Of a stretch of 42,218 nt of DNA, positions 1-42,218 are shown one piece after another. The DNA lies in NCBI GenBank assembly GCA_030018475.1, contig JASEFT010000003.1, positions 14,710 to 56,927 of the forward strand, read 5' to 3'. Below the pieces are notes generated by a model. The model ran no database searches. It was not told the DNA's origin and saw nothing but the letters and a program-made list of their open reading frames with translations. Position numbers and translations under genes: made by a program. The stretch is from Candidatus Thermoplasmatota archaeon. GTDB lineage: Archaea; Thermoplasmatota; JASEFT01. How positions within the stretch are numbered: position 1 is the stretch's first letter; each line of letters opens with the position of its first letter.

Positions 1-690
1 GCTAACTGGACTAAAGCAAGTGCGCAGAGAGTATTTATTTGGAGCACAGGCACTTACGCAGGTAAAGGAGGCGTTATCAGAGTAGAAGGCACGACTTATA
101 GAGCTATCTACTTTGGTTTTGGATTTGAAGGTATTAACGGCGCTGCAATAAGAGCTACTATAATGAATCGTACTGTTACTTGGCTGCTCGGATGGAAAGT
201 TTCAACTGTTACTTTAAATCTGGAAAAAGGCTGGAATTTTATCAATCTAGCATTAGATATTTCCCATACTGCAGAAAGCCTTGCACAGAACATAACAAAC
301 TGTACTCAAGTAGCGAGATGGAATTTAAGTTCTGAAAAATTCGAAATTTATGTTAAAGGCTCTGGAATAAATAATTTTGCAATTGAGAAAGGAATTGGGT
401 ATTTAGTCTACGTAACTGAAAGCACTGTTGCAACTTTCTGTGGTAGCAAAATCACATCACTTACGTTAGAGCTTAAAAAAGGCTGGAATTCTATAGGATG
501 GTTTAAAGAGGCGGTAACAGTAGGAGAGCTAGCTTTGCAGATAGGAAACTGCACCGCAGTCAGTTACTGGGATAGTAGCTCTGGTAGGTTTGTCGTACAT
601 CCAGTTGGAACTTTGATTAGTGATTTCGAGCTGATAAAAGGTAAAGGGTATCTAGTATATGTAACTCAAACTACTTTGTGGAACGGTTAA
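1..690 (+). CDS. Secreted protein, 3' end only, with tandem C-terminal surface modules
   Basis: The reading frame is open from base 1 to the TAA at 688-690, so the true start lies upstream of the window. About 229 residues are visible. The first 65 end in a segment (YFGFGFEGI, then an Arg/Met-rich helix and WLLG) that resembles a part of the C25 protease at 27465-31115 (VYLAFSFETI ... LRWLV). This protein may therefore be a paralog of that protease; that is inference, as no catalytic domain is in view. Residues ~71-229 are two copies of a ~75-residue module with a GWN start, a conserved Cys in NCT, a Trp, and an end of the form GKGYLVYV. The same pair closes the M14 and C25 peptidases. No C-terminal membrane helix is present. 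The gene lies 33 nt upstream of the transporter operon on the same strand. Confidence 0.8.
   Translation, partial: ANWTKASAQRVFIWSTGTYAGKGGVIRVEGTTYRAIYFGFGFEGINGAAIRATIMNRTVTWLLGWKVSTVTLNLEKGWNFINLALDISHTAESLAQNITNCTQVARWNLSSEKFEIYVKGSGINNFAIEKGIGYLVYVTESTVATFCGSKITSLTLELKKGWNSIGWFKEAVTVGELALQIGNCTAVSYWDSSSGRFVVHPVGTLISDFELIKGKGYLVYVTQTTLWNG
211..687 (+). repeat. Tandem C-terminal module pair, copy 1 of 3 in the window
   Basis: Two degenerate ~75-residue protein repeats. Each has a hydrophobic strand followed by GWN, a helix ending in LA..I.NCT, a V..W motif, F..H/Y, G..I..F and GYLVYV. Matching pairs end the proteins at 7736-10438 and 27465-31115. Confidence 0.8.
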
Positions 691-691
691 G

Positions 692-703
692 ACTTAAATA
701 AGA
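692..703 (+). promoter_or_regulatory. Probable TATA box of the peptide transporter operon
   Basis: ACTTAAATAAGA is centred about 26 nt upstream of the start codon at 724. This fits an archaeal promoter giving a leaderless or near-leaderless transcript. No ribosome binding site precedes the start. Confidence 0.45.
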
Positions 704-723
704 AATAAGCGATATTAGTATTA

Positions 724-3700
724 ATGATGTCAAAAGTGATAGGAAGTAGAAAAACCTTTTATACAGTAATTTTAGCGCTAGTAATGTTTACAAATATACC
801 TTTAAACCCAGCTATTCAATCCGACTTTTCGAGATTAGCATCGCTTCAAGAAGTTACCACGCTAGTCCATGACGTTACCGGGGAGCCTGCTTCTTTAGAT
901 CCTGCAACTACTCTTGCTTATACAGGCGAAGCTTGGCGAGTAATACAAAACATCTACGATACTTTAATTTCGTACTCAGGCGAATCCACAGAGGTTGTGC
1001 CATGCTTGGCAGAATCATGGAATATTTCAGAAGACGGAAAGACCTATACTTTCCACTTGAGGAGAGATGTGAAGTTCTCTATAGGAAATCCCTGTAACGC
1101 TTCAGCAGTTAAATATTCTCTGGACAGAGTAATAAGAATGAACGAAGCTCCTTCTTGGATTCTAAGTCAGGTGATTAATGAATCAAGTACTCAAATTTTA
1201 GATGAATATACAGTTCAAGTAGATTTAAAGTTTCCGTTCCCAGCTTTCCTCTCTATACTAGCATGTCCTGTAGCTTCTATTGTAGACCCGATTTATGTAG
1301 AAACTCCAGGGAATCCGCCGATGAAGGATAATCCTATGGGCACAGGACCTTATAAACTTGTAGAATGGATTAAACACCAAAAAATAGTTTTAGAAAAGAA
1401 CGAGCTTTACTGGGGTGGCTGGGCTGGTAAACATGTAGATAGAATAGAGATATGCTTCATAAGAACCCCTAATGATAAAGTATGGCGAATACAAAAAGGG
1501 GAGTCAGATTACGCATCTATACCTCCGGATAAGCTTGGTGAAGTGATAGGTTATCCGGGCATTATTTCAGAAGCTGGCAAGCCTACTTTTATTATCTCTT
1601 ATGTAGCAATGAACTGCAAACCAAATGTTGGGCTGCCTGGCCAAGAGAAATTTAATCCTCTATCGATATTAAAAGTAAGACAGGCTGTCTCTTACGCTAT
1701 AGATTACAATGCAATAATTCAACATGTGGTTCGAAACTACGGCTGGCGCTTTCAAGGACCTATTCCTAAAGAGATATTTGGCTATAACGAAAGCATTCTA
1801 CCTTACGAAAGGAATTTAACTAAAGCGAGAGAGCTTTTAGCTGAAGCAGATTATCCTGACGGATTTGAGACTAGATTGATCTATCCGGAAGGTGATCCTA
1901 CATGGAGGGATATTGTTCAGTATATAAAAAATCAGCTAGCTGAGATAGGAATAACAGTTTGGCTAGATATGCTCGCAGACCCTGTATGGATTGCAAGACT
2001 TAAGAACGGGTACGAGCCTATGGGAACTGTTGCTTGGATGCCTGATTATATAGATCCAGATAACTATGCCCATCCGTTCTTGCATTCTTCACAAATCGGT
2101 ACAGCTAATTTTGCATTTTTGCAAAATGCAACTTTAGACGAGCTAATATCACAAGCGAAACAAGAATCTAATTTAAGCTTGCGCGAAAAGCTTTATTCTG
2201 AAATTCAAGAGCTTACAAAAGAGCTTGCACCTTATCTATGGCTATATCAAGCTTTAACTTTAGGCGTGAGAAGAGATCGGCTAGAAGGCTATGTATACAA
2301 TCCTGCAAGATATGGTCCACAGTATTACTTGTTTCATAAACTATACACGCCTGATTACGCCTCGTTAACCTTGACAGCCAGTCCTCCAAACTTAGTTGCA
2401 GACGGGTATTCAACCTCTACAATAACCGCAACCTTCTTAAACATCACAGAAGCACCAATTTCAGGAGCAAGTATAAATTTCGTGATAGAGCGAGGTTCTG
2501 GCAAGCTTTCAACCAATACCTGTACTACAGATAGTTACGGCAAAGCCTCTGTAATTTACACTGCTGGCTTGATTCACGGTAAAGTGATAATAAACGCTTC
2601 TATAAATAGAGTCTGGAATACTACAGAATTAATACTAACTCAGCGCGAGCCTGCAAATCTCTCTGTTAAAGTGCCTTCTACAGTTCACATAAACAGCTCT
2701 TCTATTATTGTGGTAACAGTGCTTGACGAATACAATCGCACAATATCAGGTATAATAGTAAATTTCAGTTTAGAATTTTCTATAGGCGGGTCGCTAAACG
2801 CTACAACAAGTATTACTGACGATACTGGTAAAGTAATGATAACTTACTATTCGCCACCTATTGTCGGTTACGAGCTAATTAATATCTCAGCTGGCAAAAT
2901 ATGGAAATTATTGAATATTACTATAGTGCTTTATCCCCCGGATATCTCTATTATTGCACCCGAAGGCATGCCGCCAGGAGGACTTGTATTCGATAAAAAA
3001 GAAATATTGATAAATACAAATCAAACTTTCAAACTTAGACTTTATAATCTTAATTATTCAGTCTCAACTAGTATTACAATTTTTGTAAATGTAACAGATG
3101 ACACAGGAACCACTACTTTAGAGCTAGAAGAAACTGAAGATTATACAGTTACAGCTCCAAACCAAATACAAATTTTAATATCGCAAGGAAATTATACAGA
3201 AATTGTTACTAAGCCTTATAGATTTAAAGGTTTAGGTAAAGCTAAAGTCAGCGTTTTTATTTCGCCTGAACTGGATGCAAATCTAGAAAACAATTTACCA
3301 CAGAGCTATGAGTTTGAACTTTTGGTCTCTGACATTTCTATTTTAGGGCAAGGAGGACTTATAGCACCTTTGGGTAATGTGTGGAGTGAAGAAGGTTATC
3401 AATTAGTTATAAGACTTTATAATTTAAATCATTCTGCACCTGCCTATGTAAAAATATACGTGAACATTACAGATGGAAGAGGGGTGAGCACTCTTAAATT
3501 AGTTGAAAGTGCTAATTACACATTGATAGATAATTACACGGTATTTGTAACTATAAACACAAATGAATATCAAGATGTGGTTACTGAGAGCTATATTTTC
3601 GTAGGTACTAATGCAAATATCTCTTTAACTATCGAGCCTGATTACGATACTAACTACGAGAACAACGGACCACGCTACTGGGAGCTTGTAATAGTAGCTA

Positions 3701-3801
3701 AGCCACTGCCTACAAGACACATAGTCCTAGCTGTAATAGTAATTTGCGTAATTGTCGTTATAGCGATTATTGGAAAATTGTTACTGAAGAGAAGGTGGTA
3801 G
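724..3801 (+). CDS. Peptide ABC transporter substrate-binding protein with Ig-like domains and C-terminal anchor
   Basis: This is a family 5 (DppA/OppA-type) solute-binding protein that captures peptides outside the membrane for the permease and ATPases encoded next. Residues ~1-30 are a signal-like hydrophobic segment. Residues ~45-540 are the binding domain, with typical features such as the early GEPASLDPA stretch, MGTGPYKLVEW and VRQAVSYAID. Residues ~545-640 are an invasin-like (Big_1) Ig domain and ~640-735 a second Ig-like domain. Residues ~738-865 and ~868-990 are two similar CARDB-like repeats, each opening with DISI and containing RLYNLN. A membrane helix (~998-1018) and a basic tail LLKRRW close the protein. 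At 1025 residues it is about twice the usual family length. The anchor is C-terminal rather than a lipobox. Stop TAG at 3799-3801 is in the same frame as the permease gene that follows. Confidence 0.92.
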   Translation: MMSKVIGSRKTFYTVILALVMFTNIPLNPAIQSDFSRLASLQEVTTLVHDVTGEPASLDPATTLAYTGEAWRVIQNIYDTLISYSGESTEVVPCLAESWNISEDGKTYTFHLRRDVKFSIGNPCNASAVKYSLDRVIRMNEAPSWILSQVINESSTQILDEYTVQVDLKFPFPAFLSILACPVASIVDPIYVETPGNPPMKDNPMGTGPYKLVEWIKHQKIVLEKNELYWGGWAGKHVDRIEICFIRTPNDKVWRIQKGESDYASIPPDKLGEVIGYPGIISEAGKPTFIISYVAMNCKPNVGLPGQEKFNPLSILKVRQAVSYAIDYNAIIQHVVRNYGWRFQGPIPKEIFGYNESILPYERNLTKARELLAEADYPDGFETRLIYPEGDPTWRDIVQYIKNQLAEIGITVWLDMLADPVWIARLKNGYEPMGTVAWMPDYIDPDNYAHPFLHSSQIGTANFAFLQNATLDELISQAKQESNLSLREKLYSEIQELTKELAPYLWLYQALTLGVRRDRLEGYVYNPARYGPQYYLFHKLYTPDYASLTLTASPPNLVADGYSTSTITATFLNITEAPISGASINFVIERGSGKLSTNTCTTDSYGKASVIYTAGLIHGKVIINASINRVWNTTELILTQREPANLSVKVPSTVHINSSSIIVVTVLDEYNRTISGIIVNFSLEFSIGGSLNATTSITDDTGKVMITYYSPPIVGYELINISAGKIWKLLNITIVLYPPDISIIAPEGMPPGGLVFDKKEILINTNQTFKLRLYNLNYSVSTSITIFVNVTDDTGTTTLELEETEDYTVTAPNQIQILISQGNYTEIVTKPYRFKGLGKAKVSVFISPELDANLENNLPQSYEFELLVSDISILGQGGLIAPLGNVWSEEGYQLVIRLYNLNHSAPAYVKIYVNITDGRGVSTLKLVESANYTLIDNYTVFVTINTNEYQDVVTESYIFVGTNANISLTIEPDYDTNYENNGPRYWELVIVAKPLPTRHIVLAVIVICVIVVIAIIGKLLLKRRW
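2938..3711 (+). repeat. Tandem ~125-residue CARDB-like repeats in the binding protein
   Basis: Two consecutive protein repeats start with DISI at about 2941 and 3331. Both share RLYNLN, a following V.I.VN.TD segment, a threonine/leucine-rich strand and a Y/N-EN-N turn near the end. They look like an internal duplication that lengthens the stalk between binding domain and membrane anchor. Confidence 0.6.
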
Positions 3802-3837
3802 AAAATCAAGCTTTGGCATTATATTATAAGGAGATTA

Positions 3838-4809
3838 TTGCTGCTAATACCAATACTGCTCGGAGTCAGTATTATAGTTTTTGCTCTTGCACACTCAATT
3901 CCAGGCGATCCTGCATATATGTGGGCAGGTGGTATTAAATCAACGCCTGAGCAAGTGAATATCACAAAAGAGAAATTCAAACTTAACGAGCCTCTACATA
4001 TACAATATTTTTATTACTTAAGCAACTTATTTCATGGCGATTTAGGTATTTCTGCAACTACTGGCAATCCTGTAGCAAGAGATTTAATTACCTATTTTCC
4101 AGCTACTTTCGAGCTCACTACCTTCGCTACAATTATTGCAATAATTATAGGAATACCTTTAGGAGTGGTTTCTGCAACTAAAAGAGATAAACTCCCAGAC
4201 ATTTTATCTAGGATTTTCGCGCTAGCAGGCGCCTCTATACCTATATTCTGGCTTGGACTTGCGCTGAAGTACATATTCTATTATAGGCTAGGTATTCTGC
4301 CAGCTATAGGTAGAGGCGAAGTAGCGCAAACCATTACTGGATTATATACTATAGATAATTTGATTGTAGGAAGACTCGACCTTTTAGTAGATAATATAAA
4401 ACATCTGATAATGCCAAGCATTTGTCTGGCTTTCGTTATGCTGGCTACAATAACAAGAGTGATGCGCTCTAGCATGTTGGAAGTGCTTGGTGAAGATTAT
4501 ATAAGAACTGCAAGAGCAAAAGGGCTACGTGAAAGGAAAGTTATTTATAAGCATGCTCTTAGAAATGCGCTCATACCAACTGTTACTGTTATAGGTATGA
4601 GCTACGGCGCATTGCTCGCAGGCTCTGTGCTGACAGAGACTATATTCTCATGGGATGGAATAGGCTGCTATGCAGTAGATGCAATAAAAAATTTAGACTA
4701 TTCTGCAATCATGGGATTTACATTACTTGTTGCGTTCATATTCGTAATTGCAAACCTAATAGTAGACATACTTTACTGTATAATCGATCCTAGAATAAGG
4801 TATGGTTAA
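3838..4809 (+). CDS. dppB: Peptide ABC transporter permease, DppB type
   Basis: This is an inner-membrane permease of the dipeptide/oligopeptide importer. It has several membrane helices and the family EAA-type loop: the segment from DYIRTARAKG through RKVIYKHALRNALIPTV. HSIPGDP after the first helix is typical. The listed start is TTG at 3838, preceded by AAGGAG at 3828-3833. It is doubtful because the frame is open back to the TAG at 3799-3801, and the extra residues (HYIIRRLL) match the usual basic N-terminus of DppB proteins. No ATG or GTG exists there; an ATC at 3805 sits about 7 nt after AGGTGG. The gene is directly downstream of the binding protein and 3 nt ahead of dppC. Confidence 0.9.
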   Translation: MLLIPILLGVSIIVFALAHSIPGDPAYMWAGGIKSTPEQVNITKEKFKLNEPLHIQYFYYLSNLFHGDLGISATTGNPVARDLITYFPATFELTTFATIIAIIIGIPLGVVSATKRDKLPDILSRIFALAGASIPIFWLGLALKYIFYYRLGILPAIGRGEVAQTITGLYTIDNLIVGRLDLLVDNIKHLIMPSICLAFVMLATITRVMRSSMLEVLGEDYIRTARAKGLRERKVIYKHALRNALIPTVTVIGMSYGALLAGSVLTETIFSWDGIGCYAVDAIKNLDYSAIMGFTLLVAFIFVIANLIVDILYCIIDPRIRYG

Positions 4810-4812
4810 AAA

Positions 4813-5742
4813 ATGTTAATAAGCAAAGCTCGAAAAAAAGAATTGAAATTCAGTCTTTACTTGATACTGAAAAGCCCTCTTGCACTTGCAGGCTTGGTCA
4901 TAATTCTAATACTAGTTTTAGGAGCTATTTTAGCACCTTGGGTTGCAGTTCAGCATCCTAAAACATATAGAGACGAATGGGTGGGCATATTTCCATGTCA
5001 CATCGAAGATTGGACTATAACGGAAGATGAGAACCTACCTCCTAGTTACGAGCATCCATTCGGTACAAACCATATGGGAATAGATATTTTCAGTATGGCG
5101 CTTTATGGCGCAAGAGTATCTTTAAGAACAGGGCTTGTAGTAGTTGTTGCTGCATTGTTAATAGGTATTTGTCTGGGACTGATTTCAGGCTATTTTGGAA
5201 AGCGAGTTGACGAAATAATAATGAGAATCACAGATATTTTCATGTCTATACCAGGCTTGGTGCTGGCAATTGCATTTACTCTAGCTGTAGCTGCTAGCAT
5301 TCCTAAAGTTGATAAGCTCACATGCACAATGATAGCGTTATCTCTAATTTGGTGGCCTAGCTATGCAAGAATAGTCAGGGGGCAGGTACTCTCTACAAAA
5401 GAGCGTCTTTATATAGAAGCTTCACGCGCTCTAGGAGCTAAAGATAGAAGAATAATATTCAATCATATCTTGCCTAACTCTTTAGCGCCTGTGATTGTAG
5501 CTGCAACTATGGATATGGGCAGAGTTATACTCATAGCTGCAGGGCTTAGCTTTATAGGAGCAGGTGCGCAAGCAGGTACTGCAGAATGGGGTTTAATGGT
5601 AGCTGAAGGCTCTAGATTTCTTAGTAGTTATTGGTGGCATTCTTTCTTCCCAGGGTTAGCTATATTCTTTGCAGTGCTTGGATTCAACTTGTTTGGCGAT
5701 GGATTGCGCGATATTCTAGACCCTAAATTAAGGAGAATGTGA
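4813..5742 (+). CDS. dppC: Peptide ABC transporter permease, DppC type
   Basis: This is the second permease subunit of the peptide importer, 309 residues, normal for the family. A basic N-terminus (KARKKELKF) leads to helix 1, followed by an extracytoplasmic loop with HPFGTNHMGIDIFS, a close match to the HPLGTDxxGRDxxS motif of DppC. Further helices follow, then the EAA-type loop (EASRALGAKDRRIIFNHILPN) that docks on the ATPases, split here across residues ~196-216. The start ATG at 4813 lies 3 nt after the dppB stop. The gene ends 10 nt before dppD, so all five genes are very probably one transcript. Confidence 0.93.
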   Translation: MLISKARKKELKFSLYLILKSPLALAGLVIILILVLGAILAPWVAVQHPKTYRDEWVGIFPCHIEDWTITEDENLPPSYEHPFGTNHMGIDIFSMALYGARVSLRTGLVVVVAALLIGICLGLISGYFGKRVDEIIMRITDIFMSIPGLVLAIAFTLAVAASIPKVDKLTCTMIALSLIWWPSYARIVRGQVLSTKERLYIEASRALGAKDRRIIFNHILPNSLAPVIVAATMDMGRVILIAAGLSFIGAGAQAGTAEWGLMVAEGSRFLSSYWWHSFFPGLAIFFAVLGFNLFGDGLRDILDPKLRRM

Positions 5743-5752
5743 TAAAAAAAAG

Positions 5753-6730
5753 ATGAAAGAGCCTTTGTTAAAGATAGAGAATTTGAAAACTCATTTTTAT
5801 ACCTATAAAGGAGTAGTCAGAGCTGTAGATGGAATAAATTTAGAAATAAAAGAGGATGAAATTTTAGGGCTGGTTGGCGAGAGCGGCTGCGGTAAAACTG
5901 TAACTGCACTCTCTATACTTAAATTACTCTCATCAAATGCAAGGATAGTAGAAGGTAAAATAATATTTGAAGGTCTTGATATAGTTAGCCTCAAAGAGGA
6001 AGGGCTGAGAAACATTAGGGGTAGCAAGATTGCAATGATATTCCAAGAGCCTATGAGCTCTCTAAACCCAGTCTATACAATTGGCAATCAGCTTGTAGAA
6101 ACTGTACTTTTGCATAACAGAGAATATTCTAAAAAGCAAGCGCGTGAGAAAGCAATAGAGTTACTAAAATTAGTGAAAATACCATTGCCCAAGAAAGTAA
6201 TAGATCAATATCCACACGAGTTGAGCGGCGGTATGAGACAGAGATGTATGATAGCAATGGCACTTGTATGCAAGCCTAAGCTACTAATTGCGGACGAGCC
6301 TACAACAGCTCTAGATGTAACTACAGAATCGCAAATTTTAGAGCTTATAAAAGAGCTAAAGAGCGAGCTTCGTCACTCTGTTTTACTCATTACTCACGAT
6401 TTAGGGATAGTTGCAGAACTTTGCGATAGAGTCGCAGTAATGTACGCAGGTAAAATTGTAGAATGTAGCGATGTAAAGACAATTTTCACAGCACCAAAGC
6501 ATCCTTATACTGTAGGGCTGCTTAATGCAATTCCTAAATTCACAGAAAAGCGCAGGTTAGAAGCTATAGAAGGCATGCCTCCAGACCTCATCTCTCTACC
6601 TAAAGGATGTAGGTTTGCGCCTAGATGTAAGTTTGCTACCTCTGAGTGCAAAGAAAGAGAACCTGAATTGAGATCTTTGGGTAAAGGGCACGAAATCGCT
6701 TGCTTTAAAATAATAGAAAATGTTAGTTGA
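5753..6730 (+). CDS. dppD: Peptide ABC transporter ATP-binding protein, DppD type
   Basis: This cytoplasmic ATPase drives peptide import together with the next gene. Walker A is GESGCGKT, the Q-loop lies in IFQEPMSSLNP, the signature is LSGGMRQR, Walker B is LLIADEPTTALD, and the switch His is in LITHDLG. The C-terminal oligopeptide/dipeptide-transporter domain contains GCRFAPRCKFAT and two further cysteines (SEC, IAC). In some DppD proteins these four cysteines bind an iron-sulfur cluster; whether they do here is unknown. The start ATG at 5753 has only an A-rich leader and no clear ribosome binding site. The 3' end overlaps dppF by 11 nt. Confidence 0.94.
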   Translation: MKEPLLKIENLKTHFYTYKGVVRAVDGINLEIKEDEILGLVGESGCGKTVTALSILKLLSSNARIVEGKIIFEGLDIVSLKEEGLRNIRGSKIAMIFQEPMSSLNPVYTIGNQLVETVLLHNREYSKKQAREKAIELLKLVKIPLPKKVIDQYPHELSGGMRQRCMIAMALVCKPKLLIADEPTTALDVTTESQILELIKELKSELRHSVLLITHDLGIVAELCDRVAVMYAGKIVECSDVKTIFTAPKHPYTVGLLNAIPKFTEKRRLEAIEGMPPDLISLPKGCRFAPRCKFATSECKEREPELRSLGKGHEIACFKIIENVS

Positions 6731-7667
6731 AGTTCTAAACTTAAAAAAATATTTTACAGTAAAGGCGCTACTGAGAAAATCATCGAGTTGTGTGCGTGCT
6801 GTTGATAACGTAAGTTTTAGTATAGCTGAGAAAGAGACTTTCGCACTAGTTGGTGAGAGCGGCTGCGGTAAAACTACTTTGGGAAGAACTATTTTAAGGC
6901 TCATTGAGCCTACATCAGGCGAGATTTATTTCGAGCGCAAAAACATCTTAAAATTAAGCAAAGAGGAGTTAAGAGTTTTAAGGCAGAAAATGCAAATTGT
7001 ATTTCAAGACCCTGAAGCAGCGCTCGACCCAAGAATTCCTGTTGGTAAAGCAGTGGCAGAGCCTTTAATAATCCATAAACTAGCTAGTAGTGAAGTGATT
7101 GAAAAAAATGTAAGTGAACTTTTTGAAAAAGTAGGTCTTGAGAAACAGCATTTAGATAAATATCCGCACGAGTTCAGCGGAGGGCAGAAGCAGAGAATAT
7201 GTATTGCAAGAGCTCTTGCTCTAAAACCTAAATTTCTAGTTCTTGACGAGCCTACAAGCGCTCTTGACGTTTCTGTACAAGCGCAAATACTTAATTTACT
7301 AATGGACCTGCAAAAATACTACGGGCTAACATATCTTTTTATAACTCATAATCTAGGTATTGTAAGAAATATTGCAGATAGAATTGCGGTAATGTATGGT
7401 GGTAAATTTATAGAAAGTGGCACTACAGATGAGATATTCTCAAATCCTCTACACCCATATACTCAAGCGCTATTTTCATCTATACCTTCTGCTGATATAG
7501 CGCAAAGGGCGAGAGTGATACTTAAAGGAGAGTCTCCTAACCTCATTTCGCCGCCGAAAGGCTGCAAGTTCTATACTAGATGCGAGCATGCAAAGCCAAT
7601 TTGTAAAGAAATGGAGCCGAGTCTGAGCGCTATGGGTGATCATAAAGTTGCATGCTGGATGTACTGA
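6720..7667 (+). CDS. dppF: Peptide ABC transporter ATP-binding protein, DppF type
   Basis: This is the second ATPase of the peptide importer, 315 residues. Walker A is GESGCGKTT, the Q-loop is in IVFQDPEAALDP, the signature is FSGGQKQR, Walker B is FLVLDEPTSALD, and the switch His is in FITHNLG. As in dppD, the C-terminal domain has four spaced cysteines (GCKFYTRCEHAKPIC ... VAC). The ATG at 6720 lies inside the end of dppD (11-nt overlap), which suggests translational coupling. It is the last transporter gene; a secreted carboxypeptidase follows 68 nt later and may be co-transcribed. Confidence 0.94.
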   Translation: MLVEVLNLKKYFTVKALLRKSSSCVRAVDNVSFSIAEKETFALVGESGCGKTTLGRTILRLIEPTSGEIYFERKNILKLSKEELRVLRQKMQIVFQDPEAALDPRIPVGKAVAEPLIIHKLASSEVIEKNVSELFEKVGLEKQHLDKYPHEFSGGQKQRICIARALALKPKFLVLDEPTSALDVSVQAQILNLLMDLQKYYGLTYLFITHNLGIVRNIADRIAVMYGGKFIESGTTDEIFSNPLHPYTQALFSSIPSADIAQRARVILKGESPNLISPPKGCKFYTRCEHAKPICKEMEPSLSAMGDHKVACWMY

Positions 7668-7723
7668 ACTGGGCAAAGCTCGTGGTAAAGTATTTCTATG
7701 CGAACGACACACTTATCAAATAT

Positions 7724-7730
7724 AAAGGTG
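7724..7730 (+). promoter_or_regulatory. Ribosome binding site fixing the M14 peptidase start
   Basis: AAAGGTG lies 5 nt upstream of the ATG at 7736. It decides for that ATG over the in-frame ATG at 7652, which would overlap dppF and place the signal peptide 28 residues inside the protein. Confidence 0.65.
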
Positions 7731-7735
7731 CAAAT

Positions 7736-10438
7736 ATGCGTTTCGGTAGCATAAGAATACTAACTTTTGCTATTGCTTTAGTTTTATTCACTACCACTTT
7801 AGGAAGCCCAGCCTCTCCTCTAATTGCGTTTCAAGAGGCAAAAGCTACTGCATACCACTCTTGGGACGAGCTGGTAGCTGAACTACAACAGGTTGCCACA
7901 GATCATAAGAGCATAGCAAAGCTATTGAGTATAGGTAAGACATGGGAGGGTAGAGATATATGGGCTGTTAAAATTTCAGACAACGTTGAATTAGATGAAG
8001 ACGAGCCTGCAGTTATTTATAACGGCGCACATCATGCACGTGAGTGGCTGAGCATAGAAGTTCCGTTGTATATAATAAATTATTTAACAGATGGTTACGA
8101 AACTAATTTAACATTAAAAAATTTAGTTGATTGCAACGAGATTTGGGTAGTGCCTTGCGTAAATCCTGATGGTAGAGTTTACGACGGCACAGATGACCCT
8201 TCAACTGCAAAATCATGGCGCAAGAATAGATTCCCTAACGGAGACGGTAGCTTCGGAGTTGATATCAATAGAAATTACGGTTATAAGTGGGGCGGCGCAG
8301 GCTCTGGAGGCAGAACCAGCGCTCAAGATTATAGAGGCACAGCTCCTTTCTCAGAGCTAGAGACTAAGGCTATGAGAGATTTGGCACTGAGGGAGAAATT
8401 TGTATTTGAGATAGCTTACCATAGCTATGGTGAATTAATACTTTACCCATGGGGCTGTACAAGTAGTCCTGTTCCAGAGCCTGATTATACAGTATTCAAG
8501 ACAATTGCAAACAAGATGAGCGAGCTAATACCTAACAATGCGGGCGGTGGCACAAAATATACAGTTAAGCAATCAAGCGATTTGTATATAACTTCTGGTG
8601 GCGACCATGACTGGCTTTATGCAGAGGTAGGTACTTTTGCATTTGCAATAGAGCTTTATCCTAAACAATCGGCGGCAGGCACTTTCTACCCAGACCCTGC
8701 AAAAATACCAATAGTATGTCAAGATAATATAGAGGCAGCTTTATACCTTGCTAAAATAGCATCTAACCCCTATCAAGTACTTCCTTACCATGTAAATGTA
8801 ACTTGTACTGAAAGCTACAGGCAGGCAAACCCAGGCCAGGAAGTTAGCTTCAATATCTCAATCTGGAATAATGGATATGCTAACGACATTTATACTATCA
8901 GTGCATCTGCTATTACAGGCTGGACAATAGCGCCTAATGTAAGCAGTTTAGCAATCAACAGCAATGCACGTGCGCAAGTTGCTCTTAATGTAACTCCAGA
9001 TCCAACTGCTACAAGCGGCGAATACGAAATTAATTTTACAGCAAGATCGCAGAGTAATACCAGTATAAACGCATCTGTAAAATTGACAGTCGAAGTTTCT
9101 TATAATAACGATGTCGGTGTTGAATCTATAAGCCCTTTTAAAGAAGGGAACGAATATTCGCAAGGTAGTTATTCAATTGAAGGCGAAGCAAAGAACTACG
9201 GTATGCAGAGTCAAGATGTATTTAATGTTTCCTGCAAGGTCTATAGAGTAAATTCAGACTACGAGGCAACTATTCTTAATGACAGTTTCGAGTACACTGG
9301 TACAGGTAATTGGAACGTAACTCCTGCAAGTAATGTTTGGAAAAAAGGCACTCCAACATACGGAATAACTTTCGCGTATTCTGGTAGTCAGTGCTGGGCT
9401 ACTAATCTTAACGGTGATTATGGCTATAATGAAGACGACTGGCTACTGAGCCCAAATATAACACTCCCTTCAAATGCGACAAGAATAAATTTAACTTTCT
9501 GGCATTTCCATAAGATAGAAAACGGCTACGATCTGGGCTGGGTGAAATTAAAAACTGCTAACGGAACTTGGGATAAAATTGCATGCTTTAGCGGTGAAAT
9601 GAACGTAACAGAATGGCGTAAAGTCAGCTTAGATATAACTAGTTATAAAGGCAACACAGTTCAACTTGGCTTCCATTTCACTTCCGATGGTATAGGTAAC
9701 AGGGCTGGCTGGTATTTGGACGATGTAGAGATTAAAGCAAGCTTACCGTCTGAAACAGAGCTCTGGAACGAGACTAAACTTACTACCACCGTGCTATCGC
9801 AGTATTCCACAGAGCTATTACTCTGGAGCTATGAGTTCACAGAACCGGGTAAATACAGAATAAAGCTCGAAACTCTTCTTCCAGTTGATGAAAAAGCATA
9901 TAATAACGAAAAAAGCGTGACGATAATAGTCGTAAAGGGATTTACTTTCTATTTGAGGCAGAGCTGGAATTACATCTCTTTGCCTTATAGTAATTCTAGT
10001 ATAACAAATGCCTCTCAACTAGCTGAAGCTATAGGCGATAATTGCACGCAAGTCTCTAATTGGACTGGTACCGAATTTAGAATATATAATAGGAAGACAG
10101 GCGCAAATGACTTCATACTAGAGCCAGGCAGAGGCTATCTTGTTTATATAGTGAATGGCACAACTAAATTTGTAGTAAAAGGTAGTAAAATAGTAACCGT
10201 GGCAGTATCTCTAAACAGAGGGTGGGCAAATATAGGTGTTATTAATGCAAGCCTATCAAGAGCGAGCGATTTAGCAGCAAGTATCGGCAGCTGCGGAGCA
10301 GTTGCGTGCTGGGATAACGCACTAGATAGATTTATAACTCATCCTGTAGGCACAAATATAAGCAATTTCGAGCTTGAAGTTGGCAAAGGCTATCTTGTGT
10401 TTATGGAAGTACCGAAAACATGGACTCAAAATATATAG
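7736..10438 (+). CDS. Secreted M14 zinc carboxypeptidase with adhesion-type and tandem C-terminal modules
   Basis: This exported metallopeptidase releases C-terminal residues from peptides outside the cell. From the ATG at 7736 it has 900 residues: signal peptide ~1-25, then an M14 domain ~40-370. Zinc ligands are His100 and Glu103 in HAREW and His229 in AYHSYGE. The substrate-binding NRN sits in GVDINRNYGYKW and the catalytic Glu306 is in FAIELYP. An NEW3-like domain follows (~380-470), then a region with a choice-of-anchor/jelly-roll look (DDWLLSPNI, LTFWHFH, WYLDDVEI; ~510-660). The last ~165 residues are the tandem ~75-residue modules also found at 1-690 and in the C25 protease. It follows the peptide transporter on the same strand, so released amino acids and peptides could be taken up directly. 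Confidence 0.93.
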   Translation: MRFGSIRILTFAIALVLFTTTLGSPASPLIAFQEAKATAYHSWDELVAELQQVATDHKSIAKLLSIGKTWEGRDIWAVKISDNVELDEDEPAVIYNGAHHAREWLSIEVPLYIINYLTDGYETNLTLKNLVDCNEIWVVPCVNPDGRVYDGTDDPSTAKSWRKNRFPNGDGSFGVDINRNYGYKWGGAGSGGRTSAQDYRGTAPFSELETKAMRDLALREKFVFEIAYHSYGELILYPWGCTSSPVPEPDYTVFKTIANKMSELIPNNAGGGTKYTVKQSSDLYITSGGDHDWLYAEVGTFAFAIELYPKQSAAGTFYPDPAKIPIVCQDNIEAALYLAKIASNPYQVLPYHVNVTCTESYRQANPGQEVSFNISIWNNGYANDIYTISASAITGWTIAPNVSSLAINSNARAQVALNVTPDPTATSGEYEINFTARSQSNTSINASVKLTVEVSYNNDVGVESISPFKEGNEYSQGSYSIEGEAKNYGMQSQDVFNVSCKVYRVNSDYEATILNDSFEYTGTGNWNVTPASNVWKKGTPTYGITFAYSGSQCWATNLNGDYGYNEDDWLLSPNITLPSNATRINLTFWHFHKIENGYDLGWVKLKTANGTWDKIACFSGEMNVTEWRKVSLDITSYKGNTVQLGFHFTSDGIGNRAGWYLDDVEIKASLPSETELWNETKLTTTVLSQYSTELLLWSYEFTEPGKYRIKLETLLPVDEKAYNNEKSVTIIVVKGFTFYLRQSWNYISLPYSNSSITNASQLAEAIGDNCTQVSNWTGTEFRIYNRKTGANDFILEPGRGYLVYIVNGTTKFVVKGSKIVTVAVSLNRGWANIGVINASLSRASDLAASIGSCGAVACWDNALDRFITHPVGTNISNFELEVGKGYLVFMEVPKTWTQNI
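9941..10435 (+). repeat. Tandem C-terminal module pair, copy 2 of 3
   Basis: Two ~75-residue modules end the M14 peptidase. Conserved points are SWN/GWA near the start, NCT and SCG, SNW and ACW, HPVGT..S.F, and GRGYLVYI/GKGYLVFM. They align by eye with the module pairs at 211-687 and 27468-27920. Confidence 0.8.
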
Positions 10439-10490
10439 TTTGTTTATCGCTGTACAAATCTATACCTAGCTAAACAATATTTATTTATAG

Positions 10491-11704
10491 CCAAAAACAA
10501 TAATTACAAAAACATTTAGCGAGCCCATGAATCAAGCTTCCGTAGAAGCTAACTTTAAAGTATACCAAGATTGTATGCCTAGCCCTATCGCAGGCTCCTA
10601 CTCATCGTTCTGGAAATCAGTGCATATTCACGCCATCTTCACCACTCACAGCCGAGACTAAATACTGGAGCAATTTATCTACCGATGCAAAAGATGTAGC
10701 TGGAAATAATCTAGAATCTGCAAACAATACTTGGTTTATTACAGGTGTTGCTCTCGGTAATATAAAAGTGAGCAGCGTTACCGCTGGTGACCAAACCTCA
10801 GCTGATATCGCCATCGGTACCGATTATATTTTATATGTAGTCTGGCGCGATGACGGAGGTATTAAATTTTCTAAATCTGCAGATGTAGGAGCAACTTGGT
10901 CTAGTGAAGTTACTGTAGTATCAGGTTCAGGTCTAGTCAGACCTGCAATTGCAGTTAACGGGACAGGTGCTCAAGCTTACGTGCATGTAGTCTACGAAGC
11001 AGATGCTGCTAACGACATTTATTACGTTAGGTCAACAAACGGCGGCTCTGCATGGGACACACCTATAGCTCTAGATACAGCTGCAGAATATCCTAACATA
11101 GCAGTCAGCAGTAACGGCGACCTTGTTATCGTTACATATTCTGAAACAACGTATAGAGATTTAGAGTACCGTCGCTCTACAGATGGAGGCTCTACATGGC
11201 TTGCAGAAGGAGATATAACTACAACTTATGATAACTATTGGTCCAGTATTGCAATTTACGGAAGTCTCTGGTACAAATAGAGACATTTACTTTAGGAAAG
11301 CCACCGCTATCGATGGTAGTGTATGGGCTACTGCAGTTGCTCTAAGAACTGCAACTACTGACGATAGAGAGCCCTGCATTGCAGTTAGTGGCGAAATTAA
11401 TATACACGTAGCATGGTACGATAATAGAAGAGGTACTTGTTACAGCATTTACTATAACTACTCTACAGACGGCGGCATAACATGGCAGTTGAGTGATATT
11501 AGGATAGATGACGATAATGCGAGTGGAGACCATAAAGTACCTGCGATGGTCTACGATGCTTTAAACAACGTTGCTTGCATTGTATGGCATGATAATAGAA
11601 CTGGTGACTACGATATTTATTATTATGCCAGACCGTTAAGCAAGGCTCTGCTTAATGATAATTTGAGCTTTTGTGAAAACAGCTGCAACGCTGTAAGAGT
11701 CTAG
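10491..11704 (+). pseudogene. Decayed secreted protein: Ig-like (Big_5) domain plus Asp-box repeats, frameshifted
   Basis: Three reading-frame blocks read as one ancestral protein. Frame 3 from 10491 gives TFSEPMNQASVEANF, the start of a SbsA-type Ig-like (Big_5) domain. Around 10600-10620 the sense continues in frame 1 (GNQCIFTPSSPLTAE, then DVAGNN). It runs through Asp-box/sialidase-like repeats with STNGGSAW and STDGGSTW to about 11263. There it moves to frame 2 (SGTNRDIYFRK, YSTDGGITW) until the TAG at 11702. No start codon or signal peptide precedes it, so the 5' end is also lost. I read this as a truncated pseudogene with two frameshifts. The frameshifts alone could be sequencing or assembly errors, but the missing N-terminus could not. 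Confidence 0.75.
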
Positions 11705-11773
11705 CTGCTGGCGAAGGATGTATTCGTAGAATTGTTTATTAGTTTGTAATTTAATTTCTTTTCGATATAAAAG

Positions 11774-12598
11774 TTGGTTGAAGAATCAGTTATTAAAAAG
11801 TTAGCGGCGCAGGCAAAAATTATTCGGCGCTGGATTGTTGAAATGACTTACCGCGCAGGCTCAGGGCATCCTGGCGGCAGTTTGTCATGTGCAGATATTG
11901 TCACAGCACTCTACTTCCATATTCTAAGGCACGACCCTAAAGATCATAAGTGGAGTGAGCGTGATAGATTTGTATTGAGTAAAGGTCATTCATGCCCAGC
12001 ACTGTATGCAGCTTTAGCAGAAAGCGGCTATTTTGCAATTGATGAGTTATTTACGCTCCGCAAGTTAGGCTCTAGATTACAAGGCCATCCATCAGTTTTG
12101 AAGCTACCTTATCTAGAGGCAAGTACAGGCTCTTTAGGGCAAGGTTTAAGCATGGCTATAGGTATGGCGCTGGCTGCTAAAATCGATAAAAAAGATTATA
12201 AAGTTTATGCACTTATTGGCGACGGCGAGAGCAACGAAGGCAATATTTGGGAAGCTGCACTTTTCGCAGCGCACCACAAACTAGATAATTTAATTGTATT
12301 TCTAGACCGAAACAGAATTCAGCTAGACGATTTTACAGAAAAAATTCTATCATTAGAGCCTTTGGCAGATAAATGGAAAGCTTTCGGCTGGGAAGTGAAA
12401 GAAATAGACGGCCATAATTTTGAAGAAATAATAAACGCTGTAGATTGGGCTAAGCAGGTTAAATCCAAGCCTGTAATGATAATAGCGCATACAATTAAAG
12501 GAAAAGGAGTATCTTTTATGGAAAATACTGCTGAGTTCCATGGCAAAGCGCCTAATAAAGAGCAGTACGAGCAAGCAATGAAAGAATTAGAAAAATGA
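11774..12598 (+). CDS. Transketolase, N-terminal subunit
   Basis: This is the thiamine-diphosphate-binding half of a split transketolase, which moves two-carbon units between sugar phosphates and in archaea helps make pentoses and erythrose 4-phosphate. AGSGHPGGSLS, FVLSKGHSCPALY and the ThDP/Mg motif GDGESNEGNIWEAA are all present. 274 residues is normal for the separate N-terminal subunit. The only in-frame start before the conserved region that fits family length is TTG at 11774, 3 nt after an in-frame TAA. It has no ribosome binding site, so translation may be leaderless. The stop overlaps the next gene's start (ATGA). Confidence 0.93.
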   Translation: MVEESVIKKLAAQAKIIRRWIVEMTYRAGSGHPGGSLSCADIVTALYFHILRHDPKDHKWSERDRFVLSKGHSCPALYAALAESGYFAIDELFTLRKLGSRLQGHPSVLKLPYLEASTGSLGQGLSMAIGMALAAKIDKKDYKVYALIGDGESNEGNIWEAALFAAHHKLDNLIVFLDRNRIQLDDFTEKILSLEPLADKWKAFGWEVKEIDGHNFEEIINAVDWAKQVKSKPVMIIAHTIKGKGVSFMENTAEFHGKAPNKEQYEQAMKELEK

Positions 12599-13548
12599 TT
12601 GAATGGAAGAAAGCAAATCAAAGGAAAGCGTTTGGAGAAGTTTTGGTAGAACTTGGTAAGGAGTGCAATGATTTAGTTGCGCTGACTGCAGACCTTTCTA
12701 CTTCAACAAGAACTTCTGAGTTCGAAAAAAGCTATCCATCAAGATTTTTTAATTTTGGTGTTGCAGAGCAAAACATGTTCACTACAGCTGCTGGGCTAGC
12801 GCTTAGCAATAAAATTGTAATTGCGTCTACGTTTGCAGTGTTTGCTAGTGGTAGAGCTTTGGACCAGATACGACAATCTATTGCTTATCAGAACTTAAAT
12901 GTGAAAATAGTTGCAACGCACGGAGGCGTTACTGTAGGAGCAGATGGAGCATCACATCAGTGCATTGACGATTTAGGTATAATGACAACTTTACCAAATA
13001 TGAAAGTTGTTGTCCCTTGCGATGCGATAGAAACAAAGAAAGCTGTACGAGCTTGCATTAATGCGCAAGGACCTTTCTATATCAGACTTGGAAGAGAAGA
13101 TGTGCCGACAGTAACGAAAGGAGATGATAAGTTTGAGCTCGGTAAAGGTAATGTCTTAAAAGACGGTAAGGATATCGCACTTATAGCTACAGGTATAATG
13201 GTATCTAAATGTTTGATTGCAGCGCAAGAACTTGCCGAAAGAGGCATAAATGCAAAAGTTATTAATATTCATACAATCAAGCCTATTGATAGAGCGCTTA
13301 TAAAAAAGGTTGCTGAAGAAACAAATCTGATAATAACAGCAGAAGAGCATTCTATTTTTAACGGGCTTGGCGCAATGGTAAGCTATGTAGTATGTGAAGA
13401 TAAGCCTGTGCGAGTTGAAAGAATTGGCATCCCAGACGTTTTTGGAGAGAGCGGCTCTGCAGAGGAGCTTATGGAGAAATATGGGTTGAGCGCAGAGAAT
13501 ATTGTTGATAAAGCAGTTAAGTTGATGAAAGAGAAGCGAGAGAGTTGA
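12595..13548 (+). CDS. Transketolase, C-terminal subunit
   Basis: This is the pyrimidine-binding and C-terminal half of the split transketolase. FGVAEQNMFTTAAGLA carries the glutamate that activates the thiamine cofactor in this superfamily. GGVTVGADGASHQ and NMKVVVPCDA are also typical. 317 residues is the usual size. The ATG at 12595 overlaps the stop of the N-terminal subunit by 4 nt, so the two halves are translationally coupled and should form one heteromeric enzyme. A small cysteine-rich gene starts 6 nt after its stop and is probably co-transcribed. Confidence 0.93.
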   Translation: MIEWKKANQRKAFGEVLVELGKECNDLVALTADLSTSTRTSEFEKSYPSRFFNFGVAEQNMFTTAAGLALSNKIVIASTFAVFASGRALDQIRQSIAYQNLNVKIVATHGGVTVGADGASHQCIDDLGIMTTLPNMKVVVPCDAIETKKAVRACINAQGPFYIRLGREDVPTVTKGDDKFELGKGNVLKDGKDIALIATGIMVSKCLIAAQELAERGINAKVINIHTIKPIDRALIKKVAEETNLIITAEEHSIFNGLGAMVSYVVCEDKPVRVERIGIPDVFGESGSAEELMEKYGLSAENIVDKAVKLMKEKRES

Positions 13549-13554
13549 AAAGAG

Positions 13555-13758
13555 ATGTTAAAAGAATGTCCAAATCAAGAACACAACAGAAAGAACTGCA
13601 ACTGCACCTACGAGCCTTGCGATAAGAAAGGAATGTGTTGCGAATGCATTAGATACCATTTGAGAAGGCGCGAGCTACCTGCATGCGCATTTAGCAAAGA
13701 GTCAGAAAGAACCTACGATAGAAGTTTCGAGAAGTTTGTGAACTTACATAGAGCATAA
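13555..13758 (+). CDS. Small cysteine-rich protein, DUF6485-like
   Basis: A 67-residue protein with nine cysteines. The pattern [26 protein letters not shown] resembles the DUF6485 family of small cytosolic metal-binding-like proteins. Its biochemical role is unknown. Cysteine spacing suggests a zinc or iron-sulfur site; this is inference. It starts 6 nt after the transketolase C-terminal subunit on the same strand, so it probably shares that transcript, although no functional link is known. Confidence 0.8.
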
Positions 13759-13760
13759 AC

Positions 13761-13780
13761 TTTTATACTTTATAAAAGGA
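13761..13780 (+). promoter_or_regulatory. TATA-rich promoter of the gene at 13812
   Basis: TTTTATACTTTATAAAAGGA holds two overlapping TATA-like elements 30-50 nt upstream of the start. With the ribosome binding site AAAGGTG at 13799-13805 this predicts a short leader. Confidence 0.5.
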
Positions 13781-13811
13781 TAACTCATCAAAAAGTTCAA
13801 AGGTGCTCAAA

Positions 13812-14042
13812 ATGGTAATGTACGAGACTATAAAATCAGAAAGAATAAAATTCGGCAGAAATAATTTCATGGAAGTAGCGCGAAGAAAGGCAAAAGTATC
13901 GCCTGAAGAAGAGAGTATCTATATTTCTATTACTAGAGGGTACTATTTACCCGACGGTACTGAGAAGATAAGGAAAACTATCTCTCTTCCTGACGATGAC
14001 GAACTTAAAAAATTCATTTCAGAAAAAATTCTTGAAGTTTAG
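13812..14042 (+). CDS. Small conserved protein of unknown function
   Basis: A 76-residue soluble protein. It opens with a charged segment (ERIKFGRNNFMEVARRK), followed by strand-like ISITRGYY and an acidic SLPDDDELKKF helix. I do not recognise a named domain; it resembles small archaeal conserved proteins of unknown function. The start at ATG 13812 is chosen because AAAGGTG at 13799-13805 lies 6 nt upstream. The GTG at 13803 would overlap that site, and ATG 13818 is a second option. It has its own TATA-rich promoter and is convergent with the small-protein operon that follows. Confidence 0.7.
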   Translation: MVMYETIKSERIKFGRNNFMEVARRKAKVSPEEESIYISITRGYYLPDGTEKIRKTISLPDDDELKKFISEKILEV

Positions 14043-14055
14043 AGTCCCTTTCCAG

Positions 14056-14532
14056 CTACTCTTTTATTCCTCTAAGCTCGTTATAAGTTTTTGTTAACGT
14101 TATATTCTCAGTAATTGATTTTATTTCGCTAGCATCCAATCTTAATCTTCGTTCTAAAGGCTTGATATAAATTAAAATTTTATCTATTTTCCAAGGCGAG
14201 AATTGAGTAGCAATTACTAAATCGTAAATTTTACCTGCATCTTTTCCGTCGCTGCTAAGTACTTTTTTCTTCATGAGTTCGCAGCAAGGCATATGCACTA
14301 AGCTGACTTCACCAATAGCGCTTCCCTTGCCTTCTAAAACAATTCTCTTCTTTGCTTCTTCTAGATTTTTTATTGCTGCAAATTTGTATTCCTGCGGCTT
14401 TCTCAGTGCTTTCTTCAAAATTATATTTTCTACAGTCCATGTTTTGGTGTTCATTACAGAGCAGTGCACTTTACCAAGTTTATCGCCTAAAGCTGTGAAT
14501 CCACTATAGCCTTTCAGTTCTGATAGCAACAT
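14056..14532 (-). CDS. PRC-barrel-like protein, last gene of the small-protein operon
   Basis: 158 residues with two PRC-barrel-like halves. The first opens MLLSELKGYSGF and the second is near residues 87-150 (KKKVLSSDGKDAGKIYDL, then a KIDKILIYI strand). PRC-barrel proteins act as adaptors in ribosome maturation, photosynthesis and, in haloarchaea, cell division; which applies here is not shown. AGGTGAT lies 6 nt upstream of the ATG at 14530-14532. It is the sixth gene of the minus-strand operon starting at 16275, so it may be the soluble partner of the coiled-coil and membrane-anchored proteins encoded ahead of it. Confidence 0.7.
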   Translation of the reverse strand: MLLSELKGYSGFTALGDKLGKVHCSVMNTKTWTVENIILKKALRKPQEYKFAAIKNLEEAKKRIVLEGKGSAIGEVSLVHMPCCELMKKKVLSSDGKDAGKIYDLVIATQFSPWKIDKILIYIKPLERRLRLDASEIKSITENITLTKTYNELRGIKE

Positions 14533-14542
14533 TTTTTATCAC

Positions 14543-14875
14543 CTATTTAGCCATTTCTAAATATTTACAGTAAGGGCATTCTTTTTCGTAGTTTTTATAC
14601 ATTTTGCATTTGGGACAGAAATCAGAGCCGAATCTATATTTTCTTACAGTACCTTCCTTCGTAAATAATCTCGCTTCAAGTTCCGCCCATTCTCTTTTTT
14701 TAGCAATGCATTTTTTTGTATTGTAAACTTCTTTTCTTAAAGTTTCAAGGTCTAATTCAATATTGATAGCTCTGAGAAATTTTCTTAAATCTTCAAGTCT
14801 CAGCTCCAAATCCTCTTGTGCAAGTACATAGCTGACAAGTGAGCCTTCCAATCTTTTATCTTCAGCTTCTCTCAT
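14543..14875 (-). CDS. Small protein with C-terminal zinc ribbon, unknown function
   Basis: 110 residues. The N-terminal ~75 are charged and helical (LEDLRKFLRAINIELDLETL). The C-terminus holds a zinc ribbon of two CxxC pairs: FCPKCK and CPYCK, 13 residues between the pairs. I do not recognise the family. The ATG at 14873-14875 overlaps the stop of the upstream gene by 4 nt (ATGA), so it is translationally coupled to the coiled-coil protein at 14872-15216. It sits between that gene and the PRC-barrel-like gene. Confidence 0.75.
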   Translation of the reverse strand: MREAEDKRLEGSLVSYVLAQEDLELRLEDLRKFLRAINIELDLETLRKEVYNTKKCIAKKREWAELEARLFTKEGTVRKYRFGSDFCPKCKMYKNYEKECPYCKYLEMAK

Positions 14876-15216
14876 TTTTTCTTTTTAGTTATAACTTCTA
14901 CCCTTCGCTCTAAACCAGTAACTTTTGCATCTATATCTAAGGTAAAATCGTCAAGTAATTTTAGCTTCTCATCCATAGCACTGTATCTTTGTTCGTAAAC
15001 TAGCAAGTCGTTTTTAGTTACTAAATTATATTCTGCAATGTAGTCATCGAAATTCTCATCTAAGTATCTTTCAATTCTAGAATCCCAGAGCCTTCTCCTA
15101 TACGCTACTTCAGGTGCGTGAACTACTTCTTCGCCTATAAAGAATTTTTTTATTCTTTCCCAAACACTTTCACGCCCATACTCTACAGGCACTTCCGCTT
15201 CTGTGCTATATTCCAT
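14872..15216 (-). CDS. Coiled-coil protein, paralog family member 3
   Basis: 114 residues, no membrane helix. The core reads RIERYLDENFDDYIAEYNL then VTKNDL, followed by a heptad-like coil ending LERRVEVI and a lysine tail. The same module occurs in the proteins at 15654-15980 and 15988-16275, so the three are paralogs. Start ATG 15216 is preferred over the in-frame GTG at 15228. GGTGGTGAT, lying in the last codons of the upstream gene, is 4 nt from it. The upstream stop is 1 nt away. Function unknown; shape and context suggest an oligomeric scaffold partner. Confidence 0.75.
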   Translation of the reverse strand: MEYSTEAEVPVEYGRESVWERIKKFFIGEEVVHAPEVAYRRRLWDSRIERYLDENFDDYIAEYNLVTKNDLLVYEQRYSAMDEKLKLLDDFTLDIDAKVTGLERRVEVITKKKK

Positions 15217-15217
15217 T

Positions 15218-15640
15218 TTAATCACCACCTATGTTTCTAAACAACCCTCTTTCATATTTCTTTACTTTATTTAGAGTATCTGTCAGCCTTGCAAGATCAT
15301 GACCTATCTCAAGTCTTTGTGTGCGAGCTTCAATTTCGTTCATTAATCCAACAGTTCTTCGCGACAGTACAGCTGAGTCTGCTTTTGTAGATTCTACCCT
15401 TTCGCGCTCCTCATCACTGAGAATTACAGATGCGTTTTTCAAGCCTTCAAAATAAGCTTTTTTCGACAGAATTTCAAGTTTTTTACCGTCCAAGCCTATT
15501 TCTGCTAATCGTGCAGCCTGCTTTGCACTCTTAACTTTCACTATAGTTCTTCCTATAGCGATTACTAATATTATCATGCCTATGAGTACTGCTAGAAGAA
15601 CAAAATTGGCTGCAATTGCAGCTCCGATTTCACTCAACAT
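15218..15640 (-). CDS. Membrane-anchored coiled-coil protein, unknown function
   Basis: 140 residues. One N-terminal membrane helix (residues ~8-30, AANFVLLAVLIGMIILVIAI) leads to a basic stretch (TIVKVKSAKQAAR) and a long charged helical region that is probably cytoplasmic. That region has SDEERERVESTKADSAVL and IGHDLARLTDTLNKVKKYE. It lacks the YLDE/DL module of its neighbours, so it is a different family. GGGAGAG lies 5 nt upstream of the ATG at 15638-15640. It is the third gene of the six-gene operon and one of two membrane-anchored members. Confidence 0.75.
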   Translation of the reverse strand: MLSEIGAAIAANFVLLAVLIGMIILVIAIGRTIVKVKSAKQAARLAEIGLDGKKLEILSKKAYFEGLKNASVILSDEERERVESTKADSAVLSRRTVGLMNEIEARTQRLEIGHDLARLTDTLNKVKKYERGLFRNIGGD

Positions 15641-15653
15641 TTCTCTCTCCCTT

Positions 15654-15980
15654 TTAAGCTGCTTCTAGTTTATTTAATGTGGATTCTAACTTCTCTAATC
15701 GTGGCTCGAAGCTTGTTCTGAACTTTTTGATTTTTTCTAACCCTTTACCTATAGAATCCAGCTTCTTACCAATTTCTGCACACCACGTTTTAACGTCAGC
15801 TCTTGACTGCAAATCCCATTCTTTAACTATATCTTTGAAATGCTCATCGAAATACAACTCGACATGACTGGGTACAGGTACTATTGCTTTCTTTATTCGC
15901 CACATAGCCCAGAGCCAAATCGCAATCGCAATAAGAAGCACTATTGCAAACAAGAACCCATACAAGAATTCAACATCCAT
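15654..15980 (-). CDS. Membrane-anchored coiled-coil protein, paralog family member 2
   Basis: 108 residues. An N-terminal membrane helix (~5-27, YGFLFAIVLLIAIAIWLWAM) is followed by basic WRIKKA. Then comes the shared module HVELYFDEHFKDIVKEWDL, SRADV and a coiled coil ending LEKLESTLNKLEAA. It is the membrane-bound version of the soluble paralogs at 15988-16275 and 14872-15216. Start ATG 15980 is preferred to TTG 15986: GGGTGA is 7 nt upstream of it. Function unknown. Confidence 0.75.
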   Translation of the reverse strand: MDVEFLYGFLFAIVLLIAIAIWLWAMWRIKKAIVPVPSHVELYFDEHFKDIVKEWDLQSRADVKTWCAEIGKKLDSIGKGLEKIKKFRTSFEPRLEKLESTLNKLEAA

Positions 15981-15987
15981 TTTCAAT

Positions 15988-16275
15988 TCACCCTTTCACT
16001 CCATATTTAATCTCCGCCCTTTCTACCCTTTTTTCAATATTATCAACGCGTTTTATAGTTTCTGATTTCCAACTGTCAATCTCCGAAATCTCTGTTTCAT
16101 AGCCTACAAATCTTTTGTCTATATCCTCAAGGTCGCGCTTAGTCGCTAGTTTGTACTCGTCCATAAGCTCGGGTAAGCGCTCGCTTAAGTAGATATCTAC
16201 TTTTTTAGATATTGCTACAGGGTGGGCTCTTAAACCTGCTTTCGCACGCTCTATAATACCTTTGCCTTTTACCAT
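15988..16275 (-). CDS. Coiled-coil protein, paralog family member 1, first gene of the operon
   Basis: 95 residues, soluble. A basic N-terminus (GIIERAKAGLRAHPVAIS) precedes the shared module KKVDIYLSERLPELMDEYKL, ATKRDLEDIDKR, and a coil with IKRVDNIEKRVERAEI. The pattern Y-L/F-D/S-E ... E-Y/W-x-L ... DL is common to the three paralogs in this operon. It is the promoter-proximal gene, with a TATA box at 16309-16322 and a short leader containing GGGG. It ends 8 nt before the next start. Function unknown. Confidence 0.75.
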   Translation of the reverse strand: MVKGKGIIERAKAGLRAHPVAISKKVDIYLSERLPELMDEYKLATKRDLEDIDKRFVGYETEISEIDSWKSETIKRVDNIEKRVERAEIKYGVKG

Positions 16276-16308
16276 TTTTCCAACCCCGCAACATATGTAA
16301 GTCTTTAA

Positions 16309-16322
16309 TGTGATATATAATT
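16309..16322 (-). promoter_or_regulatory. TATA box of the six-gene small-protein operon
   Basis: On the minus strand AATTATATATCACA is centred about 40 nt upstream of the ATG at 16275, predicting a ~15-nt leader that holds GCGGGGTTGG. It separates this operon from the ATPase genes upstream. Confidence 0.5.
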
Positions 16323-16333
16323 TTCGTTAAAAT

Positions 16334-16681
16334 CTAAAACAGCCCGAAATCTAACTTTTTGATGCTATCGTAAACTTCGTAAAAATCGAATTTTTCATCT
16401 AATCTCAGACTTCCTGATTCTATGTATTTCTCTAGCTCTGAGATGACTTCTTGCTCAGTTATAAGTTTAGGATTTCTAGCGCTTGCAATAACAGCAAAAA
16501 TTTTGTTTTCATCAAAGCTATCGAGCTCTAGAGCTACACGATCTTTGATAGTCTTCTTTTCGTTATAAATTAAGCCAAGTGTGCAAGCCACTTCTACAGC
16601 TTCTTCTTTACTACTAAGAATACCTTTTTCGAGTAGTCGCGATATTTTCGAATTAAAATTTTTACTTATTAAGATATGCAT
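16334..16681 (-). CDS. Small partner of the DndD-like ATPase, resembles dnd-system-associated protein
   Basis: From ATG 16681 it has 115 residues; an upstream in-frame start at 16726 would add 15 residues and overlap the ATPase gene by 58 nt instead of 13. The layout is SKNFNSKISRLLEKGILSSK, then EEAVEVACTLGL, a charged linker, and ELEKYIESGSLRL near the end. From memory this recalls small proteins annotated as dnd-system-associated (FKSK...FAAALG ... EYANGGL). The resemblance is weak and unverified. The gene follows the ATPase with overlapping frames, so the two are probably made together. A ribosome binding site is not obvious. Confidence 0.55.
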   Translation of the reverse strand: MHILISKNFNSKISRLLEKGILSSKEEAVEVACTLGLIYNEKKTIKDRVALELDSFDENKIFAVIASARNPKLITEQEVISELEKYIESGSLRLDEKFDFYEVYDSIKKLDFGLF

Positions 16682-18357
16682 TTTATTCTCGAGCTCCTTA
16701 TAGTCTCGTTGTGAACTAACTCCCAAGAGCTATCTGCAAATTCTTTTATATCTTTATAATCTTCATCTGTAACTAAAATTATTAGCTGATTGGCTAATTT
16801 TTGTAAGTTTGCAATTAAGTTCTTTTTGTGAATGCTATCAAGTCTTGTAAAAGGCGCATCTATAACAAGGAACTCGTTACTAAGCCCTGCAATTAGTGAC
16901 AGTCCTACTATTTGTAGCTCTCCATCTGAGAGTCTTTCCAAAGCGCTTCCTAACATTTCTAGTTTTCCAGTACTATCTAATGCTATTCCTTCATATTCCG
17001 CAGGCTTGTTTGTAAGTCGCTTTAGGGTATGAGATGCCCTCTCAGTCATAGCTGCACTTTCTTCTCTGCTTTTGCATTCTATAATTTCGTCAAATGCGCA
17101 TATCAAATTTTCTAATTTTCTAATTTTCAGCAAGATATTTTTCCTGCTCCTAGACTTGAATTTTCTAATCTTTTTCGCTACATTCTTATACTCTTCTTCA
17201 AGTTCTATCACTCTAAGCTCTCTTGCCTTCCTCTCTAATTTAAGCTCTTCGAGCTTTTTAGTCAAATCAGCAAAATTTAAATTCCTAGCTTTAGGAATAG
17301 CATGTAAAAGCTCTTTTCGCTCTTTTTTTAACTCTTCTACATTAATTTTCAAGTTTCTTGTTTTTTCAGCTGCTGAATTCAGTTCATAGCTACTTTGTGC
17401 ATATCCTTCAAGTGGTAGACTTGCAAAAAGCTCCTCTTCCTTTCTTAACCTGCTCGCTAAACTAGCTATTTCACGCTTGCCGAAATGCGAAGTTGATAGT
17501 TTGCTACCGCATATACATTTTTCTTCAGCCAATATTTTCTCTAAAAGTTCTCTTTCCGCAGATAATCGACCTTGCTTTAAACGCGCTTTTATAGCTTCGT
17601 CTTTCCTTTTTAAAATTACTTTCACAGCCTCCTCTAAAAGAGTTTTTAAAATAAGCGCCTGAAAATTTTGCCTAAACTCCTTTTCCTTCTCTAAAAACTC
17701 TTTCGCTCTGCTTAACGTTTCTAACTCATCGATTTTAGAGCTCAAAATCTTTATTTTTTTGTTTTCTTCCGTTACTAATTTCTCTAGCTTACGAGCTTCT
17801 AATCTATTAACTTCGAGTCCAAGCGCTTTCTTAACTACTAACTTCATTTTTTCAAACTTGCTTAGCGAGCGTTCTAATTTGGATTTTAAGAGTTCTAAAT
17901 CATTTTTAGCATCTTTAAGTTCTTTTATGCCCCAGATCTCTTCAAAACTAAGTCCGCCAATAACTCGCGCAAATTTTTCGCAGTCCATTATTGAGAACTT
18001 GGCTATACTCTCAGGAATTATATTTTCAATTTTTAGCAAGCTTTTAGAGCCGTTAACTTTTAATGTAAAATCTTCTTTTCCATTTACTATTTTACGCTCT
18101 GCTCTGTAACTATTACCGTCATGCTCGAATTCTAAATTTACTCTACAAAAACTCTCGTTTCTTTGAGTTGCATATTCGTTTATAACCTTGCCAGAAGCTT
18201 TTCCATAGAGCGCGAACAATATACTTTCAACTAAGGTTGATTTACCATACCCATTCATACCTTCAATAACAAAAATCTTTTTATTACCATCGAATCTGAG
18301 TACGTTATTGCCGTAGAATATTTTGTAGTTTTCTAACTCAAGTTCTTTAAGAATCAT
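16669..18357 (-). CDS. SMC/RecF-type AAA ATPase, DndD-like
   Basis: 562 residues with the layout of an SMC-like DNA-repair or defence ATPase. Walker A is GMNGYGKST (33-41). A long charged coiled-coil region runs ~150-430, broken by CICG at 281-284 where Rad50 has its CxxC hook. The ABC signature is LSDGELQ (476-482). Walker B is FLVIDAPFTRLD (496-507), followed by a switch-like TDED (near 531). The VIDxPxxRLD form and CICG are typical of DndD, the ATPase of DNA phosphorothioation systems, as opposed to Rad50. No dndB or dndC lies nearby, so this is not a standard dnd cluster. The start overlaps the end of the 42-codon gene upstream, and the 3' end overlaps the small partner gene. Confidence 0.8.
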   Translation of the reverse strand: MILKELELENYKIFYGNNVLRFDGNKKIFVIEGMNGYGKSTLVESILFALYGKASGKVINEYATQRNESFCRVNLEFEHDGNSYRAERKIVNGKEDFTLKVNGSKSLLKIENIIPESIAKFSIMDCEKFARVIGGLSFEEIWGIKELKDAKNDLELLKSKLERSLSKFEKMKLVVKKALGLEVNRLEARKLEKLVTEENKKIKILSSKIDELETLSRAKEFLEKEKEFRQNFQALILKTLLEEAVKVILKRKDEAIKARLKQGRLSAERELLEKILAEEKCICGSKLSTSHFGKREIASLASRLRKEEELFASLPLEGYAQSSYELNSAAEKTRNLKINVEELKKERKELLHAIPKARNLNFADLTKKLEELKLERKARELRVIELEEEYKNVAKKIRKFKSRSRKNILLKIRKLENLICAFDEIIECKSREESAAMTERASHTLKRLTNKPAEYEGIALDSTGKLEMLGSALERLSDGELQIVGLSLIAGLSNEFLVIDAPFTRLDSIHKKNLIANLQKLANQLIILVTDEDYKDIKEFADSSWELVHNETIRSSRIKCIS

Positions 18358-18481
18358 CTAACAAATCCTCTATTTCTCTCAATCTCTGAGTTTTATTATT
18401 AACAGCTTGCAATCTTATAATCTCGCGTATGATGCGCTCATTGACATCATACTTTTTGCAAATTTCCGCTATATTTACCAT
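18353..18481 (-). CDS. 42-residue HTH-like small protein ahead of the DndD-like ATPase
   Basis: This ORF starts at ATG 18479-18481 and ends with TAA at 18353-18355. It encodes 42 residues: an HTH-like start (VNIAEICKKYDVNERIIREI) and a charged helix (TQRLREIEDLLDD). Its stop overlaps the ATPase start by 5 nt, which implies coupled translation. A TATA-like element 26 nt upstream fits a leaderless first gene. The overlap, promoter spacing and protein-like composition support a real gene. Function unknown; a DNA- or partner-binding accessory is plausible. Confidence 0.6.
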
Positions 18482-18499
18482 ACTACTAAATTTGTAACT

Positions 18500-18513
18500 C
18501 AATACTTAAACTT
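18500..18513 (-). promoter_or_regulatory. TATA-like box of the ATPase operon
   Basis: Minus-strand AAGTTTAAGTATTG is centred 26 nt from the ATG at 18481, the spacing seen for other leaderless starts in this window. Confidence 0.4.
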
Positions 18514-18560
18514 GGTGCTAAGCAAAAGAATTATTATTAGTGTAAAGTATTTTGTAGCCA

Positions 18561-18932
18561 ATGAAAGCAAGGGAACAAAAACTTTACGATTTTGTAATAA
18601 GTAAAATTACTAAAATTCGAGAGCAGGGTGAAGCGCCAAAATCAGATATTCTTTCTTTAGATAATTTTGTATGCGATTTGTGTAAAGGAGTAATACAAAG
18701 AGCTAAAATTACTCAATGCCCTTTCTGCGGTAGATGGATTTGCAGAGCGCAGTGCTGGGATAGTAAAGAGCGAGGTTGTCTTGCATGCTCTGGGGTAATA
18801 AAATTATGTAGGGAGAGTGTGAAGCCGGGAAAAGCTATAAAAACGGCAGAGCCTGAAGTCAGGAAAGGAAAAGGCAGAAAGCTTGTTAAGCTCAAAGGAA
18901 TTGTTAAAAAGGTCAGATGGAAGAAGAAATAG
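18561..18932 (+). CDS. Zinc-finger protein with basic C-terminal tail
   Basis: 123 residues. The centre holds a multi-cysteine zinc-binding fold: CDLC (~37-40), CPFC (~53-56), GRWIC, AQCW and GCLAC, arranged like a treble-clef/AN1- or LIM-type finger able to bind two zinc ions. The last ~35 residues are lysine/arginine rich (VRKGKGRKLVKLKG), which may bind nucleic acid. I cannot name the family. It is divergent from the ATPase operon and overlaps the next gene by 16 nt. Confidence 0.75.
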   Translation: MKAREQKLYDFVISKITKIREQGEAPKSDILSLDNFVCDLCKGVIQRAKITQCPFCGRWICRAQCWDSKERGCLACSGVIKLCRESVKPGKAIKTAEPEVRKGKGRKLVKLKGIVKKVRWKKK

Positions 18933-19210
18933 CTCTAGAAGAGATTTATAAAGCTTTTAGATGGGATGAAAGACTGAAAGAGTTAGAGCGAACTAAACAA
19001 AAAATATCTGGGGAATGGCAATTTAGAATTGTCAGAGGATGCTTGATCGCATTTTCATCTTACTTAATTTTAGTGCTGATTACTTCGCTTTTAAATGATA
19101 TACTCTACTACGTATCAGACGGTACAAGACAGATAGGCGGATTCGAAATAGGACTCATAGCACCTTGTATATTGCTAGGCTTGGCTTTTATGCTTTTTCC
19201 TGCAAAATAA
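18917..19210 (+). CDS. Small two-helix membrane protein, unknown function
   Basis: 97 residues. A charged N-terminal helix (LEEIYKAFRWDERLKELERTK) is followed by two membrane helices (~46-65, LIAFSSYLILVLITSLL; ~77-95, IGLIAPCILLGLAFMLF). I do not recognise the family. Its start lies inside the 3' end of the zinc-finger gene (16-nt overlap), so the two are probably translated together and might work together at the membrane. It is convergent with the gene at 19220-19603, only 9 nt away. Confidence 0.7.
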   Translation: MEEEIALEEIYKAFRWDERLKELERTKQKISGEWQFRIVRGCLIAFSSYLILVLITSLLNDILYYVSDGTRQIGGFEIGLIAPCILLGLAFMLFPAK

Positions 19211-19233
19211 AAAAAGAAATTATTTTTTCTTCT
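19205..19233. terminator. Possible bidirectional terminator between convergent genes
   Basis: An A-run followed by ATTATTTTTT gives U-rich transcript ends on both strands between two convergent stops 9 nt apart. The plus-strand T-run falls inside the lysine codons of the opposing gene. Confidence 0.3.
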
Positions 19234-19603
19234 TAGCTATTTTCTTCAGCTTCTTTTTTGCTTTCTCTACTCTTTTCTTTACCCTCTCTTTTATTTTCTT
19301 TACTCTTACCTTTGCCTTCTCAACCCTTTTCTTTATAATCTCTTTTGCAGGTATTACCCTCGTTACAGTTAGATCTTCGCCTTCAGCAGCGCCTAATTTC
19401 ATTAAATCATCTCCCCTAATCGAAATTTCGTTTTTTGCTATAAGCTTGTCGGCAACTGCTTTTAAATATAGGAATTTATCGCCTTTGCGCACCTCTATGC
19501 TATCACGGGCTTTGACTCCAAGCTTTTTTGCAATCTCTGTATTTATTCTTGCAATACCGCTACCTTTAACTGCGCTCTTTTTTGCTTTCAAAACTTCCGC
19601 CAT
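19220..19603 (-). CDS. AbrB/Cdc48-N-like barrel with lysine-rich histone-H1-like tail
   Basis: From ATG 19603 it has 127 residues. The N-terminal ~75 look like a small beta-barrel of double-psi/AbrB type: GSGIARINTEIAKKLGV, DSIEVRKGD, ISIRGDDLMKLGA. The rest is a highly basic tail of repeated KKRVEKAK, RVKKIKERVKK and KKLKKIAKKKK units, much like a histone H1 tail. DNA or chromatin binding is a reasonable inference; no function is proven. The ATG is preferred because GGTGA (19612-19616) lies 8 nt upstream. GTG at 19615 is an alternative if the message is leaderless, since a TATA-like ACTTTTAAATTC lies at 19639-19650. Confidence 0.7.
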   Translation of the reverse strand: MAEVLKAKKSAVKGSGIARINTEIAKKLGVKARDSIEVRKGDKFLYLKAVADKLIAKNEISIRGDDLMKLGAAEGEDLTVTRVIPAKEIIKKRVEKAKVRVKKIKERVKKRVEKAKKKLKKIAKKKK

Positions 19604-19663
19604 TTTTTCACTCACCGAATAGAAGTAGGATTTAAGAGAATTTAAAAGTTTCTATGAAAATCA

Positions 19664-19685
19664 TTTCTTTTCTTAAAAAGAAATT
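19664..19685. terminator. Perfect 9-bp AT-rich hairpin after treT
   Basis: ATTTCTTTT (19664-19672) pairs exactly with AAAAGAAAT (19677-19685) around a 4-nt loop. It lies 36 nt past the treT stop and upstream of the basic-tail gene. It could be a terminator or a protein-binding palindrome; its stem is very AT-rich, so this is uncertain. Confidence 0.3.
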
Positions 19686-19720
19686 GTTGTACTACCTTTC
19701 AATTTTTTCCAAAGTACTAC

Positions 19721-20935
19721 CTACAGTTGGATGATATCACCCTGCTTATCCATAGAGAGGAAAAGAAGCATACAATCTTTGATATGTCTTGTAATTAAAA
19801 AGTTATATTTTACATGCTCCCTACCATTCCTTCCAAGTTCTTTAGCGTATTTAGGATATTTAAGTAGCTGTTTAACCCAGTAGGCAGCACCAGAAATGCT
19901 ATGACATAAAAGGCCTGTTACATTGTGCTTAATTTGTAATGGTATGCCGCCAGTTGCGGAAGCTACTACAGGCTTCTCCTTCCAAAGCGCTTCGGTCACA
20001 GTTAATCCAAAGCCTTCTTTGATAGATTTCTGCAGTATTACATCAGATGCCCGTTGCAAAGCATTCACTTCTTCATCATACAAATCGGTGAGTATGTGAA
20101 TATCTCTATCTACTGTGGCTTTTTCATTTACTTCTGCTAATACTGCACTACCCTCTGGGTCATCCGCAGCGCTTCCACCGATGAGTAAAAGCTGGCACTC
20201 AATGGATTTCTTTACAGTTCTATAAGTTTCAATCACTCCCAAGGGGTCTTTGAGTTTATCGAACCGCGATACCTGTGTGATTATGGGCTTCTCACGCTTT
20301 ATGCCGTGTTTATCCAATATGCGTTCTATGAAATGCTCCGACAGCTCTTTGTTTTTATCGCTAAGTGGATCTATTGATGGGGGTATTATAACTTGCGGTA
20401 TTGGTAATGGTTGCGCAAACTGAGATGCTGTAAACACAGATGCATCGTATTGAGTTATGAATTTTTTTAGAAAGTTCCAAGCGTGCTCTTGAGGCTCTGA
20501 TAAATCAATATGGCAGCGCCAAATCCATTTACTATGTAGCTCTGCTTTCTTTTGGATTAATGCCGCCGGTTGAGGGTCGTGCACAAATATGATATCTCCA
20601 TAAAAAGAGATTTCTTTGGCATTCTTATCTATAGTTGTCAAATAAATCTCAAAATCTTTTTCCAAAATCTCTGCGTATCTGTTATGAAGCGCATTATGGA
20701 GTTTCTTGGTAACTTTAAAAAAATCCTCACCACCTTTAATTAAGTCCCAACGTGCGTCAACACCTAAATCTTTTAGACGGGGTATTATTGTGTGCAAAAT
20801 TTCTGCAACGCCCCCACCTACAGCGGTAGCACTAATATTTTGTATGACCTTACCGGATAACTTTTCAGCTAGTAAATAAAGATCTTCAATTACTTCTTCG
20901 CCTACAATCGGTTTATACTGTGAGATGTTATTCAC
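19721..20935 (-). CDS. treT: Trehalose synthase, TreT type (glycosyltransferase family 4)
   Basis: TreT joins NDP-glucose and glucose into trehalose in one reversible step, a known route in archaea such as Thermococcus. The 404-residue protein has the GT-B fold. The N-terminal domain has the loop SATAVGGGVAEIL and FVHDPQPAAL, and IWRCHIDLSEP is typical of TreT. The C-terminal nucleotide-sugar domain has QVSRFDKLKDPLGV and the GT4 motif KEGFGLTVTEALW. The start overlaps the stop of the DUF5752 gene by 4 nt (ATGA), so the two are coupled. Trehalose would serve as a compatible solute or carbon reserve; the neighbouring MscS gene favours osmotic use. Confidence 0.9.
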   Translation of the reverse strand: MNNISQYKPIVGEEVIEDLYLLAEKLSGKVIQNISATAVGGGVAEILHTIIPRLKDLGVDARWDLIKGGEDFFKVTKKLHNALHNRYAEILEKDFEIYLTTIDKNAKEISFYGDIIFVHDPQPAALIQKKAELHSKWIWRCHIDLSEPQEHAWNFLKKFITQYDASVFTASQFAQPLPIPQVIIPPSIDPLSDKNKELSEHFIERILDKHGIKREKPIITQVSRFDKLKDPLGVIETYRTVKKSIECQLLLIGGSAADDPEGSAVLAEVNEKATVDRDIHILTDLYDEEVNALQRASDVILQKSIKEGFGLTVTEALWKEKPVVASATGGIPLQIKHNVTGLLCHSISGAAYWVKQLLKYPKYAKELGRNGREHVKYNFLITRHIKDCMLLFLSMDKQGDIIQL

Positions 20936-21600
20936 TGCTTTTGAACGCCCCCTATCATCTTAATAAGCAATTCTCGCAACTCTTCTAGTGTGTATCTGTA
21001 AATATCTATGCGAGCAACTTTCTCTGCAAGTACTGTATCCTCAACACTATTTTCAAGCCAATTCGAGAAATCATTTTTCCCGCGCTCTAACCTAAGAGTA
21101 GATTCAATTATATGGAAACATAGTGAGTTGATACTGATCTTCTTTAGACACTCTACAAATTCCTGCAGATTATGTGCCGAATAACGTGTTGGAACGATGA
21201 ATGTGACAGCTTTTCTAAAGAAAAACTCCATACCAGACGGTACACTATTTTGTGCTTTTTCTGGATGTTTGGTAATATGTTTTTCTATCTTAGAAATAAT
21301 ATCTTTTCTCAAATCAGCAATTGTTGAGTAGTTTGTTGGGTCGATTGTAGATAGCGTTTCACCTAGTTCTTCATCATGTAGTACGTTAGATACCCAAAAA
21401 GCGAATTCGCTAGGCGGCTGGGGCGTTAGATAATGATGTAGATACAAAAAGTTATATGTATGATAATAAATTACAGAGCCTGAGACATTTTTTATACCCT
21501 CCAAAAGCTCGTTTAAATTTTTTGCTTTTCTGCCGATGAATTCTGCAAGATTGAATCGCGTGTAGAATACAAATGGCCCTTTGGCAGTGTAGTTATTCAT
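20932..21600 (-). CDS. DUF5752 family protein, partner of TreT
   Basis: 222 residues, soluble. FYTRFNLAEFIGRKAKNL near the N-terminus, YYHTYNFLYLHHYL and EFAFWVSNVL with a cluster of histidines and tryptophan resemble the DUF5752 family. I recall that family occurring next to or fused with trehalose synthases; its activity is not known. The gene is first in the operon and overlaps treT by 4 nt. A TATA box ~30 nt upstream suggests a leaderless or very short-leader transcript. Confidence 0.8.
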   Translation of the reverse strand: MNNYTAKGPFVFYTRFNLAEFIGRKAKNLNELLEGIKNVSGSVIYYHTYNFLYLHHYLTPQPPSEFAFWVSNVLHDEELGETLSTIDPTNYSTIADLRKDIISKIEKHITKHPEKAQNSVPSGMEFFFRKAVTFIVPTRYSAHNLQEFVECLKKISINSLCFHIIESTLRLERGKNDFSNWLENSVEDTVLAEKVARIDIYRYTLEELRELLIKMIGGVQKQ

Positions 21601-21623
21601 CTGTGAAATTACAATTCTTCATC

Positions 21624-21637
21624 ATGTATATAAACAT
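21624..21637 (-). promoter_or_regulatory. TATA box of the DUF5752-treT operon
   Basis: Minus-strand ATGTTTATATACAT is centred 30 nt upstream of the ATG at 21600. Confidence 0.55.
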
Positions 21638-21683
21638 TAACATTTGGCTGATTATAAGCTCGTTCTTTATTTTTGTCGTTTTC

Positions 21684-21693
21684 GATATATAAG
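21684..21693 (+). promoter_or_regulatory. Unassigned strong TATA-like box in the divergent spacer
   Basis: GATATATAAG lies ~100 nt before the glycosyltransferase start. It would start RNA near 21715, giving a ~75-nt leader or a separate short RNA. A nearer TATA-like element at 21758-21767 fits the gene better. Confidence 0.35.
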
Positions 21694-21757
21694 TTATTGT
21701 TATGCTGGCTGGGCACTAAAAATTTAGATTTTTTCGACGACCACGTCTAACGAAAAT

Positions 21758-21767
21758 GATTTAAAGC
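21758..21767 (+). promoter_or_regulatory. TATA-like box of the GT4 glycosyltransferase gene
   Basis: GATTTAAAGC, preceded by CGAAAAT that could be a BRE, is centred 27 nt upstream of the ATG at 21790. No ribosome binding site precedes that ATG, consistent with leaderless expression. Confidence 0.45.
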
Positions 21768-21789
21768 ATCAAAGTTATGTTGAGCATTA

Positions 21790-23151
21790 ATGTTAAGAAT
21801 ATGTGTTAATTCGCAAACTCCATTGGTTAGATTTAAAGTCAGTGCTGAGGAGTTGTTTGAAAAATACAGCGAGCTACCTGAGGCTGTGCCAATAGAGCTC
21901 CTTGTAAGAGGCGAAGATTACGACTTCGCTACAGGTGGAGTAACCAGAATGCTCTATCCGCTCCTTAAAGAGCTAAGGGGGAGAAAATTAATCCATAAAC
22001 CCCACTGGGTTTCCTTGAATCCTATAGGTCCTGAGGTATCGGTTATAGATAAAGAAATATTCTTACATCGCTTTGAGATAGAGCCTCATGAGCTATTGGG
22101 CTACGGCCATTTTAAAGAATGCATGTGGCGCAATGTGCATTATTTAGGCGAAATGAGTATTCACACACATTATTTTTCAGATTTCGCACGCTATAACTGG
22201 CTCTGCGCACAAAAAATGCTCGATCTTCATCTAAAGCATGACTTCGATCTTTTCTATCTACATGATTTTCAGCAGCTTTTAGTAGGCTCAATGCTAGGAC
22301 CTGTGGCTCCTAAGGTTTTTAGATGGCACATACCAGTTTACTTAGAAAAATTACTGCCTGAATGGCGCGAGTTTTTGCTAAAATATCTCAGTCATTACGA
22401 TGCGGTAATAGTGAGTTGCAGTAAGTATAAAGAAAGTCTTTTAAAAGCAGGATTCAAAGGAAGGGTTTGTCAGATATACCCGCATATAGATGAGAGAACT
22501 TATAAGAAGCCATCAAAGCAAGCCTTAAATGATTTCTGCAGAAAATTTGGTATTAAAGATAAAGATAAAATAATACTTGTAGTTGCAAGATTAGACCCCA
22601 TGAAAGGTCAGAATATTGCTGTGGAAGCTCTCGGGAAAGTTGTTAAAGAATTCACGGAAGCTAAATTGCTACTTGTAGGCGATGGTAGTTTTTCATCTGC
22701 AAAGCGAGGCGGTCTTGGAAGGCCCAAAGGAACGAAATGGCATGATGAGTTGGAAAGAATTGCTAAAGCACATAAAGTAAGTAAGAAATTAATATTTACT
22801 GGGTATGCAAGTGAGGAAGATCTGGAATGCGCATATACAAGGGCTGACGTTACTGTACTGCCATCTTTAGTCGAAGGTTTCGGGCTTGTGGTCATAGAGT
22901 CTTGGCTTTATGAAACGCCTGTTGTTGTTAGTGAAAGTGCAGGCGTAGCTGAGTTAGTAAAAGAGGGAAAGAATGGATATGTTTTCAAAGCTAAAGATAG
23001 TGATGAACTCGCAACTAAAATCTCTTTATTATTTTCGCATCCTAGAAAAGCTTTGGAGCTGGGTATTAAAGGCGCAAAGAGTGCGCACGCATGTTACCTA
23101 AAGCATAATCTAGAAAAGATTTGGAAAGTGTTTAGAGAGGTAGTTACTTAA
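21790..23151 (+). CDS. GT4 glycosyltransferase, possibly trehalose-6-phosphate synthase-like
   Basis: 453 residues with a GT-B fold. The N-terminal half has FATGGVTRML and FDLFYLHDFQQLL; the C-terminal nucleotide-sugar domain has VVARLDPMKGQNIAVEAL and the GT4 motif VEGFGLVVIES. A basic insert near RGGLGRPKGTKWHDEL is unusual for the family. The acceptor is not evident from sequence. The convergent neighbour is trehalose-6-phosphate phosphatase (4-nt overlap of 3' ends) and the divergent one is the treT operon. A role as a GT4-type trehalose-6-phosphate or related sugar-phosphate synthase is therefore plausible but unproven. A TGA at 21781 leaves ATG 21790 as the first in-frame ATG. Confidence 0.8.
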   Translation: MLRICVNSQTPLVRFKVSAEELFEKYSELPEAVPIELLVRGEDYDFATGGVTRMLYPLLKELRGRKLIHKPHWVSLNPIGPEVSVIDKEIFLHRFEIEPHELLGYGHFKECMWRNVHYLGEMSIHTHYFSDFARYNWLCAQKMLDLHLKHDFDLFYLHDFQQLLVGSMLGPVAPKVFRWHIPVYLEKLLPEWREFLLKYLSHYDAVIVSCSKYKESLLKAGFKGRVCQIYPHIDERTYKKPSKQALNDFCRKFGIKDKDKIILVVARLDPMKGQNIAVEALGKVVKEFTEAKLLLVGDGSFSSAKRGGLGRPKGTKWHDELERIAKAHKVSKKLIFTGYASEEDLECAYTRADVTVLPSLVEGFGLVVIESWLYETPVVVSESAGVAELVKEGKNGYVFKAKDSDELATKISLLFSHPRKALELGIKGAKSAHACYLKHNLEKIWKVFREVVT

Positions 23152-23912
23152 AGCAAGAAGTTAAGAAATTTTTCCACCTCAGCAACATTTTTTACAAAAT
23201 ATTTTGCGAATGATTCCTTTTTATAAAGAGTGACTAAAATCCCAAGCCCTTTTTCGCGCAGTACTAGAAAAGCGTCCTCGTCAGTTCTATCATCGCCTAT
23301 ATATAAAGGTAAATAAGCCTCTTTATTCGTTACTTTAACGAGCCACTCAATTGCTTTTCCTTTGTCCCAATCAATATTAGGGCGCAACTCGAATACTTTC
23401 TTACCTCTGGTTACTCTTATTTTCCCTCGTTCAAGATAAGGCTTTAGGAATTCTCTTAAACTTGCTTTTAAGCTCTCAACATATTTTTCTGAAACCATCC
23501 TATAGTGAACACTTGCGGTTAAACCTTTATTTTCTACAATTACTCCTTTTATTCTTTTTAATTTTCTATCTAACTTAGAGCACACTTCTCTGATTATTGG
23601 TTGAGTTAAGGCAGCACTTGGGTGAATGTACTCAGTATCATTACTTATCTCAAAGCCGTGATTGCCTGCATAGTAAATACCGTCTACTTTAACTAAATTT
23701 TTCAGTTCTTTTAAAGACCTTCCGCTTATTATCGCAATTGGATATTTAGCAGCTAACTTTTTTAAAATAATGTTCATATCCTTATGTAAAACAGCGAGTT
23801 CCGGCTTTTCAACTATTGGTGTAAGCGTGCCATCGTAATCGAGCATGATAAATTTGTTTCGCTTTTTCAATAGAATATTGAGCTCTTGAGGTGCGCTAAA
23901 AAGATATTTCAT
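23148..23912 (-). CDS. otsB: Trehalose-6-phosphate phosphatase
   Basis: This HAD-superfamily enzyme removes phosphate from trehalose 6-phosphate. From ATG 23912 it has 254 residues. The nucleophile motif is LDYDGTLTP, the family loop is AIISGR, YYAGNHGFE is typical, and the last HAD motif is IGDDRTDEDAF. A longer reading frame runs up to 24026, but its extra 38 residues look unrelated and overlap the divergent channel gene. A TATA-like GAAAATATTATTAATTTC centred 27 nt from 23912 supports the shorter start. The 3' end overlaps the GT4 gene by 4 nt on the opposite strand. With TreT it implies two possible trehalose routes. Confidence 0.9.
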   Translation of the reverse strand: MKYLFSAPQELNILLKKRNKFIMLDYDGTLTPIVEKPELAVLHKDMNIILKKLAAKYPIAIISGRSLKELKNLVKVDGIYYAGNHGFEISNDTEYIHPSAALTQPIIREVCSKLDRKLKRIKGVIVENKGLTASVHYRMVSEKYVESLKASLREFLKPYLERGKIRVTRGKKVFELRPNIDWDKGKAIEWLVKVTNKEAYLPLYIGDDRTDEDAFLVLREKGLGILVTLYKKESFAKYFVKNVAEVEKFLNFLL

Positions 23913-23930
23913 TGATTTTGAAGAATTGTA

Positions 23931-23950
23931 GAAATTAATAATATTTTCGA
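23931..23950 (-). promoter_or_regulatory. TATA-like box supporting the otsB start
   Basis: A run of A/T with AAAATATTATTAAT on the minus strand is centred 27 nt upstream of the ATG at 23912, marking the short otsB start as the real one. Confidence 0.45.
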
Positions 23951-23993
23951 TAGGATGAAAAACGTTAAATTGCCTCAGTGTTATATCACAAAT

Positions 23994-25043
23994 ATGTTCG
24001 CAGAAATTGCAAATTTCCTGTCGCAATACTCAAGCTATATAATGCTGACACTTGCGCTCATACTTTTTATTCTCGTAGGCTACGCTGTTAGATGGGCTCT
24101 TGATACTTATATTGTAAAATTCGCTAAGCGCACTAAGACTAAGATTGATGACGTTGTGATAAGCGCCATAAGAACTCCAGTTGTAATAGTATTCATTCTT
24201 GCAGGAATGGGGTTTGTACTGCAATACATAAAATTACCTCCTGATGTTAGTGGCTATATTCACCCTTCTCTATTTGTCACTGTGGTTTTCGTAATAGGCT
24301 ATTGCATCGTAAAAATCGTTGCTGGCTTGATTAAATACGAATCTATAAAATATCCAGGGATAAAAACTACAGCCCCGGTTATCCAAAGAGTGCTCCAGCT
24401 TGTAATATATCTTATATGCTTAATGATAATATTTGATAAGCTTGGCATTTCTATTACTCCTTTGCTTACTACATTGGGCATTGCGGGAATAGCAGTAGCC
24501 TTTGCCTTGCAGGAAACACTCTCTAATTTTTTCGCAGGTTTTTACATCATGGCAGACCGTCCTATAAGGGTTGGAGATTATATTAGACTTGAAAACGGAG
24601 AAGACGGTTACGTGAGTGATATAGGGTGGAGAAGTACAAAAATCAGAACTTTGCCGAATAACATTATAGTAATACCAAACTCGAAGCTTGCAAATTCAAC
24701 AATTACAAATTATTACACACCTGAAAAAGAAATGGCTTGTCTTGTGCAGGTTGGCGTGAGCTATAATAGCGATTTAGAAAAGGTAGAAAGGGTAACTATT
24801 GAAGTTGCAAAAGAAGTACTATCGAAGACGCCTGGTGGGAATAAAGAGTTTCAGCCTTTTATCAGATACCATACGTTTTCCGATTTCAGTATAAATTTTA
24901 CTGTAATCCTCCGCGTGAACGAGTTTGTAGATAAGTATCTTGTTACACATGAGTTTATAAAAGCGCTTCACAAGCGCTACAAGCAAGAAGGTATAGTAAT
25001 ACCGTTCCCGATAAGGACTGTGTATATGAAAGAAGAGAAGTGA
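23994..25043 (+). CDS. mscS: Small-conductance mechanosensitive channel, MscS family
   Basis: This membrane channel opens under tension and releases solutes during osmotic downshock. From ATG 23994 it has 349 residues. Several membrane helices come first; the pore helix contains LGIAGIAVAFALQETLSNFF, and the MscS beta domain follows (RPIRVGDYIRLENGEDGYVSDIGWRST, spanning ~190-216; IVIPNSKLANSTITNY). A cytoplasmic alpha/beta domain ends at PFPIRTVYM. An upstream in-frame ATG at 23955 would add 13 residues; 23994 is favoured by a TATA-like element (~23964-23973) 26 nt upstream. It is divergent from otsB, tying solute release to trehalose metabolism. Confidence 0.92.
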   Translation: MFAEIANFLSQYSSYIMLTLALILFILVGYAVRWALDTYIVKFAKRTKTKIDDVVISAIRTPVVIVFILAGMGFVLQYIKLPPDVSGYIHPSLFVTVVFVIGYCIVKIVAGLIKYESIKYPGIKTTAPVIQRVLQLVIYLICLMIIFDKLGISITPLLTTLGIAGIAVAFALQETLSNFFAGFYIMADRPIRVGDYIRLENGEDGYVSDIGWRSTKIRTLPNNIIVIPNSKLANSTITNYYTPEKEMACLVQVGVSYNSDLEKVERVTIEVAKEVLSKTPGGNKEFQPFIRYHTFSDFSINFTVILRVNEFVDKYLVTHEFIKALHKRYKQEGIVIPFPIRTVYMKEEK

Positions 25044-25057
25044 AATAAATTTAAAAT

Positions 25058-25234
25058 ATGATTAAGGCATGTCTGAAATGTGGTAGCAAAAATTTACATG
25101 GAAGAACGATTTCTGATGGTTTAATACCAAGATGCACTGATACTTTAGGGATATTAGTATGTGGAGATTGCAACTATCAAGGTATTCCTATTACTTTTTA
25201 TACTGAAGAATTATCAAGCATTCCTACAGACTAA
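25058..25234 (+). CDS. 58-residue zinc-ribbon protein
   Basis: This short ORF opens MIKACLKCGSKNLHGR and contains a second pair in LVCGDCNYQGIP, so CxxC and CxxC are 24 residues apart, a standard zinc ribbon. The product is 58 residues with TAA at 25232-25234. It starts 14 nt after the mscS stop, so co-transcription is likely, and ends 23 nt before the Taw1 gene. Small archaeal zinc ribbons of this type often remain uncharacterised; no function can be given. Confidence 0.75.
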   Translation: MIKACLKCGSKNLHGRTISDGLIPRCTDTLGILVCGDCNYQGIPITFYTEELSSIPTD

Positions 25235-25257
25235 AGCTAAAATCTAATAATCCCCAA

Positions 25258-26208
25258 ATGTTATTTATCAGTATGGATGATGAGGTACGGAAAATATTTC
25301 AGAGGCAGCACTACAAAATTATCGGCGTGCATTCAGGAGTAAAATTATGTCATTGGATGCGCCAGAAATTATTCTACGGCAGGGTGTGCTACAAAGAATT
25401 TTTCTATGGTATGCAGTCGCACAGATGCCTGCAGATCACGCCTGCAATCAGCCAATGCACTCAAAACTGCCTCTACTGCTGGCGGTACCAAGGTGCTACA
25501 GAGCCATATCTCCACATATACGACGAGCCAGAACTGATTCTCGAAGAGGGCATAAAGGCGCAGCGCTTGCTCCTCTCTGGCTTCAAAGGCGATGAAAGAT
25601 GCAATCTGAAATTATGGAGGGAAGCGCAAGAGCCGAACCATGTAGCAATATCTCTAGCTGGAGAACCTACACTTTATCCGAAGTTGGGGGCTTTGATAGC
25701 GCTATGCAATAAAAAAGGGATGACTTCATTTCTTGTAACTAATGGCACAGTGCCTGAATCGCTAGAAAAACTCTCTCCTTTACCAACGCAGCTTTATATT
25801 ACAATTTCCGCTCCAAACAAGATTATTTACAAAAAGCTATGCAACCCAATAATTTCAAACGGCTGGTCTAAAATCAAAGCTTCACTTGAAATCCTGCGCT
25901 CTTTGGACACAAGAACTGTGATCCGACACACGTTAGTTGACGGTTGGAATATATGCAATGAAGAGCAGTATGCAAAACTCGACTGTTTAGCAGAGCCGGA
26001 TTTCATAGAATGCAAGGCATACATGTTTGTCGGCTCATCAAGACAGAGAATGGCGCTTGCAAACATGCCGAGTCATACTAAGATAAAAGAATTTGCAGAA
26101 AAATTATCTTCTCTAACTGGGTATAGGATTGCAATGGAAAAGGAAGACAGTAGAGTAGTGCTGCTGACAAAAAAGAGTGCAAAAAAACCAATCTCTTTGC
26201 GAAGCTAA
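25258..26208 (+). CDS. taw1: tRNA 4-demethylwyosine synthase, Taw1/TYW1
   Basis: This radical-SAM enzyme forms the tricyclic 4-demethylwyosine from N1-methylguanosine at position 37 of archaeal tRNA-Phe, using pyruvate. The SAM cluster motif is CTQNCLYCW. Upstream cysteines in KLCHW, RVCYKEF and HRCLQI are placed like the second iron-sulfur cluster of Taw1. ISLAGEPTLYPKL and SFLVTNGTVPESL are family signatures. 316 residues is the normal archaeal length. ATG 25258 is annotated; ATG 25273 (MDDEVRKIF) is equally good and no ribosome binding site separates them. The family makes the host archaeal, as bacteria lack it. Confidence 0.94.
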   Translation: MLFISMDDEVRKIFQRQHYKIIGVHSGVKLCHWMRQKLFYGRVCYKEFFYGMQSHRCLQITPAISQCTQNCLYCWRYQGATEPYLHIYDEPELILEEGIKAQRLLLSGFKGDERCNLKLWREAQEPNHVAISLAGEPTLYPKLGALIALCNKKGMTSFLVTNGTVPESLEKLSPLPTQLYITISAPNKIIYKKLCNPIISNGWSKIKASLEILRSLDTRTVIRHTLVDGWNICNEEQYAKLDCLAEPDFIECKAYMFVGSSRQRMALANMPSHTKIKEFAEKLSSLTGYRIAMEKEDSRVVLLTKKSAKKPISLRS

Positions 26209-26243
26209 TAATATCTATGCTTGGAAAAGAGCCTACGGCTGTT

Positions 26244-27416
26244 CTACCTTCTTCTAAATTCCCCCTTCACTTTTTCCATAGCGTTAGTAGTCAAAAGATC
26301 AATAGCGGTCATTGCAAGCGCTTTCGCGCCGAGCAGGCAAGCTTCATAGCCTCTTTTAGAAATCGCGGCTTTTGCAAATTCTTTAGAATGACCTCTCGTG
26401 CCTTTTCTTGTAATTGCTAGATAAGGATGTATTAATGGCAATACTTGGCTCACGTCACCTATATCAGATGAGCCAAGACCTCCGTGCTTGGGAGGAGCTT
26501 TAGTTTTAATACCAAGCTTTAACAGATTTTTTCTAAAAAGCTCGTAAAAATTTTTATTTACTTTCTTAGCTTTGTACCCTATACCCATAGTTATTCTTAA
26601 TTTTGCGCCTGTGGCTTTAGCTGCAGCCGAAGCGCAGTTTTTAACTTTTTCAAGCACCTCTTCCACATATTTGTCATCCAAAGCTCTTACCAAGAACTGG
26701 GCAGAAGCATAATCAGGCACGATGTTAGGCGCAACACCACCTTTTGTTATTATACCATGTATTCGCACATCTTCGCGCACATGTTGCCTTAGCGCATTTA
26801 TTGAGTTAAAAGTCTGAATTACAGCGTCAAGCGCATTTATACCAAGTTCAGGCTCGCTAGCAGAATGAGCTGTTCTACCATAAAATTCAATTTTTAATTC
26901 ACGCACAGCCAAAGCTTCCCTGGCAACAATTGTTTGGTCAGAAGGATGAATCATTAGAGCTGCATCTATATTTTTAAAAATTCCTTTTTTTAGCATTATC
27001 ACTTTACCACCTTTGCCTTCTTCGCCGGGCGTGCCGAGCAAAACTATTTTCCCATTAAGCTTGTGCATGAGTTTGCTCAGCGCGAGAGCAGCTCCTGTGC
27101 TAGCGCTTGCTATAATATTATGCCCGCAGCCATGCCCTACTTCTGGCAGAGCGTCGTATTCTGCAAGAAACGCAATAGTATAACCTTTGCCTTTACAAGT
27201 ACGGGTCGCTCTAAAAGCAGTGGGTAAGCCTGCAATTCCGATTTTTACTTTAAATTTGTGTACTTTCAAAATTTCTGCAATCTTTTTACATGCTTTGTAT
27301 TCTTTTAACCCAAGTTCGGGATTTGAGTGAATAAATCTGCTGAGCTCAAAAAGCTCTTGTTTTAAGTTGTCTACCTCTTTTATTACCTCTTCTTTAAGCT
27401 CAGTTATGAAAGTCAT
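26244..27416 (-). CDS. M20 family amidohydrolase/peptidase
   Basis: This metal-dependent hydrolase cleaves an amide bond of an N-acyl or dipeptide-like substrate. The 390-residue protein has the N-terminal helix HSNPELGLKEYKA, AEYDALPEVGHGCGHN with metal ligands, and LLGTPGEEGKGGK with the catalytic/metal glutamates. The dimerisation domain has GRTAHSASEPELGINALDAV, and GGLGSSDIGDVSQVLP lies near the end. The ..CGHN and SSDIGDVS forms place it with AbgB/PM20D2-type enzymes rather than DapE. The exact substrate is unknown. A TATA box (27439-27450) ~29 nt from ATG 27416 suggests a leaderless monocistronic gene. Confidence 0.9.
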   Translation of the reverse strand: MTFITELKEEVIKEVDNLKQELFELSRFIHSNPELGLKEYKACKKIAEILKVHKFKVKIGIAGLPTAFRATRTCKGKGYTIAFLAEYDALPEVGHGCGHNIIASASTGAALALSKLMHKLNGKIVLLGTPGEEGKGGKVIMLKKGIFKNIDAALMIHPSDQTIVAREALAVRELKIEFYGRTAHSASEPELGINALDAVIQTFNSINALRQHVREDVRIHGIITKGGVAPNIVPDYASAQFLVRALDDKYVEEVLEKVKNCASAAAKATGAKLRITMGIGYKAKKVNKNFYELFRKNLLKLGIKTKAPPKHGGLGSSDIGDVSQVLPLIHPYLAITRKGTRGHSKEFAKAAISKRGYEACLLGAKALAMTAIDLLTTNAMEKVKGEFRRR

Positions 27417-27438
27417 AAAGTAGTAAATGGGTTAGCAA

Positions 27439-27450
27439 CATTATAAAAAC
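27439..27450 (-). promoter_or_regulatory. TATA box of the M20 gene
   Basis: Minus-strand GTTTTTATAATG is centred about 29 nt upstream of the ATG at 27416. It lies in the 48-nt gap after the C25 protease stop. Confidence 0.5.
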
Positions 27451-27464
27451 TACAGTTTTGTCAG

Positions 27465-30400
27465 TCAATCGCGCCAAATAAGATATGCTACTCCTCGTTT
27501 CACCGAGAAATTACTAATCCCTATGCCTTTGATATGTACGACGAACCTCCCCAACGCATTATCCCAGTAAGCTACTGCTTTACAACCTGTAATGTTTTGA
27601 GCTAGCGCTTCGGCATCCGGATAACTATTATTTGTCACTCCAAAGCATTGCCATTTGGATACCAGACTTGGGGTAATATTTATTTGCGTGCCACTGGCAT
27701 TAAGAGTAGAATTTTGAGTTACATAAACAAAGTAACCCCCAGCAGCTTCTAACTCAAAATTATTTTCACTGCCGAGCTTATAAACTTCAAATTTTTGAGC
27801 TGATAAATTCCATTTGGAAACGGCTTCACACCAGGTAATATTCTCTATCAAAGCTTTTGCATTTCGGTAATTATTAGTTACAGGTATGCAAACCAAATTC
27901 CAGCCTACGGAAAAGTTATGGGTAAAGAGCTCACCAGCTAAAACATTAAGAGTTTTAGATGCGTTATTATTTGTCTCGTTTCCTTCCTTAACGACGTTAT
28001 CATAATCTATGGTTACATAAATATCGTGGAGGCCTTTAGGTGTGGCTTTCCAATCGAATGAAATATTAGTTGAGTTCCAGGGTAGCAGCGAAGCGCTTGC
28101 CTCACCCATCTTTTTACCGATGCTTGGTTCTCCTTCCCACAACTGCACTGGTACTGAGAGATTGCCTGCAGCAGAATTGTGAATAGTAATGTTGATCTTA
28201 ACGGTAGTATTTTCTACAGGCTCCTCAGGCTCAAACGAAATATCTGCAGAGCTTAAAGTGAAATCAGGCAGCACAAGCCATCTAAGCGAGCGCTCCAGAA
28301 GTTCGTTTCTAGTACTTTCGCTACTTATAGTTTCAAAGGAAAATGCTAAATAAACCGTTTTGTTACTCCCAGCATATTTTACACCTGCAGTATAGATTGA
28401 AGCACTACCTCCATGGTTAGATGTGTAGTTTAATATTGGTGTAGCTGGCGAAATCGCACCAACTTCGTCTGGCAACAGAGGGTACAAATCGTTTGTGATA
28501 GTGAAAGATAAGCCATTACCTATAGCATCGCCAGAAACGCCTACCACATTTTCACTATTTGATTCCCAATCGTAGTCATAGGTAGCGTGCAAATATGTGT
28601 TAAACCAGCCAAGATAGCCGTAGGCATTAGCATCCCACCCTATGTCCTGGCCACTAATAAGTAGTTTCCCACCTCTATCGAGATACCGCTTAATCCAATC
28701 TCTTTCTTCTGGATAGACAGCATAACCATATGCGTCAGCTGTGAAGAATATCGCTACAGGATACTCATCGCTAGTTGGGTTATCAGGCACCCCTAATAGA
28801 TATTTATCCCAATAAGTATATGGGTAGTGGTTGTTATTAAGAGCGTGCTCATAATACCTCCCATATCTATCCCCTTTCCCAAGAGGATCGACAACTAATA
28901 CCTTCCCTGGCTTTTGCGGTGCAGCATAAACCCATGTTTCCTTTTCATCATCGCCAATACATCTTATGCATACTCCTCCCTGCTGATTAGGTATAAAACT
29001 AAAATGGGTAACGTTATTAGTTGTGATGTTTTCTGTTTTTTGCGTGCTCCAGCTTGGGTCTATGATCTTCATTTTAACTTTACTTGAGTTTGTAGAACAA
29101 TTGATTTTCGTTTCGTTTAAACCAATTATTGGGATAGTATTTCCTTCACTGTCAGTCCAAATCTTAGTAGGGTTTGTAATATTTACTGCAGGCTTATTAT
29201 AAAAATTCCCAGCTTCTTGTTTTGGTATTTTAAGCGCTGGGTCTCCAAGCAAAGTAAGTGCGAATACAGTCCTTTTATTGACCCAGAAACTCATATCCTC
29301 ATTTATTAGATAGTTTTTTAGAGCATTTGTTGTAAGATTGCCAAGCGTTGTACTGCCTTCGTGATACGCTTTAATAACGTAGCCTATCATACCGTCCATG
29401 TACCCAATTTGATCTATGACCACAGTCCCGTTTTCAAAATGCAAACCCCAGCCGCCGAAATTTATTCTGGAGCCACCTATATATGCTATTCCACCTGCAG
29501 TAGAATTTAAAATCCCCATACCGAAAGAATAAGGTTGAACGTAGCCGTACAAATCGTTCACCATCAGATTAGGATCAAAAGCGCCGTTCATACAAGCTGG
29601 CGAGAGCAGGATAGGGTTTTTAGAGTTTGAAGGAAGCTGGGTAAGGTTTTTTGTACCGATTTGCATCATCCAGCCACCATCCAGAGTACGGTCCCACATT
29701 TCGTCACCGGAGCCGTGCGAATCATGCCATATAAAACCAGAATCGTTAGCATACACACCGCGAACTTTTTCAGGAGTATTATTATTGTCTGTGAGATAAT
29801 ATTTTTTTATCGTCATACCGTTCATACAGCCTAGATTTATATAATGGCTTGTTTCTAGCTCTCCCCAGAACTCCCAGCCATCGAAGCAGTTGCCAGCAAC
29901 AAGAGATACATTCTTAAACCACTCGTAGGAGCAGTTCTCATACCATGCTTTTAGCTTACTTACTACAAACTCGTACTCGCTGCCAGATGCATTCAAAGAT
30001 ATTCTTCCAACTTGATAGTTTGGTACGAGATCGTAGTCCGGCGATGCATAAAAGATATCTGTGGGTACCCAGTAATTATAGGGCCCATAGGCATTTCCGA
30101 AGTAATTATAGAAGTTTTCGTCATACCAAAAATAGCTTGGTGGAACATCTGAGGCTTTTCCAAACAACACTACATACTTAAGGTTCGGATGGGCAGAAGT
30201 ATCATTAATGAAGGCTATGATTTTCTTTGCTAAAGTATAATTGTAATTTTTGATCTTATCTTTGTTTGGCGGGTTGTCTTTATATCCCGGATAAGGTGGG
30301 TCGCTAGCAGCTGGATAATTAATCCATATCCACGTTGTGTTCACTATAGCAGTTGGTATGCTTTCGTTCAATTCGTGGAAATCAGAGAGTTTTTTTGCCT

Positions 30401-31115
30401 CAGCGTAGAGTGCGGGTGGAGAAATAATTAGACACTCGGCCTCGCTAACTAATGCTTTTGTGCGAGGAGAAGCGCTTGCCGCCTCATCGTAATCTATACC
30501 TATTCTCGCCTGGGTAATTATTATCGCTTTTTTCTCTTTCGGGATGTACTGAACAGGATAGTATTTTACGTACAGATATGTATGAAAATTATCTTCGCCT
30601 ATTTGATAGGAAATAATTTTTCCAGGAAAGAAGCGAGAAGAATTATAATTAGACAAGCTCTTGTTTTTTAAGCTTGGCGCAAACGTCGCTCCGCTAAAAT
30701 CTTTAATTCGCATTCTCGGGTTAGGCACATGTTTTAAATTAACTCTTTCATTGACCTCTACATACTTTCCTCCTAAAGCTGCGACAGTTACATTCGTAAC
30801 TCCTTTCGGTAGCTCGATGACCCAGCACTTTCCTGGTAATGACGGCTCTCCAGGATTTGTTAACAGCCCCAACTCCCCACACGCTATGTAATCATAACAT
30901 TTGCCCTTAACAATCAGATAACGATCTGAAGGAAGGTTGTATTCGAGACATTGCTTTGCATCAATTTTTAAAAAAACACAAAGGTTCAAATCAGATAGGT
31001 CTTTTTCAGCATCTACTTTAGGCTTTCCCTCAGCGCTGTAGCCTACAAAATCAGACTTGAAGCTGAAAAGTGATAAGAGTAGTAGCACCACTATAAGAAA
31101 TGGTATTTTTCTCAT
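27465..31115 (-). CDS. Secreted C25 (gingipain-type) cysteine protease with tandem C-terminal modules
   Basis: 1216 residues, exported by an N-terminal signal peptide (IPFLIVVLLLLSLFSF). A propeptide-like region (~30-210) precedes a C25 peptidase domain (~225-640). Catalytic candidates are His464/His467 in WHDSHGSG and Cys508 in LLSPACMNGAFD; VPTDIFYAS, VGRIS and LLGDPALKIP are also typical of the family. Next comes a flavodoxin/ThuA-like segment (KVLVVDPLG ... LLISGQDIGWDA, ~770-960), then a CARDB-like Ig domain (~970-1055). The tandem ~75-residue modules (~1066-1216) shared with two other proteins here close the protein. There is no C-terminal membrane helix. It likely degrades protein outside the cell and feeds the peptide transporter encoded earlier. 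Confidence 0.92.
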   Translation of the reverse strand: MRKIPFLIVVLLLLSLFSFKSDFVGYSAEGKPKVDAEKDLSDLNLCVFLKIDAKQCLEYNLPSDRYLIVKGKCYDYIACGELGLLTNPGEPSLPGKCWVIELPKGVTNVTVAALGGKYVEVNERVNLKHVPNPRMRIKDFSGATFAPSLKNKSLSNYNSSRFFPGKIISYQIGEDNFHTYLYVKYYPVQYIPKEKKAIIITQARIGIDYDEAASASPRTKALVSEAECLIISPPALYAEAKKLSDFHELNESIPTAIVNTTWIWINYPAASDPPYPGYKDNPPNKDKIKNYNYTLAKKIIAFINDTSAHPNLKYVVLFGKASDVPPSYFWYDENFYNYFGNAYGPYNYWVPTDIFYASPDYDLVPNYQVGRISLNASGSEYEFVVSKLKAWYENCSYEWFKNVSLVAGNCFDGWEFWGELETSHYINLGCMNGMTIKKYYLTDNNNTPEKVRGVYANDSGFIWHDSHGSGDEMWDRTLDGGWMMQIGTKNLTQLPSNSKNPILLSPACMNGAFDPNLMVNDLYGYVQPYSFGMGILNSTAGGIAYIGGSRINFGGWGLHFENGTVVIDQIGYMDGMIGYVIKAYHEGSTTLGNLTTNALKNYLINEDMSFWVNKRTVFALTLLGDPALKIPKQEAGNFYNKPAVNITNPTKIWTDSEGNTIPIIGLNETKINCSTNSSKVKMKIIDPSWSTQKTENITTNNVTHFSFIPNQQGGVCIRCIGDDEKETWVYAAPQKPGKVLVVDPLGKGDRYGRYYEHALNNNHYPYTYWDKYLLGVPDNPTSDEYPVAIFFTADAYGYAVYPEERDWIKRYLDRGGKLLISGQDIGWDANAYGYLGWFNTYLHATYDYDWESNSENVVGVSGDAIGNGLSFTITNDLYPLLPDEVGAISPATPILNYTSNHGGSASIYTAGVKYAGSNKTVYLAFSFETISSESTRNELLERSLRWLVLPDFTLSSADISFEPEEPVENTTVKINITIHNSAAGNLSVPVQLWEGEPSIGKKMGEASASLLPWNSTNISFDWKATPKGLHDIYVTIDYDNVVKEGNETNNNASKTLNVLAGELFTHNFSVGWNLVCIPVTNNYRNAKALIENITWCEAVSKWNLSAQKFEVYKLGSENNFELEAAGGYFVYVTQNSTLNASGTQINITPSLVSKWQCFGVTNNSYPDAEALAQNITGCKAVAYWDNALGRFVVHIKGIGISNFSVKRGVAYLIWRD
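27468..27920 (-). repeat. Tandem C-terminal module pair, copy 3 of 3
   Basis: The last 151 residues of the C25 protease form two ~75-residue modules with SVGWN/SKWQ, ITWC/ITGC, VSKW/VAYW, F-V/E-V-Y/H and GGYFVYV/GVAYLIW. They align by eye with the pairs at 211-687 and 9941-10435. Confidence 0.8.
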
Positions 31116-31137
31116 GTGTTATATTCTTTGTAGAAGG

Positions 31138-31150
31138 TGATATTTATTTT
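31138..31150 (-). promoter_or_regulatory. TATA-like box of the C25 protease gene
   Basis: Minus-strand AAAAATAAATATC is centred about 29 nt upstream of ATG 31115; no ribosome binding site is seen. Confidence 0.45.
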
Positions 31151-31201
31151 TTGTTGTGAGAAGCGAAGAGTGTGTCAAAATAAGAGTTGACAAGGCTGCG
31201 A

Positions 31202-31905
31202 CTATAACTCAAGAGAGTTTAACCTTCTCAAAATTTCCTTCTCGTTCTTTATTTTCCAATTTCGTTGCTCAGCATAAGTTTGATGAGATTTGAACTTCTT
31301 TTTCACCCCTTCCGGTTTTTCACCTAAAATCTCAATTTTATTAACATTAAGACTTCCCAATCCTGTAGTTTCGCAATACCAGAGATAGCCTGACGAATAA
31401 ATCTTTTATCTTCACTAACCACAGAGCCTACAACTAGATTTTTTAGTCCTAAAGTTAGGATAACGAAATCATGGGTTTTCAAAGGACTGATAGAAACACG
31501 GTAATCAAATTCTAGCACCGTTTTTGCAACTCTTATTTTGAAGAGGTTAAAATTCTCATCTAAAATTTCAACCAATTCATATTCATCTTGGTTAAGGTCA
31601 AGAAGTTCAACCTCATAATCTTTCCTCAGCTTAAGATAGCCAAAATTTCTAAACCCTGCAAAGGTATCCCCAGTACCTGAGCCTTCACCAATAACAATTT
31701 CTTTTACATTAAACTTGCTGATAAAATCTAACACTGCGAGCACCGCATCAACATGAGTTGCAGCTAGCTGTCTAGTTACAGAGGTAAAGTTAGGTTTAGT
31801 GAATATTTTTTTGTTATCGGGCTTAAGCTCGCTTTCTATCAAAACCAAGCTCTTCAAAATATTTTGGTATCTGTCCTTGCCTTTTACTAGAGAAACTTTC
31901 GCCAC
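31202..31905 (-). pseudogene. DUF362 protein gene with internal deletion and frameshift
   Basis: The first ~180 codons (from GTG 31905) match the N-terminal half of DUF362 proteins, which are linked to iron-sulfur proteins: IFTKPNFTS, IGEGSGTGDT, SISPLKTHD, TLGLKNLVVGSV. The frame then ends abruptly at 31324 after an untypical tail. In another frame just downstream, GYLWYCETTGLGSLNVNKIE, then EILGEKPEGVKKKF, reads as the C-terminus of the same family, ending at TAG 31202. The ~100 residues normally between them are missing. An internal deletion plus frame change therefore joined both ends. The remaining 193-residue product is unlikely to be functional. A TATA-like element (~31925-31940) lies 27 nt before the GTG. 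Confidence 0.75.
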
Positions 31906-31999
31906 AAGGTTGTTATTTGTTGCTGGGTATTAAATTTTTGTCGCCCGACTACACAAGCACAAAGAAAAAGTGTTTTTGAAAAGCTCCGTATTAATTTTC

Positions 32000-33100
32000 T
32001 TACTTTAGTTCTTCTAATGTTTCCTTAGAGGGTTTATTGGGAATTACTGCTACAGTTTTACCATTATATTCAAAAATCTCTTTCTGATCTTCGGTAATTT
32101 CGCCAATTATCTCCGCTATGCCGTCTTTTGATTTAATAGCTTCCATTACTTCCTCAACATCTTCTGGAGAGACCTGCAAAGCCATTCTCGCTTGAGTTTC
32201 GCAAATTAAAATTTCTTCGGGGGTAATATCACTCCTCTTTAAAGGCACTTTTGCTAGATTAACTTTTGCTCCAAAGCCACCGTATCTGGCTGACTCGCAT
32301 ACCGCTGCACCAATGCCCGCTGCCCCTAGGTCTGAGCATGCTTTGATTTTACCAGTTTCAAAGGCAGCTAAAGCTGCTTGCATAGTTCGTATTTCCTCTT
32401 TAAAAAGAGCTATGGCTGGTCGCATTTCTTTAACCAATCCTGCCCTAAACAAGGTATCGTTTCCATCGTTATCGGTTTCGCCAATGATAATAATTTTATC
32501 ACCAGCTGCCTTGGCAGGTTTTGTTAGAGATTTTTCAGTAACTAATTTTCCAATTACTGCTACTACTGTTGCTGGTACAATATCCGAAAAAGAAGTTGAA
32601 AGTCCGCCACCTAGGATGAAAACCCCCATTGTTTCACACATATCTCTTATCCCTTTCATTATTAGATCTAATCTTTCTTTGCTGGTCATCTCCGCACATT
32701 TTCCACATCTGCATTTACCTGAGAAACCACAAGGACCAACTATTACTTTTTCTTCTGGAGGTCTGGTCCCGACAAAATTTAATAGAAAAATTGGCCTTGC
32801 TCCCATTGCTACAACATCTCGCATAGCTCCTCCAGCTGCGGTGGCTGCTGCATCGTATGGCCTTGGAACGCAAGGAGAACAATGGCTTTCCATTTTAGCA
32901 ACGAATGATCCTTTGATACCAGGCATTTGAAAAACCGCTGCATCATCTCCCGGCCCTACTATTAAGGCTCCTGGCCAAATCCTACTAACTTTACGGTTCA
33001 GTTGTTCGATTGCTTTAAAGTCAACCACTTGATCAATATTGTGATGCAGATGTACAAATAACGCGTGTATTAAAGCCTTCTCAATTTTGTTTAGTGCCAT
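32000..33100 (-). CDS. AIR synthase-related protein, PurL-like, with cysteine cluster
   Basis: 366 residues of the AIR synthase/PurL/SelD/HypE ATP-binding superfamily. GPGDDAAVF is the N-terminal phosphate motif. PYDAAATAAGGAMRDVVAMG closely follows the PurL segment EPYxGAATGVGGxxRDVxxMG, so it is nearest to a PurL half. Unusual features are Cys74 and Cys77 (SHCSPC, where PurL has SHNHPS) and an insert with Cys124, Cys130, Cys132 and Cys135. Together they could hold zinc or an iron-sulfur cluster. It stands alone, not in a purine operon, so the substrate is uncertain. Its promoter (33121-33130) implies leaderless expression. Confidence 0.8.
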   Translation of the reverse strand: MALNKIEKALIHALFVHLHHNIDQVVDFKAIEQLNRKVSRIWPGALIVGPGDDAAVFQMPGIKGSFVAKMESHCSPCVPRPYDAAATAAGGAMRDVVAMGARPIFLLNFVGTRPPEEKVIVGPCGFSGKCRCGKCAEMTSKERLDLIMKGIRDMCETMGVFILGGGLSTSFSDIVPATVVAVIGKLVTEKSLTKPAKAAGDKIIIIGETDNDGNDTLFRAGLVKEMRPAIALFKEEIRTMQAALAAFETGKIKACSDLGAAGIGAAVCESARYGGFGAKVNLAKVPLKRSDITPEEILICETQARMALQVSPEDVEEVMEAIKSKDGIAEIIGEITEDQKEIFEYNGKTVAVIPNKPSKETLEELK

Positions 33101-33120
33101 AAACGATAATTAAGTTTTGT

Positions 33121-33130
33121 TCTTAAAAAG
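33121..33130 (-). promoter_or_regulatory. TATA-like box of the AIR synthase-related gene
   Basis: Minus-strand CTTTTTAAGA is centred 26 nt upstream of ATG 33100. Confidence 0.45.
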
Positions 33131-33191
33131 TTTTTTATTTTATTGTGTGGAGCAAAGTTTGTTTATGTTAAAGAAATTTTAGATCTTATGA

Positions 33192-33890
33192 TTACTTTAA
33201 GCCAGGTATAACAGTAATCCCATTCTTAGATATGCTGAATTGATATTTTCCTGTTAAGTGCTCTGTACCGCGCATCTTTAAGATTTCTAGATATCTTACT
33301 CTTCTACCTTCTTCTTCAATATTAGTAAGTAAGACAATACCATCCACAGTATATGCAAGCTCGAGAGGGTAGAGCTCTTCAGGCATGACCTCGCCGGTCA
33401 GAATTGTTAGCGATTGCCAATTTTTCAGTCTAGCGCAGAGCTCGAAAACAAAAGGCCTGTATTCGTTACCAAGCCTATCTTTGACTACAGTGATAGGATC
33501 TATAACTACTCTTTGCGGCATTATAGCAGACATTTCCTTCTCTATTGCACCTATTATTGACTGAGAGGTCTTCTCCCAAGTAAGAACCTTGCCTAGATCT
33601 ACATACCTAATTTCTTTTCCCAGATATTTTCTATCTATAAATTTAAACCTTGATGTAAATCTTAAGAGCCATTGCGGAGTTTCCGATAGGGTTGTAAAGT
33701 AAACACCCTGCTCGCCACGCTTCGCACCTTCAAAAAGGAACTGAAGCCCAAATGTAGTTTTACCTGTTCCTGCGCCCCCAGCAACAAGTAGCGTGGAAGG
33801 AAAAGGCGCTCCACCCTCTAGCATCTCATCTAAGCCTTGTATTCCTGTGCTCATGCGCACAAGCTCTCCTTCTTTTGGAATTTCTTTCAT
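33192..33890 (-). CDS. KaiC/RAD55-family ATPase
   Basis: A 232-residue single-domain RecA-like ATPase. RMSTGIQGLDEMLEGG is the usual KaiC entry, Walker A is GGAGTGKTTF, and RVVIDPITVV is the Walker B strand. VDGIVLLTN and RYLEILKMRG, followed by HLTGKYQFSI, are family hallmarks. Such archaeal proteins act in signalling, motility or DNA repair; the exact role here is unknown. The ATG overlaps the stop of the gene at 33887 by 4 nt, so this ATPase is coupled to an ATPase-like partner lacking a Walker A motif, with a winged-helix regulator divergent to both. Confidence 0.88.
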   Translation of the reverse strand: MKEIPKEGELVRMSTGIQGLDEMLEGGAPFPSTLLVAGGAGTGKTTFGLQFLFEGAKRGEQGVYFTTLSETPQWLLRFTSRFKFIDRKYLGKEIRYVDLGKVLTWEKTSQSIIGAIEKEMSAIMPQRVVIDPITVVKDRLGNEYRPFVFELCARLKNWQSLTILTGEVMPEELYPLELAYTVDGIVLLTNIEEEGRRVRYLEILKMRGTEHLTGKYQFSISKNGITVIPGLK

Positions 33891-34498
33891 CTCATCACTT
33901 CCTTAGCTGTTTTCGGTATTGTTATGATCACTTTGCTGCCGTATTCCTTTGGCAGCTTTTTAAGCAACCCTATAAATTCTTCAATCTTATCCGGGTCCCA
34001 ATAGAGCACTATTGGCACTATACTGTCTAGCATAATAAAATGTTCTGAGGCTTTAATCTTTTTAACCCTTGCTTTAAGCATCTTTATAATAGCATTAACA
34101 TCGAAAGGGGAGCCTAATAAGGAGGTATTCTTAACCCAGCTTGCAACCTCTTGCTCGTCAAGCGCTCCTGAAAGGCATTTGATTGTATCAATAAAGTAAA
34201 GCTCTTCAGTTTGCAAACCGCGCTGCGCAAGCGCTTTTTGCAAATAGCCCGCAGGTCTGCTAACACAAATAATTATTCCTTTCATTTTATAAACCCGGGT
34301 TAGAATCTGAATAAGCTCAACTTCCAGTCTGAAAGAGTGAATCTCGTCAATATCTGCAACGACGCACTCTTTTCCCTTTGACTTTAGAATTAGGGAGATT
34401 ATTCTCTCTAGCTCGCTCTCTATAGCCCCTTTTTCATTAACCATTCTCAAATTATTATCTTTCTCATACCTTATAAAGATAGCTTTTTCTTTCGGCAA
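33887..34498 (-). CDS. RecA/KaiC-like protein lacking Walker A, partner of the KaiC ATPase
   Basis: Up to 203 residues from a TTG at 34498, or 185 from ATG 34444 (MVNEKGAIE). The body resembles a RecA/KaiC-like core without a P-loop: strand ECVVADIDEI, then GIIICVSRPAGYLQKALAQRG, YFIDTI and FIMLDSIVPIVLYW. Similar degenerate partners of KaiC-like proteins are known in archaea; calling this one a pseudo-ATPase is inference. The TATA-like CTTTATAAGG at 34469-34478 lies 30 nt before ATG 34444 but inside the longer frame, which favours the shorter start. Its end overlaps the KaiC gene by 4 nt. Confidence 0.7.
   Translation of the reverse strand: MPKEKAIFIRYEKDNNLRMVNEKGAIESELERIISLILKSKGKECVVADIDEIHSFRLEVELIQILTRVYKMKGIIICVSRPAGYLQKALAQRGLQTEELYFIDTIKCLSGALDEQEVASWVKNTSLLGSPFDVNAIIKMLKARVKKIKASEHFIMLDSIVPIVLYWDPDKIEEFIGLLKKLPKEYGSKVIITIPKTAKEVMR
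34469..34478. promoter_or_regulatory. Possible shared bidirectional TATA box
   Basis: CCTTATAAAG reads as a TATA box on either strand. It is ~30 nt from ATG 34444 (minus) and ~40 nt from ATG 34515 (plus), so it could serve both divergent genes. Confidence 0.4.
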
Positions 34499-34514
34499 AA
34501 GAATTTATAAAAAA

Positions 34515-35066
34515 ATGAAAAAGCTTTTAGAGCTAGAGCCGAGGATGAAAATTTTTCAGCACATTCTAAAATCTCCAGGAGTTTATTTTAGGGAGCTGCA
34601 AAAAAGTTTAAATATGGCGACAGGCCAGCTTGAGCATCATTTAAAATATTTAGAGAAAAGTGATGTTATAGTATCGATTGTAGAAGAAGGGCATAGAAGA
34701 TTTTTTGCTAGTAGTAAAGTAACTTTTGAAGAAAGGAAAATTCTACCCCTGCTCAGACAAAAGGTACCCAGAAAGATTCTGCTGTTTTTGTTGCAGAAAC
34801 CTTATTCTAGGCATGTAGGAATTTGCAAAGCTCTTGAAAAGTCAGGCTCTACTATTACAAAGGCATTGAGAAAACTAATCGATAAAGAGCTCGTTGTAAC
34901 CTCAGGTAAAGACAAAGCCAAAGAGTATAGAGTAATTGATGAAGAGAAAATTTTGAGATTGTTTATTCTTTATAGAGCTTCTTACTCAAACAGAGCTTTA
35001 AGTAGTTTTTTAGCTGATTTAGAAGAAGGGGTGAAGAGAGCAATAGAGATTTTGGAAACGAAGTAA
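34515..35066 (+). CDS. Tandem winged-helix transcriptional regulator
   Basis: 183 residues with two winged-helix domains: ~1-70 (RMKIFQHILKSPGVYFREL, ATGQLEHHLKYLEKSDVI) and ~75-150 (VPRKILLFLLQKPYSRHVGI, STITKALRKLIDKELV). The architecture is common among euryarchaeal ArsR-like regulators. It has no clear sensor domain apart from a C-terminal helix (LADLEEGVKRAIEIL). The start ATG 34515 is 16 nt from the longest version of the divergent gene. It may regulate the KaiC pair or the membrane protein gene downstream; neither is shown. Confidence 0.85.
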   Translation: MKKLLELEPRMKIFQHILKSPGVYFRELQKSLNMATGQLEHHLKYLEKSDVIVSIVEEGHRRFFASSKVTFEERKILPLLRQKVPRKILLFLLQKPYSRHVGICKALEKSGSTITKALRKLIDKELVVTSGKDKAKEYRVIDEEKILRLFILYRASYSNRALSSFLADLEEGVKRAIEILETK

Positions 35067-35105
35067 TTTTTTATCGTCGATAAATTGTTCGCCCCCTGTC
35101 CCAGA

Positions 35106-35120
35106 AATAATATATATAGG
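35106..35120 (+). promoter_or_regulatory. Strong TATA box of the interrupted membrane protein gene
   Basis: ATAATATATATAGG lies ~41 nt upstream of ATG 35155, and AAGGTGGTGG (35143-35152) is a strong ribosome binding site just before it. Promoter and site look intact although the coding frame is broken. Confidence 0.6.
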
Positions 35121-35154
35121 CCGTGACAAACTATAACATAGCAAGGTGGTGGCA

Positions 35155-35757
35155 ATGAATGGCAATAATAGTGCTAATGGAGGCAAGGTAGCCAAGCCAA
35201 GAAAAGTATTAGCTTTTATGCTGATTTTAATTTTATCACTCAGCTCTTTAGCCTTAGTACTCACCACATACCCTATTTTTGGTAGTGAAAAAGATCTCCG
35301 AAACTCAATCTAATAAAACAATATAGGAGAAAAAGTTGCACTCCAAACTAATCAAGAGGATGCGCCTGGCGATTTCAAAGGCACAACTTATCGTTTTGAA
35401 TCAACGGTAACTGCAGGCAGCGTTGACGAAATCAAAATAACTCATGATTGTAGATTTATCGAGCTAACTTCAACTACTGAGAAAGATCTCAGTATCTCTT
35501 TAACAAACGGAACAGGAACTTTCAACTATCATATAAAAACAAATCCGAATAGAACATACATTTTGAGGCTCTCGGAATTTTCTGTTGGTAAAAGTGCTAC
35601 GGAGCCCACGAAAAGCGCGGAAGTAAACTTTTCGCCGAGCGTTGGTCCAGGAACTGCGCTGATAGGAGCAGTAGCAGTCTTAGGCGCTATTGTAACCGCA
35701 ATATGCTACAAATTGCATATGAAGAGGAAAAAGGAGCTAGAAGAGGTAGAGCATTAG
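35155..35757 (+). pseudogene. Membrane protein gene interrupted by tandem in-frame TAA TAA
   Basis: From ATG 35155 a 52-residue frame gives a basic start and a membrane helix (VLAFMLILILSLSSLALVL). It stops at TAA 35311-35313, followed at once by a second TAA. The very same frame then stays open to TAG 35755: an extracellular-like domain (GTTYRFESTVTAGSVDEIKI, YHIKTNPNRTYILRL) and a C-terminal helix (ALIGAVAVLGAIVTAICY) with a basic tail. The second part has no start codon before TTG 35563. The two parts read as one protein of about 200 codons cut by nonsense codons. Alternatives are stop readthrough or a working 52-residue truncated product. Confidence 0.6.
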
Positions 35758-35776
35758 CGCATAAGTAACGGAGTAA

Positions 35777-35992
35777 CTACTCATATTCCAATATTTCATC
35801 AAACAATCTCAAAGTCTCTTTAGCTTCTTTTTCATCAAGTTTTTGTATAGCGTAGCCTGCATGCACAATCACATAATCATTCTTTTTCACATCAACCAAT
35901 GAAATATTTATTTCTCTAAAAGTATTTCCAAAATCTACTTTAGCTCTGTTGCCACGAATTTCAACTACTTTTGCAGGTATCCCCAGACACAT
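35777..35992 (-). CDS. hypC: Hydrogenase maturation chaperone HypC
   Basis: A 71-residue chaperone that, with HypD, carries the Fe(CN)2CO group to the [NiFe]-hydrogenase large subunit. The essential Cys2 is in MCLGIPAKV, and DYVIVHAGYAIQKLDE is the conserved second half. It is the last gene of the minus-strand hyp operon, 54 nt after hypE. Length is normal for the family. Confidence 0.95.
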   Translation of the reverse strand: MCLGIPAKVVEIRGNRAKVDFGNTFREINISLVDVKKNDYVIVHAGYAIQKLDEKEAKETLRLFDEILEYE

Positions 35993-36046
35993 TATAAAAA
36001 TATTAACGTACTATGTTTTATAAAAATTTTGCTACTTTGTTGCTTC

Positions 36047-37099
36047 TCAGCATATTCTAGGTACAGGGTCGCCAAGAGGTCTTTCAACGATACGCTTGCC
36101 GCCTACGACCGTTTTCATTGCTACGCCTCGAATGTCTTTTCTCGCTTCCCCTATTATCTCTGCGTCCTTCCCTTCTTTGGTTTTCCTCAGCGCTTGCAAT
36201 ACCTCTTCTGCCTTCTCTTTCACTACTCCAATTACTAATTTCCCTTCATTACCAATCTCAAGTGGCTCAACTCCTAAGAATTCAGCTGCGCTGCTGACTG
36301 CTTCACTTATAGGGATTTTATCCTCTTCAATTAATATTCCTACCTTAGACTTATCTGCAAATTCGTTTAAGGCATTTGCTAGACCCCCTCTAGTAGGGTC
36401 TTTCATTGCTACAATACCTCCTATATTTAGAATTTTATCGATAATTTTATTTAGTGGCGCAGTGTCTGATTGCACTTTACTCTCAAACCCATAGCCTTCC
36501 CTACTGGAAAGTATAGTAATACCATGTTCTGCAATAGAGCCTGAGATTATTATTTTATCGCCCACACGAATATTAGAATCCAGAAGCCATTTGCTGTTAA
36601 AAGGTCGATAGCGCTTTATAACGGCAATATTTTTAGCTAAACTTTTACTCCTTATACCCATTCCCCCAGTATTAATCATTATTTGGTCTAAAGCTCCAGC
36701 TTCAACAACTTTTGTGTCACCTGTAATTATGCTCACTCCTGCTTTTTGAGAAGTTTTACGAATGCTTGCCAGAATAGTTTCGAAATCGGATAATGGAAAA
36801 CCCTCTTCAATAACAAAAGCTGTCGATAGCGCAATTGGCTTTGCGCCTATTACAGCTAAATCGTTCACAGTACCTGCAACTGCTAAAGAGCCTATATCGC
36901 CGCCAGGATAGAAAATGGGCTTTACTACGTATGAATCTGTAGTAAGAGCAATATCTTTAATAACTCCTGAGTCGTCAAGCGCTTCTAGCGGTACGTCTAT
37001 GTCAGCACTTTCGTTGCCTAAATATTTGAGTATGTAATCTTTTATCAGCGCATTCATAAGCTCGCCGCCAGCGCCGTGAGCCATTAATATTTTATCCAT
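36047..37099 (-). CDS. hypE: Hydrogenase maturation protein HypE
   Basis: HypE dehydrates the carbamoyl group on its C-terminal cysteine to make the cyanide ligands of the [NiFe] site. The 350-residue protein has MAHGAGGELMN at the start, ALTTDSYVVKPIFYPGGDIG, KDPTRGGLANALNEF, and the required C-terminal PRIC with the acceptor Cys350. It lies 19 nt downstream of the maturation protease gene and 54 nt upstream of hypC. Confidence 0.96.
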   Translation of the reverse strand: MDKILMAHGAGGELMNALIKDYILKYLGNESADIDVPLEALDDSGVIKDIALTTDSYVVKPIFYPGGDIGSLAVAGTVNDLAVIGAKPIALSTAFVIEEGFPLSDFETILASIRKTSQKAGVSIITGDTKVVEAGALDQIMINTGGMGIRSKSLAKNIAVIKRYRPFNSKWLLDSNIRVGDKIIISGSIAEHGITILSSREGYGFESKVQSDTAPLNKIIDKILNIGGIVAMKDPTRGGLANALNEFADKSKVGILIEEDKIPISEAVSSAAEFLGVEPLEIGNEGKLVIGVVKEKAEEVLQALRKTKEGKDAEIIGEARKDIRGVAMKTVVGGKRIVERPLGDPVPRIC

Positions 37100-37118
37100 T
37101 TTTTTCCACCTTGCTTTT

Positions 37119-37577
37119 TTAGCATTTCAATAATTCAGTCATAATTTTAGAAACAGCTTTAGGAAAAGCTTTTTCTACGGCCTTGCTCAATCCTTCTTTT
37201 AAACCAGTCTCTTTTACTTCGATTCCATATATTACAATTTCAGGTATTTTCAACCCGAGCTTTTCACCGAGCTTTAAAGTGCTAGATAAATTGAAATTAT
37301 GGATTGAGTAGCGTTGTGGCTCGTTCAACTCTTTTGGACTGAGCCTATAAATACTGCCTACTTTCCTTTTCCCTGTTTTAACAGCATCGATTATAACTAC
37401 TTTGTCATAGTTTGAAATTCTACTCAGTAAATCTAGAGTTGTTGTGCACACTTCTTTAAACTCTATTTCGAACCCAGCCGTTTCTGATATTTTCGATTTT
37501 ATTCTACGCGCTATCTCTATACCTACGCAATCGTCGCCTCGTATTGGATTGCCTATGCCTAGGAGTAAGAGTTTCAC
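37119..37577 (-). CDS. Hydrogenase maturation endopeptidase, HycI/HyaD family
   Basis: This protease trims the C-terminus of the hydrogenase large subunit after nickel insertion. The 152-residue protein has LGIGNPIRGDDCVG with the metal-binding Asp, VVIIDAVKTG with the second Asp, and YSIHNFNL with the His. 152 residues is typical. Subfamily assignment (HycI versus HyaD or FrcD) is not clear. It lies between hypD (39 nt upstream) and hypE (19 nt downstream). Confidence 0.92.
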   Translation of the reverse strand: MKLLLLGIGNPIRGDDCVGIEIARRIKSKISETAGFEIEFKEVCTTTLDLLSRISNYDKVVIIDAVKTGKRKVGSIYRLSPKELNEPQRYSIHNFNLSSTLKLGEKLGLKIPEIVIYGIEVKETGLKEGLSKAVEKAFPKAVSKIMTELLKC

Positions 37578-37616
37578 AAAAGAGCATATATTAAGCCAGC
37601 GATAAATATTTTTGCA

Positions 37617-38687
37617 CTAGCCATATCTAAATCTAATATTACAATTTCCTTCTCTTGAAACCATGCAAGGCCCTACTGGCGTTGCTGGAGTACAGCTCTT
37701 GCCAAACAAAGGGCAGTCTTCAGAATCTAAAAGACCTCTTAAAATTTCGCCGCATTTACAGCCTTTAGGCTCTTTTGGTTCTATGCCTTCTAGCTCTTTA
37801 AGTTGCAACTCAAATTTTTTATGTGCGTCGTAGCGCTCAAATTCGGCTCTTAGCTTAAGACCTGAGTTAGGTATTAAAGGGAAGCCGCGCCATGCAACGT
37901 CGCAAGGCTCAAATACACTATTCATAATGCTTAGAGCTTTTTTGTTGCCGTCATATTTTACACTGCGCGTATACTCAATCTCTACTTTTGGATTTTCGCT
38001 TTTTATTTGTTTTGCGAGCATGTATACAGCCATAAGCAAATCAAGAGGCTCGAAACCTGCGATTACTTGCGGAATTTTATAGTCTTTTGATATGAACTCG
38101 TAGGGTTTAGCGCCTATCACAGTACTCACATGGCCAGGCTCAATTAAGCCATGGAGTTTCAGTTCGCCAAGCTCAATTATAGCTTTTAGTGCAGGCGGTA
38201 TCAAGCGATGACAGCTTAAAATTGAGAAATTATCAGGTGGAGAATTCAAAATTGCGCTAGCAGTACTTGGTGCAGTAGTTTCAAAGCCTATTGCTAAAAA
38301 TACTACCTCGTTATTGGTTTTACGCGCTAACTCTATAGCGTCATCTACAGAATAGACAATTTTTATTTTGCAGCCCAATGCTCTTGTATCCGCAAGTGAG
38401 TATTTAATACCAGGCACTCTAATAATATCGCCAAAGCTCGTAATTACGAAACCTTTTTTAGCTAGTAATATAGCCTCTTCAATCTCTTTAGGGGTTGTAA
38501 CGCAGACTGGGCAGCCAGGCCCTTGCCTAATCTCAGCACCTGCGTTTCTCAGAAGTTGTTCTAGCCCGAACCTTACAAGAGTATCTTGATGAGTGCCGCA
38601 CACATGCATTACTGTGATATTCAAACTCAAAGCTTTAAGTTTAGAAACTATCTTTAGCGCAATTTTCTCGTCTCGATATCTGAGCAT
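37617..38687 (-). CDS. hypD: Hydrogenase maturation protein HypD
   Basis: HypD is the iron-sulfur scaffold on which Fe(CN)2CO is assembled with HypC. Conserved cysteine motifs are HVCGTHQDT, GPGCPVCVT and the C-terminal cluster region (CKCGEIL, DCPLFGKSC, GPCMVSREG). AIGFETTAPSTA is a family signature. 356 residues is usual. The ATG lies 1 nt after the hypA stop. Confidence 0.96.
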   Translation of the reverse strand: MLRYRDEKIALKIVSKLKALSLNITVMHVCGTHQDTLVRFGLEQLLRNAGAEIRQGPGCPVCVTTPKEIEEAILLAKKGFVITSFGDIIRVPGIKYSLADTRALGCKIKIVYSVDDAIELARKTNNEVVFLAIGFETTAPSTASAILNSPPDNFSILSCHRLIPPALKAIIELGELKLHGLIEPGHVSTVIGAKPYEFISKDYKIPQVIAGFEPLDLLMAVYMLAKQIKSENPKVEIEYTRSVKYDGNKKALSIMNSVFEPCDVAWRGFPLIPNSGLKLRAEFERYDAHKKFELQLKELEGIEPKEPKGCKCGEILRGLLDSEDCPLFGKSCTPATPVGPCMVSREGNCNIRFRYG

Positions 38688-38688
38688 T

Positions 38689-39111
38689 TTATTCTTTCTT
38701 TTTCTTTTCCTCTGAAAAGCTTTTCTTTTCCAAAGAAAAGGGCTTCTCAGCTACTATTTTTTTTACTATGCATTCTCTTCCAGCAATAATTTTTATTTTA
38801 CCCCCGCAGTTAGGACAGCAAAATTTGGGTGCGGTGAAATGGAAAGCAATATCATCAACATATTCTATTTTCCCTTTGTATTTGCAATTATTACACTTTA
38901 CAAGAGTCTTCACTTTCTTAATAACTAACTTAGAGCACTTCAACACGTTATCATTGCTCGTCAGTACTTCGTACGCGAATTTAAGCTGCTCTGTGCCTAG
39001 AAAAGTTAGCTCACCTATCTCTAGCCAGACTTCAGTTACTTTCACATCTTTCCCCTTTAACTCTTCCATAATGCTATTGACAATTTGGCACATTGTAGAG
39101 AACTCGTGCAT
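38689..39111 (-). CDS. hypA: Hydrogenase nickel-insertion protein HypA
   Basis: HypA delivers nickel to the hydrogenase together with HypB. The nickel-binding N-terminus MHEFS has His2. A zinc site of two CxxC pairs (CNNCKYKG, CCPNCGG) follows. 140 residues is about 25 longer than usual because of a charged tail (KKSFSEEKKKKE). It starts 10 nt after the small zinc-ribbon gene and ends 1 nt before hypD. Confidence 0.95.
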   Translation of the reverse strand: MHEFSTMCQIVNSIMEELKGKDVKVTEVWLEIGELTFLGTEQLKFAYEVLTSNDNVLKCSKLVIKKVKTLVKCNNCKYKGKIEYVDDIAFHFTAPKFCCPNCGGKIKIIAGRECIVKKIVAEKPFSLEKKSFSEEKKKKE

Positions 39112-39121
39112 TTCTTATTTT

Positions 39122-39268
39122 TTAACTCCTTTCAAACTCTTTACCGCATTTAGGGCATTTGACCAATCCGCAAGTAAGGTAAGAAGAAGGGCAGCCTCTA
39201 CATGCAAATGCTCTCGCATAGCTTGTATCAAATTTAAACTTGCAGTTAGGGCAAACAACTATAGCCAT
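39122..39268 (-). CDS. 48-residue zinc-ribbon protein inside the hyp operon
   Basis: This short ORF runs from ATG 39268 to TAA 39122. The 48 residues contain CPNC, then ACRGCPSSYLTCG, and CPKCGKEF: seven cysteines, enough for a zinc ribbon plus a middle cysteine group. It starts 1 nt after the hypF stop with GGAG of hypF's 3' end as a likely ribosome binding site, and ends 10 nt before hypA. Tight packing argues for a real gene made with the Hyp proteins. Its function is not known to me. Confidence 0.75.
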   Translation of the reverse strand: MAIVVCPNCKFKFDTSYARAFACRGCPSSYLTCGLVKCPKCGKEFERS

Positions 39269-39269
39269 T

Positions 39270-41483
39270 TTAGTGCTCCTTACCTTTCGAAATTTTATAG
39301 CCTGCTATTACATTCTGACCTATTGATATACCGCCGTCGCCATTAGGCACAGTAGAGTGGGTAACGAATTTTAAGCTCTCCTTTTCTACGAATTTCCTGC
39401 ATAGCTCAGTAATTGGAATATTGTAAGAAACTCCTCCTGTAAGACCTATACACTCGATATTATTTTCGTAAGCTTTTTCAACTGCTATACTTGCTAGTGC
39501 TTCAACAAGAGATTTTACAAAAGAATACGCAAGGTCTGCTTTTTTATTATCAGCTAGAGACTCTTTTGCATAATAACTAAGCTGTCTGAAAAGCTCTGTT
39601 GTAATAACCGTATTGTTTTTCAATTCAGCTTTAAAATTATATTTTGGTTTGCCTACATCTAAATATTTCTCTAGCTTCATTGCAGGCTCGCCTTCGTAAG
39701 TTCTGCTTTCGCAAATACCTAAATAGCATGAGAGCGCATCTAGTATCCTGCCAAAAGAGCTTGTGACAGGACTTTTACTCGATAGTTTTCTAAGAATCTC
39801 AGCATCTTTTCCGTGGAAATACAATTCTTTTCCTAATTTATCGAAAATTGCAAATACTATTCTGCGAGGGTCTTTAGCTACAGCATCGCCCCCTATAAGT
39901 GGGATTTGCTCTAAGGAGGCAACTCTTTTGAAAGAATCGAAGTAAGAAATTAAAACTTCGCCACCCCATATTGTTCCGTCGCTACCATATCCGGCGCCAT
40001 CCAACGTTAGTGCAACAATGCTATCTAGTTGGTTCTCCAGCATTAAGCTACAGGCATGAGCCCAGTGATGCTGAATTTCTAAAAGCTCTGCATTGTAGCG
40101 CTCCGCAAGCAATTTACCAACATTTCTAGTATTGTATCTGGGATGTAAATCGATACCTACCCCATCTATATTTTTTAGATTGCATAATCTAACAAGCCGG
40201 TTTATACTCTGCTCTAAAAATTCTATAGTACCGTAATATCTAGAGTTGCCTATGTATTGAGAGCTGTATAAATTTCCGTTTGTTGATAAAGTGCTAGTAA
40301 CGTCTCTTTCCGCGCCTACCCCTACAATGTTCTCTTTATAAGGTACTTTGATAACGTTAGGTATAAATCCTCTAGATTTTCTTATGAAAAAGAAGCTCTT
40401 TCCGTAAGGCTTTATAACGGTATCGTCCGCTCTGTTAATAATAGCTCTGTTATGCAACAGATAACAATCTGCATTCAAGCTAAAAGCGTCTTCGTTTCTA
40501 ATAATCATAGGCTCGCCAGGTATGTTTGCAGAAGTCATTATAACAGCATCTGAGTTTAAATAATGAAACAGCACGTGATGAAGAGCTGTGTACGGCAAGT
40601 ATATCCCTATGTTTCCTAGACCTGGCGCTACACCTTCAAGCACATCGTTGTGAGCATTACAGCTCCTTACAATTAGTATAGGAGCTTGTGGCGAAGTCAT
40701 TAACTCTTCTTCATATCTGTTTATAATTGCGTATTTTTTTGCAGTCTCTATATTCCTTACCATTACAGCAAACGGTTTCTGCTTGCGCCTATACCATTCT
40801 CTAAATTTTTTAATTTCTTCAGCTCTACAGCACAGATGCATTCCTCCCCAGCTTTTAACAACTCCTATAGCTCCTTCATCAATGCACTCTGCAAATCTTT
40901 CAATTGCGTTCTCCGACGCAGAATTATTCTTTCCTTCATAAAAGGTATATTTAGGTCCGCAGGTAGGGCATGAAATTGCTTGTGCGTGGAACCTTCTTTT
41001 AGCAGGGTCTTTGTACTCTTTTCTGCACTCTTTGCATAGCTTGAACTCGTGCATAGAAGTTCTTTCTCTATCGTAAGGAATATTTTTAATTGCGGAAAAT
41101 CGTTCTCCGCAGTTTGTGCAGTTTGTGAATGGATAGAGATATCTCCGATCGCTTTCATCAAATAATTCTTTTAAGCAGTCTTTGCATATAGCTGTATCGA
41201 CAGGCGTTGCCGAGGTTCTTGCACCATCTTCACTATCTAAAATTAAGAAATCGTTAAAAGCTCTAGTGCTTGCATGCTCTATTTTTATGTTTTCTATTCT
41301 AGCAATCGGTGGCAAGCTCTTCTTCAAGCTATTTAAAAATTTATCTAAATCTCTATCAATACATATTTCTACTTCAGAGCCTTTATTTAGCACGTAGCCT
41401 CTTAAGTTCAGCGCTTTAGCAACTCTATAGACAGTAGGTCTGAAGCCAACACCTTGCACAACACCGCTAACGATTATTTTCAC
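39270..41483 (-). CDS. hypF: Carbamoyltransferase HypF
   Basis: HypF makes carbamoyl-AMP from carbamoyl phosphate and passes the group to HypE. The 737 residues include an acylphosphatase domain (GVVQGVGFRPTVYRVA), two zinc-finger units (CKDCLKEL ... CTNCGERF and CKECRKEY ... CPTCGP), a YrdC-like domain (~190-380; KSWGGMHLCC, MTSANIPGEP) and a Kae1-like domain with EIQHHWAHACSLM and LDGAGYGSDGTIWGGE. It ends GDGGISIGQ. The start overlaps hypB by 4 nt. Confidence 0.96.
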   Translation of the reverse strand: MKIIVSGVVQGVGFRPTVYRVAKALNLRGYVLNKGSEVEICIDRDLDKFLNSLKKSLPPIARIENIKIEHASTRAFNDFLILDSEDGARTSATPVDTAICKDCLKELFDESDRRYLYPFTNCTNCGERFSAIKNIPYDRERTSMHEFKLCKECRKEYKDPAKRRFHAQAISCPTCGPKYTFYEGKNNSASENAIERFAECIDEGAIGVVKSWGGMHLCCRAEEIKKFREWYRRKQKPFAVMVRNIETAKKYAIINRYEEELMTSPQAPILIVRSCNAHNDVLEGVAPGLGNIGIYLPYTALHHVLFHYLNSDAVIMTSANIPGEPMIIRNEDAFSLNADCYLLHNRAIINRADDTVIKPYGKSFFFIRKSRGFIPNVIKVPYKENIVGVGAERDVTSTLSTNGNLYSSQYIGNSRYYGTIEFLEQSINRLVRLCNLKNIDGVGIDLHPRYNTRNVGKLLAERYNAELLEIQHHWAHACSLMLENQLDSIVALTLDGAGYGSDGTIWGGEVLISYFDSFKRVASLEQIPLIGGDAVAKDPRRIVFAIFDKLGKELYFHGKDAEILRKLSSKSPVTSSFGRILDALSCYLGICESRTYEGEPAMKLEKYLDVGKPKYNFKAELKNNTVITTELFRQLSYYAKESLADNKKADLAYSFVKSLVEALASIAVEKAYENNIECIGLTGGVSYNIPITELCRKFVEKESLKFVTHSTVPNGDGGISIGQNVIAGYKISKGKEH

Positions 41484-42127
41484 AGTCCCAGATACCTCAT
41501 TAATTCAGTTATACCTTTACCTGTTTTTGCAGATGCGCATAGAAAATTTCCATGTGGATTGATTTTTTTAAAATCGTGTTCAAGGTTTTTAATATTAACA
41601 TTCATAATATCTGCCAATTCTATTTTATTCAAAACAGTCACATCAGCTAAGCCAAATATTACAGGATGTTTCCTTATCATATTCTTGCCCTCAGTTACAG
41701 AAATTACCACAACCCTTTTCTCCATGCCTAGTGCGAAATCGGCAGGGCATATAAGATTGCCTACATTCTCAACAAACAGAACGTCAATATTTTTTAAAGG
41801 CAGTTCGTCCAAGGCATGCTCTACAAGATGTGCATCTAAATGGCATTCTTTGCCGGTGTTGATATTTATTGCAACGAGTCCTATTTTTTTAAATTCTCTA
41901 TAATCATCTTTACCAAAGCAATCACCTGCAATTGCAGCCACGCTCTTGCCTTTAGATTTCAGTTTTTTCGCTAACCTTTTGATAATTGAAGTCTTTCCAG
42001 AGCCTATTGCACCTTGAAAATCGCAGCTCCTTATTCCGTATTTGGCAAGTCTTTTACTATTAGCAGAGGCAATTTTTCTGTTAGCTTCTAAGATGTCTTT
42101 TTCAAGTTCAAATGTAACTTTATGCAT
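41480..42127 (-). CDS. hypB: Hydrogenase nickel-insertion GTPase HypB
   Basis: HypB is the GTPase that drives nickel insertion with HypA. The P-loop is GAIGSGKTS, followed by AGDCFGKDD. The intersubunit metal site is in GKECHLDAH, and VFGLADVTVLNKIEL with the NKxE/D base-recognition motif follows (FVENVGNLICPA is typical). It lacks the N-terminal histidine-rich or nickel-storage extension of some bacterial HypB. It is the first gene of the hyp operon; a TATA box ~27 nt upstream points to a leaderless transcript. Confidence 0.96.
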   Translation of the reverse strand: MHKVTFELEKDILEANRKIASANSKRLAKYGIRSCDFQGAIGSGKTSIIKRLAKKLKSKGKSVAAIAGDCFGKDDYREFKKIGLVAININTGKECHLDAHLVEHALDELPLKNIDVLFVENVGNLICPADFALGMEKRVVVISVTEGKNMIRKHPVIFGLADVTVLNKIELADIMNVNIKNLEHDFKKINPHGNFLCASAKTGKGITELMRYLGL

Positions 42128-42148
42128 ATCTGCAAATCTTCTTTTACC

Positions 42149-42160
42149 GAATATATAGCT
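42149..42160 (-). promoter_or_regulatory. TATA box of the hyp operon
   Basis: Minus-strand AGCTATATATTC is centred 27 nt upstream of the hypB ATG at 42127. Confidence 0.55.
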
Positions 42161-42200
42161 TTCGAAATATTAATACTGACGAATACCAATATTTTTGCAG

Positions 42201-42218
42201 ATGGTCAATATTCTTATG
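42201..42218 (+). CDS. Possible start of a divergent gene, cut by the window edge
   Basis: ATG at 42201 opens a frame reading MVNILM to the window end, divergent from hypB. No ribosome binding site is seen. Six codons cannot identify a product. Confidence 0.2.

Follow-up and report, generated by a model that had tools for sequence, protein, structure and literature searches.

A nine-gene set conserved across three classes of Thermoplasmatota, encoding a tandem PRC barrel and candidate components of a membrane scaffold

The locus analysed here raises the question of what a series of small and tightly packed genes encodes, and whether their products belong together. Within the window, that is, the whole stretch of 42,218 nucleotides from a Candidatus Thermoplasmatota archaeon, six open reading frames of 95-158 codons each are present on the minus strand at positions 14056-16275, as described in the first-pass annotation, and they are transcribed in the order p6-p5-p4-p3-p2-p1. 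These six genes turned out to be real, but the range given for them left out part of the set, which also includes z9, tm10 and dpBB at 18561-19615; a RING-like, a small transmembrane and a Cdc48-N-like member had thus been missed. The features referred to below are the following.

14056..14532, minus strand: p1, tandem (double) PRC barrel of about 158 aa (Pfam, AlphaFold and PDB match)
14543..14875, minus strand: p2, three-helix N-terminal region and C-terminal four-Cys zinc ribbon
14872..15228, minus strand: p3, soluble coiled-coil paralog, probable start at ATG 15216
15218..15640, minus strand: p4, N-terminal membrane helix and long helical cytosolic domain of no known family
15654..15986, minus strand: p5, N-terminal membrane helix and the same coiled-coil module as p6, about 108-110 aa
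15988..16275, minus strand: p6, soluble coiled-coil paralog of 95 aa with the core YLSE..LP..MDEYKLA (open reading frame, profile comparison)
16312..16326, minus strand: BRE/TATA-like element of archaeal type, CGAAAATTATATATC, 36 nt before the first ATG (p6)
16334..18357, minus strand: PbeC/DndD-like SMC-type ATPase gene and a small overlapping gene, between p6 and z9, outside the conserved set
18561..18932, plus strand: z9, Prok-RING_2 (PF14445) protein in which eight Cys are invariant, part of the conserved set
18917..19210, plus strand: tm10, small membrane protein paired with z9, with an E R L motif before its helix
19220..19615, minus strand: dpBB, Cdc48-N-like double-psi beta-barrel protein

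The spacing from p6 to p1 is, junction by junction, +1, +13, -11, -4 and +10 nt. The start of p3 is more likely the ATG at 15216, just after GGTGGTGAT, and with this start the -11 overlap between p4 and p3 becomes about +1. The TATA box that had been proposed ahead of the operon corresponds to the BRE/TATA element listed above. For these genes, dN/dS between close relatives of family f11 ranges from 0.07 to 0.20, which argues that p1 to p6 are real genes.

Three of the six proteins had been described as paralogs in which a shared module is followed by a coiled coil, and profile comparison bears this out. The hhalign probabilities were 95.7% for p3/p6, 93.5% for p5/p6 and 92.4% for p3/p5, versus 39% at most when the paralog profiles were compared with p4 and p2 as controls. 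The region common to p3, p5 and p6 includes a non-repetitive segment, YLDE..F..YI.EY.L.T..D, which precedes the coiled coil, and therefore the signal does not reflect heptad composition only; at the level of sequence, these data support a common descent of the three proteins. The PDB matches of the paralogs were generic coiled-coil ones. Single N-terminal membrane helices, expected in one paralog and in one unrelated protein, were found in p5 (KD19 of 2.76) and p4 (KD19 of 2.97), respectively; p4 is present in duplicate in f11 and in the f26 genome, G041. The zinc-ribbon protein of the operon is p2, whose four ribbon cysteines are invariant. Its AlphaFold model consists of three helices and a poorly defined ribbon, with no PDB fold match at E below 3, and on these grounds a winged helix was rejected. 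In G041 (L050 7403-7951), the N terminus of p2 is extended by a fusion with two hydrophobic segments, in support of a membrane location of this protein.

Turning to the three additional members, PF14445 matched all eight z9 proteins, and the 13 matches to Prok-RING_2 found across the phylum at E of 1.5e-7 or better all come from carriers of the set. Small membrane proteins like tm10 come after z9 in G001, G002, G029, G041 and G366, and in f54 an additional membrane protein of 67-74 aa comes after p1. Cdc48_N (PF02359), the N-terminal double-psi barrel of Cdc48/VAT, matched ten out of ten dpBB members (best E 4e-7), and dpBB also matches Cdc48 barrels of solved structure, as well as designs based on this fold. 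Unlike its Cdc48/VAT counterpart, however, dpBB stands alone, without an ATPase domain. The gene immediately precedes p6 in f11 and in the second copies present in f54, whereas most f54 operons have it after p1.

Since RING-like z9 and Cdc48_N-like dpBB are both constant members of the set, a membrane-bound adaptor for quality control or degradation has to be considered, in which these two proteins would select clients at the membrane for transfer to Cdc48 or the proteasome, and the coiled coils and the PRC barrel would serve as a platform. We regard this as unlikely. Unlike what would be expected around a RING E3 of a ubiquitin-like pathway, ubiquitin-pathway genes were not seen near z9, and the loci inspected showed neither E1, E2 or a ubiquitin-like protein nor an AAA ATPase or a protease; prokaryotic RING-like fingers often work outside ubiquitin pathways. 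Moreover, dpBB of the window scores 22.7 bits against Cdc48_N, under the curated cut-off of 35.1, and its fold also occurs in AbrB/MazE-type and other proteins.

The distribution of these genes speaks to whether they form one unit. All carriers are Thermoplasmatota, of three classes and mostly uncultivated, and their proteins are usually 22-45% identical. The order p6-p5-p4-p3-p2-p1 is identical in the family of the window, in a sister family of the same order (G001) and in 13 f54 genomes, which belong to another class; in a fourteenth f54 carrier (G434) the operon is interrupted by a contig end. In the third class, that of f11 and f26, the set takes a rearranged form, dpBB-p6-p5-p3-p1 plus p4-p2-z9-tm10, where the second segment reads p4-p2-(p4')-z9. 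All nine genes are contiguous in one f11 genome (G029), and in G041 p1 and dpBB are placed first in the block. Gene order, for which conservation limited to close relatives had been named as a refutation, is thus conserved far outside them, across three classes.

Among the 97 relatives searched, p1 was found in 12 and p4 in 10, and all ten p4 genomes lie within the p1 twelve (hypergeometric 5e-12, uncorrected for relatedness). A sample of 390 genomes of the phylum contained 14 with p3. Within the class of G362, 14 f54 genomes with the set were retrieved, and within the class of G021 nine out of 12, namely, all eight f11 genomes and the one f26 genome; each of the three genomes of the order to which the window belongs also has the set or at least some of it. 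Its presence throughout f11, in the 14 sampled f54 genomes and in the order of the window suggests that it is probably part of core cell biology in these lineages, and current annotation leaves these probable core genes blank. Several of the genomes compared are fragmented MAGs. In G011, a MAG in about 590 contigs, p4 and z9 were not detected, which may be due to incompleteness. A scan of contigs with a z9 pattern, which missed f54 and f26, returned Thermoplasmatota only, plus one weak match in Aenigmatarchaeota; those matches that have names come from MAGs designated as Thermoplasmatales, Candidatus Thermoplasmatota or Euryarchaeota. In a concatenated tree, f1/f2, f54 and f11/f26 fall apart into the three groups that mainly vertical descent would give.

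Parts of the set also duplicate together. The block dpBB-p6-p5-p3-p1 occurs as a whole in two copies in f11 (G021, G035 and G075), where second copies sometimes end at contig ends, and second copies in f54 carry dpBB-p6-p5-p4-p3 or dpBB-p6 (L083, L162). Such joint duplication suggests that the products probably act in a constant ratio. The early suggestion of a membrane-associated multi-protein assembly is thus strengthened by the membrane anchors, the co-duplicated paralogs, an all-or-none co-occurrence and an order kept in three classes. No description of this gene set was found in a literature search that was mostly outside subscription journals; nine orphan genes become one defined and testable proposed complex, conserved over deep archaeal divergence.

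The SMC-type ATPase gene and its small partner, which separate p6 from z9, lie inside the set in the window genome only, among the related loci searched. At the equivalent site of the related genome G001, the divergent genes are separated by less than 100 bp of intergenic sequence and nothing else (L018 8607-8982). The ATPase gene matches PbeC in PADLOC (E 1.7e-33), and the pair is a lineage-specific insertion, perhaps a defence remnant. Its absence from the related loci searched led us to reject the DndD/PbeC-like gene as a member of the set. Anti-phage defence as a role for the set was also rejected, as the inserted ATPase alone matches, PADLOC giving no convincing match for the six genes, z9 or dpBB.

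The PRC-barrel-like protein recognized in the operon is p1, which scores above the cut-off of Pfam PRC (24.6 versus 21.2 bits), and PF05239 was found in 13 out of 13 members of its family. The AlphaFold model of p1 (pLDDT 92) contains two PRC barrels in one chain. The best PDB fold matches of this model are the four chains of 8qzo, CdpB1-CdpB2 from Archaeoglobus fulgidus, with E from 3e-9 to 9e-9 and TM of 0.62-0.71, the next different structure being found at E 2.7e-3; a profile search by sequence again placed 8qzo first (1.5e-5). The two share 15% identity, with an rmsd of 5-11 Å, and the match may reflect merely the occurrence of two PRC barrels in tandem. PRC barrels are also known from proteins unrelated to division.

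PRC proteins have been tied to archaeal division only recently. In Haloferax, the Z-ring is anchored by SepF, and the divisome is stabilised by the PRC-barrel proteins CdpB1 and CdpB2 (PMC12186497; also PMC11188069; the work on CdpB1-CdpB2 is that of Nussbaum 2024 and Zhao 2024, as cited in PMC12186497). As in CdpB1-CdpB2, two PRC barrels would act together in p1, in archaea that have FtsZ and SepF. However, CdpB1-CdpB2 are two single-barrel proteins that pair, whereas p1 holds both barrels in one chain, is encoded with eight unrelated partners and coexists with single-domain PRC proteins encoded elsewhere in the genome. FtsZ and single-domain PRC proteins were both detected in all 14 carriers tested, and SepF in 13 of them, the exception being one fragmented MAG. 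A replacement divisome was accordingly rejected, and the set can be at most a division accessory; it must be dispensable for division in general, since non-carriers too divide with FtsZ. Among the loci inspected, no division gene was a neighbour common to several classes. The idea of a division or envelope scaffold, put forward from the beginning as one hypothesis among several, is strengthened by the resemblance of p1 to CdpB1-CdpB2, but in the reduced sense of an accessory. CdvA, which joins a PRC barrel to a coiled coil in ESCRT-type division (PMC11188069), also combines these elements at the membrane, as predicted here; in the present set, in contrast, the barrels number two and are encoded apart from the coiled coils. 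Neither ESCRT-III nor Vps4 genes were recognised in the loci inspected.

We tentatively favour a membrane-tethered cytosolic scaffold, accessory to the FtsZ-SepF-CdpB divisome or to the organisation of the cell envelope. Whereas the gene set and its order, the homologies, the single-domain folds, selection and co-occurrence are observed, we infer complex formation, stoichiometry, location and role as follows. p3, p5 and p6 would assemble into a heteromeric coiled coil, probably 1:1:1, held to the membrane by the helix of p5. p4, anchored in the membrane too, would bring the zinc-ribbon protein p2. p1, as a single-chain tandem barrel shaped like the CdpB1-CdpB2 dimer, could be the adaptor through which the scaffold contacts further proteins of the envelope or of division, and dpBB and z9 may provide additional peptide-binding adaptors. 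The whole would sit on the cytosolic side of the membrane and assist the existing machinery without replacing it. A tandem PRC barrel resembling CdpB1-CdpB2 would thereby be linked to new membrane partners. It is also conceivable, and in our view somewhat doubtful, that the tethered three-paralog coiled coil and its PRC, RING-like and Cdc48-N-like adaptors form an undescribed cytoskeletal or membrane-coat machine, standard in three classes of Thermoplasmatota and with a function apart from those of the divisome, ESCRT and archaellum systems known so far.

An operon that combines small coiled-coil proteins and membrane helices also recalls archaellum or chemotaxis accessories like ArlC/D/E, an assignment that had been flagged as an alternative and that we consider highly improbable. 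No archaellum gene was found nearby, no archaellum accessory Pfam family appears among the best 25 of 37 families listed for 24 paralogs, and no archaellin was found in the f1/f2 and f54 carriers tested, namely, G000 (95.5% completeness), G001, G002, G362 and G366. An archaellum accessory was rejected because carriers of two of the three classes lack archaellins; for the window genome, this reading is refuted unless an archaellin gene lies in the missing 5%.

The neighbourhoods of the set provided further observations. In eight f54 loci (L156, L157, L158, L159, L161, L163, L164 and L165) the operon is divergent from a gene for a very large surface protein, with a length of 800-1800 aa or more; archaeal Pilin_N and CARDB domains were present in both of those scanned, one of them with a weak VWA match as well. 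In f11 (L023, L025, L026, L029, L030 and L084), dpBB-p6-p5-p3-p1 is divergent from a gene for a secreted protein of about 860-890 aa, and PKD and cadherin-like domains were found in the three scanned. The adjacency of such genes, in several f54 genera and next to the f11 block, would fit a platform on which large surface proteins are assembled or displayed, with a cytosolic scaffold that organises the export or anchoring of the exported proteins encoded beside it. This we consider improbable, since the neighbours vary by lineage, other f54 genera lack them, and neither a secretion ATPase nor a channel is part of the set; the adjacency is explained by a chromosome history common to the members of each family. 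In most f54 genomes (L153-L161, L163 and L164), two genes come after the operon, one for a GPN-type GTPase and one for a Cys-rich protein that is conserved and has about 100-135 aa (MCRY.yG...CAHP.N). Elsewhere in the window, two overlapping plus-strand open reading frames in different frames (10768-11280 and 11228-11704) each resemble a portion of the same repeat-rich BNR/sialidase-like protein, which may indicate a frameshift or an assembly error in 10768-11704.

What the first reader, a model, noticed from the sequence alone, without database searches (positions are those of the whole stretch)
16334..18481. Minimal DndD-like ATPase module: 42-residue HTH-like ORF, SMC-type ATPase, small dnd-associated-like protein
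The ATPase has DndD-like VIDAPFTRLD and CICG features but no DndB, DndC or nuclease next to it. It overlaps at both ends with tiny genes: a 42-codon HTH-like ORF and a ~115-residue protein that recalls dnd-system-associated proteins. Overlaps on both sides imply a three-subunit unit. It could be a stand-alone DNA repair, DNA-sensing or defence complex.
Basis: partly seen in the sequence, partly recalled or inferred. Interest (0 to 1): 0.7.

Follow-up and report, generated by a model that had tools for sequence, protein, structure and literature searches.

The report
Nuclease-free PbeBCD-type DNA-scanning trio
In several lineages of Thermoplasmatota archaea, the three-gene core of a known virus-defence machine (a DNA-gripping motor, its DNA-binding partner and a tiny docking protein) is kept without the cutting or DNA-marking enzymes it usually works with, which makes its own job directly testable.

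Summary
The three overlapping genes are real: small protein (SP, 44 aa), ABC ATPase (562 aa) and a 115-aa protein, all minus strand. The same order recurs in six Thermoplasmatota genomes, including all 3 held genomes of the window's class, and dN/dS in two relative pairs shows purifying selection. The ATPase is not Rad50: the genome has its own Rad50-Mre11 pair and a tree separates them (100/99). Its best profile is PbeC, and it carries the CICG hook seen in 12 of 12 PbeA-linked ATPases and 0 of 11 DndD-type ones. The third protein is DndE/PbeD-like. The 'HTH-like' ORF is PbeB/Sp-DndD-like and matches the C-terminal tail of DndC, the segment reported to dock on the DndD head. So this is the PbeB-PbeC-PbeD core without PbeA; no DndC was found in the genome. 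The six PbeA-less trios form one clade (100/97) among PbeA-bearing relatives. Function is inferred: published data show pbeBCD without pbeA keeps weak antiviral activity, so I favour a non-cutting DNA-scanning roadblock. A housekeeping role is a serious rival, because no defence genes were found beside the window's trio. New variant of a known kind.

The parts
18347..18481 (-). SP: 44-aa PbeB / Sp-DndD-like small protein, equivalent to the DndD-docking tail of DndC
   Evidence: Pfam PF20306 top hit E 0.034; 5 of 7 relatives match it, best 1.6e-5; third of 6,057 ORFs with a model made only from plasmid SPs, E 0.035; hhalign of six trio SPs to the SP family 56.5% and to the DndC tail 52.9%, 0 of 200 column shuffles as good
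16669..18357 (-). CxC/PbeC-type ABC ATPase, 562 aa, shortened coiled coil with CICG hook at residues 281-284
   Evidence: PADLOC PbeC PDLC02726 1.7e-33; Pfam AAA_23 6.5e-11; Walker A GMNGYGKS, signature LSDGE, Walker B region VIDAPF; CICG; trees
16334..16681 (-). DndE/PbeD-like 115-aa protein, predicted double ribbon-helix-helix DNA-binding partner of the ATPase
   Evidence: profile-profile match of six trio members to eight PbeD/DndE-type proteins, 94.7% probability, E 5.9e-8, 0 of 200 shuffles as good; no single-sequence hit in Pfam, NCBIfam or PADLOC

Best explanation
The locus is a PbeB-PbeC-PbeD unit, i.e. the CxC-type ABC-ATPase/DndE pair plus its docking protein, that has lost the PbeA helicase-nuclease and has no phosphorothioation enzyme. 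Shown here by sequence: family assignment of the three genes, gene order, conservation, one clade, purifying selection in relatives, absence of a PbeA-grade match and of DndC in the genome. Inferred: two ATPases close their heads around DNA in an ATP-dependent way; the DndE-like protein sits on the distal coiled coil and contacts DNA through its two ribbon-helix-helix units; the 44-aa SP clamps the ATPase head where DndC's tail would dock. Without a cutting partner the complex would act as a DNA-scanning roadblock that holds back replication of foreign DNA, perhaps reading an unlinked N6/N4 methylation mark as self. I put the family assignment at about 0.9 and the defence roadblock at about 0.5; the figure below is for the whole statement.
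For: ATPase best profile PbeC; C-x(1-2)-C in 6 of 6 trio and 12 of 12 PbeA-linked ATPases against 0 of 11 DndD-type; trio clade 100/97, inside a group with PbeA-bearing L025 and L051 at 98/97. Third gene vs PbeD/DndE: E 5.9e-8, 0 of 200 shuffles. SP blind model: the top 8 of 6,057 ORFs are 6 SP ORFs next to ATPases (window's third) and 2 DndC proteins. In R. phaseoli a 379-aa DndC is followed by a separate SP and then DndD, whereas three DndCs of 541, 511 and 493 aa carry the tail and have no SP gene. PMC12193691 (passages and section 7): residues 433-482 of E. coli DndC dock on both halves of the DndD head in an AlphaFold3 model, and a triple mutation there breaks binding; DndE binds coiled coil 2 of DndD. 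[quoted passage not shown] No DndC at E<=1e-3 in G000, G001 or G002; PbeA-grade match only in G262 of 9 genomes.
Against: No functional data for any trio. Window gene context is housekeeping (transporter, transketolase, Hyp maturation, TYW1, MscS), with no PADLOC hit in 10 other window proteins, nine of them flanking ORFs, which is unusual for defence. The trio is fixed in its class (3 of 3) rather than patchy. The published weak resistance of pbeBCD was measured in cells that also carried dndCDEA. The residues mutated in DndC are only partly kept in the window's SP (I/Q/K for L458/E462/R471) and less so in G001 and G002. AlphaFold models of the third protein and the ATPase were poor (mean pLDDT 51 and 46), so the fold was not confirmed.
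Confidence: 0.5

Rival explanations
1. Domesticated housekeeping complex: the trio was recruited from a defence system to chromosome maintenance (repair, replication restart or DNA organisation), working like a small SMC/Rad50-like clamp with the SP as head-binding subunit.
For: Fixed in 3 of 3 genomes of the window's class and 3 of 5 of a second class; the tree of the trio ATPases repeats the Rad50 tree of the same six genomes; neighbours include Hel308 and Cgi121 (L012; Hel308 also L011), PCNA (L013) and an RNA-binding protein (L009, L010); no relatives in viral contigs and only partial ones in phages and plasmids.
Against: Only six genomes and few informative splits; neighbours differ between lineages; a PbeC-type ATPase is in only 16 of 389 genomes of the phylum, so not essential; closest relatives are defence-type.
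Confidence: 0.3
2. Core with a partner in trans: the complex works with an unlinked helicase, nuclease or DNA methylase elsewhere in the genome, so it is a full restriction system with scattered genes.
For: N6/N4 methylase relatives in 6 of 6 trio genomes; in G002 one lies about 2 kb from the trio; weak PbeA-profile hits occur in 9 of 9 genomes searched.
Against: The PbeA profile also rings in 14 of 14 control genomes, so these weak hits look like generic SF2 helicases; methylases are common; no partner was seen linked in the other five.
Confidence: 0.15
3. Decaying remnant of a PbeABCD system on its way out.
For: PbeA missing; ATPase 562-577 aa in the window's class against 644-683 aa in most PbeA-linked relatives.
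Against: All three ORFs intact in six genomes of two classes; dN/dS 0.13-0.39; ATPase motifs intact.
Confidence: 0.05

Closest known systems
PbeABCD / CxC ABC-ATPase system (PMC6459918; PMC10853773)
   Same: Gene order SP-ATPase-DndE type, CxC hook, PbeC as best profile, each of the three subunits homologous
   Different: No PbeA (HKD/PLD plus SF2 helicase), no linked DndCDEA; ATPase 562 aa rather than about 650
DndDE core of the DndABCDE phosphorothioation system
   Same: DndD-like head motifs, DndE-like partner, SP equivalent to the DndC tail
   Different: CxC hook present (absent in the 11 DndD-type ATPases sampled), no DndC in the genome, no DndA or DndB beside it
Rad50-Mre11 / SbcCD
   Same: ABC ATPase with coiled coil and Cys hook
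   Different: Separate clade (100/99); the genome has its own Rad50 and Mre11-like gene on another contig; no Mre11-like partner here

Membership tests
PbeABCD / CxC system | CxC-type ABC ATPase (PbeC) | tested here: met
   PbeC 1.7e-33, CICG, tree
PbeABCD / CxC system | cognate DndE (PbeD) directly downstream | tested here: met
   hhalign E 6.8e-9 and 5.9e-8 with 0 of 200 shuffles; the single window sequence is weak with the blind model, E 2.4, rank 15
PbeABCD / CxC system | small protein PbeB directly upstream | tested here: met
PbeABCD / CxC system | PbeA: HKD/PLD nuclease fused to SF2 helicase | tested here: not met
   none beside the six trios; genome-wide best 4.7e-12 in G000, generic SF2, against 2.3e-134 in G262
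DndABCDE phosphorothioation system | DndC sulfurtransferase | tested here: not met
   no match at E<=1e-3 in G000, G001 or G002; weak matches below the cut-off in G007, G018 and G026
DndABCDE phosphorothioation system | DndD equivalog score | tested here: not met
   64.1 bits against cut-off 245.85
Rad50/SbcC | groups with Rad50, Mre11 partner | tested here: not met
DndE family | two ribbon-helix-helix units | tested here: inconclusive
   AlphaFold pLDDT 51; helices 7-18, 25-34, 58-69, 76-88, 100-110 fit the order but no strand was predicted
Anti-virus defence | protects cells from virus or plasmid | not testable with these tools
   needs an experiment

The most novel reading that the evidence does not exclude
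A nuclease-free and modification-free SMC-like complex, derived from a defence system and kept vertically in two classes of Thermoplasmatota, in which a 44-aa protein equivalent to the DndC tail serves as the whole head-binding subunit; it acts on DNA by gripping alone, for genome maintenance or as a non-cutting replication block.
Probability: 0.35. Interest if true: 0.72.

Novelty: new variant of a known kind. Interest (0 to 1): 0.5.

Why it matters
How PbeABCD stops a virus without cutting its DNA is open, and two groups disagree on whether cleavage is involved (PMC6459918, PMC10853773). Natural PbeA-less units under purifying selection suggest that the SP-ATPase-DndE core has a job of its own and give a minimal complex to test. 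The match between SP and the DndC tail offers a specific role for a protein so far described as mostly disordered and possibly a negative regulator (PMC10853773): a plug that docks effectors on the ATPase head. I found no statement of that link in the parts read of PMC10853773, PMC6459918 and PMC12193691 or in the search listings; other literature was not available.

Tried and rejected
Rad50/SbcC identity: rejected by tree and by a separate Rad50-Mre11 pair.

Decaying remnant: disfavoured by dN/dS and intact motifs.

Structure route: both AlphaFold jobs were too poor to search, so no fold search was run. A profile search of the third protein against the PDB gave nothing credible. Virus-borne origin: two viral-contig scans found no relatives; tblastn in phages and plasmids gave two partial hits each. 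The genome survey was limited to the window's phylum; the outside comparison loci come from plasmid records only. Of 25 plasmid rows listed (46 records with a match), I fetched 13.

Tree rows: 39 rows; 8 long or odd rows were dropped for (named in its script). In one search the sister of the trio was L025 alone (94); L051, a long branch, sits between them (88/59), so the exact sister is unsure.

The first SP and DndE models contained trio members (L011; L013 in the DndE and ATPase models), so those E-values are partly circular; one search repeats the SP and DndE models with plasmid proteins only. In one search some of the L025 proteins were also in the models that then found them.

One search prints wrong letters for the hook motif (an indexing slip of mine); one search replaces that column.

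Full report
What is there. On the minus strand the window holds three overlapping ORFs: a 44-aa protein (18481-18347), a 562-aa ABC ATPase (18357-16669) and a 115-aa protein (16681-16334), with overlaps of 11 and 13 nt. The window is on contig 3 of a 1.41-Mb genome with 95.5% completeness. The two nearest relatives are MAGs titled Thermoplasmatales archaeon and Euryarchaeota archaeon, so I take the phylum to be Thermoplasmatota; that naming is inferred from those records.

Conservation. The ATPase has relatives at 40-43% identity in G001 and G002, the only other held genomes of the class, and at 32-34% in G007, G018 and G026. In all six the order is SP, ATPase, third protein. In G001 and G002 about 200-265 nt separate the ATPase from the third gene. 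With the PbeC profile, 16 of 389 genomes of the phylum match and 0 of 14 control genomes. Those 16 genomes hold 17 loci: 6 are trios with no PbeA and no DndC nearby, 6 have PbeA beside the ATPase, 4 have DndC beside it (one of these also has a PbeA-like gene on the other strand) and 1 has neither and no detected SP or third gene. Two further, more divergent loci (G041, G021) came; they show no PbeA or DndC. Within families and classes: 2 of 2 genomes of G007's family, 3 of 3 of the window's class and 3 of 5 of G007's class (the two without it are 72-81% complete).

The ATPase. Best PADLOC profile is PbeC at 1.7e-33, with DndD at 4.2e-20. NCBIfam DndD gives 8.8e-18 but far under its cut-off. 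A motif count separates the types: C-x(1-2)-C between the coiled coils in 6 of 6 trio ATPases (CICG or CLCG) and 12 of 12 PbeA-linked ones, and in 0 of 11 DndD-type ones. In a 31-row tree the trio rows form one clade (bootstrap/SH-aLRT 100/97), joined with two PbeA-bearing rows at 98/97, and Rad50 is separate (100/99) (the 39-row quick tree agrees that the trio and Rad50 are each one group). The genome's own Rad50 and an Mre11-like neighbour lie on contig 18 (Mre11 named by eye from its sequence). The trio and Rad50 trees show the same branching for the six genomes, as vertical descent would give, but with few informative splits.

The third protein. No family library hits the window sequence. 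A profile of six trio members against PbeD/DndE-type proteins aligns over most of the length: E 6.8e-9 against nine and 5.9e-8 against eight, with 0 of 200 column shuffles as good. A model from plasmid proteins alone ranks the window ORF 15th of 6,057 at E 2.4; the 14 above it are all ORFs that follow such an ATPase. PMC10853773 (sections 12, 13, 14, 16, 17 and passages read) states that PbeD is the DndE cognate and that DndE has two ribbon-helix-helix units; my AlphaFold model is too weak to test that.

The small protein. Five of seven family members match Pfam Sp-DndD. The G262 member matches both PbeB and residues 405-454 of a DndC profile. A blind model built from nine plasmid SPs puts six SP ORFs and two DndC proteins in the first eight of 6,057 ORFs, though the E-values are modest (0.00013 to 0.35). 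hhalign of the trio SPs against whole DndC proteins lands on the C-terminal tail, with 0 of 200 shuffles as good. A natural split supports this: Rhizobium phaseoli has a 379-aa DndC, a separate SP and then DndD, while three DndCs of 541, 511 and 493 aa carry the tail and have no SP gene. PMC12193691 (passages and section 7) reports that residues 433-482 of E. coli DndC dock on the DndD head in a model, and that L458D/E462A/R471A breaks binding in a pull-down. In an E. coli DndC fetched here those positions are L, E and R, and they fall within the SP match. In the window's SP they are I, Q and K; in G007 I, E and R; in G001 and G002 I, G/A and E. So the segment is homologous, but those contacts are not strictly kept.

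How it probably works. Published: PbeB, PbeC and PbeD are each absolutely needed for PbeABCD defence, PbeA only partly, and viral DNA stays uncut while replication is inhibited (PMC6459918, passages read). Inferred: SP caps the ATPase head, the third protein sits on the coiled coil, and the ATP-driven clamp scans or grips DNA. With PbeA gone the likeliest output is a roadblock; a housekeeping role is the main rival because the window's context lacks defence genes, neighbours elsewhere include Hel308, PCNA and other housekeeping genes, and the trio is fixed in its class. N6/N4 methylase relatives exist in all six trio genomes, unlinked in most, so a methylation mark cannot be excluded.

Novelty. 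Units lacking modification genes, and a fifth of taxa lacking a linked nuclease, are already reported in PMC10853773 (sections 12, 16, 17), so this is a new variant of a known kind. What appears new, within the searches, is the PbeA-less clade in Thermoplasmatota and the SP-DndC-tail link.

Noticed in passing
window 18561-18929 (+): Divergently transcribed 123-aa protein with a prokaryotic RING finger (Pfam Prok-RING_2, 9.6e-10), followed by an overlapping 97-aa ORF that looks like a membrane protein.
   Followed up: no
window 14056-16275 (-): Row of six small ORFs downstream of the trio, most without any confident family match (one PRC-barrel); several look like coiled-coil or membrane-anchored proteins.
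   Followed up: partly
L009 11317-11517, L010 7186-7449: In G001 and G002 a 200-265 nt insert separates ATPase and DndE-like gene; by eye its translated text resembles pieces seen elsewhere in the same genome, perhaps a dispersed repeat.
   Followed up: no
L043 412-2796, L042 424-2850, L039 204-2699: Rad50 proteins of the window's class show no C-x(1-2)-C hook in the region scanned, unlike those of G007, G018 and G026.
   Followed up: no
L012 10230-13254, L011 10870-13221, L013 6802-7587: Trios of the second class sit near Hel308 (two genera; Cgi121 checked by Pfam in L012 only) or PCNA.
   Followed up: partly
L060 1635-6829: Rhizobium phaseoli cluster: short DndC, separate SP, DndD, FtsK and a TusA-family protein.
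   Followed up: partly
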